Shown one piece after another: positions 1 through 56,095 of a stretch of DNA of 56,095 nt (position 1 is the stretch's first letter; each line of letters begins with the position of its first letter). Position numbers and translations under genes: made by a program. The notes beneath the pieces were generated by a model, which was not told the DNA's origin, ran no database searches, and saw nothing but the letters and a program-made list of their open reading frames with translations. This DNA is from an uncultured Candidatus Saccharibacteria bacterium (GTDB taxonomy: Bacteria; Patescibacteriota; Saccharimonadia; Saccharimonadales; Saccharimonadaceae): NCBI GenBank assembly GCA_946638615.1, contig CAMPBO010000004.1:1-56095 (forward strand), written 5' to 3'.

Positions 1-2
1 TA

Positions 3-707
3 GATTTAATAGCCAAAAAAGACATTCTAAGCTCTACTAACACTAATGCTAGTGACACTGCTCTAAATTACTTAAAGAATGGTGGTGGTACTACAACTGA
101 CCAATATCCTACGGCAGGAATTACTGATTGGACTATTTCTTACAGCTTTTCTGTTCCACTAATAGCCACTAGTGGTACCTGTTATAATACTGAATGTGCT
201 AATGATCCTACTATTGGCAACTGGACCAAAGACAGTGTAGTAGGAACTATAGCAAACAGCAAAGGCTACAACAAAATAGGTATCTATTATAACTACTGTG
301 CTGCCAGTGCTGGTACTTATTGTTGGGGTGATGGTACAGACGCTATTGGTAGTCCTGAGACTGACCCTAACCCTGATACTTTACTAGACGTCCAAGAAGA
401 CATTTGTCCCAAAGGCTGGCGAATGCCTACTAGTGACACTGGCAGTGCTCCTTATGGCGAATATCGTAATTTGTATCTTGCTTATTCTTTTAACTACACT
501 GATTTCCGCAAGGCTTTATCTACCCCTCTCTCAGGACTCTATGTCCGTGATTCGGCCCGGATTCAGGGTAGCTACGGCGCCTTTTGGTCTTCTACTTGGG
601 GCAATGTCGATTATATGAGAGAACTTAACATGGGTACTAGTGGCACCAACCCTAGCGACATCAGTACCAGGTTTTACGGATTTAGTGTACGTTGTATAGT
701 TAAATAG
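3..707 (+). CDS. FISUMP (Fibrobacter succinogenes major paralogous) domain surface protein, 5'-truncated by window edge
   Basis: Frame 3 is open from base 3 to the TAG at 707. It reads ...EDICPKGWRMPTSDTGS...GAFWSSTWGNV...FYGFSVRCIVK*, with FISUMP hallmarks CPxGWRxPT, FWSST and FSVRC. Ser/Thr/Asn/Gly rich. Confidence 0.75.
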   Translation, partial: DLIAKKDILSSTNTNASDTALNYLKNGGGTTTDQYPTAGITDWTISYSFSVPLIATSGTCYNTECANDPTIGNWTKDSVVGTIANSKGYNKIGIYYNYCAASAGTYCWGDGTDAIGSPETDPNPDTLLDVQEDICPKGWRMPTSDTGSAPYGEYRNLYLAYSFNYTDFRKALSTPLSGLYVRDSARIQGSYGAFWSSTWGNVDYMRELNMGTSGTNPSDISTRFYGFSVRCIVK

Positions 708-783
708 TTTCGTTTTATTCTCCTTTGTAACGGTACTATTTATCTCTGCCTATCCCAGTTGCGCTAGAAATACAGCTTGTGTG

Positions 784-829
784 TCTAAAATTCGCGAGCA
801 AAAAAGTAACCTAAGGTTGCGAATTTAGA
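784..829. other. Imperfect inverted repeat/hairpin upstream of sbcB
   Basis: TCTAAAATTCGC (784-795) pairs with GCGAATTTAGA (819-829) with one bulged A. Inner AACC/GGTT. Confidence 0.5.
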
Positions 830-856
830 TGGAGTATGCTATAAGAAGTTTAAGTA

Positions 857-2266
857 ATGAAAAATAATACGTTTTTCTTTTATGATTTGGAGACGTCGGG
901 ACTTAATCCGCGAGCAGATAGAATAATGCAGTTTGCGGGTCAGAGAACGACGATAGATTTGGAACCAGTTGGTGAACCAGTGAATATTTTAGTGAAGATA
1001 ACAGACGATGCTTTGCCGAGCCCTAGTGCTATCATGGTGACGAAAATCACACCACAACAAACTTTAACGGATGGAATGAGCGAGGCGGAGTTTTGCCGAT
1101 ATATAATGGAGGAGATTTTTGTGCCAGGGACGATTGCGGTTGGGTATAACACGGTGCGATTTGATGATGAATTCATGCGGGCTTTGCTTTGGCGGAATTT
1201 TTATGATGCGTATGAGTGGGAATGGAAAGATGGGCGAAGTCGATGGGATGTGCTTGACGTAGTGAGATTAACACGGGCTTTAAGACCAGAGGGGATTAAT
1301 TGGCCGTTTACTGAAGATGGTCGGGCGACAAATCGCCTAGAATTATTGACAAAATTAAATGGGGTGTCACATGAGCACGCCCACGATGCGTTGTCGGATG
1401 TGTTTGCGACGATTGCGGTAGCGAAGATGATTCGAGAAAAACAACCGAAACTTTTTAATTATCTGTTTAAGATGCGAAATAAAAATGAAATAAAGAAATT
1501 GATAAATCTAGACAATAAACAACCCTTTGTTTATGCTTCAGGGCGGTATCCGAGCGAGTTTAATAAGACCACGATAGCTTTTCCACTGACGAGTGGGCGA
1601 AATGGCAATGTATTAGTTTATGATTTGCATTATAATTTGGAAGAAATTTGGCAGATGACATCTTCGGAGAGGGGCCATCGCGAGAACCGAGCGGGGGAAG
1701 AGAAGGCTACAGGGCTCGTCCGCGGATTTTTTCCAATTGTAAAGGAGCTATGCTTTAATAAATGCCCGGCGGTGGCACCAATGAGTGTGCTTGATAATGG
1801 TGGGTGGGAGAAGATTGGGCTCGATAAAATAAAGGTCGAAAAAAACTTAGAGATTTTATTAAAGCATCCAGAATTTGCCGAAAGAATGCGTGAAGATATT
1901 GAAGATAAACCAGAATTTCCTAGGGCAGCAGAGCCTGAGGCGGCACTTTATGATGGTTTTTTAAACGAGTCAGATCGAGTGAAAGTGTCAGCAGTCAGAA
2001 ATGCTGAGCCCGATAGACTGGTGGATTTTCACCCAGATTTTCATGATGAAAGATTAGCTCCACTTTTGTTACACTATAAAGGTCGGAATTATCCAGAAAC
2101 TTTATCTGAGTCTGAATCTGTAGAATATGAAACTTATCGACGAGAACGTTTGGAATGTCAAGCCCCGAAGTTCTTGGCGGAGCTAGAGCGAGTTTATAGA
2201 CAAGATGAATATATCGGTGAAGAATTGAAACTTTATTTTGAATCTTTGTTTGACACAGATGATTAA
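857..2266 (+). CDS. sbcB: Exodeoxyribonuclease I (SbcB/ExoI family)
   Basis: N-term FFFYDLETSGLNPRADRIMQFAGQRT, ITPQQT, GYNTVRFDDEFMRALLWRNFYDAYEWEW, LRPEGINWP match the ExoI DEDD exonuclease. Confidence 0.9.
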   Translation: MKNNTFFFYDLETSGLNPRADRIMQFAGQRTTIDLEPVGEPVNILVKITDDALPSPSAIMVTKITPQQTLTDGMSEAEFCRYIMEEIFVPGTIAVGYNTVRFDDEFMRALLWRNFYDAYEWEWKDGRSRWDVLDVVRLTRALRPEGINWPFTEDGRATNRLELLTKLNGVSHEHAHDALSDVFATIAVAKMIREKQPKLFNYLFKMRNKNEIKKLINLDNKQPFVYASGRYPSEFNKTTIAFPLTSGRNGNVLVYDLHYNLEEIWQMTSSERGHRENRAGEEKATGLVRGFFPIVKELCFNKCPAVAPMSVLDNGGWEKIGLDKIKVEKNLEILLKHPEFAERMREDIEDKPEFPRAAEPEAALYDGFLNESDRVKVSAVRNAEPDRLVDFHPDFHDERLAPLLLHYKGRNYPETLSESESVEYETYRRERLECQAPKFLAELERVYRQDEYIGEELKLYFESLFDTDD

Positions 2267-2299
2267 ACTTATGCTAAAATAGTATTAAGAAAGGGTGGT

Positions 2300-3214
2300 A
2301 TGGATAATAATAAAGTTATGATTGTGGGGACTGGTAATGTAGGGGCAAGTATTGCCTTTGCTTTGATGAATCAACGAACCGCAGTGAATGAAATTATACT
2401 TACTGATATTATTGCGAAAGATGCTGAAGGTGAAGCGATGGATCTTCGGGATGCACTCGCAGTGGCGCCAAGTTATGTTAAGATTAGTAACGGAACCTAT
2501 AAAGATGCTAAAGATTGCGATGTGGTGGTGGTTACAGCGGGGGCGGCGCAGAAGCCTGGTGAATCGCGAATGGATTTGCTCAAAAAAAATGTGAATATTC
2601 TAAAGGGCATGATAGAACAAATTATGGCAAGTGGTTTTGACGGGATATTTCTCGTAGTAACAAACCCGATGGATGTTTTGACATATTATACGGCGAAATT
2701 TTCGGGGCTTCCGACTGAGAGAGTGATTGGTTCGGGTACGGTACTCGATTCGGCGAGACTTAGAGCGAGGATTGCGGATTATCTAAATGTTAATCCTAAG
2801 TCGGTGCATGCCTATCAAATTGGTGAACATGGTGATACCGAACTTACGGTTTGGTCGCGAGCAGATTTGGGTGGACAAAAGATTTCTGAAATGTTGCCAG
2901 AAGAAACAAGAAAGGGGATTTCGGATTTTGTACGCAACGAGGCATATGCGATTATCGAAAAGAAAGGTGCGACCTATTACGGAATAGCAACCTGCGTGGC
3001 TCAGATTTTGAACTGTATTTTAAATGATGAGATGCGAGTGCTTTCAGTATCATCATATGATCCGTTTTCAGGAGTGTGTTTTGGTTTTCCGTCGGTAGTG
3101 GGGCGAGAAGGCATAATTCGACGATTGGATATAAAATTATCCGAAAACGAAGGTATAGAACTGCAAAAGTCAATAAACGCTATCAAAAAAGCAATAGATT
3201 CTGTTAAAATATAA
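2300..3214 (+). CDS. ldh: L-lactate dehydrogenase
   Basis: GTGNVGASIAFAL Rossmann motif, VVVTAGAAQKPGESRMDLL, VTNPMDVLTYY, IGEHGDTELTVWS. Confidence 0.92.
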   Translation: MDNNKVMIVGTGNVGASIAFALMNQRTAVNEIILTDIIAKDAEGEAMDLRDALAVAPSYVKISNGTYKDAKDCDVVVVTAGAAQKPGESRMDLLKKNVNILKGMIEQIMASGFDGIFLVVTNPMDVLTYYTAKFSGLPTERVIGSGTVLDSARLRARIADYLNVNPKSVHAYQIGEHGDTELTVWSRADLGGQKISEMLPEETRKGISDFVRNEAYAIIEKKGATYYGIATCVAQILNCILNDEMRVLSVSSYDPFSGVCFGFPSVVGREGIIRRLDIKLSENEGIELQKSINAIKKAIDSVKI

Positions 3215-3216
3215 CT

Positions 3217-5079
3217 ATGAAAAAAATCAAAATAATAATTGGATTTATTGTAATGACAATAAATTTGCTTATTGTGATACCAGCTTTTGCAGACATAAAT
3301 GATTTTTATTACAAAGATTTTACTGGGGATTATTTCGTATCAAAAGATAACGAAGGTATTTCTCGTATGAAAGTTCGTGAAAGCCTTACGGCAGTTTTCC
3401 CTAATTTTATGCAAAATAAAGGGATCTGTCGATGGATCCCATTTACTAATCAAGATGGGGGAAATTTAGTCTTGCCGACTTTGTCCTGGAGCGATATTAG
3501 GTTAACGCGCAATGGTATAACGGAACCAATTTATAGTATCGAACGCGAAAAAGATTTTTATAGCGTGTGCACAGGGACTGATGACTATATACTGGGAGAG
3601 CAAACGTATGTGTTTGAATATGAATTTACCAAAGTAATAACCGAATTTGATATTGATGGACAAAAAATTCAGGAACTTTATTGGGATGCAAATGGAAACG
3701 GTTTTTTACAGGGTTTCAACTCAGTAAAAGCTAGGGTGCATTTTGAAAATTCAGAAATTCTTACGGATAATAATAAATGCTTTGTAGGTAAATATGGTGA
3801 AGATGGACAAAATAGATGTACAATTACAAAAATTTCAGATGGATTGGAATTTTCGGCTAAAGGGTTAACGCCGTATGAAAGTCTAACTTTTTATATAGAA
3901 GTGAAGGCAGGGAGTTTTGTGGTGCCAGGGCCAGAAGAAAATTATTTCTATATTATAGCAATAATAATAACTGGAGGATTTTGTTTACTTAGTATATTAT
4001 TAGCAATACGAAAATATTTGAACTTTCGTGAGAAAGCAAAGCAATATAAGTCAATTTTTGTAAAACCCGAATATCAACCAAATGATAAATATAGCTTGCC
4101 AGAAATGACAGAAATTTATCTTGGTAAGAAAAAAGACGTAAAAGTAGGAATGTTACTTGAATTAATAGTTAAGAAAAAAATTGAGTTAAGAAAGAGTAGG
4201 AAGTGGAGCTTTGTAGTAAAGGATTTAGATGGAGTGCGTCAGGAATATATTGATCTTTTGAGTATTTTGAACGATGGAATGCCAGTTAAAATAAATGACG
4301 AAATAAAAATCGAAAGGCACACCGCGAGCGGTCGTTTAATAAATTTAAAAAAATCAATGGATAAAAAAATTGCGAACGACTTATGGGGCGATGGATTAGT
4401 GGAAAAAGATTATAAACTTGGTAATATTCGTGAAATTAAAATAGTAAATATAATTGCGACTTCAATAATATTCTCACTAATAATTTGGATATTATGGATT
4501 TTTATAGTTGATTTCATTTATGATGTTATGCTAGATAATGGCTTTACGGGTAAAATGGTATTTTCAGAAGAAAGTTCATTTATATCTATACCTATATTTT
4601 TCGTAACAACCTTTGTTTGCATACTATTCTTTAGCTTATCGACAAGATATAAATGGCACACTTTAAAAGGAATGGAGGCTTCACGTTATATGGAAGGATT
4701 AAAGCTGTATATCGAAATGGCGGAAACAGAAAGAATAAAAATGCTTCAGAGCTTGAAGGGGGTAAGTACTTCGGCGGATGGAATTGTGAAAATTTATGAA
4801 AAATTATTGCCATATGCAGCAATATTTGGTCTAGAAGAAAGCTGGATAAACGAAATGAAAAAATATTGTGAAGTTTCTAATATCGAGGAACCAGACTATT
4901 TGTTGGTAGGATTTGCGGTGCACGATATAGTAAGAAGCGTACACAACGCGAGCTCATACATAACAGCTTCTTCTGTAATGGCTAATTCTGGAGGTAGTTT
5001 TTCTTCTGGGTTTTCTGGCGGGGGAGGTGGAGGATTTTCTGGCGGGGGAGGCGGCGGAGGCGGTGGTTGCGGTCGATAA
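3217..5079 (+). CDS. DUF2207-like membrane protein with poly-Gly C-terminus
   Basis: Signal peptide, extracellular beta-rich domain, TM segments, C-term SGGSFSSGFSGGGGGGFSGGGGGGGGGCGR typical of the DUF2207 family. Confidence 0.75.
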   Translation: MKKIKIIIGFIVMTINLLIVIPAFADINDFYYKDFTGDYFVSKDNEGISRMKVRESLTAVFPNFMQNKGICRWIPFTNQDGGNLVLPTLSWSDIRLTRNGITEPIYSIEREKDFYSVCTGTDDYILGEQTYVFEYEFTKVITEFDIDGQKIQELYWDANGNGFLQGFNSVKARVHFENSEILTDNNKCFVGKYGEDGQNRCTITKISDGLEFSAKGLTPYESLTFYIEVKAGSFVVPGPEENYFYIIAIIITGGFCLLSILLAIRKYLNFREKAKQYKSIFVKPEYQPNDKYSLPEMTEIYLGKKKDVKVGMLLELIVKKKIELRKSRKWSFVVKDLDGVRQEYIDLLSILNDGMPVKINDEIKIERHTASGRLINLKKSMDKKIANDLWGDGLVEKDYKLGNIREIKIVNIIATSIIFSLIIWILWIFIVDFIYDVMLDNGFTGKMVFSEESSFISIPIFFVTTFVCILFFSLSTRYKWHTLKGMEASRYMEGLKLYIEMAETERIKMLQSLKGVSTSADGIVKIYEKLLPYAAIFGLEESWINEMKKYCEVSNIEEPDYLLVGFAVHDIVRSVHNASSYITASSVMANSGGSFSSGFSGGGGGGFSGGGGGGGGGCGR

Positions 5080-5208
5080 TATTGGAAATAGATGACACCT
5101 TAGAACCAACTATGCTGACTATATACTATAAAACTTGTTTTTTTGAGATAAAAGCGTTAGAATTATAATAAGTAAAATTTTAGAATTTAAATTAGTAAAG
5201 GAAGCAAA

Positions 5209-6381
5209 ATGGATCCAACGCTTAATCCAATAACAAACTCAACGCCTACTCCAGGCTCAACCCCTACCCCTATCCCTACTCCTACTCCTACTCCTGCGTC
5301 AGTACCTGTTTCTGCCTATAATCCTACTGTTGAGTCGGCTTCAAATTCCATATCGACTCCTATTATTAATCCTAACACTGCTTCATTCTCTACTACTGCT
5401 TCGAATTTGACTACTTCAGATTCAACTCCTGCTTCACCTAATACTACTGCTCCGAATTTGACTACTCCAAATTCAATCCCTGCCCAATCTAATATGTCGA
5501 TGAATACTTCTTCTTTTGCTGCAACTCCAAATAACGCTATGCCAAATGAACCAATCCCTACTCCAATAAATCCAATTTATCAGCCGACTAAAGATGGAGT
5601 AAGAGCCACTGATCCGATTATGATGCCAGAACCTGTGCCAGAGCCAGATCCAATTGAGGAAGAGTTAAAAGCTCCTATGAAAGCGGCTGATCCTGTGCCT
5701 GGTTCGATTGGTTCGGCCATTTCGGGAGCTTCGGTTGCTACTGGTGTAACCTCTGCAACTACAAACGCAACTCCTAGTGTTACATTTAATGATCCAATGA
5801 CCCAACCTGAACCTACTTCTTCGATGCAAGGAACAGATCTGACGGCAAAAAAGAAAACTAACAAAGTGACTCTAATAGTACTCTCTATCGTTGCCACAGT
5901 TGTTGTGGTTATGTTGGTTATAATACTTATAATACAATTAATTGGCAGTAACGGAGCCAGCTCTTCTAGTAATAATTCGAATACGCAAAGTAATTCTAAT
6001 TCCTCAAATAGTACTAAGCCAAATACGACACCAATAGTCCCACTTACAAGTACATTAAGTTGTGTGCGTAATATGACGACGGATGAACTAGTAGAAATAA
6101 ATGACGCGATAACTGGTACGATAAGTGTGAGTGTTGAGTTTGATTCAAATAATACATTGACTAATATTTCTCTAGTTAAATCAGTGGTTTTTAGCGATAA
6201 TGGAAGTACTTCCAATGAGCCAGTCGAGATGGATGTTCATGAATCGACTTTTGACGACTTACAGTCGGATAGTGCGGTACTATATGATTTACCTACGAAT
6301 ACAGACGGTAGCATAAAATTATTATTGAACGACATTCAATCCAATTACGAAGAACTTGATTTTACTTGCGAAGTATTATAA
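5209..6381 (+). CDS. Pro/Thr/Ser-rich single-pass membrane protein
   Basis: PTPGSTPTPIPTPTPTP N-terminal region, one TM (VTLIVLSIVATVVVVMLVIILIIQL), Ser/Asn linker and C-terminal domain. SD aaaggaag. Confidence 0.7.
   Translation: MDPTLNPITNSTPTPGSTPTPIPTPTPTPASVPVSAYNPTVESASNSISTPIINPNTASFSTTASNLTTSDSTPASPNTTAPNLTTPNSIPAQSNMSMNTSSFAATPNNAMPNEPIPTPINPIYQPTKDGVRATDPIMMPEPVPEPDPIEEELKAPMKAADPVPGSIGSAISGASVATGVTSATTNATPSVTFNDPMTQPEPTSSMQGTDLTAKKKTNKVTLIVLSIVATVVVVMLVIILIIQLIGSNGASSSSNNSNTQSNSNSSNSTKPNTTPIVPLTSTLSCVRNMTTDELVEINDAITGTISVSVEFDSNNTLTNISLVKSVVFSDNGSTSNEPVEMDVHESTFDDLQSDSAVLYDLPTNTDGSIKLLLNDIQSNYEELDFTCEVL
5392..5493 (+). repeat. Two-copy 51-bp (17-aa) tandem repeat in the Pro/Thr-rich region
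   Basis: TTASNLTTSDSTPASPN / TTAPNLTTPNSIPAQSN, period 51 nt. Confidence 0.7.
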
Positions 6382-6390
6382 AATATTTTT

Positions 6391-7806
6391 ATGACAAAAA
6401 GATACATCACTACGGCTATTCCGTACATGAATGGACTTCCTCATATTGGTCACGCGATGGATTATTGTTTGGCTGATGTGTGTGCAAGATATTATCGTTT
6501 GCTTGGTGATGAAGTAAGGCTTCAAGCTGGTACCGATGAGCATGGCGGTAAAATTTTCCAAAAAGCTGCAGATTTACATATTCCAGTACAAGAATATGTA
6601 AACAATAACACAAATTTATTTAAAGAATTTATCGCGAAGTTAAATATTTCGTATACTGATTTTGTGCGAACAACGGATGAGGCCCATGTGAGACGTTGCC
6701 AAAAAATTTGGGAAAAATTACAAGACCATATTTATCTTGCAAGCTATAAGGGTTGGTATTGTACTGGTTGCGAAAGATTTGTTACCGATAAAGAAGTCGA
6801 AGAAAATCATGGTGTCTGCCCTGATCATCAAAAGCCTTATGAGAGAGTAGAAGAAGAAAACTATTATTTAAAAATTTCTGACTTCAAAGAACAAATAAAG
6901 GAATTAATTTTAAACGACAAACTTTTGATTTTACCTGAGTTTAGAAAAAAAGAGATGTTGCAATTACTTAGTGAATCTCCAGACGTTTCAATTTCGCGTC
7001 CAAAAGCTCAACTTTCTTGGGGTGTACCAGTTCCAAATGATGATACACAAGTAATGTATGTGTGGATTGATGCACTATCAAATTATCTTACGGTACTTGG
7101 TTATCCAGAAAAGGATATATCGGAGTGGTGGCCAGCGACAGCTCAATTTGTCGGAAAAGATATTTTGAGATTTCATGCAATTATCTGGCCAGCAATGCTA
7201 CTTGGATTAGGACTTCCTTTGCCGAGAACTATTTCTTCGCATGGGATGATTTTATCGAATGGACAAAAAATGTCAAAATCAATTGGTAATGTAATTGACC
7301 CGATAGAAGTAATTGATAGATATGGTTTAGATGCGTTTAGGTATTATTTCTTGCGTCATATTGATACTTTTGCGGACTCAGATTTTACTTGGACTAAATT
7401 TGAAGATGCCTACAATAATGAGCTTGCAAACGATTTGGGAAATTTAGTACAAAGGCTTGCAACTCTTGCCGAAAAGAATGGCATAACAATAGAAGCTATT
7501 ACGGAGACTAACTTAGCTAGTGGATACAGAGAATTGATGGAAAAATATGAATTTACAAGAGCATTTGACTATATTTGGGAGAAAGTACAAGGTTTAAATC
7601 GTAAGATTGACGAAGAAAAACCGTGGGCTTTGGCTAAAAACGGCGAAAAAGAAAAGTTGGAAATTTGTTTGACGAATTTGATTCAAAAGCTCTTAGAAGT
7701 TAATTTGATGTTGTCGCCATTTTTACCAGATACTACCAATAAAATTGCGAATATTTTTAGCGGACAAGTTTTGTCACCCAAAATACCATTGTTCCCAAAA
7801 AAATAA
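6391..7806 (+). CDS. metG: Methionyl-tRNA synthetase
   Basis: PYMNGLPHIGHAMDYCLADV, GTDEHGGKI, WYCTGCERFVTDKEV, SSHGMILSNGQKMSKSIGNVIDP (KMSKS). Confidence 0.95.
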   Translation: MTKRYITTAIPYMNGLPHIGHAMDYCLADVCARYYRLLGDEVRLQAGTDEHGGKIFQKAADLHIPVQEYVNNNTNLFKEFIAKLNISYTDFVRTTDEAHVRRCQKIWEKLQDHIYLASYKGWYCTGCERFVTDKEVEENHGVCPDHQKPYERVEEENYYLKISDFKEQIKELILNDKLLILPEFRKKEMLQLLSESPDVSISRPKAQLSWGVPVPNDDTQVMYVWIDALSNYLTVLGYPEKDISEWWPATAQFVGKDILRFHAIIWPAMLLGLGLPLPRTISSHGMILSNGQKMSKSIGNVIDPIEVIDRYGLDAFRYYFLRHIDTFADSDFTWTKFEDAYNNELANDLGNLVQRLATLAEKNGITIEAITETNLASGYRELMEKYEFTRAFDYIWEKVQGLNRKIDEEKPWALAKNGEKEKLEICLTNLIQKLLEVNLMLSPFLPDTTNKIANIFSGQVLSPKIPLFPKK

Positions 7807-7838
7807 AAAAGATAACTCCTTAAAGGAGTTATCTTTTT
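7806..7838. terminator. Bidirectional intrinsic terminator between metG and aquaporin
   Basis: aaaaagataactcctt/aaaggagttatcttttt stem between convergent genes. Confidence 0.85.
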
Positions 7839-7851
7839 GTTAGGCTATTAA

Positions 7852-8775
7852 TTATTCCTCATTTGAAAGTTTGGAAGTGAAGTCGGAAAGATAGAATCCG
7901 ATTACGCCACCAATCATTGGGAATAATGCGTAAATTGATAATGCTTGGCAAATACCACCAAGGATTTCACCAAAATTTTCACCAGCGGTTGGGAAAATTT
8001 GTAGCATTAAAGCAACAGCTGGATTCATTACAAAATTATTGCTAATGCTTAAAAATCCAGCAGAAGCAACATAACCTATCAAATAAGCAAGTGCGACACC
8101 GCCAGCTGCTACGGCTGCAAAAGTGAATACACTGCGTTTGTATTTGAGAGCACGTGCAAAGGCAAAGGCAATGATAATTGCGCCAAGTAACTCAACCATA
8201 ACGATTGGCCAAAAACCACCTTCAGTAACGGCTGCCATTTCTGGTAGGTCAATTGCTGTTTCGCCACCAGCCAAATGAAAACCATTCAAAATCATCCAAC
8301 CAAGCCAAGCACCGATAACTTCTGCAATAATATACATTACGCCTCGAATAACCGAAATACGACGGCTAGCCATCATACCAACAGTGACAAGAGGGTTGAG
8401 CAAGGCGCCCGAGAACGCATAAACTGCAATTAGAATTGCAATTACCGCGAACATGTTGTTGATTATATTATACACTCCGCCTTGGAAAGGTAAGATCGCA
8501 AAAATCAACATGGTTAATAGGAGCGTACCAATAACTTCGCCTATTAAAGCTCCGTAGAATTTTGGATTCTTGAAAATCGTCACGATGCTTTCTTTTTCTT
8601 CATATTTACGTGCGAAAAATCCGCTAAAATAGGATTTTTTCGTTGATGTCTTTTCCACCGTTTTAGTTTTAGGAGCCTCGAGTTCTGACTTTGTGGCAGT
8701 TTTCGTGGCAGTTTTGGATTTTGTCGACGTAGTCTTCGTAGATTTGGTCGACGTTTTCGACTTCTTAGTCGCCAT
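7852..8775 (-). CDS. MIP/aquaporin family channel with Lys/Thr/Ser-rich N-terminal tail
   Basis: Six-TM MIP fold with NPL (SGALLNPLVTVG) and NPA (NNFVMNPAVALML) loops. About 55 N-terminal residues are KSTKTTSTKSKTATKTATKS-like. SD aaaggagg. Confidence 0.85.
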   Translation of the reverse strand: MATKKSKTSTKSTKTTSTKSKTATKTATKSELEAPKTKTVEKTSTKKSYFSGFFARKYEEKESIVTIFKNPKFYGALIGEVIGTLLLTMLIFAILPFQGGVYNIINNMFAVIAILIAVYAFSGALLNPLVTVGMMASRRISVIRGVMYIIAEVIGAWLGWMILNGFHLAGGETAIDLPEMAAVTEGGFWPIVMVELLGAIIIAFAFARALKYKRSVFTFAAVAAGGVALAYLIGYVASAGFLSISNNFVMNPAVALMLQIFPTAGENFGEILGGICQALSIYALFPMIGGVIGFYLSDFTSKLSNEE

Positions 8776-8801
8776 TTTTCTCCTCCTTTAATAATAATAT
8801 C

Positions 8802-8836
8802 TTTATTATAGCATAAATTTTATATGCTATAATAAA
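8802..8836. promoter_or_regulatory. Palindromic divergent extended -10 promoter pair
   Basis: TTTATTATAGCATA-aatttta-TATGCTATAATAAA: perfect 14-bp inverted repeat carrying TGCTATAAT on both strands. Confidence 0.75.
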
Positions 8837-8863
8837 AAAGTTAATAATTTATTTAGGAAAAAA

Positions 8864-9097
8864 ATGGGTGTAATTGTAAATAAAGAAAATAGTAAAGATA
8901 AATTATCTAGACGAATTAATGCAGATCTTCGGACAAAGATGGCTGAAGGAGTGGGTGTAATTGACGGTGAAACTCCTGACTTGGTTGATGAATCGGAATA
9001 TGTGAAGGATTTTAAAAAAACTAGCAAGTTTGGCTGGGTATGGGTTGTTTTAATTGTGTTAGCAATACTTTCTTTGATTTCGATCGCCTTCTTTTGA
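8864..9097 (+). CDS. Small tail-anchored membrane protein (77 aa), unknown function
   Basis: Charged N-terminus and a single C-terminal TM (FGWVWVVLIVLAILSLISIAFF). Preceded by SD-like taggaaa. Confidence 0.65.
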   Translation: MGVIVNKENSKDKLSRRINADLRTKMAEGVGVIDGETPDLVDESEYVKDFKKTSKFGWVWVVLIVLAILSLISIAFF

Positions 9098-9126
9098 ATT
9101 TAGCATAAGTATGATAATATAGGTGT

Positions 9127-12100
9127 ATGGATGATGGGCTAAAAAAAAATGACCCTTATCGTGGGATGCAGTCTGGCGTAGATGAAATAAAGCCTGGTTT
9201 TTTGCATAATAATAAATCGGCAGAACGCAAAGAAACTGAATCTAAAGGAGCGGCTAGTGATTTAAAATCAGCAGAGAATACTGCTGGAGCCGAAGTGCCT
9301 ACACGATTTGAAACTGGGCTTACTGATATTAGACGAAATGAGGAAGATGCAGGAGGACTTTATTCAGGTGTAGGACGTAAATCTGAAAAAAGAAAGCAGA
9401 GGGGTTTCAAGTGGATTCTAAAAAAACGTGGACCAATTATAGCAATACTAATGCTGATTTTTGGCACTGGCGGAATTATGGGGGCAACGCAATTATTCCA
9501 ACCGTTTAGTTTATTGGCGCAATTTCAAGAAACTTTCAATTCGATGCATACTTCGGCAAATATGCGATCAGATACGTTTTTTAGAATGCAGATGGATACG
9601 GGACGATATAAAAATCCGATTCAAAACAAATGGTCTGTTTTCAGTGGTGAGACTTTTAAAATAACTTCTAGCCAACGAACTAGACTAGCAGCTCAAGGGA
9701 TAGAGTACGACGGCAATTATGATGGTACTGGTATGCGAGTGCTTAAATTTGATGATGGTACTGGAAAAATTCAAATTGTAACAGCCGATGCTGATACTGC
9801 TAATAAAATAGGTAACGGTGCGGTAGAGTTTAGAAAAATTTACGCAGAAAATGCGGATTTTTTCAATGGTTATAATAAGGGCTCAATGACTTGGCGAGGA
9901 GCAATTACGAATTGGTTCGGAACGATGACGGCGAAATTTTTAAGTAGTAATAAAATTACGCGAAATATGTTCAAAGATTTCCAGAAAAAAGTGGCCGAAT
10001 CAAACGATGGTAATACGCGACGAGTAGCACAGGAAATTATGGCGCGGGGTACGGAAGAAATTAGTGAGGGAGGAATGAAAGTGATTGGCGCCGAAGAGGA
10101 AAAAATAGAAGGCGAGGACGGTAAATTAAAAGGCACGGGCAAATATAATACAAACGAAAATGCGCCAGAGCCTACTAAATCTAGACGAATGGACTTCCAG
10201 ACTGCCAGTGCTGAAAATGGTTATAGTACGGTTGCGAACAAATTAAATGACATTGGAGGAAAGGTACAAAAAGGGGCAAACGTTGCTTGTACGATTATGA
10301 ATACGATGGGAGCCATCAGCTTGTTAGTCACGGCAAGTGAGGCATTACAGATTATTAATTTAACTACGGCATATTTTGAAACAATTGATAAGGTGAAAGC
10401 TGGATATGGCGATGATGCACCAATTCATGTTCTAACTAATGCTTTAAACACGAATACCGTTAACACTAATGCCACATTGGTTTTTAAAGAAAAAGCAGGC
10501 ACGGCTGGTGATGATACGGGTCTGGAAACGGATTATATTAAAACTAATAAAACTGCTATGCAAGCTAGTGGAATTACGGCGTTGTATGGTGGTGGGGCAA
10601 TAAACCCGAACGACCCGAGTGTGCTAAGTTTTAACCCAACGGCGATGATTAATAAAGTGGTTGGTGGTATTGGAGTTAGCATGGACGCATTCAAAGGTTG
10701 TGCTTTGACAAAAATTGTTTCAAACGCCATAACAACAACCACTGATGCTTTGAGTATTGCGGCTTGTCTTGCGGGCGTGTTGGGCGCTACAGTGACGTTC
10801 GGTGCTACGATAGTAGCTGGATGTGGCGAATTGGCTTTTAAGACTTTAAAAGGAATTGGTTGGGGAATCATAATTGGAGTTACAGTTGCGACGGTTATTT
10901 CTACCATTACGCCTGTCGTTGCCAATATGTTGTCGCGTGATTTGATTTCAGAACTTGGTGGCGAAGATTTGGGTAATGCGTTAGCTTCGGGTGCAAACAT
11001 GTATCTTGGTAATACACATCGTTGGAATGGTGGGTCGTTATCGAATTATAAGCAATATAAGGATTTTGCGATCGCCCAGAATCAAGTGATTGCGGAAAAT
11101 GCGAAATATGAGCGACAAACAAAAAGCCCGTTTGACCCCACGTCAAAATATACATTTATGGGAACTTTGCTTACGCAGATGATGAGCTTTTTATCAGTTC
11201 ATTCTTTGATGAGCACGATTTCAGCTACTAGTTCGGTTGTCTCGTCTTCAATTGTGGCGATGAGTCCGACAGCTGCCGCATATGATATTTCTAAAGATTT
11301 ACCAAATTTAGAAGATTATGAAAAAACTTGTCCATACCTTGCTTCTATTGGGGCAGTGGGAGATGCATATTGTAATCCTTATGCTATTACTGATATGTCT
11401 ACGATGGATTATGACCCAGGCGAAGATGTGATTGCCAAGCTAGCATCGGAGGGAAATTTTCTAGACGAGACGAAAGATTTTACTAATAGTAATGGTGAAG
11501 TTGTAAGCAATGTAATTATAAATGGTAATTCTGATTTAGCAAAATATATTTTGTTTTGCGATAATCGTACTTCAGCGTTTGGGATTGCTGATCAAAATAT
11601 TGTAAACGAAGTGAGTAGTTGGGGGTCGATTGATACGGGTTCGAGTTTTGTCAACAGTATGGTCAATTCAGCAATTGGCGCGGTGCCAGTTATAGGCGAT
11701 GTGATTGACGTTGTCAGTAACCAGATATCATTGGAGAATGTAGGCTATGTGAGTGGCGAATCCTGTGTGGCTGGGAATAACGTGGACGCGGCGTCCTCGC
11801 CAAACTGGGAAAAAGCAAAATATTATCAACGCTTTATCGAGGATCAATCTCTGGCTGAATCGATGGGCGTAATCGAAGAGTCAGCGGTGACAGCATACTT
11901 AAATGATTATTACGAAAAAAATCCTTTGGATAATTCTTACGAGGGGATGTTGGCGCGATATTCTGGGCTTGATAAAGAGACGGTGATTGCTTTACTTGAT
12001 TTGATTGACTACGGTAATTACATTGCTTCCTATCATCCAGAAGAAAGGTATGCTTTTGGCGCGCCAGCGGTAAAAATTGAAGAAGAAATGAATTTTAATA

Positions 12101-12183
12101 GTGAGAATATTGCTGGAAATTATTATGTCCTACTAGACAAAATCATTTTTTTCGATGTACGAAACCGTAGTTTTGCAGTATAA
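9127..12183 (+). CDS. Large (1018 aa) multi-TM membrane protein of unknown function
   Basis: Long uninterrupted ORF. Charged cytoplasmic N-term, TM (GPIIAILMLIFGTGGIMGATQLF), Thr/Asn-rich ectodomain, central hydrophobic segments. Confidence 0.8.
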   Translation: MDDGLKKNDPYRGMQSGVDEIKPGFLHNNKSAERKETESKGAASDLKSAENTAGAEVPTRFETGLTDIRRNEEDAGGLYSGVGRKSEKRKQRGFKWILKKRGPIIAILMLIFGTGGIMGATQLFQPFSLLAQFQETFNSMHTSANMRSDTFFRMQMDTGRYKNPIQNKWSVFSGETFKITSSQRTRLAAQGIEYDGNYDGTGMRVLKFDDGTGKIQIVTADADTANKIGNGAVEFRKIYAENADFFNGYNKGSMTWRGAITNWFGTMTAKFLSSNKITRNMFKDFQKKVAESNDGNTRRVAQEIMARGTEEISEGGMKVIGAEEEKIEGEDGKLKGTGKYNTNENAPEPTKSRRMDFQTASAENGYSTVANKLNDIGGKVQKGANVACTIMNTMGAISLLVTASEALQIINLTTAYFETIDKVKAGYGDDAPIHVLTNALNTNTVNTNATLVFKEKAGTAGDDTGLETDYIKTNKTAMQASGITALYGGGAINPNDPSVLSFNPTAMINKVVGGIGVSMDAFKGCALTKIVSNAITTTTDALSIAACLAGVLGATVTFGATIVAGCGELAFKTLKGIGWGIIIGVTVATVISTITPVVANMLSRDLISELGGEDLGNALASGANMYLGNTHRWNGGSLSNYKQYKDFAIAQNQVIAENAKYERQTKSPFDPTSKYTFMGTLLTQMMSFLSVHSLMSTISATSSVVSSSIVAMSPTAAAYDISKDLPNLEDYEKTCPYLASIGAVGDAYCNPYAITDMSTMDYDPGEDVIAKLASEGNFLDETKDFTNSNGEVVSNVIINGNSDLAKYILFCDNRTSAFGIADQNIVNEVSSWGSIDTGSSFVNSMVNSAIGAVPVIGDVIDVVSNQISLENVGYVSGESCVAGNNVDAASSPNWEKAKYYQRFIEDQSLAESMGVIEESAVTAYLNDYYEKNPLDNSYEGMLARYSGLDKETVIALLDLIDYGNYIASYHPEERYAFGAPAVKIEEEMNFNSENIAGNYYVLLDKIIFFDVRNRSFAV

Positions 12184-12184
12184 T
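12179..12184 (+). promoter_or_regulatory. pheS -10 box (leaderless candidate)
   Basis: TATAAT ends 6 nt before ATG 12191. Confidence 0.6.
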
Positions 12185-12190
12185 ATAGGC

Positions 12191-13147
12191 ATGCAAGATC
12201 TTCAGAAACTAAAAGATGAATTAAAAGCAATAAATGGTGAATATGCTGGGATTCGTGATGTTCCAGTGGAAGAGCGGGCGGAATTTGGTCGTAAGCTAAA
12301 TGAAAAAAAGCAATCTATTCTTGCGAAAATCGCAGAAGTTGAGCAAGCAGCAATTGATGAAATGGTCGAGCCAATTGATGTGACGGCTTGGTCAGGAGTA
12401 AATGAACTGATACCAGAATTTTATTCGGTTACGGCGGGTTCAAAACACCCTTTAATGACAGAACTTGATCGAGTAATTGATATCTATCAAATGATGGGTT
12501 TTGATGTGATAGAATCACGGCAACTTGACGATGAATTTCATATGTTTGATTCTTTGAATTTTCCAAAAGAGCATCCAGCGCGGGACGGCTACGATACTTT
12601 TAGAACCGAGGAAGGATTAATCCCGCCAGCGCATACTTCAACGATGCAGCATCGGGTATTAAAGAATTTCAAGTCGAATTTAGATGAGGGTAAAGCGATT
12701 GCGGTAGTGGTTCCTGGTCGAGTGTTTAGAAATGAAGATGTGGATGCGACGCACGAGCATACATTTTATCAGTGTGAGGGGGTGTATGTTTCGGAAACTT
12801 GTACGCTTGGTGATATGTTGGGGATTTTGCGGGAATTTTTCGAGAAGTACTATGAGCAAAAATTAAATATTCGGACTCAACCAGGGTATTTTCCATTCAC
12901 TGAACCAAGTCTAGAATTTATGATCGAAAAGCCAAAGGCTCTCGGCGGGAAGAAAGGTGATTTTTTGGAAATGCTTGGATGTGGGATGATTCATCCAAAT
13001 GTGTTAAAGATGGCTGGAATTGATCCTGTGAAGTATCATGGGTTTGCTTGGGGCGGTGGAATTGACCGTCTAGTTATGCTAAGATACGGGCTAGAAGATG
13101 TGAGAAACTTTGAATCGGGTAATCTTAATTTCTTGAGGGAGTTTTAA
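12191..13147 (+). CDS. pheS: Phenylalanyl-tRNA synthetase alpha subunit
   Basis: MQDLQKLKDELKAINGEYAG..., HPARDGYDTFRTEEGLIPPAHTSTMQHRVL, PGRVFRNEDVDATHEHTFYQCEG, FAWGGGIDRLVMLRYGLEDVR. Start at 12191 preferred over 12155. Confidence 0.95.
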   Translation: MQDLQKLKDELKAINGEYAGIRDVPVEERAEFGRKLNEKKQSILAKIAEVEQAAIDEMVEPIDVTAWSGVNELIPEFYSVTAGSKHPLMTELDRVIDIYQMMGFDVIESRQLDDEFHMFDSLNFPKEHPARDGYDTFRTEEGLIPPAHTSTMQHRVLKNFKSNLDEGKAIAVVVPGRVFRNEDVDATHEHTFYQCEGVYVSETCTLGDMLGILREFFEKYYEQKLNIRTQPGYFPFTEPSLEFMIEKPKALGGKKGDFLEMLGCGMIHPNVLKMAGIDPVKYHGFAWGGGIDRLVMLRYGLEDVRNFESGNLNFLREF

Positions 13148-15556
13148 ATGAAAATTTCGCTGAATTGGTTAAAAAAATACGTTAATGTTCCAGAAGAAAT
13201 TTCAAATGAAGAATTGATTCGTTTGATAGGCGCGCGTTTAGTTGAAGTTGAGGGCGTAATTGATGAAACACATAAGTACGATAATGTATATGTAGTACGG
13301 GTAGAAAGTGCTGAGAAGATTCCAGATACACACCTAACGCTTTGCCAAATTAATGATGGCGGTACGGAACTTATACAAGTGGTTTGTGGGGCACCAAATG
13401 TACGCGAAGGGATGCTTGCGGTTTGGATAAAACCTGGTGCAATTGTGCCAGCATCGGTTCATGAAGATGCGCCGTTTGTGATTGGTAAGCGTAAAATGCT
13501 CGGCAAATATGATTCTTGTGGTATGCTTGCTGGTGCAGATGAGTTGGATTTTGGCGGTAAGCATGATAAGATTGCGGAAATTAATCCAGAAATTGCAAAA
13601 CCAGGCGACTTATTAGCAGATGTGTTTGGGCTTAATGATTTGATTTTGGAGATCGAGAATAAATCTTTAACACATCGACCAGACACTTTTGGAATTATTG
13701 GTTTTGCGAGGGAAGTAGCAGGAATTTTGGGCAAAAAATTTAATGAGCCTGAATTTTTATTTAAAGAAGAAGTTTTCCCGGAAGGATTTTTGATTGAAAC
13801 AAAAGAAGGTCTTTCTAGTGTCAGTTCGAACTTAGAGATTGAAATAAAGGACGCTTCAATCTGTCCACGTTATACTGCGGCGGTGATTAAAGTAAATGAG
13901 GCTACAGAAGAAGACAAATATCTTTCTGAAGTGAAAATTTTACTTGCAAAATCAGGGATGCAAACAGTATCAAAAATAGTTGATGTAACAAACTATCTAA
14001 TGCTTTTGACTGGCCAGCCGTTACACGCTTTTGACTACGATAAGTTTTTGAGTGTAGGCGACAGTGGTTCTCCGAAGGTTGTAGTTCGTAATGCTAAAGA
14101 CGGTGAGAAAATTGAACTACTAGACGGAGAACAGATAATTTGTAATCCAAGCGACATTTTAATTACAGCTAATAATGTTCCAGTCGCAATGGCTGGAGCG
14201 ATGGGCGGAAAAAATACAGAAATCGATGAAAACACTAAAAATATTTTACTAGAATCGGCGACTTTTAGTTTGTATAATTTACGTAAAACTCAAATGGCAC
14301 ACGGGATTTTTACTGAAGCGATTACGAGATTTACGAAAGGTGTACCAGCAGGGGGAACTTTTAATGTTTTGGCAGAGGCGGTTCGTGAAATTAATGGCAA
14401 GCCATTGGAACTTTGTGATAAATTCTTAAACGTTAAACCTGTCGATGCCATAAAAATTACAACAGACGAAATAAATGATTTGCTTGGAACGGGGTACGAT
14501 AAAGAATTAATAGTGAAGACCTTAGAGAATGTTGGGTTTATGATAACTTTTGTTGACTCAAAGCAAATAATTGTCGAAACTCCATTTTGGCGAACTGATA
14601 CTCATATTAAAGAAGATATTATTGAGGAAGTAGGACGGTTGCTCGGATATGACAATATCAAACCGACTTTACCTTTGCATGCTACAGCAAATAAAAATGC
14701 GCTGTTTACGCTAAAAAGTGAACTTCGTGATAAGCTATCAAAACTTGGTGCAAATGAACTTTTGACTTATAGTTTTGTTAGTGAAAATTTGCTTAAGAGG
14801 GCTAATCAAGATTTAAAGAACTCATACAAAATCGTAAACTCAATTAGTCCAGAATTACAATACGTACGTCAATCAATTATACCTAACCTGCTCGATAAAA
14901 CTTTCTTGAATGAAAAATTACCAGTTGAAAAATTTGCAATTTTTGAAATGAATAAAGTTTATCAAAAAAATTGGGGTTTAGATGAAGAGGCTGTACCAAT
15001 TGAGAAAATACATCTTGGTTTCGTGGTGGCAGAACGAAAAAATTGCGAAACGGCATATTATAAAGCTAAGAAATACATTAATAAAATATTTGAAGATTAT
15101 GGAATTGAGGTAATTTATTCTCCGCTAAAAATAAAAACTGCCGAAACTATGCCATTTGAGCCAAAGCGTTCAGCTGAAATAAGAATAAAAGCTCAACCAG
15201 ACGTATTGATAGGTGTTGTAGGTGAATTTAAAAAATCCGTGAAGAATAGCTTTAAACTGGCAGACTATTTGGCTGGTTTTGAGATTGATCTTGAAACACT
15301 TTTGGCGAACAAATCTCATGAACACAAAATAACGGTTACAAAGAAAGAAAAGCGAGATTTAACTGTTGTTACCGAAGGCTCTTACGATGATGTTAAAAAC
15401 AAAATTGAAAAGATACTATCCGATAATGGTGTCTTTGCTAAAATTATTCCAGGAGCGATATATCTGCCAGAAAATTCCACCAAAAAACATATTACTGTCC
15501 ATCTAGAGTTTACCAATTACAATGAAGATGTAATGCAGAAACTTGAAAATTTGTAA
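13148..15556 (+). CDS. pheT: Phenylalanyl-tRNA synthetase beta subunit
   Basis: MKISLNWLKKYVNVPEEIS, VVCGAPNVREG, NRPDTFG-like HRPDTFGIIGFAREVAGILG, ferredoxin-like anticodon-binding C-term. Confidence 0.95.
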   Translation: MKISLNWLKKYVNVPEEISNEELIRLIGARLVEVEGVIDETHKYDNVYVVRVESAEKIPDTHLTLCQINDGGTELIQVVCGAPNVREGMLAVWIKPGAIVPASVHEDAPFVIGKRKMLGKYDSCGMLAGADELDFGGKHDKIAEINPEIAKPGDLLADVFGLNDLILEIENKSLTHRPDTFGIIGFAREVAGILGKKFNEPEFLFKEEVFPEGFLIETKEGLSSVSSNLEIEIKDASICPRYTAAVIKVNEATEEDKYLSEVKILLAKSGMQTVSKIVDVTNYLMLLTGQPLHAFDYDKFLSVGDSGSPKVVVRNAKDGEKIELLDGEQIICNPSDILITANNVPVAMAGAMGGKNTEIDENTKNILLESATFSLYNLRKTQMAHGIFTEAITRFTKGVPAGGTFNVLAEAVREINGKPLELCDKFLNVKPVDAIKITTDEINDLLGTGYDKELIVKTLENVGFMITFVDSKQIIVETPFWRTDTHIKEDIIEEVGRLLGYDNIKPTLPLHATANKNALFTLKSELRDKLSKLGANELLTYSFVSENLLKRANQDLKNSYKIVNSISPELQYVRQSIIPNLLDKTFLNEKLPVEKFAIFEMNKVYQKNWGLDEEAVPIEKIHLGFVVAERKNCETAYYKAKKYINKIFEDYGIEVIYSPLKIKTAETMPFEPKRSAEIRIKAQPDVLIGVVGEFKKSVKNSFKLADYLAGFEIDLETLLANKSHEHKITVTKKEKRDLTVVTEGSYDDVKNKIEKILSDNGVFAKIIPGAIYLPENSTKKHITVHLEFTNYNEDVMQKLENL

Positions 15557-15586
15557 TAATAAAACGTTTATGTTAGAATTAGAGTT

Positions 15587-16345
15587 ATGATATTGCTCGA
15601 TTCTGTCATAAAAAAATATCCTGGAGACAATGAGCCAGCGCTTGATTCGGTATCGCTACATATTGAACCAAATGAATTTGTATTTTTAGTAGGAAAATCT
15701 GGTGCTGGTAAATCTACGCTTATTAAAATGATAACTAAGGAAGAAATTCCTGATTCTGGTAAAATTATTGTTGGCGGTATAGACCTTGATTACGTAAAAA
15801 AACGTGATATTCCTGGGTATCGAAGAAGGCTAGGGGTTGTTTTTCAAGATTTTAAATTGTTACCTAGACGAACAGTATATGAAAATGTTGCTTTCGCACT
15901 TGAAATTGCTGGCATGAGCGGTAAAGAAATTCGTAAAACGGTGCCAAAAGTACTTGAGTTAGTAGATCTACTAGATCAGGCAAAAAAATTCCCAGATCAA
16001 TTGTCGGGTGGTCAGCAACAACGAGTGTCGATTGCACGTTCGGTGGCAAGACAGCCGAAGATTTTGATTGCCGATGAGCCGACTGCTAATCTAGATAAGT
16101 TGACTACCGAGGAAATTATTGGGCTTCTAAAAAAGATTAATGATTTCGGGACAACTATACTTGTCACGACGCATAACGAAAATATAGTAAATACTTTGCA
16201 AAAGCGCGTAGTTACTTTAAAAGATGGCAAGATAGTGAATGATCAAAAAAGCCATGGCATCTATGAGCTAAGCGGAGCGAAAATTCCTGTACGTAGAGTG
16301 CAAACTCCAGGTCATGCTTTGAAACAGAAAAGAAGGGTAGCTTAA
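15587..16345 (+). CDS. ftsE: Cell-division ABC transporter ATP-binding protein FtsE
   Basis: GKSGAGKSTLIKMI Walker A, LSGGQQQRVSIARS signature, ILIADEPTANLD. Followed by ftsX. Confidence 0.92.
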   Translation: MILLDSVIKKYPGDNEPALDSVSLHIEPNEFVFLVGKSGAGKSTLIKMITKEEIPDSGKIIVGGIDLDYVKKRDIPGYRRRLGVVFQDFKLLPRRTVYENVAFALEIAGMSGKEIRKTVPKVLELVDLLDQAKKFPDQLSGGQQQRVSIARSVARQPKILIADEPTANLDKLTTEEIIGLLKKINDFGTTILVTTHNENIVNTLQKRVVTLKDGKIVNDQKSHGIYELSGAKIPVRRVQTPGHALKQKRRVA

Positions 16346-17376
16346 TGATGAAAGACAAAATAACAAATAACGAAAAAATAAAAAAGATTTCTAAAGCGAG
16401 TCTAAAAAAAATACGCAAGAATCAGAAGCGTAATGTGGCCAGAGAAAAAACCCGAATCGTTAAATACGGAATTCGAAGTTTTTCTAGAAACATTTGGCTT
16501 TCGACAGCAGCAACAGTGGTGATGGCATTTACACTAATTATTTTATTTGTAACAATTGTTGCAAGCGTAATTTTAACAAATACTGCCGAGATGATGAAAG
16601 ATAAAATAGATATTACGATTTATTTAAAACCTGGGACTTCGGTAGAAACTTTGAAAGAATTAACCGAAACGATTTTAAAGGACCCGAATATTAAAAGTGT
16701 CGTAACTTCAACTTCGGAAGATGAGTATGCAAAGTTTTTGGAAGATAACGCAGGAAGCGAAGAGATTGTTAATGTTCTCGATGAAGAAATGACAGCATTA
16801 ATGATAAAAAAGATGCAGTCAACGATGAGGATTAAAGTCTATAATATAGATAACCTAGATAGTGTTAAAAACCTAGTAGCGACTGAAGATATTTTTGTCA
16901 AAAATATTGATAAAGATAAATCTCCAACTTATGACGTGAATCAAGCTGAAATTGCAACAATTACATCTTGGGCACGAATTGCGCGAACTGGAGGGATTGT
17001 ACTTGGTGCTGTTTTCTTGGTGGTATCGATTTTGATAATTTTTAGTACAATTCGGATGGCGATTTTTTCAAGACGTGAAGAAATCTATATGATGAAGCTG
17101 GTCGGGGCTGATAAAAGTTTTATTCGTGGGCCATTTTTGGTTGAAGCGGAAATTTGCGGTATGATTGCTGGAATTGTTGCTGCAACGGTTTCTTATTTCG
17201 GATTTGAGTTCTTGGCACCAAAGCTTAGTAGTTATGGTATTAATATGAGTTCGACCATTGAACTGATGCACTCAAATAAATTGATTTTAGTATATTTGGT
17301 GTTTATTTTGGCAGGTGTAATTATTGGTAGGATTTCGGCAAGGCTTGCCATTTCAAAATATTTGAATAAAGCTTAA
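16345..17376 (+). CDS. ftsX: Cell-division permease FtsX
   Basis: Four-TM FtsX layout; overlaps the ftsE stop (TAATG). Confidence 0.9.
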   Translation: MMKDKITNNEKIKKISKASLKKIRKNQKRNVAREKTRIVKYGIRSFSRNIWLSTAATVVMAFTLIILFVTIVASVILTNTAEMMKDKIDITIYLKPGTSVETLKELTETILKDPNIKSVVTSTSEDEYAKFLEDNAGSEEIVNVLDEEMTALMIKKMQSTMRIKVYNIDNLDSVKNLVATEDIFVKNIDKDKSPTYDVNQAEIATITSWARIARTGGIVLGAVFLVVSILIIFSTIRMAIFSRREEIYMMKLVGADKSFIRGPFLVEAEICGMIAGIVAATVSYFGFEFLAPKLSSYGINMSSTIELMHSNKLILVYLVFILAGVIIGRISARLAISKYLNKA

Positions 17377-17430
17377 GCTATTGTTTTTTGGTTACGCTTA
17401 TACTATAATCAGTATGAAGGAGTGTTTCCT

Positions 17431-18702
17431 ATGAATGAAAAAAAACAAAAATCTGGCAAAAGGGTGCAAATAGGACGACGCGTTATTTTGTTTTTGTTGT
17501 GTTTTCTTAGCGGATCCATTGTATTAACAGCTGGTTTAATAGACGAGAAAAATGCGGAAGGATACGTAAATGAACGGGCTTGCAATATGGATCCTGCTTG
17601 TGTTGCGGCACGTGAAGCAGCCGAAGCGGCCAAAGCCGATGCGGATAAGGCGGCTGGAGCAGCAAGTCATTATCAGCAACAGGTTAATGCATTGAATGTT
17701 CAAATCGCTAATCTTGAACTTGATATTGCTAATACAGAAGCACAAATAAAAGACCTAAATAACCAAATCGATGAAGTCGAAGAGAAGCTAAAGACAGAAC
17801 AGGATGCATTGGCAGAAATTCTTATAAATATGCATTTTGAAAGCGATGTTGAACCTATTACTATATTGGCTGGCGCAAATTCAATTTCAGATTTGGCAGA
17901 GAGAGCAACTCGCAATGATGTTGCAAAACAACAGATTAGTGCAGTTGCAACTAAAATAAAAGCCCTGAAGGAGGAGTTGAAAGCAAATAGAGCGGAAGTA
18001 GAAAAACTTTTAGCTGAACAACGGTCGACTAAAGAGGGTCTATCATCCTTAAAATCAGAACAGCAAGCTCTAATTTTTAAATATCAAAATGATGCGGCGG
18101 CTTATGAGGCTAAAGCTAAGGCGGAAATGCAACGACAACAAGAATTAGCCCAACAGGTAATTGATGCGAACCCTGGGTTGTTTGGTGGCGATGCTTATAA
18201 CGGTGATGATCCGTATGCTCCGTGGTTGAAACGTACCTATGGAAAAACTTGCCCAACTTCAAACTGGTATTCGGGTAGCTATGCTTTGACTGGTATAGGT
18301 TGGTATTCATGTGAATGTACTAGTTATGTAGCTTATAGGTTCCAGCAAGCTTATGGTCGAATGATCCCGATGTGGCACAATGCTGCATATTGGAAGGGCT
18401 ACGCGGAGAAAAATTCAAATTATTATGTAGACAAAAACCCAACTGACGGTTCAATTGGTTGGACTGGTGTTGGTGAATTTGGCCATGTATTTTGGGTTGA
18501 GTATGTAAGCGGAGGGTATGTTTATATAACTGAATACAACAACTCTTCTGCTACAAAAAACTATCTAAAAAGTGCACTCGGTTATATTCCAGCCGATGAA
18601 TATTATGGTGGCACTAAATATGCTTATTGGTGGCGATTTGGCTCAAGAAAAGTTTCACTGGCTGAAGCTAGGAATAATTTTTGGTTTATTCATTTGAAAT
18701 AA
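17431..18702 (+). CDS. Secreted coiled-coil peptidoglycan hydrolase with C-terminal CHAP domain (PcsB-like)
   Basis: Long N-term coiled coil, then YSCECTSYVAYRFQQAYGRMIPMWHNAAYW...GHVFWVEYV CHAP motif. SD gaaggag before ATG 17431. Confidence 0.85.
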   Translation: MNEKKQKSGKRVQIGRRVILFLLCFLSGSIVLTAGLIDEKNAEGYVNERACNMDPACVAAREAAEAAKADADKAAGAASHYQQQVNALNVQIANLELDIANTEAQIKDLNNQIDEVEEKLKTEQDALAEILINMHFESDVEPITILAGANSISDLAERATRNDVAKQQISAVATKIKALKEELKANRAEVEKLLAEQRSTKEGLSSLKSEQQALIFKYQNDAAAYEAKAKAEMQRQQELAQQVIDANPGLFGGDAYNGDDPYAPWLKRTYGKTCPTSNWYSGSYALTGIGWYSCECTSYVAYRFQQAYGRMIPMWHNAAYWKGYAEKNSNYYVDKNPTDGSIGWTGVGEFGHVFWVEYVSGGYVYITEYNNSSATKNYLKSALGYIPADEYYGGTKYAYWWRFGSRKVSLAEARNNFWFIHLK

Positions 18703-18721
18703 TTTATGGTAAAATAAAATA

Positions 18722-19915
18722 ATGAATAAAAATAATTGGCAAGAGAAGAAAATTAATCTTGGTTCGGCTATTATTATGTCAGCTGTACTAGCAATAATAG
18801 GTGGAGTAATTGGGGCAAATTGGGAAAATTGGTTTAGTAATTTTGCCCCTTATCTTGGGTTTCAAAATCGAGCAACATCTATCGTTGATTGGTCACCACT
18901 CGATGAAGTTTACAATCAATTGGCTTCCTCATATAATGGCGAAATCTCAACAAGCGATATAATTGAGGGGGCCAAAAAAGGAATGGCGGAATCTTTGGGG
19001 GATATTTACACGACATATATGGGGGCAACTGAGGCGGCGGATTTTTATGATGATTTACATGGAAATGTTGGTTCAGGTATTGGTATTGAAATGGGGCTTC
19101 GTGACGGGTATGTAAGAGTGCTCAGAACTTTGCCTGATAATCCTGCTCGTGAAGCGGGGATTTTAGCTGGTGATATTTTGTATAAAGTCGATGATGAGGA
19201 AATTTATGCTTTATCGGTAGAAGAAATTGCTAAGAAAGTTCGCGGTGAAACTGGCTCGGAGATAATGGTAACAATCATAAGGGATGGAGCAGAGAAATCT
19301 TTCACGATGAAGCGCGAGGCGATAAATAATGTTTCGGTTTATGTGGAATATGAAGACAAAACGGCTATTATAACGGTAACAAGATTTGATAATGATACTG
19401 GAACAAAAGTACAAAAGATAGCGCAGGATTTTATAGGTAAGGGGATCAACAAAGTTATTTTAGATTTGCGAAGTAATGGTGGGGGTTATGTATCGGCGGC
19501 TCAAGATTTGATGAGTTTGTGGTTAGACGGAGAAAAAAGTTTAATCCAAAAATCTAAACATCTCGGCAATAGTATCTCGTCGACATCTTCTGGTAAGGCC
19601 ATTTTAAAAAATATAAAAACGATTGTGCTTGTAAATGGTACTACGGCTTCGGCGTCAGAAATCGTAGCTGGAGCTTTGCAAGATTATGGTAAAGCAACAA
19701 TTGTCGGTGAAAAAACTTATGGGAAAGGTGTGGTCCAAACCTTGTATCAACTTTCGGGAAATTCACTGCTTAAAGTCACAACAGCAGAATGGTATACTCC
19801 AAAAGAACGCTCTATTAATAAAGTTGGCATTACTCCAGATATCGAAGTTGAAAGAAGTTATGAAGATATTAATGCGATGCGCGATCCACAAATGGATAAG
19901 GCAAAGGAAATATAG
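18722..19915 (+). CDS. ctpA: S41 family C-terminal processing peptidase with PDZ
   Basis: GSGIGIEMGLRDGYVRVLRTLPDNPAREAGILAGD (PDZ), LDLRSNGGGYVSAAQDL, NGTTASASEIVAGALQDYGKATIVGEKTYGKGVVQ. Confidence 0.92.
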   Translation: MNKNNWQEKKINLGSAIIMSAVLAIIGGVIGANWENWFSNFAPYLGFQNRATSIVDWSPLDEVYNQLASSYNGEISTSDIIEGAKKGMAESLGDIYTTYMGATEAADFYDDLHGNVGSGIGIEMGLRDGYVRVLRTLPDNPAREAGILAGDILYKVDDEEIYALSVEEIAKKVRGETGSEIMVTIIRDGAEKSFTMKREAINNVSVYVEYEDKTAIITVTRFDNDTGTKVQKIAQDFIGKGINKVILDLRSNGGGYVSAAQDLMSLWLDGEKSLIQKSKHLGNSISSTSSGKAILKNIKTIVLVNGTTASASEIVAGALQDYGKATIVGEKTYGKGVVQTLYQLSGNSLLKVTTAEWYTPKERSINKVGITPDIEVERSYEDINAMRDPQMDKAKEI

Positions 19916-21183
19916 TGAAAATTGTTATTGCTACTGCGGTTTATTATCCGATGATAAACGGAGTGGCAGTATTTTCGCATAATTTGGCGGTAGGTTTAGC
20001 TAAACGTGGGCACGAGGTTATGGTAATTTGTCCATCGCAAACTGGTAAAAATTATTCCCGAATGGAAGATGGAGTAAAAGTGCAGCGCCTAAAATCAATC
20101 GATATAAAAATTTACCCCGATCAAATAAATGGTGTACCCCCCAAAAAACATTTTTTAGGGGTGGATTTACCTCATCTTTATTACAAAAATGGGCTAAAAG
20201 TATCGGTTTTTCCGGCTCGTGAAGTGCGCAAAGCACTCGATGGTTTTAAACCAGATGTTGTGCATGTGCAAGTATCTGATCCAATAGGTTTATCTGTGGT
20301 GTCGTATGCGCGTAAAAAAGGAATTCCAATTGTAACGACCGAGCATAATCAGCCGGAAGTTATTACTGAACCATTGAAATTGCCTGGGGCGGTGCGTAAA
20401 CCTGTTAACGCTTTACTGAGCGCTTATTTTAGAAATCGCCAAAGCAAAAGTGATTTCGTAACAATGCCGACAAAACAAGCGATTGATAATCTGATTTTAT
20501 CGCATGGCAAAGAATTTAAAGTTCCCGTAGCAGCGATTTCAAATGGAGTAGATTTATCTAATTTTAAGCCTAGTAAGGCTTCACCTGAAATTTACGATAA
20601 ATACGGTATTTCTAAAAATGTGCCGATAGTGCTTTATGTGGGAAGGATAGATCCAGAAAAAAAAGTTGGTCTTGTAATTGAGGCATTCAAGAAAGCACGT
20701 AAGGATTTGCCGACAGCAGAGCTTGTGGTAGTGGGTGATGGCGTGGATAAGATGCGTTTGCAAAAACTGGCTGCTGATTTGAGTCTTGGCTCTTCGGTGA
20801 AGTTTTTGGGGCGAGTGATGCCACCTGATCTCTATGAGTTGTATAGGATTGGCGATGTTTTTGTGACGGCTTCAGAAATTGAAACACAGGGAATTGTACT
20901 AATAGAGGCGGCGGCAACAGGATTACCGCTCGTTGCTGTTGATGCGGGAGCAGTTGCAGAAATATGTGTTGATGGTGTGAATGGCTATTTATGCCAACCT
21001 GGCGACATTAACGAAATGGGTGAGGCGTTAGTGCGAATATTGTCTAACCAAAAAAATCGCCAAAAAATGGCGAAAGAGTCGATTCTTCTAGCTCAAAACC
21101 ATGACCTTGAACGGACATTAGATAAATTTATTAACATTTACAAAAAAATACAAAATAAAAGTCATGAAAAAGGGGATTCTTAA
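19915..21183 (+). CDS. Glycosyltransferase family 4 (diacylglycerol glucosyltransferase-like)
   Basis: GVAVFSHNLAVGLAKRGHEVMVICPSQ, VLYVGRIDPEKKVGLVIEAF, TASEIETQGIVLIEAAATGLPLVAVDAGAVAEIC. GTG start overlapping the ctpA stop. Confidence 0.88.
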   Translation: MKIVIATAVYYPMINGVAVFSHNLAVGLAKRGHEVMVICPSQTGKNYSRMEDGVKVQRLKSIDIKIYPDQINGVPPKKHFLGVDLPHLYYKNGLKVSVFPAREVRKALDGFKPDVVHVQVSDPIGLSVVSYARKKGIPIVTTEHNQPEVITEPLKLPGAVRKPVNALLSAYFRNRQSKSDFVTMPTKQAIDNLILSHGKEFKVPVAAISNGVDLSNFKPSKASPEIYDKYGISKNVPIVLYVGRIDPEKKVGLVIEAFKKARKDLPTAELVVVGDGVDKMRLQKLAADLSLGSSVKFLGRVMPPDLYELYRIGDVFVTASEIETQGIVLIEAAATGLPLVAVDAGAVAEICVDGVNGYLCQPGDINEMGEALVRILSNQKNRQKMAKESILLAQNHDLERTLDKFINIYKKIQNKSHEKGDS

Positions 21184-21193
21184 AAGAATCCCC
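21172..21193. terminator. Bidirectional terminator hairpin containing both convergent stop codons
   Basis: GGGGATTCT-TAAA-AGAATCCCC. TTAA at 21180-21183 holds the overlapping TAA of both genes. Confidence 0.8.
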
Positions 21194-21680
21194 CGTCCCT
21201 CCAAGCCTGTACTCTTTTTTCACGACCGGCCTGATAATACTTCTTGGCCTGGTTTGCTTTTTCTTTGGAACTTTTTTCAAGTTCCGAAATCTCGCAGGCC
21301 AGCGAGAGGTAATCGGCTCGCTTATTTTCTACAAGATCCATCGGGATTTCGCGTCCGAGAGATCCTAAGATGTAAGCGAAAAGTAATCCGCTTACCAAGT
21401 AGCACGCACAAGCACTAATGGTCCCTGCAATGGTTACTGTGGGGCCATGGTTTTGCAATACGAGATGTACCATTAGATACACCCCTATAGCAAACCCCCC
21501 AAGGGTATTTACTATTGTGCTGTAGGGCACAATCTTTTTGAGAAACTTAATCTTCCGATATAAGTTTCTCTTTTTTACCGCTTTTTCGCGGATTTCGTGA
21601 GTGATTTCGCAAGCCTCTCGGCGGCATTTTTCGGCTCTTTCGAAAAACTCGTCCGTTTGGTCAAACAGGCTAATGATCAT
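21180..21680 (-). CDS. Orphan membrane protein with two TM segments and coiled-coil flanks
   Basis: MIISLFDQTDEFFERAEKCRREACEITHEI..., two hydrophobic segments. Strong SD (aagggggtaaagaaaATG). The upstream ATG at 21725 overlaps the -10 box, so the 21680 start is preferred. Confidence 0.7.
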   Translation of the reverse strand: MIISLFDQTDEFFERAEKCRREACEITHEIREKAVKKRNLYRKIKFLKKIVPYSTIVNTLGGFAIGVYLMVHLVLQNHGPTVTIAGTISACACYLVSGLLFAYILGSLGREIPMDLVENKRADYLSLACEISELEKSSKEKANQAKKYYQAGREKRVQAWRDGGFF

Positions 21681-21724
21681 TTTCTTTACCCCCTTATGAT
21701 TTTTTAAAGGTGCTTCTACTGTCA

Positions 21725-21753
21725 ATTATAGCATACTTTTATTATATTGTCAA
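21725..21753 (-). promoter_or_regulatory. Perfect sigma70-type promoter for the 21180-21680 gene
   Basis: Minus strand TTGACA-17 nt-TATAAT, with extended -10 TGC. Confidence 0.85.
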
Positions 21754-21841
21754 TGATGATTATGATTAAAAGTCTTAATGAAAGGTGCAAACAAAAATAT
21801 TTTGACGGGGACAGAGATGTTGTGGTTCGAGACAATTATGA

Positions 21842-21847
21842 TATAAT
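21842..21847 (+). promoter_or_regulatory. leuS -10 box (leaderless candidate)
   Basis: TATAAT followed by 7 nt then ATG 21855. Confidence 0.6.
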
Positions 21848-21854
21848 ATGCCTT

Positions 21855-24134
21855 ATGGATAGATACGAACCGCTAAAAATTGAAGAAAAATGGCAAAATA
21901 TTTGGGAAAAAGAGAAACCTTTCCACGCTGTCGAGAAAGAAGGTGCACCGAAGATGTTTCTTGCGGAGATGTTCCCTTATCCATCAGGAGCAGGACTACA
22001 TGTGGGCCATGTGCGGAACTTTACAATTGTGGATGTGTTAACGCGGTTTTATGAGCAACAGAGACTAAATGTTCTTCGGCCGTTTGGATACGATACTTTT
22101 GGCTTGCCAGCAGAAAATTATGCCATTAAAACTGGTACGGCGCCACAAGACGTGACAAGGGTCAACATTGCAAATTTTAGAAAACAAGCCAAACGGTTGG
22201 GATATGCAATTGACTGGGATAGAGAGATTAATACATCAGATCCAGAATATTACAAATGGACACAATGGTGTTTTCTGCAACTATACAAAAAAGGGTTAGC
22301 GTATCAAAAAGAATCATACCAATGGTGGTGTCCAGAAGATCAAACAGTTTTAGCTAATGAGCAGGTTGAGGGTGGAAAATGTTGGCGCTGCGGGCATGAA
22401 GTCGAAAAGAAAAAAATGAAACAGTGGTTTTTTAAGATTACAGAGTACGCGGATGAATTGCTTAAAGATATTGATGCGCTTGAATGGCCAGAAAAAATTA
22501 AAACGATGCAACGAAATTGGATTGGACGTTCGGCGGGAGCGGAGATTGATTTTGAAGTAATGAATGGGCGCAGAATCACTGTTTTTACTACTCGACCAGA
22601 CACAATTTATGGAGCGACGTTTTTAGTGTTAGCTCCAGAGTATCAAGGGCTAGATTTTATAGTTTCAGATGATGCCAGAGAAACTGTAAATAAATACAAA
22701 GCTGATGCCTTAAAAAAATCAGAAATTGAAAGACAAGAAAATAGGGAAAAGACAGGGGTATTTACGGGGGCTTATGCAATTAATCCAGCAACGAAAGAAA
22801 AAATTCCGATTTATGTGGCAGATTATGTACTTGCTGGCTATGGTACAGGTGCGATTATGGCAGTGCCAGCGTATGATGAGCGTGATCGTGAATTTGCTGA
22901 AAAATTTGATTTGCCAATAGTTGAAGCGGAGTTGTGTGACCGTGATTTATTTGGTACTCCAAAAATCACTTACAAAATGCGCGATTGGCTAATCAGCCGT
23001 CAACGTTATTGGGGTTGTCCAATTCCAATTGCTTACGACAAAGATGGTAATCCGTACCCTATTCCTGAGGAACAATTACCTGTTTTAATCCCAGAAGTAG
23101 AAGATTATAAACCAGATCATACTGGGCGTTCAGCTCTTGCAAAAGCAGAAAATTGGTTAAAAGTCGAGATTCCAGTGAAAGACCCGAAGACTGGTGAAAT
23201 TCATATGGAAGAAATGACGCGAGAGACTGATACTCTTGATGGATATGCTTGCTCTTCATGGTATTTATGGCGTTATGCTTCACCGCGAGATAATAAACAC
23301 GCTTGGAATCCAGAAGCGATTAAATATTGGGAGCCAATTGATTATTATTGTGGTGGCGATCATGCGGTGGCACATTTACTTTATATCCGTTTTTGGTGCA
23401 AATTCTTTGCGGATGAAGGGTATTTACCGTTTAGAGAACCAATTAAGCGGTTGCTTTATAATGGTTATATCAATGCACCAGATGGGAAGAAAATGTCTAA
23501 GTCTAAAGGCAATGTGATTGATCCACTAGATGTAATAAACGACGGCTATGGGGCAGACACGCTTAGAACTTACGAGATGTTTATTGGTCCATATGATCAG
23601 GATGCGGCTTGGGATCCACGGTCGGTTGGTGGCGTATATCGCTTCTTGAATCGCTGCTACAATCTGTTAAATAACATTATAGATACGGACAACGTAGTGG
23701 TTCGAAACAAAACAATTAAAAAAGTAACAGAAGATATCCATCGTTATAATTTCAATACTGCTGTAGCGGCGTTGATGGAATATGTAAACGAACTCTATAA
23801 AAATGGTGCCAATAAAACTGACCTGATTGTACTCGCGAAATTATTAAAACCTTTTGCCCCACATCTAGCGTCTGAGATGCTAGAAAAATTAGACTCTGAT
23901 GACGAGTGGCCAAAATGGAATGATAAATATTTGATAAGCGATACAGTTGAGATAATAGTACAAGTAAATGGCAAGTTGCGTAGTAAAATATCTATCTCGC
24001 AAGACCATTTGGAGAACGAAGAGATGATAATTGATTTGGCACTTAACGATGAAAAAATCAAAAAATATATTTCTAGCGGTGTCAAGAAAACAATCTTTGT
24101 TAAAAAAGCTAAATTAGTGAATATTGTTATATAG
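21855..24134 (+). CDS. leuS: Leucyl-tRNA synthetase
   Basis: FPYPSGAGLHVGHVRNFTIVDVL (HIGH), editing-domain TTRPDTIYGATFLVLAPE and GTGAIMAVPAYDERD, KKMSKSKGNVIDPLD (KMSKS). Confidence 0.95.
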   Translation: MDRYEPLKIEEKWQNIWEKEKPFHAVEKEGAPKMFLAEMFPYPSGAGLHVGHVRNFTIVDVLTRFYEQQRLNVLRPFGYDTFGLPAENYAIKTGTAPQDVTRVNIANFRKQAKRLGYAIDWDREINTSDPEYYKWTQWCFLQLYKKGLAYQKESYQWWCPEDQTVLANEQVEGGKCWRCGHEVEKKKMKQWFFKITEYADELLKDIDALEWPEKIKTMQRNWIGRSAGAEIDFEVMNGRRITVFTTRPDTIYGATFLVLAPEYQGLDFIVSDDARETVNKYKADALKKSEIERQENREKTGVFTGAYAINPATKEKIPIYVADYVLAGYGTGAIMAVPAYDERDREFAEKFDLPIVEAELCDRDLFGTPKITYKMRDWLISRQRYWGCPIPIAYDKDGNPYPIPEEQLPVLIPEVEDYKPDHTGRSALAKAENWLKVEIPVKDPKTGEIHMEEMTRETDTLDGYACSSWYLWRYASPRDNKHAWNPEAIKYWEPIDYYCGGDHAVAHLLYIRFWCKFFADEGYLPFREPIKRLLYNGYINAPDGKKMSKSKGNVIDPLDVINDGYGADTLRTYEMFIGPYDQDAAWDPRSVGGVYRFLNRCYNLLNNIIDTDNVVVRNKTIKKVTEDIHRYNFNTAVAALMEYVNELYKNGANKTDLIVLAKLLKPFAPHLASEMLEKLDSDDEWPKWNDKYLISDTVEIIVQVNGKLRSKISISQDHLENEEMIIDLALNDEKIKKYISSGVKKTIFVKKAKLVNIVI

Positions 24135-24638
24135 ATGCAGTTAATTTTAGTTCTTCACAACATTAGATCAGTCTATAATGTAGGTGCGATTATTCGAACT
24201 GCAGAAGGTTTTGGCGTTTCAAAGATTATTTTATCTGGGTATACGCCAAGAGTACACGACATTAATTTATTGCCTCATTTAAGAATGAAGCTAGATAAAG
24301 AAATCCACAAAACTGCGCTGGGAGCGGAGGATATGCTGGATATTTATTCGTCTGGTGATATATTTTGCGATTTGAAAAAACTAAAAGCACAGGGGTGGGA
24401 AATTGTGGGGCTTGAAAATAATATAAATAATTCAAAGCTTATACAGATAAATAGCCCTAGCTTAAAAGCTGATTTATCAGATAAAATCGTTTTAATTTTA
24501 GGTGAAGAGGTTAATGGTATAGATTATTCATTTTATGATTTAATTGATCAGTTTTTAGAAATACCAATGCGTGGGCAAAAAGAATCTTTTAACGTGTCGG
24601 TAGCTGCGGGCATTGCAATATATGCATTAACTAATTAG
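24135..24638 (+). CDS. SpoU/TrmH-family RNA 2'-O-methyltransferase
   Basis: LVLHNIRSVYNVGAIIRTAEGFGVSKIILSGYTP, LILGEEVNGI, IPMRGQKESFNVSVAAGIAIYAL. Confidence 0.9.
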   Translation: MQLILVLHNIRSVYNVGAIIRTAEGFGVSKIILSGYTPRVHDINLLPHLRMKLDKEIHKTALGAEDMLDIYSSGDIFCDLKKLKAQGWEIVGLENNINNSKLIQINSPSLKADLSDKIVLILGEEVNGIDYSFYDLIDQFLEIPMRGQKESFNVSVAAGIAIYALTN

Positions 24639-24852
24639 TTTATCTTGGATAATGGTGTCCTGTTTGAGCAAAAATCAAATAATTTTTTACAGAGTCAGTA
24701 TAATTTTATTGCATATGACCAAAAGATATATGAAGACTTTATCCTAGCTTTTGTGGATTATGTTAAAGTTTTAGCTGCTTTTTATTGTGGTGTGCCGATT
24801 AGTGCAGCTTTATTTATCATTTATGGTGATGGCGACGTGCTATAATTGATCT

Positions 24853-25050
24853 ATGATTAAAGTATATACTACGCCAACCTGTGCTTATTGCCATGCTTTA
24901 ATGGAGTGGCTGGATGAGCGGGGTGTGGAATATGTTGAAGTGGACGCGACAAAAGAGCCTAATATTTCTGCTGTGCCAGTTACGGAAATAAATGGCAAAA
25001 GAATTGTTGGATTTGACCGTCCTGCTATCAAAAGAGCCTTGCGAAGATAA
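24853..25050 (+). CDS. Glutaredoxin/NrdH-like thioredoxin-fold protein
   Basis: IKVYTTPTCAYCHALMEWLDERGVEYVEVDATKEPNISAVPVTEINGKRIVGFD; CAYC active site, cis-Pro. Confidence 0.85.
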   Translation: MIKVYTTPTCAYCHALMEWLDERGVEYVEVDATKEPNISAVPVTEINGKRIVGFDRPAIKRALRR

Positions 25051-25102
25051 TATTTTCGTGGTAGAATGAGTTAAATTTATATTATTTTATTAAAGGAGTA
25101 AA

Positions 25103-25261
25103 ATGCCTGAACCGAAGAAACAAAGTAGCCCGCGTAAAACTGGGCTTAGAAGGAGTCATCTTAGGCTTGAGCTAGCTCGGAGAGTTAATAAAATTTCTCC
25201 TATTAAAGCTTTTGAGACCAAGAAAAAGACCCCAAATTTAAAAGTTAAAACTACTAAATAA
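25103..25261 (+). CDS. rpmF: Ribosomal protein L32 (Cys-free form); missed by ORF track
   Basis: MPEPKKQSSPRKTGLRRSHLRLELARRVNKISPIKAFETKKKTPNLKVKTTK*. L32-like PKKxxSxxxTGxRRSH start, SD aaaggagt, upstream of nusB. Confidence 0.72.
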   Translation: MPEPKKQSSPRKTGLRRSHLRLELARRVNKISPIKAFETKKKTPNLKVKTTK

Positions 25262-25285
25262 TAAGGTAAAGAGAAGATTTAAAAT

Positions 25286-25783
25286 ATGGCTAGTAATCGA
25301 CATTTAGGTAGAGTAATTGTTTTGCAGAGTCTCTATGAATACGAATTGAGAACTCAGGCAAAAGATCCTGGCGTCGATCTAAACATTATCATTGCTAAAA
25401 ATATTGAACCTTATGAAAAGGCTTTGGGCGATACGGAGTTTGTTTATAATTTAGCACGTAAGGTAGCCGATAATTTTGTTACACTTGACGCTGCGCTTGC
25501 TCCGATGGCTCCTGAATGGCCAATAAGTTCGATCGCGGCAATTGATCGAAATGTTTTAAGGATGGGGCTATATGAGCTTTCGGAATGTAGAGACACTATT
25601 CCACCAAAAGTGGCAATCAATGAAGCTGTTGAGCTCGCAAAAGCTTTCGGCTCGGATAATTCTTCTAAATTCGTGAACGGTGTGCTAGGAACAGCTTATA
25701 GAGAGCTCGGAATCGCCGAAGAGAATAACAATGAATCAAATAACAAACCCGCAAGTGAGGCAAAAGAACAAAGCGGTAACTGA
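25286..25783 (+). CDS. nusB: Transcription antitermination factor NusB
   Basis: [21 protein letters not shown]..., [49 protein letters not shown]. Confidence 0.92.
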
Positions 25784-26333
25784 GCCGCTCACAAAAAGAA
25801 GTTTGAAGGTTCCAGAAGCTTTACCGTCGGAGCCAGTTAAAGAGTCTACATTTGATCGGATAAAATCAGCGGTTTTTCGTAAAAAAACAGCTATTCAATC
25901 TATCGTAAGGGAACCGACTTCTGGGGGTATTATTTTTAGATTTACAAAAGATCATAAAGACATTGAAATTCTTCTGATCCAAGATTCAAAAGAACGTTGG
26001 ACGATACCAAAAGGGCATATTGAGCCAGGCGAAACCGCCAAAATGACTGCAAGACGAGAGATTGAAGAAGAAACTGGACTTAAAAACGTATCAATTTTGG
26101 CTTGGCTGGGTAAAATTCATTTTAAATATCGACGAATAGATAAACTTGTTTTGATGACAACTCAAATATATTTAGTTCAATCATTAGACGATCAAGAAAA
26201 GCCTGAGGGCGAGAAATGGATGAAAGGGATAAAATGGTTTTCATTTACTGATGCTTTAAATGTGATTGAATATGAGGATATCGAAAAATTAATGCTTCTA
26301 GCTAAGAAAAAAATTCGAGCTGGAGATTTTTAA
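25731..26333 (+). CDS. NUDIX hydrolase
   Basis: NUDIX box [23 protein letters not shown]. Start overlaps nusB by 53 bp in another frame. Confidence 0.88.
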
Positions 26334-26341
26334 AAGGAGGA

Positions 26342-27049
26342 ATGGTGGATACTACTTCATATCAGAATTTTGCAAAAGAAAAATTAGGTTTTGCATTCCA
26401 TAACATAAATTTACTAGTGACGGCTTTGACGCATCGAAGTTATGTGAACGAACACAAGACGACACATGAGCATAACGAAAGATTGGAATTTTTAGGAGAC
26501 GCAGTGCTAGAGCTAGTTTCTTCAGATTTTTTGTATCGAAATTACGACGAACCTGAAGGAATTATGACGGCACTTCGTGCAGCATTAGTACGAACAGAAT
26601 CCATCGGCGAAGCTGGTCGCGAGTTAGGATATGAACCGCTAGTAAGGTTATCTAAGGGAGAACAAAATGGCTCAGAGAGGGCTCATGATGTAATTTTGGC
26701 GGATTGTTTTGAGGCGGTAATTGGGGCGATTTATCTGGATCAGGGTTATGAAACTGCGCGAGAATTTATTGCAAAACATATTTTGGTAAAAATTGACGAA
26801 ATTTTGGAAGAAGGCTCTTGGCGAGATCCGAAATCTTATGTACAGGAGTTGGCGCAAAAAATTGATGGAATTACGCCTGTTTATCGGACACTAAAGGAAG
26901 AGGGGCCTGACCACGATAAAATTTTTACGGTCGGAATATATGTAGGAGATACTTTAAAAGGCGTTGGAACGGGACATTCTAAACAAGAAGCTCAAACCGC
27001 AGCAGCACGTGAAGGGGTAAAAAAATACCGTGCTGGAGGTGCAAAGTAA
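26342..27049 (+). CDS. rnc: Ribonuclease III
   Basis: HNERLEFLGDAVLELVSSDFLY signature, DCFEAVIGAIYLDQG, C-term dsRBD. Confidence 0.95.
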   Translation: MVDTTSYQNFAKEKLGFAFHNINLLVTALTHRSYVNEHKTTHEHNERLEFLGDAVLELVSSDFLYRNYDEPEGIMTALRAALVRTESIGEAGRELGYEPLVRLSKGEQNGSERAHDVILADCFEAVIGAIYLDQGYETAREFIAKHILVKIDEILEEGSWRDPKSYVQELAQKIDGITPVYRTLKEEGPDHDKIFTVGIYVGDTLKGVGTGHSKQEAQTAAAREGVKKYRAGGAK

Positions 27050-27057
27050 ACATCGTA

Positions 27058-27086
27058 TTGACTTTTTAGCGTAGGTGTGTTATAAT
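27058..27086 (+). promoter_or_regulatory. Consensus sigma70-type promoter for 27127 gene
   Basis: TTGACT-17 nt-TATAAT. Confidence 0.8.
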
Positions 27087-27126
27087 AAAAGTATAAGTAT
27101 TTTACTGAAAAAAAGGGGGGTTAAAA

Positions 27127-27717
27127 ATGACTTATGCAAATTACAATTGTAGCGATCATGATGGCTTTCGGTTTGAAGAAGCCGATGACCCGAGGACATG
27201 GAATGGTTCTATAATTTCGGATTGCATGGTTGGTGATCAACGGTATGAATCCCTTGCATCCCTTGCACTCTACCAAAAAAATTTTTCCAAGGTAGATGAA
27301 TATTGGGAAAAATTCAGGTCTTTTCTCAAGGCTTGCGGTAGAATAAGCTACTGTTGGACGATGGAGAAAAAACTTTTGCACCCTGATTATTCTGGGGCGA
27401 AAAGAGTGGCTGCCGAATATGGGCACGATTTGGAATATTATCGTACCCAGAAGAAAGCCAATATAAGGGTGGCAAAGGTCCTGTTTAGTAATTTTTTAAA
27501 GTATGCCCCAAAAGTTAGTCTCACGATCCAGATTGATCGTGATGGCTTTAATGATCTCCTGAAAGGCATGATTGCGAATAAGGATAGACGTAATTATGTC
27601 TACCATTTAGTGGCAAAAAGTAAATCGGATGGTGTTTTATTAACGCCATCCGAAATTGAGGCACGATATCAGGATTGCCTCAAAAAGCGTTGCATTAAAA
27701 AAAGACTCTCCTCGTGA
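27127..27717 (+). CDS. Orphan 196-aa protein, unknown function
   Basis: MTYANYNCSDHDGFRFEEADDPRTWNGS... Strong G-rich SD (aaaaaaagggggg ttaaaaATG). No family recognised. Confidence 0.7.
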   Translation: MTYANYNCSDHDGFRFEEADDPRTWNGSIISDCMVGDQRYESLASLALYQKNFSKVDEYWEKFRSFLKACGRISYCWTMEKKLLHPDYSGAKRVAAEYGHDLEYYRTQKKANIRVAKVLFSNFLKYAPKVSLTIQIDRDGFNDLLKGMIANKDRRNYVYHLVAKSKSDGVLLTPSEIEARYQDCLKKRCIKKRLSS

Positions 27718-27726
27718 GGGTCTTTT
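27700..27726 (+). terminator. Intrinsic terminator overlapping stop codon of 27127 gene
   Basis: AAAAGACTCTC-CTCGT-GAGGGTCTTTT then T-rich; TGA stop 27715-27717 lies at the loop/stem boundary. Confidence 0.8.
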
Positions 27727-27778
27727 CTTTTTCTTTAAAATATGATAAAATGATGAGGTTAATAAATTAAGGAGAAAA

Positions 27779-28162
27779 ATGCTAGCGATTCGCATGCAAC
27801 GTAATGGCCGGTCACATTATCCAACGTACCGGATAGTCGTCCAGGAAGCGCAGCGCCACCCTCTTTCGGGTCGTGTTGTGGCTGAGGTCGGCAATTACAA
27901 CCCAGCTACCAAGGCTCTTACTTTAGATAAAGAGACGGTGAAAAAATATCTTAAAAATGGTGCTCAGCCGTCTAGCCGAGTGGCATTTATCTTAGAAAAA
28001 AATGGTGTAGAGTTGCCAAAATGGGTCAAAATTATACCTAAAAAATCCGCTCAAGCCAAACACGCGGACAAATTACGCAAGAATCAGCCAAAAGAGGAAA
28101 CTCTAGCGGAAGAGCCTACAACAGGGGAAACTTCAGCGGAAGAAACTCCAAACGAAGCATAA
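27779..28162 (+). CDS. rpsP: Ribosomal protein S16 with acidic C-terminal extension
   Basis: MLAIRMQRNGRSHYPTYRIVVQEAQRHPLSGRVVAEVGNYNP. Confidence 0.95.
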   Translation: MLAIRMQRNGRSHYPTYRIVVQEAQRHPLSGRVVAEVGNYNPATKALTLDKETVKKYLKNGAQPSSRVAFILEKNGVELPKWVKIIPKKSAQAKHADKLRKNQPKEETLAEEPTTGETSAEETPNEA

Positions 28163-28163
28163 G

Positions 28164-28192
28164 AAAATAGTCCCACTAAGGGACTATTTTTT
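28164..28192 (+). terminator. Intrinsic terminator after rpsP
   Basis: AAAATAGTCCC-actaa-GGGACTATTTT then TT. Confidence 0.85.
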
Positions 28193-28196
28193 GTGC

Positions 28197-28202
28197 TATA
28201 AT
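28197..28202 (+). promoter_or_regulatory. Extended -10 of khpA
   Basis: TGCTATAAT immediately downstream of the rpsP terminator. Confidence 0.6.
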
Positions 28203-28231
28203 TGTTATGTAACAACTAAAATGGAGAAAAT

Positions 28232-28636
28232 ATGGCTACTATCGACCAACAATTTGTAGAATATATCGTAAAAACGCTAGTTAATAATCCCGATAAGGTG
28301 TTAGTTGAACGTAAGATTGATGAAAAAGGTGTGCTTTTATCTCTTACTGTGGATCCAGAGGATGTTGGACGTGTAATTGGAAAGCGTGGTGTGACGGCTC
28401 AAGCAATTCGAGTATTACTACGTGCGCTCGGAACCAAACAAGACGCAAGATACAACTTAAAAATAGTCAACACCGATGAAGGCGAGGCGATTAAGACTAA
28501 TGCTCAAGCCCCTAACGAGACTACCTTTAAGACTGAAGACACTTCTCTATCAGAAGAAAAATCTGAGGAAGGCACTTCTGAATTGGCGGAAAAAACTCGC
28601 GCCGAACTTGCTGATCTTGATGATTTAGATATATAA
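28232..28636 (+). CDS. khpA: KH-domain RNA-binding protein (KhpA/YlqC family)
   Basis: FVEYIVKTLVNNPDKVLVER...DPEDVGRVIGKRGVTAQAIRVLLRALG; adjacent to rpsP as usual. Acidic C-term tail. Confidence 0.88.
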   Translation: MATIDQQFVEYIVKTLVNNPDKVLVERKIDEKGVLLSLTVDPEDVGRVIGKRGVTAQAIRVLLRALGTKQDARYNLKIVNTDEGEAIKTNAQAPNETTFKTEDTSLSEEKSEEGTSELAEKTRAELADLDDLDI

Positions 28637-28658
28637 CGCTTAATATTAGGGGGAATTT

Positions 28659-28687
28659 AATCAGTTCCAAAATGGGGCTGATTTTTT
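28659..28687 (+). terminator. Intrinsic terminator after khpA
   Basis: AATCAGTTCC-aaaat-GGGGCTGATT TTTT (two G-U pairs). Confidence 0.7.
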
Positions 28688-28697
28688 ATAAAAAGTA

Positions 28698-28726
28698 TTG
28701 ACTTTTGAGTATGGGGCCTGTATAAT
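28698..28726 (+). promoter_or_regulatory. Promoter P1 upstream of candidate sRNA/attenuator
   Basis: TTGACT-17 nt-TATAAT. Confidence 0.8.
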
Positions 28727-28731
28727 TAAAC

Positions 28732-28819
28732 ATAAGCTAACTAACTGCGAGTCGGCTTGAAAAATAAGTTGAGAGCTTATCTATGTTCAAAAAATCGTCT
28801 TCCGTTGGGACGATTTTTT
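28732..28819 (+). ncRNA. Candidate sRNA or rpoB leader attenuator
   Basis: P1 promoter, closing stem ATAAGCT/AGCTTAT (28732-28738/28774-28780), and terminator AAAAAATCGTC...GACGATTTTTT (28789-28819). Confidence 0.5.
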
Positions 28820-28831
28820 GATGAAAAAGTA

Positions 28832-28860
28832 TTGTATTTTGACAACAAACATGATATCAT
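28832..28860 (+). promoter_or_regulatory. Promoter P2 for rpoBC
   Basis: TTGTAT-17 nt-TATCAT. Confidence 0.55.
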
Positions 28861-28866
28861 TCTTCA

Positions 28867-28980
28867 CAAGAAGTAGTGTGCCCTCTTTTTTGTAATCTTA
28901 TGGAAGTAGCGAATCTAGGGGTGAAAGTTGGGCAGTAATCTTCGGCGCTGAAAGATTAATAACACTAATAAAGAGGTAGA
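28867..28980 (+). promoter_or_regulatory. Structured rpoB 5' leader
   Basis: Hairpin TAATCTT...AAGATTA; TAGTGT (28874-28879) pairs with ACACTA (28962-28967); CCTCTTT (28882-28888) pairs with the SD AAAGAGG (28970-28976). Confidence 0.45.
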
Positions 28981-31900
28981 ATGACTACAAAACCAAGTTC
29001 TAGTGAAAGGGTTTTTTTCACTGAAGGCGACCAAGCTCTTCCTATCCCGGATCTAACGGCACATCAAAAGGATTCGTGGGAAGATTTTGTCAAAAATGGA
29101 CTGCGGGAAGTTTTTGCCGAGCTTAATCCAATCGACGATTATACTGGACAAAAATTATCGCTAAGATTCAAAGATTATTATTTTAAAGAGCCAAAAGAAT
29201 CCGAAAAGGATGCAAAATACAATTTGGCAACTTATGAGGCTCCACTTCATGTGTTAGTTGAGTTGGAAAACAAAACCACTGGCGAAAAGAAAGAGCAGGA
29301 CATCTATTTTGGTGATTATCCATGGATGACCGATCGTGCTACTTTTATCATTAATGGTACCGAGAGAGTGATTGTCTCTCAACTGATTCGCTCAGCTGGC
29401 GTGTTCTTCAATGCCGAAACTATCGGCTTAAAACGTTATTATGGCGCCAAAGTAATACCTGGCCGTGGTGCTTGGCTTGAATTTGAAACTGCCGCTAATG
29501 GTGCAATTTATGTCAAAATTGATCGAAGACGAAAAGTCCCAGTAACAACATTCTTACGAGCATTAGGAATGTCAAAATCAGAAATAAAAGAAAAATTCGA
29601 ACAAATCGATACTGGTGAGAAAAATTACATTGATGCAACATTTGAGAAAGATACGACGTCTAGTCAAGGTGAAGCACTTCTTGAGGTTTATCGACGGCTG
29701 CGTCCAGGAGATTTGGCAACAGTAGAAAACGCTAAATCGATGATCGAGCGAACGTTCTTTGATCCAAAACGCTATGATTATTCAAATGTCGGACGTTTTA
29801 AAATAAATAGTCGTCTCCATTTTGATACACCAAACGATCCAGCTCATCGAACTTTACAAATGGATGATGTCATCGCAATTGTTTCTGAAATTATTAGGCT
29901 TAACAACACACAAGAAGCTCCAGACGATATTGATTCTTTGTCTAATCGTCGAGTTAAATTAGTGGGCGAATTAGTTCAAAGACAATTCCGTTTAGGTATG
30001 TTAAGACTTCAACGCAATATTCTTGATCGTATGTCAATGGCTAATCTCGAAGAAGTCACTCCGTCTCAACTTCTTAACTCGCGCCCAGTGGTAGCAGCTG
30101 TAAAAGAATTTTTCGCTACTTCACAGCTTTCGCAGTTAATGGATGAAGTAAACCCATTTTCGGAGCTTGCACATAAAAGGCGTTTGTCTTCGATGGGTCC
30201 AGGTGGTCTTACTCGTGAACGAGCTGGGTTTGATGTTCGTGATGCTCACCCAACTCATTATGGACGTATTTGTACGGTAGAAACCCCAGAAGGTGGTAAC
30301 GTGGGTCTTGTACTTAATTTTGCGACATATGCACGCATAAACGAATATGGCTTCATCGAAGCTCCTTATCGGGTAGTTAAAAATGGTAAAGTTACTGACG
30401 AGGTCGTCTATATGGACGCCGATACAGAAAATGATAAAGTTATCGCCGATGCTTCCGTAAAACTTGATAAAGACGGTAAATTTGTTGAAGATTGGGTTTC
30501 AGCACGTGTTCATGGTACTCCAGCTCAGGTGGAAGTTAAGAAAGTCACACATATTGATGCGGCACATAAAGAAATTTTGGGCGTTTCGGCAAGTTTAATT
30601 CCATTTGTAGAAAAAAACCGTGTTGACCGTTCGCTCATGGCCTGTGCAATGCAGAAACAAGCAGTGCCACTGCTCCATCAGGATAATCCTATAGTTGGTA
30701 CTGGAATTGAACGTGAAGTCGCTAAAAATACTTCACAATTAATTACCGCTTCCCACAATGGAACAGTTAAAAAAGCCGATGGCGAATCAGTCATAGTTAC
30801 TTACGATAAAGGTGGCGATGTCGAATACAAGTTGCAACACTTTGAAAAGACCAATGATGATCGTTGCTATAACCAAAGATGTATCGTAGTACGTGGTCAA
30901 AAAGTAAAGAAAGGCGACACCTTGATTGAAGGCGCTTCCATTAATGATGGCGAACTTGCTCTCGGTAGAGATTTATTAGTTGCATTTATGCCTTGGCGTG
31001 GCTATAACATGGACGATGCGATTGTAATTTCAAATCGTCTAGTAGAGGATGATACTTTAACTTCGATTAACATTAAAGATTTTGACGTGGAAGTCCGCGA
31101 GACCAAACTTGGACCCGAACAAGTAACCCGAGATATTCCTAATGTTTCAGAACATTCGCTTCGCCATCTTGGTGAAGACGGTATAGTTACCGTTGGCGCA
31201 GAAGTCAAAAACGGTGATATTTTAGTAGGTAAAATTACTCCTAAAGGTGAGCAAGAGCTTAGCTCAGAAGAAAGATTGCTTCGCGCAATTTTTGGCGAAA
31301 AAGCGAAGGACGTTCGTGATACTTCTGTGAGAATGAATGGTTCATCTACTGGTAAAGTAGTCGATGTGCGTGTTTACACTCGTGAGCAAGGTCACGAATT
31401 AAAAGCTGGCGTACTCATGCAGATTAAAATTTTCGTTGCAGAAATGCGAAAAATCGGCGTAGGCGATAAGCTCGCAGGGCGACATGGTAACAAGGGTGTT
31501 GTTTCTCGTGTGCTTCCAGTCGAGGATATGCCATTTATGGCTGATGGAACCCCAATTGATGTAGTTCTGTCACCGATGGGCGTACCTTCTCGTATGAATT
31601 TAGGACAACTTTTTGAAACACATCTTGGCATGGCAGCTCGTGCTCTTGGTTACAAAGTTGCAACTCCTTCATTTAATGGTGTCCCTGATGATATAATTTC
31701 AGATGAACTTGAAAAAGCTGGGTTTGCTCGTGATGGTCGTGTACAACTTTATGACGGTTTGACTGGGGAGCCATTTAATGAAAGAACTTCTGTTGGCGTG
31801 ATGCATATGCTTAAACTTCACCATATGGTCGAAGATAAAATTCATGCTCGTTCAACGGGGCCTTACACAATGGTTACTCAACAACCTCTTGGTGGTAAAG

Positions 31901-32358
31901 CTCAAAACGGTGGTCAGCGTTTCGGGGAAATGGAAGTCTGGGCACTCGAGGCTTATGGTGCGGCAACAACTTTGCAAGAAATGCTCACTATTAAGTCCGA
32001 TGATGTTTATGGACGCGCCAAGGCCTACGAGGCAATTATTAAACACGAGCCAATCGAAGGTCCGAAATTGCCAGAAGGTTTCAATGTTCTTGTTAAGGAA
32101 CTTCAAGGTCTTGGTCTTAAGGTTGATCTTTTGGACCATGGTGAGGCCACTGATGCTGGCGATGTAATTGAAAAAACATCTCGTGAAATTGAAAAAACCA
32201 AAGATGATCAATCCATCTATGATCAACATAAAAAAGATACCGAGCCACAGATTCTCGATCTTGATGATTCTGAGGCTGAAGCTATGATGGCGGAAGAAGG
32301 TATCGAAATAACGGAGGGCGATGATGATGGTACAATCGACCTCGGAGAGGAATTCTAA
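28981..32358 (+). CDS. rpoB: RNA polymerase beta subunit
   Basis: 1125 aa with RpoB motifs, e.g. GERVIVSQLIRSAGVFF, MGPGGLTRERAGFDVRDAHPTHYGRICTVETPEGGNVGLV, GDKLAGRHGNKGVVSRVLPVEDMPF. Confidence 0.97.
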   Translation: MTTKPSSSERVFFTEGDQALPIPDLTAHQKDSWEDFVKNGLREVFAELNPIDDYTGQKLSLRFKDYYFKEPKESEKDAKYNLATYEAPLHVLVELENKTTGEKKEQDIYFGDYPWMTDRATFIINGTERVIVSQLIRSAGVFFNAETIGLKRYYGAKVIPGRGAWLEFETAANGAIYVKIDRRRKVPVTTFLRALGMSKSEIKEKFEQIDTGEKNYIDATFEKDTTSSQGEALLEVYRRLRPGDLATVENAKSMIERTFFDPKRYDYSNVGRFKINSRLHFDTPNDPAHRTLQMDDVIAIVSEIIRLNNTQEAPDDIDSLSNRRVKLVGELVQRQFRLGMLRLQRNILDRMSMANLEEVTPSQLLNSRPVVAAVKEFFATSQLSQLMDEVNPFSELAHKRRLSSMGPGGLTRERAGFDVRDAHPTHYGRICTVETPEGGNVGLVLNFATYARINEYGFIEAPYRVVKNGKVTDEVVYMDADTENDKVIADASVKLDKDGKFVEDWVSARVHGTPAQVEVKKVTHIDAAHKEILGVSASLIPFVEKNRVDRSLMACAMQKQAVPLLHQDNPIVGTGIEREVAKNTSQLITASHNGTVKKADGESVIVTYDKGGDVEYKLQHFEKTNDDRCYNQRCIVVRGQKVKKGDTLIEGASINDGELALGRDLLVAFMPWRGYNMDDAIVISNRLVEDDTLTSINIKDFDVEVRETKLGPEQVTRDIPNVSEHSLRHLGEDGIVTVGAEVKNGDILVGKITPKGEQELSSEERLLRAIFGEKAKDVRDTSVRMNGSSTGKVVDVRVYTREQGHELKAGVLMQIKIFVAEMRKIGVGDKLAGRHGNKGVVSRVLPVEDMPFMADGTPIDVVLSPMGVPSRMNLGQLFETHLGMAARALGYKVATPSFNGVPDDIISDELEKAGFARDGRVQLYDGLTGEPFNERTSVGVMHMLKLHHMVEDKIHARSTGPYTMVTQQPLGGKAQNGGQRFGEMEVWALEAYGAATTLQEMLTIKSDDVYGRAKAYEAIIKHEPIEGPKLPEGFNVLVKELQGLGLKVDLLDHGEATDAGDVIEKTSREIEKTKDDQSIYDQHKKDTEPQILDLDDSEAEAMMAEEGIEITEGDDDGTIDLGEEF

Positions 32359-32359
32359 G

Positions 32360-35300
32360 ATGGCGTGGATGGACAATTTCATTAGTGCTTCGGACTTCGA
32401 TTCAATTAGGCTAACGGTAGCAAGCCGGGATGACATTTTGAATTGGAGTTACGGTGAAGTCACAAAACCAGAAACAATCAATTATCGCACTCAAAAACCA
32501 GAACGAGATGGTTTGTTCTGCGAAAGGATTTTTGGTCCAACTAAGGATATAAACCCACACGATTCAAAGCTAAAAGGTGTAAGAAGCCGTGAGGCTGCGG
32601 TTGATAAGGAAGGTAACCTTGTTACTAAATCAATTACAAGGCGTGAACGTATGGGTCATATTGCTTTAGCTGCTCCAGTTGCTCACATTTGGTTTATGCG
32701 CGGAATTCCTTCAGCTTTGAGTCTACTTCTTGATGTTACCGTCAAAAACATTGAGAAAGTAGTCTATTTTGCAACATATCTCATTGTTGACGCTAAAACT
32801 GAAGAGATAAATAAGACTCTAGAGTCCTTAGAAGGGCAAGTTTCTGCCGCAAGGGATGCTATCAAAATTAGATACGAGAAAGACGCAAAAGTAGAAGGTG
32901 CTAATGTAAAAGCTTTAGCTGAAGCTCAGACCAAAGAACTCGAAGAGCTAGAGTCGGATTATCTTATGCGTAAGTCTGTTCTGGAATCATTTAAGAAAGG
33001 TGGCGTCATTTCAGAAGTTGATTACCGAAATCTCCCTGAAGAATACGAAGATTTAATTACTGTAGAAATGGGTGCTGCAGCAATTAAAAAGATGCTTGAT
33101 GAAATAGATTTAGATAAATTAATTAGTGATTTGCATAAAGAAGCTGAAGAAGCTAAAGGGCAAAAAGAGAAGAAAATTCAAAAACGTTTGAAAACTCTCG
33201 AAGGCATGCAGGCCGCTGGAATTAAACCAGAAGACTTAGTTTTGACTGTTATCCCAGTAATTCCACCAGATCTTCGACCAATGATTGCGTTGCCTGGTGG
33301 TCGATTCGCGACTTCAGACTTAAACGATTTATATCGTCGAGTAATTAATCGTAATAATCGCTTAAAGAAACTCATTGATTTAAATGCCCCTGAAGTAATT
33401 TGCCGAAATGAAATGAGAATGCTCCAGGAAGCTGTCGATGCGCTAATCGATAATTCCGCAGCACATGGTTCTAGGGGTGCTAATTCTACAAATGGCAGAC
33501 GTAAATTAAAATCGCTTTCCGATTTATTGAAGGGCAAGCAGGGGCGATTCCGCCAAAACTTACTTGGTAAACGCGTGGACTATTCGGGACGTTCAGTAAT
33601 TGTTGTAGGCCCAGAACTAAAATTAAATGAATGTGGTTTGCCAAAACAAATGGCTCTTGAACTTTTCAAACCATTCGTTATTTCGTGGCTTATCGGCAAC
33701 GAATACGCCAACAATATTAGAGCCGCCTCACGATTGATAGAGGCTAAAGAAACGGTAGTTTGGGATGCATTGGATGAAGTTATCAAGGGCAAGTATGTGC
33801 TCCTTAACCGTGCACCTTCACTCCATCGCTTATCAGTACAAGCATTCCAACCAAGATTAATTGAAGGTAAAGCAATTAAGCTTCACCCTCTTGTCGCGTC
33901 TGGTTTTAATGCTGACTATGATGGTGATCAAATGGCTGTTCACCTTCCATTGTCAGATGCAGCACAGGCAGAGGCAAGAGAATTAATGTCAGCTTCAAAA
34001 AACTTATTAAAACCTGCAGATGGTTCTCCGGTATTGGCTATTTATCAAGATGTTGTGCTCGGTGCATACTATTTAACATATGACAAGCCTGGTACTGATC
34101 AGGGTAACCCGAAAGCTTTCTCATCAGTTTACGAAGCTGAAATGGCTTATGATCAAGGTATTATTGCCCTACAAACCCCTATTCGTGTGTTTGCAAAAAA
34201 AGAAATTCGTAATACTACTCTTGGGCGAGTGATTTTTAATGAAATTCTTCCTAAAGAATATCCGTATGATAACTCTGTCCAAACCAAAAAACATTTGTCT
34301 AAAGTGATGGCGGATATTTTCGATCTTTATGGTGCAGATGTCATGGTTAAAACTGCAGATGCCTTAAAAGATCTAGCCTTTGAATATGAAACTATCGCTT
34401 CAATTTCAACCGCAAAAGACGATTATCCAACTTACAACGAAATTGATGATTTTATTGCTGAGGGTGATGCTAAAACAGCATTGATTCAACAACAATTTGA
34501 CGATGGTCTAGTGACTGAAGAAGAACGTTATAAATTAACGATTGCTAACTGGCGAGATATTGATAAAAAAATATCGGATTTTCTTTCAAGCAAACTTTCT
34601 GAAATGGATACCGATATTGCCGTAATGGTAAACTCGGGCGCTCGTGGTAATATTTCAAATATTAAACTAGCTTCGGCCGAAATTGGTATTATGGTGGACA
34701 TCAATAATAATGAAATTGAGTTGCCAGTTAAATCTTCATACAAAAAAGGCCTTAACACCTTGGAATCGTTTATTGCAACACGAGGCGCTCGTCAGGGTCA
34801 AGTTTCAACTGCTCTACGTACGGCTGATTCTGGATATTTGACTCGTCGTCTAGTCGACGTGTCTCAAGACGTCTTTACAACAGATGAAGATGCGGTAGAC
34901 CCTGGGTTTACAGTATATCGTAACGAAACCGAGCTTTCGGGTATCGGTTTTGCGGCTCGGCTTTCTGGCCGCTATACCGCTGAAGCTGTTCCTGGCTATC
35001 TTGAAGCTGATGAGCTTATCACTAAAGAAATGGCTGAGCAATTAGAATCTGATGAAAAAATCAATTCTGTAAAAATTCAATCCGTTTTGTCAACGACTGC
35101 TGTCAATGGTATCCCACGTAAAGCTTATGGCGTAGATATGTCAACTCGTGAGCTCGTAGCCGCGAACGAACCAGTCGGTGTAATTGCGGCACAATCGCTT
35201 GGCGAACCAGGTACGCAGCTGACGCTTGATACAAAACATGGTTCTGGTGTGGCGGGTTCTGGTGCAATTGCTAGAGGTCTTCCTCGTGTAGAAGAGCTTC

Positions 35301-36193
35301 TTGAAGCACGTACCCCTAAAGGTCAAGCTTATGTTTCGCCAGTTGATGGTTCAGTCGAGATTTGGGAAGATAACAACCATTATATTATTCAAATTACACC
35401 ACAAGCTGGTGCAATCGAACGATTTAGCTTAGATGATCGCAAACCTGCAGTGAAGGATGGTGAGAGCGTAAAATCTGGTTCGGTCCTTGTAAAAAAGAGC
35501 GGTGATAAAGCCGCAATTAAAGCTCCGCATGATGGAATTGTTCAACTTGTAAAAGATGCTATCATCCTAGTCGCATCGGCAACAGCTCCTGTTAGAATCG
35601 AAATCCCTGGTGATGCCGAACTGGTCGTAAAAAATAATGATATAGTTACGGCTGGAGACAGATTGACAACTGGTTCTCTAAACTTGCAAGATCTTTTGAA
35701 ATACAAGGGCATTGAAGCAACAGAGCGTTACATCATGAATGATGTTTTAAATGTTTATGCGGCACAAGGTCATGAAATTTCTCCAAAACATCTTGAGATT
35801 TTGGTACGCCAAATGTTCTCTAGAGTTCAGATTAACGAACCTGGCGATTCAGAGTTTGTTTCTGGAGATATCGTTTCAAAAGCCGCTGTGACAATTGCAA
35901 ATAAAGAGCTTGAAGCTGCTGGGAAAAACCCTGCTACGTTCACCAATCTGCTACTTGGTATTACGAAGGTGTCGATTTTCTCCGATTCATTTCTTTCGGC
36001 GGCATCTTTCCAGGATACCACACGAGTACTTATCAATGCAGCCATTAATGGTCGAGTGGATAGATTACGCGGTCTAAAGGAGAATGTGATTATTGGTCGT
36101 AAAATACCAGTAGGAACAGGAGTCGCTCCATTGGAAGATTTTGAGATGTCTGATTCAAAAATACCAACAGAAGAAGATCTCGAAAACCTGTAA
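32360..36193 (+). CDS. rpoC: RNA polymerase beta' subunit lacking both conserved Cys zinc clusters
   Basis: SYGEVTKPETINYRTQKPERDGLFCERIFGP, NADYDGDQMAVHLPLS (catalytic NADFDGD-type), EPVGVIAAQSLGEPGTQLTLDTKH. Start 32360 preferred (SD ggagagg) over 32321. Confidence 0.96.
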   Translation: MAWMDNFISASDFDSIRLTVASRDDILNWSYGEVTKPETINYRTQKPERDGLFCERIFGPTKDINPHDSKLKGVRSREAAVDKEGNLVTKSITRRERMGHIALAAPVAHIWFMRGIPSALSLLLDVTVKNIEKVVYFATYLIVDAKTEEINKTLESLEGQVSAARDAIKIRYEKDAKVEGANVKALAEAQTKELEELESDYLMRKSVLESFKKGGVISEVDYRNLPEEYEDLITVEMGAAAIKKMLDEIDLDKLISDLHKEAEEAKGQKEKKIQKRLKTLEGMQAAGIKPEDLVLTVIPVIPPDLRPMIALPGGRFATSDLNDLYRRVINRNNRLKKLIDLNAPEVICRNEMRMLQEAVDALIDNSAAHGSRGANSTNGRRKLKSLSDLLKGKQGRFRQNLLGKRVDYSGRSVIVVGPELKLNECGLPKQMALELFKPFVISWLIGNEYANNIRAASRLIEAKETVVWDALDEVIKGKYVLLNRAPSLHRLSVQAFQPRLIEGKAIKLHPLVASGFNADYDGDQMAVHLPLSDAAQAEARELMSASKNLLKPADGSPVLAIYQDVVLGAYYLTYDKPGTDQGNPKAFSSVYEAEMAYDQGIIALQTPIRVFAKKEIRNTTLGRVIFNEILPKEYPYDNSVQTKKHLSKVMADIFDLYGADVMVKTADALKDLAFEYETIASISTAKDDYPTYNEIDDFIAEGDAKTALIQQQFDDGLVTEEERYKLTIANWRDIDKKISDFLSSKLSEMDTDIAVMVNSGARGNISNIKLASAEIGIMVDINNNEIELPVKSSYKKGLNTLESFIATRGARQGQVSTALRTADSGYLTRRLVDVSQDVFTTDEDAVDPGFTVYRNETELSGIGFAARLSGRYTAEAVPGYLEADELITKEMAEQLESDEKINSVKIQSVLSTTAVNGIPRKAYGVDMSTRELVAANEPVGVIAAQSLGEPGTQLTLDTKHGSGVAGSGAIARGLPRVEELLEARTPKGQAYVSPVDGSVEIWEDNNHYIIQITPQAGAIERFSLDDRKPAVKDGESVKSGSVLVKKSGDKAAIKAPHDGIVQLVKDAIILVASATAPVRIEIPGDAELVVKNNDIVTAGDRLTTGSLNLQDLLKYKGIEATERYIMNDVLNVYAAQGHEISPKHLEILVRQMFSRVQINEPGDSEFVSGDIVSKAAVTIANKELEAAGKNPATFTNLLLGITKVSIFSDSFLSAASFQDTTRVLINAAINGRVDRLRGLKENVIIGRKIPVGTGVAPLEDFEMSDSKIPTEEDLENL

Positions 36194-36220
36194 AAGAAAG
36201 GGCTTAAAGCCCTTTCTTTT
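36192..36220 (+). terminator. Intrinsic terminator after rpoC
   Basis: AAAAGAAAGGGCT-TAA-AGCCCTTTCTTTT. Confidence 0.88.
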
Positions 36221-36264
36221 TAATGATAAGTGTGATATATTGTATGTAGTTATTGTGAGGTTTT

Positions 36265-37698
36265 ATGCATTTTAAGACGATTTTCAAATCCCTAAAAAAT
36301 AAAGACATGCTAAGGCGTGTACTGGTGATTTTTGGCATTATTATAGCCTATCGTTTTTTAGCACAAATTCCCGTACCGATGGGCGATGCTGGAACGTTTA
36401 AAGAAGCTGTCTCTAATTTATTGGAAAAATCTGATTTCTCAAATTTTCTTAATTTGATTTCTGGGGGAGGATTAGCTTCGTTTAGTATTATTTTAGTCGG
36501 TCTTTCACCATATATTACTGGTTCTATTATTATCCAACTTTTGACCAAAGCTATACCTTCGCTCGAAGAATTATCAAATGATGGTGAGACTGGTCGTCGC
36601 AAAATTAACCAATGGACTAGAATTTTAACAATCCCACTTGCCATCGTGCAATCTGTTGCTTATATTTTTATTCTTTATCAATCTACTATATCAGCTAATA
36701 TTGCTACTGATTTTACACCTACGGTTGGCGATTGGGCTCTTTCGATTACCGCAATGACGGCAGGGTCATTAATCTTAATGTGGATGGGTGAACTAATTAC
36801 TGAGCAAGGAATAGGGAATGGTATTTCGACTTTGATTTTTGCATCTATTATCTCTCAGCTACCAGCTACAATGGCCTCGCTTGGTTCTGCACTTTCTGAC
36901 ACCAGTCAGGGTTCACTAAGCTTATTCGGATGGCTTAATCTTTCTGTAAATCCTACAGTCTTTTGGATTATATTAGGTTTTGCCATTGCGATGCTCGTCG
37001 TAATTTATTTCTTGGTTAAAATAAATGAAGCACAACGTATTATCACTATTAATTACGCTAAACGAGTGCATGGTAATTCTTCTTACGGTGGGATTAAATC
37101 TATTTTGCCTATTAAGTTGATTGCTGCTGGTGTAATTCCAGTGATTTTCGCAACAGCCTTCTTATCTTTGCCGGCTTTAATTGGCCAAGTAATTACAACT
37201 ATGAATCCTGAAAACGAATTTGGAACAACCTTAGTGACAATTTTTTCGGCGCCATCAGCTAATAATTTTGCTTCTATATACCCAGATGGGATTACGGGGC
37301 AATGGTTTATTTATCCAGCACTTTATTTTATCTTGGTATTCATGTTCACATACTTTTATACGTCAATTATTTTCAATACCAAGGAGATTGCTGACAACTT
37401 ACAAAAACAAGGCGGTTTTATAGAAGGAGTAAGGCCAGGTATTGCAACATCTAAATACTTAAGTAAAGTTGTAAATCGCTTAGATTTATTTGGGGCTTTG
37501 GCTTTGGGGATTATCGCCATGTTGCCATTTATTACTGATTACATTTTTATCGTTGTAACTGGCGCCCCAATTGGTCTTTCTATTTCAGGTACAGGTCTTC
37601 TTATCGTGGTTACAGTAGCATTAGAGAATCTTAGGTCGGTGGATTCTAGAGCTCTTATGATAACTTATGATGATTTTGGCAATGAGCTTAAAAATTAA
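36265..37698 (+). CDS. secY: Preprotein translocase subunit SecY
   Basis: RVLVIFGIIIAYRFLAQIPVPMGD, GLSPYITGSIIIQLLT, GIGNGISTLIFASI, multi-TM. Confidence 0.95.
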   Translation: MHFKTIFKSLKNKDMLRRVLVIFGIIIAYRFLAQIPVPMGDAGTFKEAVSNLLEKSDFSNFLNLISGGGLASFSIILVGLSPYITGSIIIQLLTKAIPSLEELSNDGETGRRKINQWTRILTIPLAIVQSVAYIFILYQSTISANIATDFTPTVGDWALSITAMTAGSLILMWMGELITEQGIGNGISTLIFASIISQLPATMASLGSALSDTSQGSLSLFGWLNLSVNPTVFWIILGFAIAMLVVIYFLVKINEAQRIITINYAKRVHGNSSYGGIKSILPIKLIAAGVIPVIFATAFLSLPALIGQVITTMNPENEFGTTLVTIFSAPSANNFASIYPDGITGQWFIYPALYFILVFMFTYFYTSIIFNTKEIADNLQKQGGFIEGVRPGIATSKYLSKVVNRLDLFGALALGIIAMLPFITDYIFIVVTGAPIGLSISGTGLLIVVTVALENLRSVDSRALMITYDDFGNELKN

Positions 37699-38368
37699 AA
37701 GTTGGCGAAGCATTACTAAATGGTGTATTTGGGGAATACTGGGAATCACGTTGTTGATTTTTCTTATTCGTGTATTAGTATTTGAGCATAACTACTATTC
37801 TGAAAAAGAAGGTAGCGAAAGAGCCGTTGCAATAGAAACAGAAAATATTCAAGAAGAACTTATCGAAGTTAAACCAGCGACGAAGGAAATAGAAGAATAC
37901 ACTGTCGCCCTTGATTACCCACGTTATCTTTCTATTCCCAAGCTTAACGTGGAAAAAGCACGCGTTTTACCGATGGGTGTTAATTCACGCGGTGAATTAG
38001 CCACTCCAAATAATATTTTTGATGTTGGTTGGTATGAGGCTTCAGGCAAACCTGGTCAAGGTGGAACGATGATTATTGATGGGCACAATGGTGGTCCACA
38101 TGTATTTGGAGTATTTAAAAATCTCCCTGACTTAATGGCTGGAGACATTATAGAAGTTGAACGTGGTGATGGTATAGTTTTCCATTATAGCGTAGTTGAA
38201 AACAATGCGGTTTCGCTTTCTGATTCGGATGGCTATATGAAAATTGCTGCTAAATCTCCGATTGCTAAAAAAGAATCGATAACCTTAATCTCTTGTACTG
38301 GCGAGTGGTCACAACAGCAAAAAACCTATCTTTCTCGACAATTTACGAGAGCAATTCTTGTTGACTAA
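37682..38368 (+). CDS. Sortase (class unassigned; class E/F-like)
   Basis: N-term TM, YPRYLSIPKLNVEKARV, GGTMIIDGHNGGPHVFGVFKNL (His), ITLISCTGEW (Cys), YLSRQFTRAI (Arg). ATG 37682 overlaps the secY end by 17 bp. Confidence 0.87.
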   Translation: MSLKIKSWRSITKWCIWGILGITLLIFLIRVLVFEHNYYSEKEGSERAVAIETENIQEELIEVKPATKEIEEYTVALDYPRYLSIPKLNVEKARVLPMGVNSRGELATPNNIFDVGWYEASGKPGQGGTMIIDGHNGGPHVFGVFKNLPDLMAGDIIEVERGDGIVFHYSVVENNAVSLSDSDGYMKIAAKSPIAKKESITLISCTGEWSQQQKTYLSRQFTRAILVD

Positions 38369-38402
38369 TCTTTTTTTGTGTGCTATACTGGATTTGTAAT
38401 TT

Positions 38403-38627
38403 ATGGCTAGTCAAAAGGAAGTGATTAAGCTCACTGGTAGCGTTGTTGAAGCGTTGCCGAATACCCAGTTTCGGGTTGAACTCGAGAATGGTCATATTAT
38501 TGTTGCCCACATGAGTGGGAAGATGCGAAAAAACTATATTCGTCTCGTCCCGGGCGACAGAGTTGAAGTTGAGTTAACCCCATACGATCTTACAAAGGGT
38601 AGAATCAGCTTTCGGCTCAAAGATTAA
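38403..38627 (+). CDS. infA: Translation initiation factor IF-1
   Basis: [64 protein letters not shown]. Confidence 0.96.
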
Positions 38628-38656
38628 TAATTAACAGGAAAGGATAATTTTAACAC

Positions 38657-38773
38657 ATGAAAGTACGTGCTAGTGTTAAGAAAATCTCGCCTGATGATAT
38701 CATCGTACGCCGAAAAGGTGTGCTACGTGTCATCAATAAGAAAAAACCTAAGAATAAGCAAAGGCAGGGTTAA
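38657..38773 (+). CDS. rpmJ: Ribosomal protein L36 (Cys-free form); missed by ORF track
   Basis: [39 protein letters not shown]36 MKVRASVKK...KHKQRQG frame with zinc ligands replaced. Between infA and rpsM as expected. Confidence 0.93.
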
Positions 38774-38776
38774 AAC

Positions 38777-39163
38777 ATGGCTAGAATAGCTAGTGTTGTG
38801 ATTCCTTCCGAAAAACAAGTATGGGTTGCCCTTACTTATGTTTACGGAATTGGCTCCACAACTTCAAAAGCCATCCTTGCGGAGGCTAAAATCGAGCCTA
38901 CCACTCGGGTGAAAGATCTCACCGAGGCTGACGAACAAAAAATCAACGACATTATTTCCGCGAAATATCATGTTGAAGGTGATTTGAGGCGCCTCGTGAG
39001 CAACAATATTAAACGTTTAAAGGATATCAATTCCTATAAAGGTATCCGCCACAAGGCTAAATTACCAGTCAACGGCCAACGTACTCGTACGAATGCACGT
39101 ACTCGTAAGGGTAAGGCGATCGCGGTCGGTGGGGCACAACCTAAAGCAGCGAGCAAAACCTAA
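38777..39163 (+). CDS. rpsM: Ribosomal protein S13
   Basis: [65 protein letters not shown]. Confidence 0.96.
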
Positions 39164-39173
39164 GGAGTAAAAT

Positions 39174-39608
39174 ATGGCAGATGAAATTAAAAACACTGCA
39201 GACGGAATTGTTGAAACGACTCCTTCGAAGACTAAGTCTTCTAAGAAAGCTAAGCGTGTCGTTAATTCTGGCGCAGTACATATCCAATCAACTTTTAATA
39301 ATACTATTATTAGCGTTACCGATCGAAATGGTGGTGTTTTAACCGCTTCATCAGCTGGGGCAAATGGTTTTCGTGGATCGAAAAAAGGTACTGCTTTTGC
39401 TGCTGGCGTAGCTGCTGAAAAGGCCCTTGAAGCTGCAAAGAAAAACCATTCACTCAATTCGGTCGATGTTTATGTATCTGGCATTGGCCTAGGTCGTGAT
39501 GCGGCAATTAGAGCTATTTCTACGGTCGGAATTAAAATTGATAGTATCACCGATGTCACCCCAATTGCACACGGTGGTGTGCGACCAAAGGGAGAAAGGA
39601 AACCATAA
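39174..39608 (+). CDS. rpsK: Ribosomal protein S11
   Basis: GAVHIQSTFNNTIISVTDRNGGVLTASSAGANGFRGSKKGTAFAAGVAAEKA, PIAHGGVRPKGERKP. Confidence 0.96.
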   Translation: MADEIKNTADGIVETTPSKTKSSKKAKRVVNSGAVHIQSTFNNTIISVTDRNGGVLTASSAGANGFRGSKKGTAFAAGVAAEKALEAAKKNHSLNSVDVYVSGIGLGRDAAIRAISTVGIKIDSITDVTPIAHGGVRPKGERKP

Positions 39609-40225
39609 TGGCTCGAGATAATTCTCCAATAGTAAAACAAAGTCGTCGTGAAGGTTATGCATTGGCCCCAAAAGCACACAAAGTGATGGCTAAAAAATCT
39701 GGCATACCTGGTGAACATGGCGATAAACGAGCACGAGGTGGTAGTTTGTATCTAACTCAACTTCGTGAAAAACAAAAAGTTCGTCGTATGTACGGATTAC
39801 TAGAAAAACAATTCGCAAAATTGATGAAAGAAGCTCAAAAATCAGAGGGCTTGACTGGTGAGTTACTTCTTGAGTACTTGGAACGTAGGGCGGATAATGT
39901 TGTTTATCGTGCTGGTTTTGCGCTCACGCGCAGACAAGCAAGACAACTTGTTTCTCATGGCCACTTCCTTTTAAATGGTCGTAGAGTAGATATTCCTTCA
40001 ATTCGTTTGAACCCAGGCGATGTCTTAGAGGTTCGACCAAAATCGGCTAAATCAGAATATTTTAAAAATCTTTCAAATATTATTGGGGCATCTAGTGCTA
40101 CACCACTTTCTTGGCTAAAGGTCGATGCAAAGAAAATGAAAATTGAAGTTACTGGATTACCAAAACGCGAAGAAGCGGAAACTGGCATAAATGAACAATT
40201 AATTGTTGAGTATTACTCACGCTAA
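39608..40225 (+). CDS. rpsD: Ribosomal protein S4 (Cys-free N-terminus)
   Basis: SRREGYALAPKAHK, LREKQKVRRMYGLLEKQFAKL, ARQLVSHGHFLLNGRRVDIPSIRLNPGDV. Confidence 0.96.
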   Translation: MARDNSPIVKQSRREGYALAPKAHKVMAKKSGIPGEHGDKRARGGSLYLTQLREKQKVRRMYGLLEKQFAKLMKEAQKSEGLTGELLLEYLERRADNVVYRAGFALTRRQARQLVSHGHFLLNGRRVDIPSIRLNPGDVLEVRPKSAKSEYFKNLSNIIGASSATPLSWLKVDAKKMKIEVTGLPKREEAETGINEQLIVEYYSR

Positions 40226-40238
40226 GGAGAAATAGAAT

Positions 40239-41189
40239 ATGACAACCAAAAATATTCATGAAGCAGCTCTTGCTGAAGTTAAGGAACTAGACAAAAATAG
40301 TGCCGAATTTGTCATTAGACCACTTTATTATGGCTATGGTAATACTCTTGGTAATTCTTTGAGGCGTGTTCTGCTTTCAAGTGTAAAAGGTGCAGCTATT
40401 ACTGCTTTCTCGATTGAAGGTTCGAATCATGAATATACCGCTATTCAAGGTGTAAAAGAAGACGTCGTCGATATTATGTTAAATTTAAAAAACATTCGTT
40501 TTCGTTGCCACACCGATGCTCCAGTTGAGCTAAGCTTAGAAATCCGAGGAGATAAGCAATCAGAAAAAAATGGCGAAAAAAGGGTTATAGCTGGCGACAT
40601 TAAACTCCCAGCTGAAGTCGAAATCGCTAACCCGAATCAAGTAATTTGCCATATCGATGATCCGAAAAAAGTTCTTAAAATGAATTTCATCGTCGAAACT
40701 GGAAGAGGCTACCTCACAATTGAGCAAGCAAGCGAAGATAGAATCCATAGCGATATGATAGCGGTGGACGCCGTCTTTACGCCGGTTCTTAGAGTAAGAT
40801 ATAAGGTTGAAAATACACGTGTTGGTCAAGATACTAATCTACAACAGCTCACTTTGACTATCGATACCGATGGTACTATTACGCCAAAGGAAGCTTTTGA
40901 AGAGGCTGCAGCAATCTTAGTAAATCAATATACTGCTCTTGCGGGGTCAACTAGAGTAGAATCAGCACCTACTCCAGGCATGCACAGAGATGAAGATGAT
41001 TCAGGACTGATGCTACCGATAGAAGAGCTTGATCTTTCTGCTCGAACAGCAAATGCATTATTAAATAACGATATCCGTACGATCCGCGATTTAGTAATGT
41101 TGTCTGAAAGCGATTTAAAAGATCTTAAAGGCTTTGGTTCAAAAGCGCTTGATGAAGTAAAAGAAAAGTTAACGGAGTTAAATATTTAA
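40239..41189 (+). CDS. rpoA: RNA polymerase alpha subunit
   Basis: RPLYYGYGNTLGNSLRRVLLSSVKGAAITAFSIEG, C-term helix-hairpin-helix DLKDLKGFGSKALDEVKEKL. Confidence 0.96.
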   Translation: MTTKNIHEAALAEVKELDKNSAEFVIRPLYYGYGNTLGNSLRRVLLSSVKGAAITAFSIEGSNHEYTAIQGVKEDVVDIMLNLKNIRFRCHTDAPVELSLEIRGDKQSEKNGEKRVIAGDIKLPAEVEIANPNQVICHIDDPKKVLKMNFIVETGRGYLTIEQASEDRIHSDMIAVDAVFTPVLRVRYKVENTRVGQDTNLQQLTLTIDTDGTITPKEAFEEAAAILVNQYTALAGSTRVESAPTPGMHRDEDDSGLMLPIEELDLSARTANALLNNDIRTIRDLVMLSESDLKDLKGFGSKALDEVKEKLTELNI

Positions 41190-41190
41190 T

Positions 41191-41616
41191 ATGCACGCCC
41201 ATGGAAAAAAAGGCCGTAAATTTGGCCGAGAAACCGATCAGAGGGGCGCATTAATGCGTGGGCTGATGTGCTCCCTAGTTAAATATCAAACAATAACTAC
41301 CACTTTGGCTCGGGCTAAAGAAACTCGTCGATTGATGGAAAAATTAGTAACGATGGCAAAGAAGGGTGATTTACACAATCGTAGACTAATCATTGCTAGA
41401 TTAGGTGACCTTGAGTCAGCTACTTTATTAATTGATGTAATTGCTCCTCAGATCAAAAGAGATTCTGGATATCTTAGAATCGAAAGAGCTAGCAATCGTA
41501 AAGGCGACAACTCAGAGATGGGGACAATTAGCTTTGTAGACGAAATTAGCCTTGAGCCACAAAGTGTCGAAAAAAAGCCTACGACAAAAATGACTGCAAA
41601 AAAGGAGGCTAAATAA
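41191..41616 (+). CDS. rplQ: Ribosomal protein L17
   Basis: HGKKGRKFGRETDQRGALMRGLMCSLVKYQTITTTLARAKETRRLMEKLVTMAKKGDLHNRR. Confidence 0.95.
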   Translation: MHAHGKKGRKFGRETDQRGALMRGLMCSLVKYQTITTTLARAKETRRLMEKLVTMAKKGDLHNRRLIIARLGDLESATLLIDVIAPQIKRDSGYLRIERASNRKGDNSEMGTISFVDEISLEPQSVEKKPTTKMTAKKEAK

Positions 41617-42041
41617 TGAAAACTTATAGTCAGAAAGGCGCAGAAATCAGTCGAGAATGGTGGTTGATTGATGCCTCAAGCATGCCTTTAGGAAAACTTG
41701 CTGTTATAATCGCAGATAAGCTGATGGGGAAATCAAAGGTAACCTATACCCCACATATCGATAATGGAGATTATGTTATTGTTGTCAATGCAAAAAATTT
41801 AATCGTAACTGGCGACAAAATGACTCAAAAGAAATACTATAGGCATAGTGGTTTTCCTGGTGGAATTAAAGAACTTAAGCTCGAAGAAGTAATTGAAAAA
41901 GATGCTTCACGAGCAATTCGCGAAGCTGTAAAAGGAATGTTGCCTAAGAATAAGCTATCAGATGTTCGTTTGACTAGATTGAAAATTTTTGAAGGGTTAG
42001 AGCATGCTCATGCTGCACAGAATCCAAAGGAGATTAAGTAA
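41616..42041 (+). CDS. rplM: Ribosomal protein L13
   Basis: WWLIDASSMPLGKLAVIIADKLMGKSKVTYTPHIDNGDYVIVVNAKN...YRHSGFPGGIKELKLEE. Confidence 0.95.
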   Translation: MKTYSQKGAEISREWWLIDASSMPLGKLAVIIADKLMGKSKVTYTPHIDNGDYVIVVNAKNLIVTGDKMTQKKYYRHSGFPGGIKELKLEEVIEKDASRAIREAVKGMLPKNKLSDVRLTRLKIFEGLEHAHAAQNPKEIK

Positions 42042-42442
42042 TGGTCGCTACAAAGAAATATACTTATGGATTAGGTCGTCGTAAATCGGCAACCGCAACG
42101 GTTCGACTTTATAAGGGTAAAGGTGATATCACAATTAATAACAAACCTGCCCTTGAATATCTATCTAATAATAAAACTTATCTTGCAGAGATTACGGATC
42201 CTCTAGCTTTAGCAGAAAGACAAAAAGATTACGATATTACTATTATAGCTAAGGGTGGTGGACTCGCTGGACAAGTGGATGCAATTAAACTTGCTATCTC
42301 TAAGGCTTTAACTGCCGAGGCCATTGATCTTCGTCCTGTTCTTAAAAAAGCTGGAATGATGAAACGCGATCCACGCGAAAAAGAACGCAAAAAATACGGC
42401 CTTCGTTCAGCCCGTAAGAAAGAGCAATTCAGTAAGCGTTAA
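42041..42442 (+). CDS. rpsI: Ribosomal protein S9
   Basis: YGLGRRKSATATVRLYKGKGDITINNK...MMKRDPREKERKKYGLRSARKKEQFSKR. Confidence 0.96.
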   Translation: MVATKKYTYGLGRRKSATATVRLYKGKGDITINNKPALEYLSNNKTYLAEITDPLALAERQKDYDITIIAKGGGLAGQVDAIKLAISKALTAEAIDLRPVLKKAGMMKRDPREKERKKYGLRSARKKEQFSKR

Positions 42443-42463
42443 TCTACTAATTCGCTTAAAAAT

Positions 42464-42488
42464 AAAAATCCCCTTTAAGGGGATTTTT
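42464..42488 (+). terminator. Intrinsic terminator after rpsI
   Basis: AAAAATCCCC-tttaa-GGGGATTTTT. Confidence 0.88.
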
Positions 42489-42523
42489 ATGAGTCTAATT
42501 AAAAATTTACGAAGATCTAAATG

Positions 42524-42599
42524 TGGTGGAGTGCAGGAGACTCGAACTCCTCACCTCGACAATGCGAATGTCGCGCTCTACCAGATGAGCTAGCACCCC
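42524..42599 (-). tRNA. tRNA-Ala (anticodon CGC), CCA encoded
   Basis: Minus-strand cloverleaf GGGGTGC...CGACA-TTCGCAT-TGTCG...GCACTCC-A-CCA; G3:U70 alanine identity pair present. Confidence 0.95.
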
Positions 42600-42607
42600 G
42601 TCTTTTG

Positions 42608-42636
42608 ATTATAACACTGTTTGAATAATAAAACAA
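42608..42636 (-). promoter_or_regulatory. tRNA-Ala promoter
   Basis: Minus strand TTGTTT-17 nt-TATAAT with TG-T extended -10; -10 ends 8 nt before tRNA G1. Confidence 0.65.
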
Positions 42637-42645
42637 TTTTACAGA

Positions 42646-43314
42646 TTAAAAAGTACGGATTTTATCTAGTGGGAACAAACGTAATACAACTGGCCCAACA
42701 ATACGACAAAAAGGTATTGTCCCTAACCCATTTCGTGAATCCCAAGAAGAAGAACCCTCACGATTATCTCCAGAGACGAACAATTCACCATTTGGAACGA
42801 TTAGGTCGACCTCTCCAGAAGTATATTCTTTAGGACCATCAGTTTCTGAAATACGCCAGTCATTATCATATATAAAACCTTCGGGATGTTCATTGTTGTA
42901 AATTGTCATGATGCCATCTTTTACCACGACGCGTTCGCCCGGAAAAGCAATCACACGTTTAATGATATATTGGTCATTAATATTTGAAGGTACCGAACAT
43001 GTCATAGGATTAGAAACGCCCGCCGTTTTATATTCTTTGACTTTTTCTTCGTCTTCATTAAGAAAAACAATTATTTGCCCACGCTCAGGAATATATTCTT
43101 GACCAAGAAAATGCGACCACGACACAGCAGCTCGATTAACAATAACTCTGTCATCATCGTGCAGCGTGTTTTCCATACTCCCACCGACAACATTATATGA
43201 ACGATAAACGAAAGTGTTTAAAAATAAGGTACCTAAAACAATCGCACCAATAAATCCTCCTAGGCTCAAAAAATCTTTTAATAGAGGGTGCTTTTGAAAA
43301 AATTTTGGTTCCAT
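42646..43314 (-). CDS. lepB: Signal peptidase I
   Basis: N-term TM, GGSMENTLHDDDRVIVNR (Ser), KRVIAFPGERV (Lys), FVSGDNREGSSSWDSRNGLGTIP. Confidence 0.93.
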   Translation of the reverse strand: MEPKFFQKHPLLKDFLSLGGFIGAIVLGTLFLNTFVYRSYNVVGGSMENTLHDDDRVIVNRAAVSWSHFLGQEYIPERGQIIVFLNEDEEKVKEYKTAGVSNPMTCSVPSNINDQYIIKRVIAFPGERVVVKDGIMTIYNNEHPEGFIYDNDWRISETDGPKEYTSGEVDLIVPNGELFVSGDNREGSSSWDSRNGLGTIPFCRIVGPVVLRLFPLDKIRTF

Positions 43315-43322
43315 ATTTATTT

Positions 43323-43364
43323 ATTATAGCATTTTTAAGCTTAATTTAAAATATTTGCTATAAT
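43323..43364. promoter_or_regulatory. Divergent extended -10 promoters between lepB and 43374 gene
   Basis: ATTATAGCA (minus strand TGCTATAAT) and TGCTATAAT (plus). ATGs are 8 and 9 nt from the respective -10 boxes. Confidence 0.65.
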
Positions 43365-43373
43365 ATATATATT

Positions 43374-44156
43374 ATGGTTGATTATGTTTTAGCACGTAAA
43401 TCTCGTAATATCGCAAGTACACTAGTACACGTTCTTCTTAATTTATTATTAGGAGTGGGGGCTGTACTGATCACAGTATTGTCGGGCAACCCTGCGCCAG
43501 GGATTTTACTAGTCCTGGTATCAAAATGGCGAATTTTTGCTGTTAGAGCTAGATACTTCTTTTTAAACCTAAAAGCCAATCTAGTTGACATAATTGTAGG
43601 TGTTAGTATTGTGCTTTTAGCTTATTATGCTGGTTCGGCTTTTTTGCCAATTGATTTTATACTAATGATTATATATTCGATATGGTTATTAATTATAAAA
43701 CCTCTTTCGTCAGAAAATGCTGCTTTAGCTCAATCTTTAATTGCTGTTTTTTTAGGTATGTCTGCGTCAGTGTTTTTATCTGCCAATTTGAATGCTTTAG
43801 TAATTGTGCTTTTGGCCTTTTTGATTGGTTATGCGGCCAGTCGGCACATATTGATTCAGGGGAGTGACAAGGATTTTACTTTAACTACTTTTGTTTGCGG
43901 GTTGATTTTTGCAGAAATAGCATGGCTGTGCCATTCTTGGGCAATTATATATACTTTTGGCTCGACTGGGATTAGAATTCCTCAACTTGCAATAATTTTA
44001 ACAATTTTTGCGTTTATGTATAATTATGCGCGACAAGCAATGATAAGATACCAAGATGATTTCAGGTTCAAACATATCTTAGGCCCCATAATTTTCGGTG
44101 CCGTGCTTGTTAGTATTATTATAATTTGGTTTAGCAATCCAATTTTCAATATATAA
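43374..44156 (+). CDS. Polytopic membrane protein, unknown function
   Basis: About 7 hydrophobic segments across 260 aa; upstream of htrA. Confidence 0.7.
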   Translation: MVDYVLARKSRNIASTLVHVLLNLLLGVGAVLITVLSGNPAPGILLVLVSKWRIFAVRARYFFLNLKANLVDIIVGVSIVLLAYYAGSAFLPIDFILMIIYSIWLLIIKPLSSENAALAQSLIAVFLGMSASVFLSANLNALVIVLLAFLIGYAASRHILIQGSDKDFTLTTFVCGLIFAEIAWLCHSWAIIYTFGSTGIRIPQLAIILTIFAFMYNYARQAMIRYQDDFRFKHILGPIIFGAVLVSIIIIWFSNPIFNI

Positions 44157-44166
44157 AGGAGAAAAA

Positions 44167-45303
44167 ATGAAAAAAGAAAAAAACAATAATGAATTTAAAT
44201 TAGCAATCTGCTTATCTTCTATAGCCGTTTTATTTAGTGGTGTAGGTTTGATTTTGGGTTGGATTGGATATGATAAATCATCGACTCCGATTACTTTTCT
44301 AGGCAGTGGTCTGGACGGTAATTCAGCAAATTTTACAGAAGGCTCAATTGCTGATATCGCAGAAAATGTCTCGAAAAGTGTTGTCTCCATTGTAACATCC
44401 ATCAAAGCAACAAATTTATTTGGTCAAAGTTATGATTCTGAAGCTGCTGGTACTGGCGTAATCGCAACTAGTGATGGAATAATTATCACAAATAAGCATG
44501 TGATAAATGGAGCAGACAACATAACGGTTGTCTTAAATGACGGAACTGCCTATGACGAAGTCGAATTAGTCGCAACTGATCCATTAAATGACATTGCTTT
44601 TCTTAAAATTAAAGACGTTTCAGATTTAGCAGCGGCAACATTGGGTGATTCTAAAACGATAACAGTTGGTCAACAAGTAATTGCAATCGGCAATGCTTTA
44701 GGACAATACCAAAATACTGTAACGGCGGGCATAATTTCAGGTGTTGGACGCTCTGTGACGGCGGTAGATAGCACTGGTCGTAATTCTGAAACGCTTTCTG
44801 ATATGATTCAGACAGATGCTGCTATTAATTCTGGGAATTCAGGTGGCCCACTTGTTAATGCGGCTGGTGAAGTTATCGGTATTAATACTGCTACATCCAC
44901 GACAGCAGAAAACATGGGTTTTGCTATTCCAATTTCGAGCGTAAAAGGAATGTTAAAACAATTGATTGAAACTGGTGAAGCTTCCAGGGCATATTTAGGT
45001 GTTTATAGTATCGAAATTACACCCGAGGTAGCAAAAGCCTATAATTTGCCAATTACAACTGGAGCCTATCTGTATAGCTCTTCTAATTATTCAGCAATCG
45101 TGAGCAACTCTCCAGCAAGTAAAGCTGGTCTTAAAGATAAGGATATTGTTGTAGCTATTAATGGGGTCAAAATAGGTACAGCTGGGTCTCTTTCTTCGAT
45201 TATTGGGGAATATAAAGCTGGTGACACGGTACAACTTGTTGTTGTGCGCGAAGGGAAGGAAATAGCTATCAACGTTAAGCTTGAGGGTTATAAAAACCAA
45301 TAA
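44167..45303 (+). CDS. HtrA/DegP-like serine protease with PDZ domain
   Basis: TNKHVINGA (His), NDIAFLKI (Asp), GNSGGPLVNAAGEVIGINTAT (Ser), C-term PDZ. SD aaggag. Confidence 0.93.
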   Translation: MKKEKNNNEFKLAICLSSIAVLFSGVGLILGWIGYDKSSTPITFLGSGLDGNSANFTEGSIADIAENVSKSVVSIVTSIKATNLFGQSYDSEAAGTGVIATSDGIIITNKHVINGADNITVVLNDGTAYDEVELVATDPLNDIAFLKIKDVSDLAAATLGDSKTITVGQQVIAIGNALGQYQNTVTAGIISGVGRSVTAVDSTGRNSETLSDMIQTDAAINSGNSGGPLVNAAGEVIGINTATSTTAENMGFAIPISSVKGMLKQLIETGEASRAYLGVYSIEITPEVAKAYNLPITTGAYLYSSSNYSAIVSNSPASKAGLKDKDIVVAINGVKIGTAGSLSSIIGEYKAGDTVQLVVVREGKEIAINVKLEGYKNQ

Positions 45304-45943
45304 CAAAACCCCTAGTTTCGATGTGGTGATAATTATTTTGTAAAGCAAAATCTATAATCCTGGCGTGTTGACAAGGGTCAGATTCAAGGAAGAGATATTT
45401 AACTTTGTGCTCAAAAGCTTGCTCTATGAGTTTAAAAATCAATTCTAAGCCATGGTTATTCGCAAAAAGAGCACTAGGCGGTTCAGCGGCAAGCGATTTT
45501 AAATCTAACCATGACCAGTCGCGATCAACATAAGGTAAATTTGCGACAATTATATCGGGGGTAAACTTGACATTTTTAAGTAAATTTGATATAATAAAAT
45601 TTATAGAGACGCCATACTTAATGGCGTTTTTTTGTGCTATTTTAATCGCTGGACGAGAAATATCGATTGCTGATAAATTCGCTTCGGGAATCTCTAATTG
45701 AAGGGTGATCGCAACGCAACCAGAGCCCGTACCAACATCAAGAATTTTAAGGCCTTTTGGATCGATTTTAGCTGTAGAAGCCTTAACACCTGGAAGATAG
45801 GGTTTACCAACGAGGTTAAGGACAGCATCTATTATCTGTTCTGTCTCTGGACGAGGAATTAACACGCTAGGAGTCACCAAAAAATCACGTCCATAAAAAT
45901 CCTGTAAGCCTACTTTATATGCTTTGGGTAAGAGCGCGCTCAT
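45275..45943 (-). CDS. prmC: Peptide chain release factor glutamine methyltransferase
   Basis: [48 protein letters not shown]; overlaps prfA. Confidence 0.9.
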
Positions 45944-46958
45944 TTTTAGTTAGTTCATGTATTAAGTCGTCAATATCTCCGTTCATTGCGGTTGCAATAT
46001 TTGACCTTGAATAATGGATGCGGTGGTCAGTGATGCGATCTTGAGGAAAATTATATGTACGAATTTTTTCGCTACGATCACCTGTTCCGATTAGAGATTT
46101 GCGGGCTTCAGAAGCCTTTTCGCGTTCTTCTTCTTTTTTCTTTTCGAGAAGACGCGTACGTAATACGTTCATGGCTTTAACTCGGTTTTGTTGTTGAGAG
46201 CGTTCATCTTGCATTGCTACTACGATACCAGTGGGAAGATGTGTAATACGAACAGCCGAATCGGTTGTGTTAACACCTTGACCACCATGGCCACCAGAAC
46301 GATAAATATCTATACGCAAGTCTTCGGGCTTAATTTCAAGATCTTGCTCGGAAGCCTCTGGAAGAACTGCTACAGTCACTGTTGAAGTATGGATTCGTCC
46401 TTGAGACTCAGTAACTGGCACGCGTTGAACTCGATGCACGCCGCCTTCAAACTTGAGTAGACCATAGGCGTTCTCGCCACTGATTTTAAAAATAACTTCT
46501 TTAATGCCACCAGCTTCGTTCTGGTTTTCAGAAATAAGTTCAGCTTTTAGATTATGATTTTCGGCATATTTTTGATACATTCGATAAAGCTCACCGGCAA
46601 AAAGGCTCGCTTCATCGCCACCAGCGCCAGCTCGAATTTCAATCAAGGCCGGCTTGTCGTCAGCGGGATCATGCGGGATCAGCAACTCTTCTAACTCATC
46701 TTTTGCAGTTGCTATTTGAGATTTTAGATTTTCAATATCTTCTTTTGCGATTTCACCTAATTCAGGATCATTTATCAATAATTCAGCTTCTTTAAGACTG
46801 GCAGACATTCGTTTTATTTTTTGATTTAAATCGATTATCAAGCGAAGAACATTTGCGCGTTTCGACTTAGTAGCAAAATCTGGGTCGCTATAAGCGTCTG
46901 GCTTAGATAAAAACTTTTCAATATCTTGTAACTCTGTTTCGTATTTTTGTAAATCCAT
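45915..46958 (-). CDS. prfA: Peptide chain release factor 1
   Basis: [72 protein letters not shown] (GGQ). Confidence 0.95.
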
Positions 46959-46960
46959 GA

Positions 46961-46974
46961 TATAATTAATTATA
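46961..46974. promoter_or_regulatory. Palindromic back-to-back -10 boxes for tRNA-Val (+) and prfA (-)
   Basis: TATAATTAATTATA palindrome. Confidence 0.55.
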
Positions 46975-46983
46975 CCATAACAT

Positions 46984-47060
46984 GGGTTTTTAGCTCAGTT
47001 GGCTAGAGCGCGGCATTCACATTGCCGAGGTCAGAGGTTCGAGCCCTCTAAGACCCACCA
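46984..47060 (+). tRNA. tRNA-Val (anticodon CAC), CCA encoded
   Basis: GGGTTTT acceptor, CGGCA-TTCACAT-TGCCG anticodon arm, AGAGG-TTCGAGC-CCTCT T arm, AAGACCC-A-CCA. Confidence 0.95.
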
Positions 47061-47195
47061 TTTTTTTTGTGAAGAATTCAAAAATTCAAAAGTAGGGCGT
47101 CGGATCTCGCTTCGCTCGGTGTGAGCCCTCTATAAGTTTATTAAACAATTTATAAATTATTCGTTGTAATTTTTACAAAAATTAGCATAAAAAGC

Positions 47196-47224
47196 TTGTA
47201 AATCCATATTTAGTGTTGTATACT
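47196..47224 (+). promoter_or_regulatory. nrdD promoter
   Basis: TTGTAA-17 nt-TATACT. Confidence 0.65.
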
Positions 47225-47230
47225 TTTTGT

Positions 47231-47338
47231 AAGACGCTAAATGTAGGGTCAAAGCGAAAAATATCACCATCTCGCTGGAGGATTCTACAGAAGGTCATAT
47301 ACAAAACAACTAAAATACGCGAAGGAGGTATTTTGATT
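47231..47338 (+). promoter_or_regulatory. Structured nrdD 5' leader
   Basis: Nested stems TGTAG/CTACA (47242-47246/47285-47289) and AGCGA/TCGCT (47253-47257/47272-47276); SD-bearing hairpin AAAATAC-GCGAAGGAG-GTATTTT (47312-47334). Confidence 0.5.
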
Positions 47339-49534
47339 ATGTTCAAAAGGATAGTTAAGCGGGATGGAAAAATTGTAAAATTTAACCCTGACAAAATAAT
47401 CGATGCCATCACTAAAGCTGGACTTGCTACAGAAGAATTTAAGGCCGATCGCGCAAAAGCTCTTGCGCAAAAGGTTTTACAGAAAGCAGAAGAGAAAATT
47501 ACTGCACGTACTCCAAATGTTGAACAAATTCAAGATATCGTTGAAGAAGTTTTGATGGAATCTTCTTTCAAGCGCACCGCAAGAGCATACATACAATACA
47601 GGCAGGAACGCTCAAGAAGGCGCGAAGCTAAATCTGATTTAATGATGATTTATCGTACGATTTCTCATGCAGACGCAGCGGAAGACTCAGATGTAAAACG
47701 TTCGAACGCCAATGTTGATGGTGATTCGGCTATGGGAAAAATGCTTCAATTTGGAGCTGAGGGATCTAAAGTTTTCGCAAAGACCCTCTTAATTAGACCC
47801 GATATTGCCGCTGCACATGATTGTGGGGATATACATATTCACGATCTTGATTTTTATGCTACTGGCACATTAACATGCTGCCAGTCTGATCCATTCGTAT
47901 TATTTGAGAACGGTGGCTTCAATACTGGACATGGTCATCTCAGAACGCCAAATTCAATCAGTTCATATGGTGCGCTAGCAGCAATTATGCTTCAGGCTAA
48001 TCAAAATGAACAACACGGCGGACAATCTATTCCTAATTTTGATTACGCGATGGCTCCAGGTGTAGATAAATCATTCCGAAAGGCACTAAAAAGGAACCTG
48101 GATAAATACAATAAATTTACAGGTAAAAAACTCGCACTCGATGTAAAAGACGACATAAAATATGGTGACGACAAAAAATTAGAAAAAGCCAAATGGCCAA
48201 AGGAAATCATAGAAACTTCTAATGCGGACGTAGAAAAAGAAACTTTACAAGCCATGGAAGGTTTTGTCCACAATTTAAATACAATGCACTCTAGAGCGGG
48301 AGCTCAAGTGCCGTTTACTTCTATTAATTTTGGTACCGATACGACTCCTTCAGGACGGTTAGTTTCTAAAAGCTTACTTGAAGCAACCAGCAATGGACTT
48401 GGTAAAGGTGAAACCCCTATCTTTCCAATTTCAATTTTCAAGGTAAAAGAAGGCGTTAATTACAATCCAGAGGACCCAAATTATGATTTATTCAAGAAAT
48501 CTATGGAAGTATCAGCAAAAAGACTTTTTCCAAATTTTTGTTTTATTGATGCCCCGTATAATTTAAAATATTATAAAAAAGGTGATTATCGTACCGAGAT
48601 TGCCACAATGGGATGCCGAACGCGCGTATTCGCGTCGATTTTCCCTGAATCAGACGGCATTGTAACTGGACGCGGCAATTTATCTTTTACCACAATAAAT
48701 CTTGTTCGGATTGGTATCAAACATGGAATCTGCCTTGGTGAGCGCAAAGAAGCCGATTGGGAGGGATTTTATAGAGAGCTTGATGAAAAAATGGATCTAG
48801 TTAAAGACGAATTACTTGAAAGATTTGAATTTCAAGCGAATCAGCATGTAAGAAATTTTCCTTTCTTAATGGGTCAGGGCAACTGGTTTGGGTCTGAAAA
48901 ACTCGGTTGGAACGATACTCTCCGCGACGTCATCAAACATGGAACGCTGTCTATCGGTTTTATCGGTCTAGCTGAAACTTTGGTTGCTATGACTGGCAAA
49001 CATCATGGCGAAGACGAGGATTCAAGAGAATTGGGGTTAGATATAATCACTCATATGCGTGAAAAATGCGATGAGTATAGTAAAAAATATAAGTTGAATT
49101 TTTCGCTTCTAGCAACACCAGCGGAAGGGATTGCAGGGCGTTTTACAAAAATTGATAAAAAAGAGTACGGAATAATAAAAGGCGTTACGGATAGAGAATT
49201 CTACACTAATTCATTCCACGTCCCAGTATATTATCCGATTAGTGCTTTTGATAAGATTGAGATTGAGGCTCCTTATCACAACCTCTGCAATGCTGGACAC
49301 ATCACTTATATTGAGCTTGACGGCGATCCTTCACAAAATATTGCAGCATTTGAAGCCGTAATTCGTAAAATGCACGATGAAGGCATCGGTTACGGTTCGG
49401 TTAACCACCCTGTCGATCGTGATCCAATTTGTGGTTTTTCTGGTGTTATTACTGGCGACAGATGCCCACATTGTGGTCGGCTTGAAGGCGACGTTCCATT
49501 TGAGAAAATAAAAGATAATTTTGTAGGAAAATAA
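47339..49534 (+). CDS. nrdD: Anaerobic (class III) ribonucleoside-triphosphate reductase
   Basis: ATP-cone N-term (IVKRDGKIVKFNPDKIIDAITKA), YATGTLTCCQSDPFVLFENGG, C-term CGFSGVITGDRCPHCG. Start 47339 with SD gaaggagg. Confidence 0.93.
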   Translation: MFKRIVKRDGKIVKFNPDKIIDAITKAGLATEEFKADRAKALAQKVLQKAEEKITARTPNVEQIQDIVEEVLMESSFKRTARAYIQYRQERSRRREAKSDLMMIYRTISHADAAEDSDVKRSNANVDGDSAMGKMLQFGAEGSKVFAKTLLIRPDIAAAHDCGDIHIHDLDFYATGTLTCCQSDPFVLFENGGFNTGHGHLRTPNSISSYGALAAIMLQANQNEQHGGQSIPNFDYAMAPGVDKSFRKALKRNLDKYNKFTGKKLALDVKDDIKYGDDKKLEKAKWPKEIIETSNADVEKETLQAMEGFVHNLNTMHSRAGAQVPFTSINFGTDTTPSGRLVSKSLLEATSNGLGKGETPIFPISIFKVKEGVNYNPEDPNYDLFKKSMEVSAKRLFPNFCFIDAPYNLKYYKKGDYRTEIATMGCRTRVFASIFPESDGIVTGRGNLSFTTINLVRIGIKHGICLGERKEADWEGFYRELDEKMDLVKDELLERFEFQANQHVRNFPFLMGQGNWFGSEKLGWNDTLRDVIKHGTLSIGFIGLAETLVAMTGKHHGEDEDSRELGLDIITHMREKCDEYSKKYKLNFSLLATPAEGIAGRFTKIDKKEYGIIKGVTDREFYTNSFHVPVYYPISAFDKIEIEAPYHNLCNAGHITYIELDGDPSQNIAAFEAVIRKMHDEGIGYGSVNHPVDRDPICGFSGVITGDRCPHCGRLEGDVPFEKIKDNFVGK

Positions 49535-50086
49535 ATGACAGATTGGCACAGAGTTTCACTTGAAAAAATTTCGAAAGAAGTGAATACTCCAGAGGGATAT
49601 ATCAGAATTTCTGCGCCTTTAGAACATGACAACATCGTAAACGGAGATGGGCTAAGGGCAGTGCTTTGGACACAAGGCTGCCCCAATCATTGTCCCGGTT
49701 GTCAGAATCCCGAAACTTGGGACTATGAGGCTGGAATGTTGATAGAGATTGATATTATCAAAAAAGAGTTGGCCAAATTTAAGGGTCAAACAGGATTAAC
49801 TTTTTGTGGCGGTGAGCCATTTGTGCAACCTAAAGCTTGTAAAGAAATTGCGGATTATGTACGAAAAGAACTTGGTTGGAATGTTTGGAGCTTTTCAGGA
49901 TTTACCTATGAAACAATTGTTGAGCATGGTGGAGCTGCCCTTGAGTTATTAAAATCGTTAGATGCCTTAATAGATGGGCCATTTATCTTGAGTCAGCGTG
50001 ACTTAAGTTTGCGATTTAGGGGCTCAAAAAACCAACGTTTGCTCCATTTAGAATATGGCACTGGTAAAATTTTGGCAATCGAGTGA
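49535..50086 (+). CDS. nrdG: Anaerobic ribonucleotide reductase activating protein (radical SAM)
   Basis: GLRAVLWTQGCPNHCPGCQNPETWD (CX3CX2C), GLTFCGGEPFVQ. Confidence 0.93.
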   Translation: MTDWHRVSLEKISKEVNTPEGYIRISAPLEHDNIVNGDGLRAVLWTQGCPNHCPGCQNPETWDYEAGMLIEIDIIKKELAKFKGQTGLTFCGGEPFVQPKACKEIADYVRKELGWNVWSFSGFTYETIVEHGGAALELLKSLDALIDGPFILSQRDLSLRFRGSKNQRLLHLEYGTGKILAIE

Positions 50087-50122
50087 CCGTCTGTTATAAT
50101 ATACATGTGAACTGGAGGTTTA

Positions 50123-50971
50123 ATGGAATATAATGCTTTTGCGATCATGCCAATGGGGCAGGTTTTTGATTTGGAACCTGGAAAAACATATTCTGGAAAA
50201 ATTACAGTTGTAAACCCAGCCGATGCGACAAGTAATTTTTACTACAAAAGTTCAATTGCTCCATATAGTGTAATTGGCGACGATTATACGGCGGACCTTA
50301 CTACCAAATATGACCGCTCTTTAATTACAGATTGGATTACTATTTCTAACCCTACTGGTGAAATATCTCCAAATAGTTCCAAAGATGTTATTTTTACGAT
50401 TACCGTTCCAGAAGATGCTCCAGCTGGCGGTCAGTATGCCGCAATCACGGTGTCTTCAGATAATCGACAGACTGAAAACGGTGCTATGGTGCAAAATGTT
50501 TTTGAGATGGCAAGTATAATATACGCAAGGGTAGCAGGCGAAATCACACATAAAGGCAATATCATTAAAAATGAAATACCTGGCTTTTCATCCGTAGCAC
50601 CAATATCCGTTGGAGCTGTTATCTCTAATGACGGAAACGTACACGAAAACGCCATTTTTTCTTTAAAAGTTTCCGATGTCTTTTCTGGTAAAGTAATTCT
50701 TCCCACCGATGAAGACAGTGGACGCTATAATGAGATTATTATGCCTGGTACTACTAGACAAATTGTGCGAAATATTAGCGATCTTCCAACAATGGGAATT
50801 ATTAGAGTTAGCCAAACAATATATTATAATGGTGAAACGTCTACAGTTGAAAAAGATATCTTAATTTGCCCAATTTGGTTTATTGCACTTTTAAGCCTCC
50901 TTATTATTTCAATAATTACCTCTATTATTATATTTTTTAAAAAACATGGAAAGAAACTCCATCATATATGA
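50123..50971 (+). CDS. Membrane-anchored DUF916-like extracellular protein
   Basis: Beta-sandwich region VFDLEPGKTYSGKITVVNPADATSNFYYKSSIAPYSV...VPEDAPAGGQYAAITVSS, C-term TM and basic tail. Confidence 0.65.
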   Translation: MEYNAFAIMPMGQVFDLEPGKTYSGKITVVNPADATSNFYYKSSIAPYSVIGDDYTADLTTKYDRSLITDWITISNPTGEISPNSSKDVIFTITVPEDAPAGGQYAAITVSSDNRQTENGAMVQNVFEMASIIYARVAGEITHKGNIIKNEIPGFSSVAPISVGAVISNDGNVHENAIFSLKVSDVFSGKVILPTDEDSGRYNEIIMPGTTRQIVRNISDLPTMGIIRVSQTIYYNGETSTVEKDILICPIWFIALLSLLIISIITSIIIFFKKHGKKLHHI

Positions 50972-51747
50972 AAATCACAATTTTAGGCGCAGGAGCGTTT
51001 GGTACAGCTCTTGGCAAAATATTGACAGACAAAAATCATACTATTAACTACTATGACCCAAAATACAATAATGGGGCACTAAGTGAAACTTTGCGCGGAG
51101 CCGACATTATGGTTCTCGCAGTCCCATCAGAAGCTGTAGAGCAGCTTTTATTATATTTACCGAAAAATATACCCTTAGTCATTGCGACTAAAGGCTTATT
51201 GAATGAAAAAATACTACAGCCTTTTAGCGATTACGCCATAATATCTGGACCTGGTTTTGCTAAAGATATAAAATCCCAAAAAATGACCAGACTAACCTCT
51301 ACCGCTAACTGGGCGGCTGATTTGTTTACTACAGACTATCTTAATTTTGATGTAACTGACGACAAAAAAGGCGTCTTAATGTGTGGAGCCTTGAAAAATG
51401 TTTATGCAATTCTCGCGGGATTAAAAAATTTACAGCCTGGTTCAAAAGAGCACGATATTTTTTTAGATAAAGCATCTGAAGAGATTAAACTAATTTTGGC
51501 TAAGAATGGCGCCGATCCCAAAACGTTTGATTTAGCTTGTGGTATGGATGATCTTAAAATTACATGCAATTTTCCTTCAAGAAATTATGAATTTGGGCAA
51601 AAATTGCGAACTAATTTTGATTGTTGTCCCGAAAAGACAGTTGAAGGTATCTCAACACTAAAGAGAATACGACGAGGAGAAATTAACGTGCCTACTGAAG
51701 CCGCGTTTTTACGTGAGTTAATTGGTCTGGAGGGCTCATGGGCTTAA
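50968..51747 (+). CDS. gpsA: NAD(P)-dependent glycerol-3-phosphate dehydrogenase, short form
   Basis: MKITILGAGAFGTALGKIL, VIATKGLL, ISGPGFAKDI, CGALKNVYAILAG, EGISTLKRI. Confidence 0.85.
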   Translation: MKITILGAGAFGTALGKILTDKNHTINYYDPKYNNGALSETLRGADIMVLAVPSEAVEQLLLYLPKNIPLVIATKGLLNEKILQPFSDYAIISGPGFAKDIKSQKMTRLTSTANWAADLFTTDYLNFDVTDDKKGVLMCGALKNVYAILAGLKNLQPGSKEHDIFLDKASEEIKLILAKNGADPKTFDLACGMDDLKITCNFPSRNYEFGQKLRTNFDCCPEKTVEGISTLKRIRRGEINVPTEAAFLRELIGLEGSWA

Positions 51748-54700
51748 ATCAAAAGCAAAAAGAAGCAGTAGAATATTTAGATGGTCCGCTTTTGGTTTTG
51801 GCTGGCCCTGGGACGGGTAAAACGCAGCTACTTTCTCATAAAGTCGCATATATTTTAAAAAATACAGATACCAATCCTGAGAATATTTTATGCTTGACGT
51901 TTACTGAGACTGGCGCTTCAAATATGCGTGAAAGGCTAAAAAGCATTGTCGGAAATGATGGTCTAAGGGTAAATATTGGCACTTATCATGCCTTCGGGTC
52001 AGAAATTTTAGCACAATATAAAAACTATTCGGAAAATTACGAACGAAAGCTAGACTCAGCCGTTGATGAGGTGACGCAATTCAAAATTATAAAAGAACTT
52101 CAAGAAAAATTACCAGGAAACGATATTTTAAAAGGAGATAATATCAAAGATATAGTCAGCGTAATCTCATCGGCTAAATCTGCTGGTCTAAATGCTACGG
52201 ACTTAAAAAATATTGCAGAACAAAATTTGGAAGATTCAAAAATCTTGTCAGAAGTAATCTCGCCATTACTTAAGTCAGTGATTCCAAGGGTCTATAAAGA
52301 ATCTTACGAAAACGCATACTTGCCGATTTGGGAGATTCTAAAACAATATACTAAGGCAGGAACAATCATTAAAAATATTGAGCGTTCAATCGGTGGGCTG
52401 GCACGTGATTTAAAAGAGGCGATAATTAGTGCTGAAAGTACCGAAAAAATTAAACCTTTATCTGATTGGAAAGATAAATATTTTGAAAAAGACAATAACG
52501 GCAACTATCGCCTAAAAGACCGAATTGCCAATAAAAAACTTTTGAGTCTTGCTACAATAATGCGTAAATACGACAATTACCTTCATAAAAATGGGTTATA
52601 TGATTTTGATGATATGATTCAAGAATCCGCCAGAATTTTGCGTGAAGATGATGGGTTTCGAGCAACACTAACTGAGCGATATCAATTTATTATGTTAGAT
52701 GAGTTTCAGGATACCAATCCATCACAATTTGCTATTATTAAAGAGTTAACTGATTATGAAAAACCTTTAATCATGGCTGTAGGTGATGATGATCAGGCGA
52801 TTTATGAATTCCAAGGGGCGCTTTCAACCAATCTTATAGATTTTCAGAATCATTACAGTGCCAATGTGATTCCTCTAGTAGAAAATTATCGCAGTACGCA
52901 GGAGATTTTGGATTTTTCACGAGAGATTATTAATCAAGCGAACGATCGTTTTGCCGACAAAGAGCTGTTATCACACAAGGAGGCTCCGAAAGAATCGCAG
53001 ATTTATCGTCATGAATTTTTATCTTCCGAGATGGAATATGATTTTGTAGCCAGTAAAATTGCGGAACTCATTAAATCTGGCGTTAAACAAAGCGAAATTG
53101 CGATTATTTCTTACAAGACCAAATATTTTATGCCACTTTTGCCATTTCTTAAGGCTCATCCCGAAATAAAAATTGCTTATGAGAAGAAGGATGACTTATT
53201 TGAAGACGAAAAAATCCATGAAATATTGACTTTGGCTAGATTTATTTACGAACTTACTTACGAGAAAAAGTCAACGGTTTCGACTTTGGAAATTTTGGCA
53301 TACCCGTTTTTCAAATTACCAATGCTCGAAATTGTCAAAGCCGTAGGTGAAGCCCGAAGTAGCCGAAAACAAATTTTTGAGATACTTTTACATTCAGAAA
53401 ATCCAGAAATTTTAAAGGTGATGGAATTTTTCTCCTCATTAGTAGCAAAAGCTTTTAATGAACCTTTGGAATTGTTTTTAGATTACCTGATCGGCGCCAT
53501 GGAACTAAATGGCTACCGGTCACCATATCTTGAATATTACACAAAAACCGAGGGATATCAGGCGTTTAGCCTATATGAATCACTTTCGTCCTTAAGGGGG
53601 AAGCTTAGAAAGCATTTTGGCGAGAAAAAATTACGTCTTGCAGATTTGATTTCTCTAATTGATGATTACAAAGATGCAGAGATGCCTCTAAACCTAGTGA
53701 GTCCCTACAAAGAATCTGATGAGGCGGTGCAGATTTTGTCAGCGCATAAAGCTAAGGGGCTGGAATTTTCGTATGTTTTTATCATTTCAACCGATCATGT
53801 AGCTTGGGGTAAAGGTAAAGGGAATAACAACCTCTTAGCTCTACCCAAAAACTTAACCCAAATTCGTCATACTGGCACCACAGACGGCGAAAAACTAAGG
53901 ATTCTATATGTGGCATTAACTAGAGCAAAAGAGACTCTCTATATCACCAATTCACTACACGATTTTAACGAAAAATCACCCGCTCGACTAGAATATCTAG
54001 AAGAATATCAAGAGGGCGAGAAGGTGATTTCTCCGTTAATACCCACTAAAACAGTCCAAACACATTATGAAGGGAGCGCGTCTCAATATTCCGAAAACAA
54101 CCTTAAAAAATGGTTTTTGCCTTATGTGCAGGCGACTCCAGACATGCGAGCAATTTATAAAGAGCGAGCCTCAAACTGGCGGATGTCTGCATCGAGCCTG
54201 ACTTCTTTTGTCGATATAGTCTATGCTGGGCCGCAGGACTTTTTCAAAAATTACATTTTGCAAGCTCCACCCATGCCAGAAGACAAATCACTAGCCTATG
54301 GTGATTTGGTGCACAAAGTTTTTGAAGTGGTGACAAATCATAGAATCTCCGATACGGAGGCTTTGGATTTTTTCCTATCTGAGCTAGACAAAAAAGACCT
54401 ACCAGTCGAAACTATCAGAGAGCTTCGCGAACAAGGAACTGAAAATATCACCACGGCGCTAAAAGCTTTTGGTGAAATTTTGAGGAATGGTAAAGCCGAA
54501 GTGGACTTTGGTCCAGAAAAACTAAACATCTCTGGCGTACCAATCACTGGCAAAATTGACCATATTTCAATCGATGAAGCCAAAAAGACTATTGAAATCT
54601 ACGATTTTAAAACTGGCGGATATCATAAAGAGAAATGGCAATCACATACAACGCTTTATAAATATATGCTCCAACTTGAGTTTTATAAATTACTACTTAA

Positions 54701-54980
54701 TAATTCGCCAAAATATCGTTCATATACAGTCGAAAAGGCACATATTTTATTCGTGACGCCAGACAAAGATGGTGAAGTTTACGATAAAGTTTACGAGTTT
54801 AGTGTCGATGACGAAAAGAACTTAATTCAGCTGATGCAGGCAGTTTATAGTTTGGTTTCGACCCTTACGTTTATGAATGATGAGGAAATTTTTATACCAT
54901 CAGATAAAACACTTGGTATAAAAGATATTAAGCACTTCATTGAGCTCGTGCTTGCAAAAGGTGGCTCTAGTATACTATAA
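51738..54980 (+). CDS. UvrD/Rep superfamily helicase fused to PD-(D/E)XK nuclease (AddA-like)
   Basis: Walker A GPGTGKTQLLSHKVAY, MLDEFQDTNPSQF, VGDDDQAIYEFQGA, LSAHKAKGLEFSYVF, LYVALTRAKETLY; C-term GKIDHISIDEAKKTIEIYDFKTGGY nuclease motif. Confidence 0.92.
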   Translation: MGLNQKQKEAVEYLDGPLLVLAGPGTGKTQLLSHKVAYILKNTDTNPENILCLTFTETGASNMRERLKSIVGNDGLRVNIGTYHAFGSEILAQYKNYSENYERKLDSAVDEVTQFKIIKELQEKLPGNDILKGDNIKDIVSVISSAKSAGLNATDLKNIAEQNLEDSKILSEVISPLLKSVIPRVYKESYENAYLPIWEILKQYTKAGTIIKNIERSIGGLARDLKEAIISAESTEKIKPLSDWKDKYFEKDNNGNYRLKDRIANKKLLSLATIMRKYDNYLHKNGLYDFDDMIQESARILREDDGFRATLTERYQFIMLDEFQDTNPSQFAIIKELTDYEKPLIMAVGDDDQAIYEFQGALSTNLIDFQNHYSANVIPLVENYRSTQEILDFSREIINQANDRFADKELLSHKEAPKESQIYRHEFLSSEMEYDFVASKIAELIKSGVKQSEIAIISYKTKYFMPLLPFLKAHPEIKIAYEKKDDLFEDEKIHEILTLARFIYELTYEKKSTVSTLEILAYPFFKLPMLEIVKAVGEARSSRKQIFEILLHSENPEILKVMEFFSSLVAKAFNEPLELFLDYLIGAMELNGYRSPYLEYYTKTEGYQAFSLYESLSSLRGKLRKHFGEKKLRLADLISLIDDYKDAEMPLNLVSPYKESDEAVQILSAHKAKGLEFSYVFIISTDHVAWGKGKGNNNLLALPKNLTQIRHTGTTDGEKLRILYVALTRAKETLYITNSLHDFNEKSPARLEYLEEYQEGEKVISPLIPTKTVQTHYEGSASQYSENNLKKWFLPYVQATPDMRAIYKERASNWRMSASSLTSFVDIVYAGPQDFFKNYILQAPPMPEDKSLAYGDLVHKVFEVVTNHRISDTEALDFFLSELDKKDLPVETIRELREQGTENITTALKAFGEILRNGKAEVDFGPEKLNISGVPITGKIDHISIDEAKKTIEIYDFKTGGYHKEKWQSHTTLYKYMLQLEFYKLLLNNSPKYRSYTVEKAHILFVTPDKDGEVYDKVYEFSVDDEKNLIQLMQAVYSLVSTLTFMNDEEIFIPSDKTLGIKDIKHFIELVLAKGGSSIL

Positions 54981-54981
54981 T
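54952..54981 (+). promoter_or_regulatory. Promoter for 55036 gene, within the 3' end of the helicase gene
   Basis: TTGCAA-18 nt-TATAAT. Confidence 0.6.
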
Positions 54982-55035
54982 ACTAGCACAGAATCATATT
55001 ATGTGATTTAGTATTTTAGAAAGGTGGTGAGATGA

Positions 55036-55215
55036 GTGACCTGGAGTTGTCCTAAATGCGGTAAGCCGTTTTTGACGGAGCAAGACCGCGACAGGCATGT
55101 CGCAGAATGCGGTCTTGGCTATAAAGCCAAAAAATGCTACCACTGCGAAGGCACTGGCCGCGATGTGTATGGGCGAAAATGCACCTATTGTAACGGAAGC
55201 GGCAAACTACCCTAA
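55036..55215 (+). CDS. 59-aa zinc-ribbon + DnaJ-type CxxCxGxG protein; missed by ORF track
   Basis: GTG start with SD aaaggtggtga; (M)TWSCPKCGKPFLTEQDRDRHVAECGLGYKAKKCYHCEGTGRDVYGRKCTYCNGSGKLP*. Confidence 0.8.
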   Translation: MTWSCPKCGKPFLTEQDRDRHVAECGLGYKAKKCYHCEGTGRDVYGRKCTYCNGSGKLP

Positions 55216-55226
55216 CACCCCCTATT

Positions 55227-55257
55227 GGCAAGATCTAGTTTCAAACTAGGTCTTGCC
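55227..55257 (+). terminator. Long intrinsic terminator after 55036 gene
   Basis: GGCAAGATCTAGT-ttcaa-ACTAGGTCTTGCC then ATTTTTA. Confidence 0.85.
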
Positions 55258-55291
55258 ATTTTTACTTTAGTGTGGTAAAATGAGTAGAGTT

Positions 55292-55501
55292 ATGGCAAAG
55301 AAGAATAATACTAAGCGCAAGTTGGTTGGACTCGTTTCGGAAGAATCGGGTGTTCGTGCTTATTACACTAAGAAAAACACCATGAATACTCCTGATAAGT
55401 TAAGCCTTAAGAAATACGATCCAGTACTTCGAAAACATGTCTTATTTGTGGAGACCAAGAAAAACCTCGGCCGAAACGAAGTAAAAGAGAAAAAACGCTA
55501 A
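55292..55501 (+). CDS. rpmG: Ribosomal protein L33 (Cys-free form)
   Basis: [56 protein letters not shown]. Start 55292 preferred over 55280. Confidence 0.92.
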
Positions 55502-55530
55502 AAATATCCCCTCCAAGAGGGGCTATTTTT
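55500..55530. terminator. Terminator between rpmG and GH57-like gene
   Basis: AAAAATATCCCCTC-caa-GAGGGGCTATTTTT, one mismatch. Confidence 0.75.
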
Positions 55531-55574
55531 TGTTGTACTAATCAAGATTAAGATTCCGTTATGATGGATAAATT

Positions 55575-56090
55575 TTAATTAGAACTATTTTCATGCTGCA
55601 TCAAACGGTAGTTAAGGTCGTGTAAAATATTCATAAAAAACATGAAGCTTTCATATGGTGAAGCATAAGCTGAAAAATAGGCATGGACATCACCATCGTT
55701 CCAATATTTAGTACACATTGAATAGGGGTGGTCGGAAGTTGTAAGACGACGCCAATCCGAAATAAGCTCAGCATCATTAGTATCCAAAACTCGGTCTCGC
55801 ATATCGTACAAATCCTGCATAGCGGTTTTTTGCATAGAATTTGATAGCCAAGCGGACAAATCCCGTTCAGTGTCTGCCCAAGTAATAGTACTGGGCATAG
55901 AAATTTCATCTACTGGATACATTAAGTCACAGGCTTCGGATACAGTTACAAATTGATTTTCATACTCTGAAAGCCACGAAGTAATAAAAGTGTCAAAAAA
56001 ATCAAAAATGCCAGTGTCTGCCCATTGATGTTCGCCAAAAGTTTCAAAATCCATAAATAAATTAATCAGATTTCCACGCAAACAATCCAT
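55575..56090 (-). CDS. GH57-like (alpha-amylase family) protein, C-terminal part; 5' end probably outside the window
   Basis: LINLFMDFETFGEHQWADTGIFDFFDTFI resembles the GH57 MDYETFGEHQ...GIF motif; the N-terminal part expected before this motif is absent. Confidence 0.7.
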   Translation of the reverse strand: MDCLRGNLINLFMDFETFGEHQWADTGIFDFFDTFITSWLSEYENQFVTVSEACDLMYPVDEISMPSTITWADTERDLSAWLSNSMQKTAMQDLYDMRDRVLDTNDAELISDWRRLTTSDHPYSMCTKYWNDGDVHAYFSAYASPYESFMFFMNILHDLNYRLMQHENSSN

Positions 56091-56095
56091 ATTAA

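Follow-up and report, generated by a model that had tools for sequence, protein, structure and literature searches.

C2HC-type zinc fingers and CxxCxGxG modules are both known for partner binding. Classical C2H2/C2HC and UBZ fingers (PF00096, PF13894, PF18439) share the C-x2-C-x12-H-x3-C arrangement and the hairpin-helix, and CxxCxGxG repeats occur four times in the central domain (PF00684) of DnaJ (type I Hsp40). In anti-TRAP (RtpA; PF15777 / NF058604) two such motifs form a small, free-standing protein, whose oligomers and function need zinc and whose CxxCxGxG part shares homology with DnaJ (PMC2896485). The small C(P)XCG proteins of Haloferax volcanii (PMC11241148) and Brz of Halobacterium (PMC2253796) are, as far as the extracts of these papers go, proteins of less than ~70 aa with CPxCG/zinc-finger motifs, and Brz is described in its extract as encoded beside a neighbouring gene that it regulates (PMC2253796). 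Zinc is not bound by every CPxCG protein (PMC11241148).

We analysed a stretch of 56,095 nucleotides (the window), which is contig C4 of a 0.54-Mb Saccharibacteria genome that is 71% complete. Between a helicase gene and rpmG it holds a small gene with the following features:

51738..54980, + strand: UvrD/Rep-type helicase with a C-terminal PD-(D/E)XK nuclease domain (Pfam UvrD-helicase 1.3e-62, UvrD_C 5.1e-26, PDDEXK_1 3.8e-15)
54952..54981, + strand: sigma-70-like promoter TTGCAA-18-TATAAT, within the end of the helicase gene and overlapping the helicase stop codon
54992..55008, + strand: hairpin that may form close to the transcript's 5' end, AATCATATTATGTGATT (-4.8 kcal/mol, z -1.5)
55019..55035, + strand: leader GAAAGGTGGTGAGATGA, which carries a strong SD and a decoy-like AUG and adjoins the GTG start
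55036..55215, + strand: 59-aa putative zinc protein of class A (defined below), GTG start, MTWSCPKCGKPFLTEQDRDRHVAECGLGYKAKKCYHCEGTGRDVYGRKCTYCNGSGKLP, supported by conservation and selection
55048..55110, + strand: C-x2-C-x12-H-x3-C finger, residues 5-25 (AlphaFold helix at 15-24; weak zf_UBZ/C2HC matches)
55135..55203, + strand: two CxxCxGxG motifs, residues 34-56, the anti-TRAP-like half of a DnaJ zinc domain (weak PF00684 and PF15777 matches)
55226..55258, + strand: intrinsic terminator, 15-bp stem with a T tail
55280..55501, + strand: rpmG (ribosomal protein L33, zinc-free form; Pfam Ribosomal_L33 1.8e-19)

The first-pass annotation had proposed a free-standing GTG-start protein missed by the ORF caller, with its own promoter, a near-ideal SD and a long terminator, and each of these elements was recovered at the positions given above. 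A 60-aa length cut-off would skip an ORF of this size. In a scan for strong SDs among window ORFs up to 290 aa it was the clearest unlisted small gene, and its SD was among the strongest ahead of small ORFs in the whole window. The window contained a single match to the leader and the shuffles none; likewise, the full double motif of the translation (the finger followed by two CxxCxGxG motifs) occurred once and was absent from 200 triplet-shuffled windows. Compared with its closest homologues the ORF showed a dN of 0.12-0.20 with saturated dS, and within class A the median dN/dS was 0.24, not near 1, which together with the conservation across Saccharibacteria, named earlier as a check, supports a real protein. 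C5, C8, H21, C34, C37, C49, C52 and several glycines were invariant over 30 class A and B homologues; C25 was invariant solely within class A, where all putative metal ligands are invariant. Close homologues were confined to the same genus when the proteins of 199 family genomes were searched, and three further Saccharibacteria MAGs contain a homologue with 78-83% identity. The named relatives of the small gene are metagenome-assembled genomes, and many of the relatives' genomes are in tens of contigs. Judged by these sequence comparisons, the ORF is coding and under purifying selection. A chance ORF or a non-coding transcript, for which the length of 59 aa and the lack of an annotated family could be brought forward, can practically be dismissed, given the absence of the motif from shuffles, the dN/dS well below 1 and the ligands invariant in 30 homologues. 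We found no RNA family at the cassette site, and just two tRNAs across the window. The AUG in the leader, four bases upstream of the start, may be a decoy start; a second peptide from this AUG was rejected, its frame being 7-75 codons long and unconserved. A conserved 5' hairpin was likewise discarded, as it showed a weak trend only (mean z -0.50, standard error 0.14, over 68 sites).

The AlphaFold monomer (mean pLDDT 83, pTM 0.59) places a helix at residues 15-24, and the spacing of the first module together with its predicted hairpin and helix marks it as a classical bba C2HC finger. Of the two zinc modules proposed earlier, the CxxCxGxG repeats stood, while the reading of the first as a zinc ribbon was abandoned, since paired CPxCG-type knuckles on beta hairpins are lacking. 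The protein scored above the cut-off of no known family. Unlike the classical C2H2/C2HC and UBZ fingers, which it resembles in spacing and predicted fold, it stays below the Pfam cut-offs and has a lone bacterial finger joined to a CxxCxGxG module. It shares its size and motif type with the Haloferax proteins and Brz; these are archaeal, however, and the extracts of both papers do not mention an exchangeable slot (PMC11241148, PMC2253796). Like anti-TRAP, it is small and free-standing with two CxxCxGxG motifs, and its C-terminal part superposed on anti-TRAP (2bx9, 3ld0 and 3lcz) with an rmsd of 1.0-1.2 A over 27-28 columns in Foldseek, at E-values of 0.14-0.5 that are not significant. Unlike anti-TRAP, it has an extra N-terminal C2HC finger, and its scores were far short of the curated cut-offs, at 15.2 versus 32 bits with PF15777 and 17 versus 65 bits with NF058604. 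A role as an anti-TRAP-like antagonist of an RNA-binding regulator, to which this superposition would point, seems very improbable, as the alignment spans the zinc part only, a different finger makes up the N-terminal half, and a gene for TRAP (PF02081) was not found in the 71% complete genome.

Across genera, the small gene has the helicase gene as a conserved neighbour on its upstream side. With rpmG as anchor, present in 158 of 174 genus genomes, 118 loci were read upstream of rpmG. Where the helicase lay upstream, the interval measured 269-606 bp and held a small ORF at all sites but one (L063); one small ORF was present at 79 of the 80 distinct genus sites. The exception, in genome G208, has a 28-bp interval in which the helicase gene almost abuts the rpmG promoter, like an 'empty' slot. 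A tie of the small gene to rpmG was rejected, because small genes track the helicase in other genera; without an upstream helicase, mostly no such gene was found at rpmG, which has its own promoter (55253-55281 in the window). Judging from relatives, the true start of L33 in the window would be at 55292.

The ORFs at these sites were assigned to five classes by regular expressions, with eight sites assigned by hand:

class A: C2HC finger and two CxxCxGxG motifs, including the protein of the window
class B: diverged first finger and CxxCxGxG
class C: 37-56 aa, C2HC finger and basic N-terminal tail, without CxxCxGxG
class D: 51-71 aa, predicted strand-strand-helix-strand-helix, without a zinc motif
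class E: 77-78 aa

Classes A, B and C are mutually homologous. Classes D and E gave no match to A, B or C at E <= 1e-3 and no meaningful family in Pfam, PHROGs or PADLOC, and the confident model of the class D fold had no significant match in the PDB. The surrounding expression signals recur across unrelated classes. A sigma-70-like match was found upstream at 73 of 78 sites (18/18 A, 12/12 B, 26/28 C, 15/18 D and 2/2 E), a terminator was present at 17/18 A, 7/12 B, 25/28 C, 16/18 D and 2/2 E sites, and the leader GAAAGG[GT]GGTGARATGA-[GT]TG is common to unrelated ORFs. Its ATGA abuts the start at 12/18 A, 6/12 B, 8/18 D and 2/2 E sites and at none of the 28 C sites. At two sites (L048 in G175, class B, and L054 in G328, class A) the leader upstream of the zinc ORF is ~250 nt long and seems to carry another small ORF, which follows its own SD and includes a transmembrane-like stretch, i.e. 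a two-gene cassette.

On a tree of the helicase C-terminus (80 sites, ~125 residues, many forks unresolved) we counted 35 class changes, against a minimum of 5 and a shuffled mean of 44; as the resolution of this tree is limited, pairwise comparisons are the strongest evidence for exchange. In the pairs L034 (D)/L042 (A), L069 (B)/L005 (C) and L100 (B)/L071 (D) the coding flanks are ~80-93% identical and the units between them unrelated. The first of these pairs contains a ~330-bp island at 33-38% identity (chance level) within flanks at 84-96%, the helicase end and rpmG being 84-97% identical, and the last is identical up to the -10 box, splits a few bases on and matches again at the terminator and the rpmG promoter. 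In close pairs the break starts right past the -10 box and stops at the terminator or the rpmG promoter, indicating that the exchanged unit is the transcript. Close relatives thus have unrelated ORFs between near-identical flanks, that is, an exchangeable cassette at a fixed site, and the use of one promoter position for quite different small proteins in close relatives gives it the look of a plug-in slot.

We consider it somewhat better than an even bet that the 59-aa product is a small zinc adaptor protein and one allele of an exchangeable single-gene cassette behind the UvrD/PD-(D/E)XK helicase gene. The product would be a basic protein that, going by its ligands, probably binds two zinc ions, one in the bba C2HC finger and one in the anti-TRAP/DnaJ-like CxxCxGxG module. 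The positions of promoter, leader and terminator are kept, whereas the transcribed unit gives way to small ORFs that are homologous (B, C) or unrelated (D, E); most simply, this would happen through recombination in the conserved flanking genes. Since both modules are known as partner binders, a non-enzymatic adaptor is favoured, in which finger and CxxCxGxG module would dock on protein or nucleic acid.

The CxxCxGxG motifs could also be taken for a DnaJ zinc module that works in trans as a mini-chaperone or as a thiol-redox factor and stands in for the zinc domain lost from the DnaJ of the genus. This idea is attractive because the DnaJ of the window genome has 300 aa without any CxxCxGxG, as in the sampled genus members, whereas those of other genera have ~360-390 aa and match the CxxCxGxG profile. 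The co-occurrence does not fit, however: members with a C, D or E cassette lack a CxxCxGxG protein at the site and have the same short DnaJ (e.g. G062), and the genus of G121 combines a zinc DnaJ with a small CxxCxGxG protein encoded after the helicase. In addition, the 59-aa protein has two repeats, not the four of DnaJ, and no J domain, and in the PF00684 check that had been suggested it fell short, with 15.5 bits against a cut-off of 32.7. We therefore regard this explanation as improbable. The genus DnaJ loci (L249:412-1314, + strand, on contig C10 of G000; L250; L237-L248) encode ~300 aa, with no CxxCxGxG in the twelve loci checked, of which two are fragments.

Small cysteine proteins behind the helicase were also found in other genera (G120, G121, G068, G128, G082, G083, G189 and G171), and in several genomes genes are inserted between the two (an IS30-like gene in G094, a gene for 1895 aa in G109, and further cases in G165, G159 and G177). 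The genes dinB and polA-like are often next neighbours in other genera, and outside the family the profile of the small protein matches mainly DnaJ. The persistent company of the helicase, often close to dinB or polA, and the occurrence of UBZ-like C2HC fingers in eukaryotic repair proteins would agree with a dedicated accessory of the adjoining helicase or of DNA repair, with the zinc protein tuning the helicase by binding either the enzyme or its DNA substrate. We think this unlikely, as the helicase is conserved and yet its neighbour is swapped for unrelated folds and missing at L063, and the small gene is equipped with a promoter and a terminator of its own.

A further suggestion of the first-pass annotation, a link to the loss of core zinc sites, was not supported. 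L33 and RpoC of the window lack zinc ligands, and in G193 (L204:4078-4863) a relative of the small protein is divergent from a gene for a FUR-family regulator, behind which lie znuA/ABC/znuB-like genes for zinc uptake, as might be expected of a zinc reservoir or zinc-status protein. Nevertheless, the placement beside FUR was seen in a single genome, the zinc ligands of RpoC are lost in 12 of 12 genomes, whichever cassette they carry, and in many relatives the slot is filled by unrelated, cysteine-poor proteins without zinc motifs, which makes such a function quite improbable. Compensation for zinc lost from RNA polymerase was rejected on the same ground, as it is the zinc-1 ligands of RpoC that are missing whatever the cassette. 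The 12 genomes belong to three genera, and their RpoC (window 32321-36193; L224-L235) lacks the N-terminal zinc-site cysteines (CERIFGPTKDINPHDSKLKGVRSREAAVDKEGN...). In G193, TTTGCAAA..ATT(T/C)GCAAA repeats lie between the small-protein relative and the FUR-family regulator.

Returning to the adaptor cassette, its rapid replacement would reflect conflict or lineage-specific selection, e.g. by phage or other mobile DNA. The fast swap of unrelated folds behind one promoter fits this better than it fits a constant housekeeping function. In tiny epibionts with genomes as small as those of Saccharibacteria, repeated replacement of one small gene by unrelated ones at a fixed site suggests strong, changing selection. 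We put forward, tentatively, that the family keeps an expression slot behind the helicase-nuclease gene in which small genes of unrelated fold are swapped in an arms race with phage, mobile DNA or the host bacterium, with the zinc class as fast-turning adaptors. The small protein had no match in phage records and one weak partial match in plasmids, and among the small proteins no meaningful match to the PADLOC anti-phage defence profiles was found, so that it is the exchange pattern that argues for conflict. A phage or plasmid origin was rejected, as there was no phage match and the lone viral-contig match shares just the CxxCxGxG stretch. The helicase matches GajB models in PADLOC, as expected for the UvrD superfamily. 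Our literature searches on small or hypervariable proteins of Saccharibacteria brought up nothing on the cassette site. The slot offers a ready list of small proteins for testing against phages, mobile DNA and host bacteria, and the cassette exemplifies genes that are often lost to length cut-offs in gene calling. Two other ORFs of the window fall under the usual length cut-offs as well, a glutaredoxin-like small ORF at 24854-25051 (MIKVYTTPTCAYCHA...) and one for a basic small protein at 25103-25261 (MPEPKKQSSPRK...).
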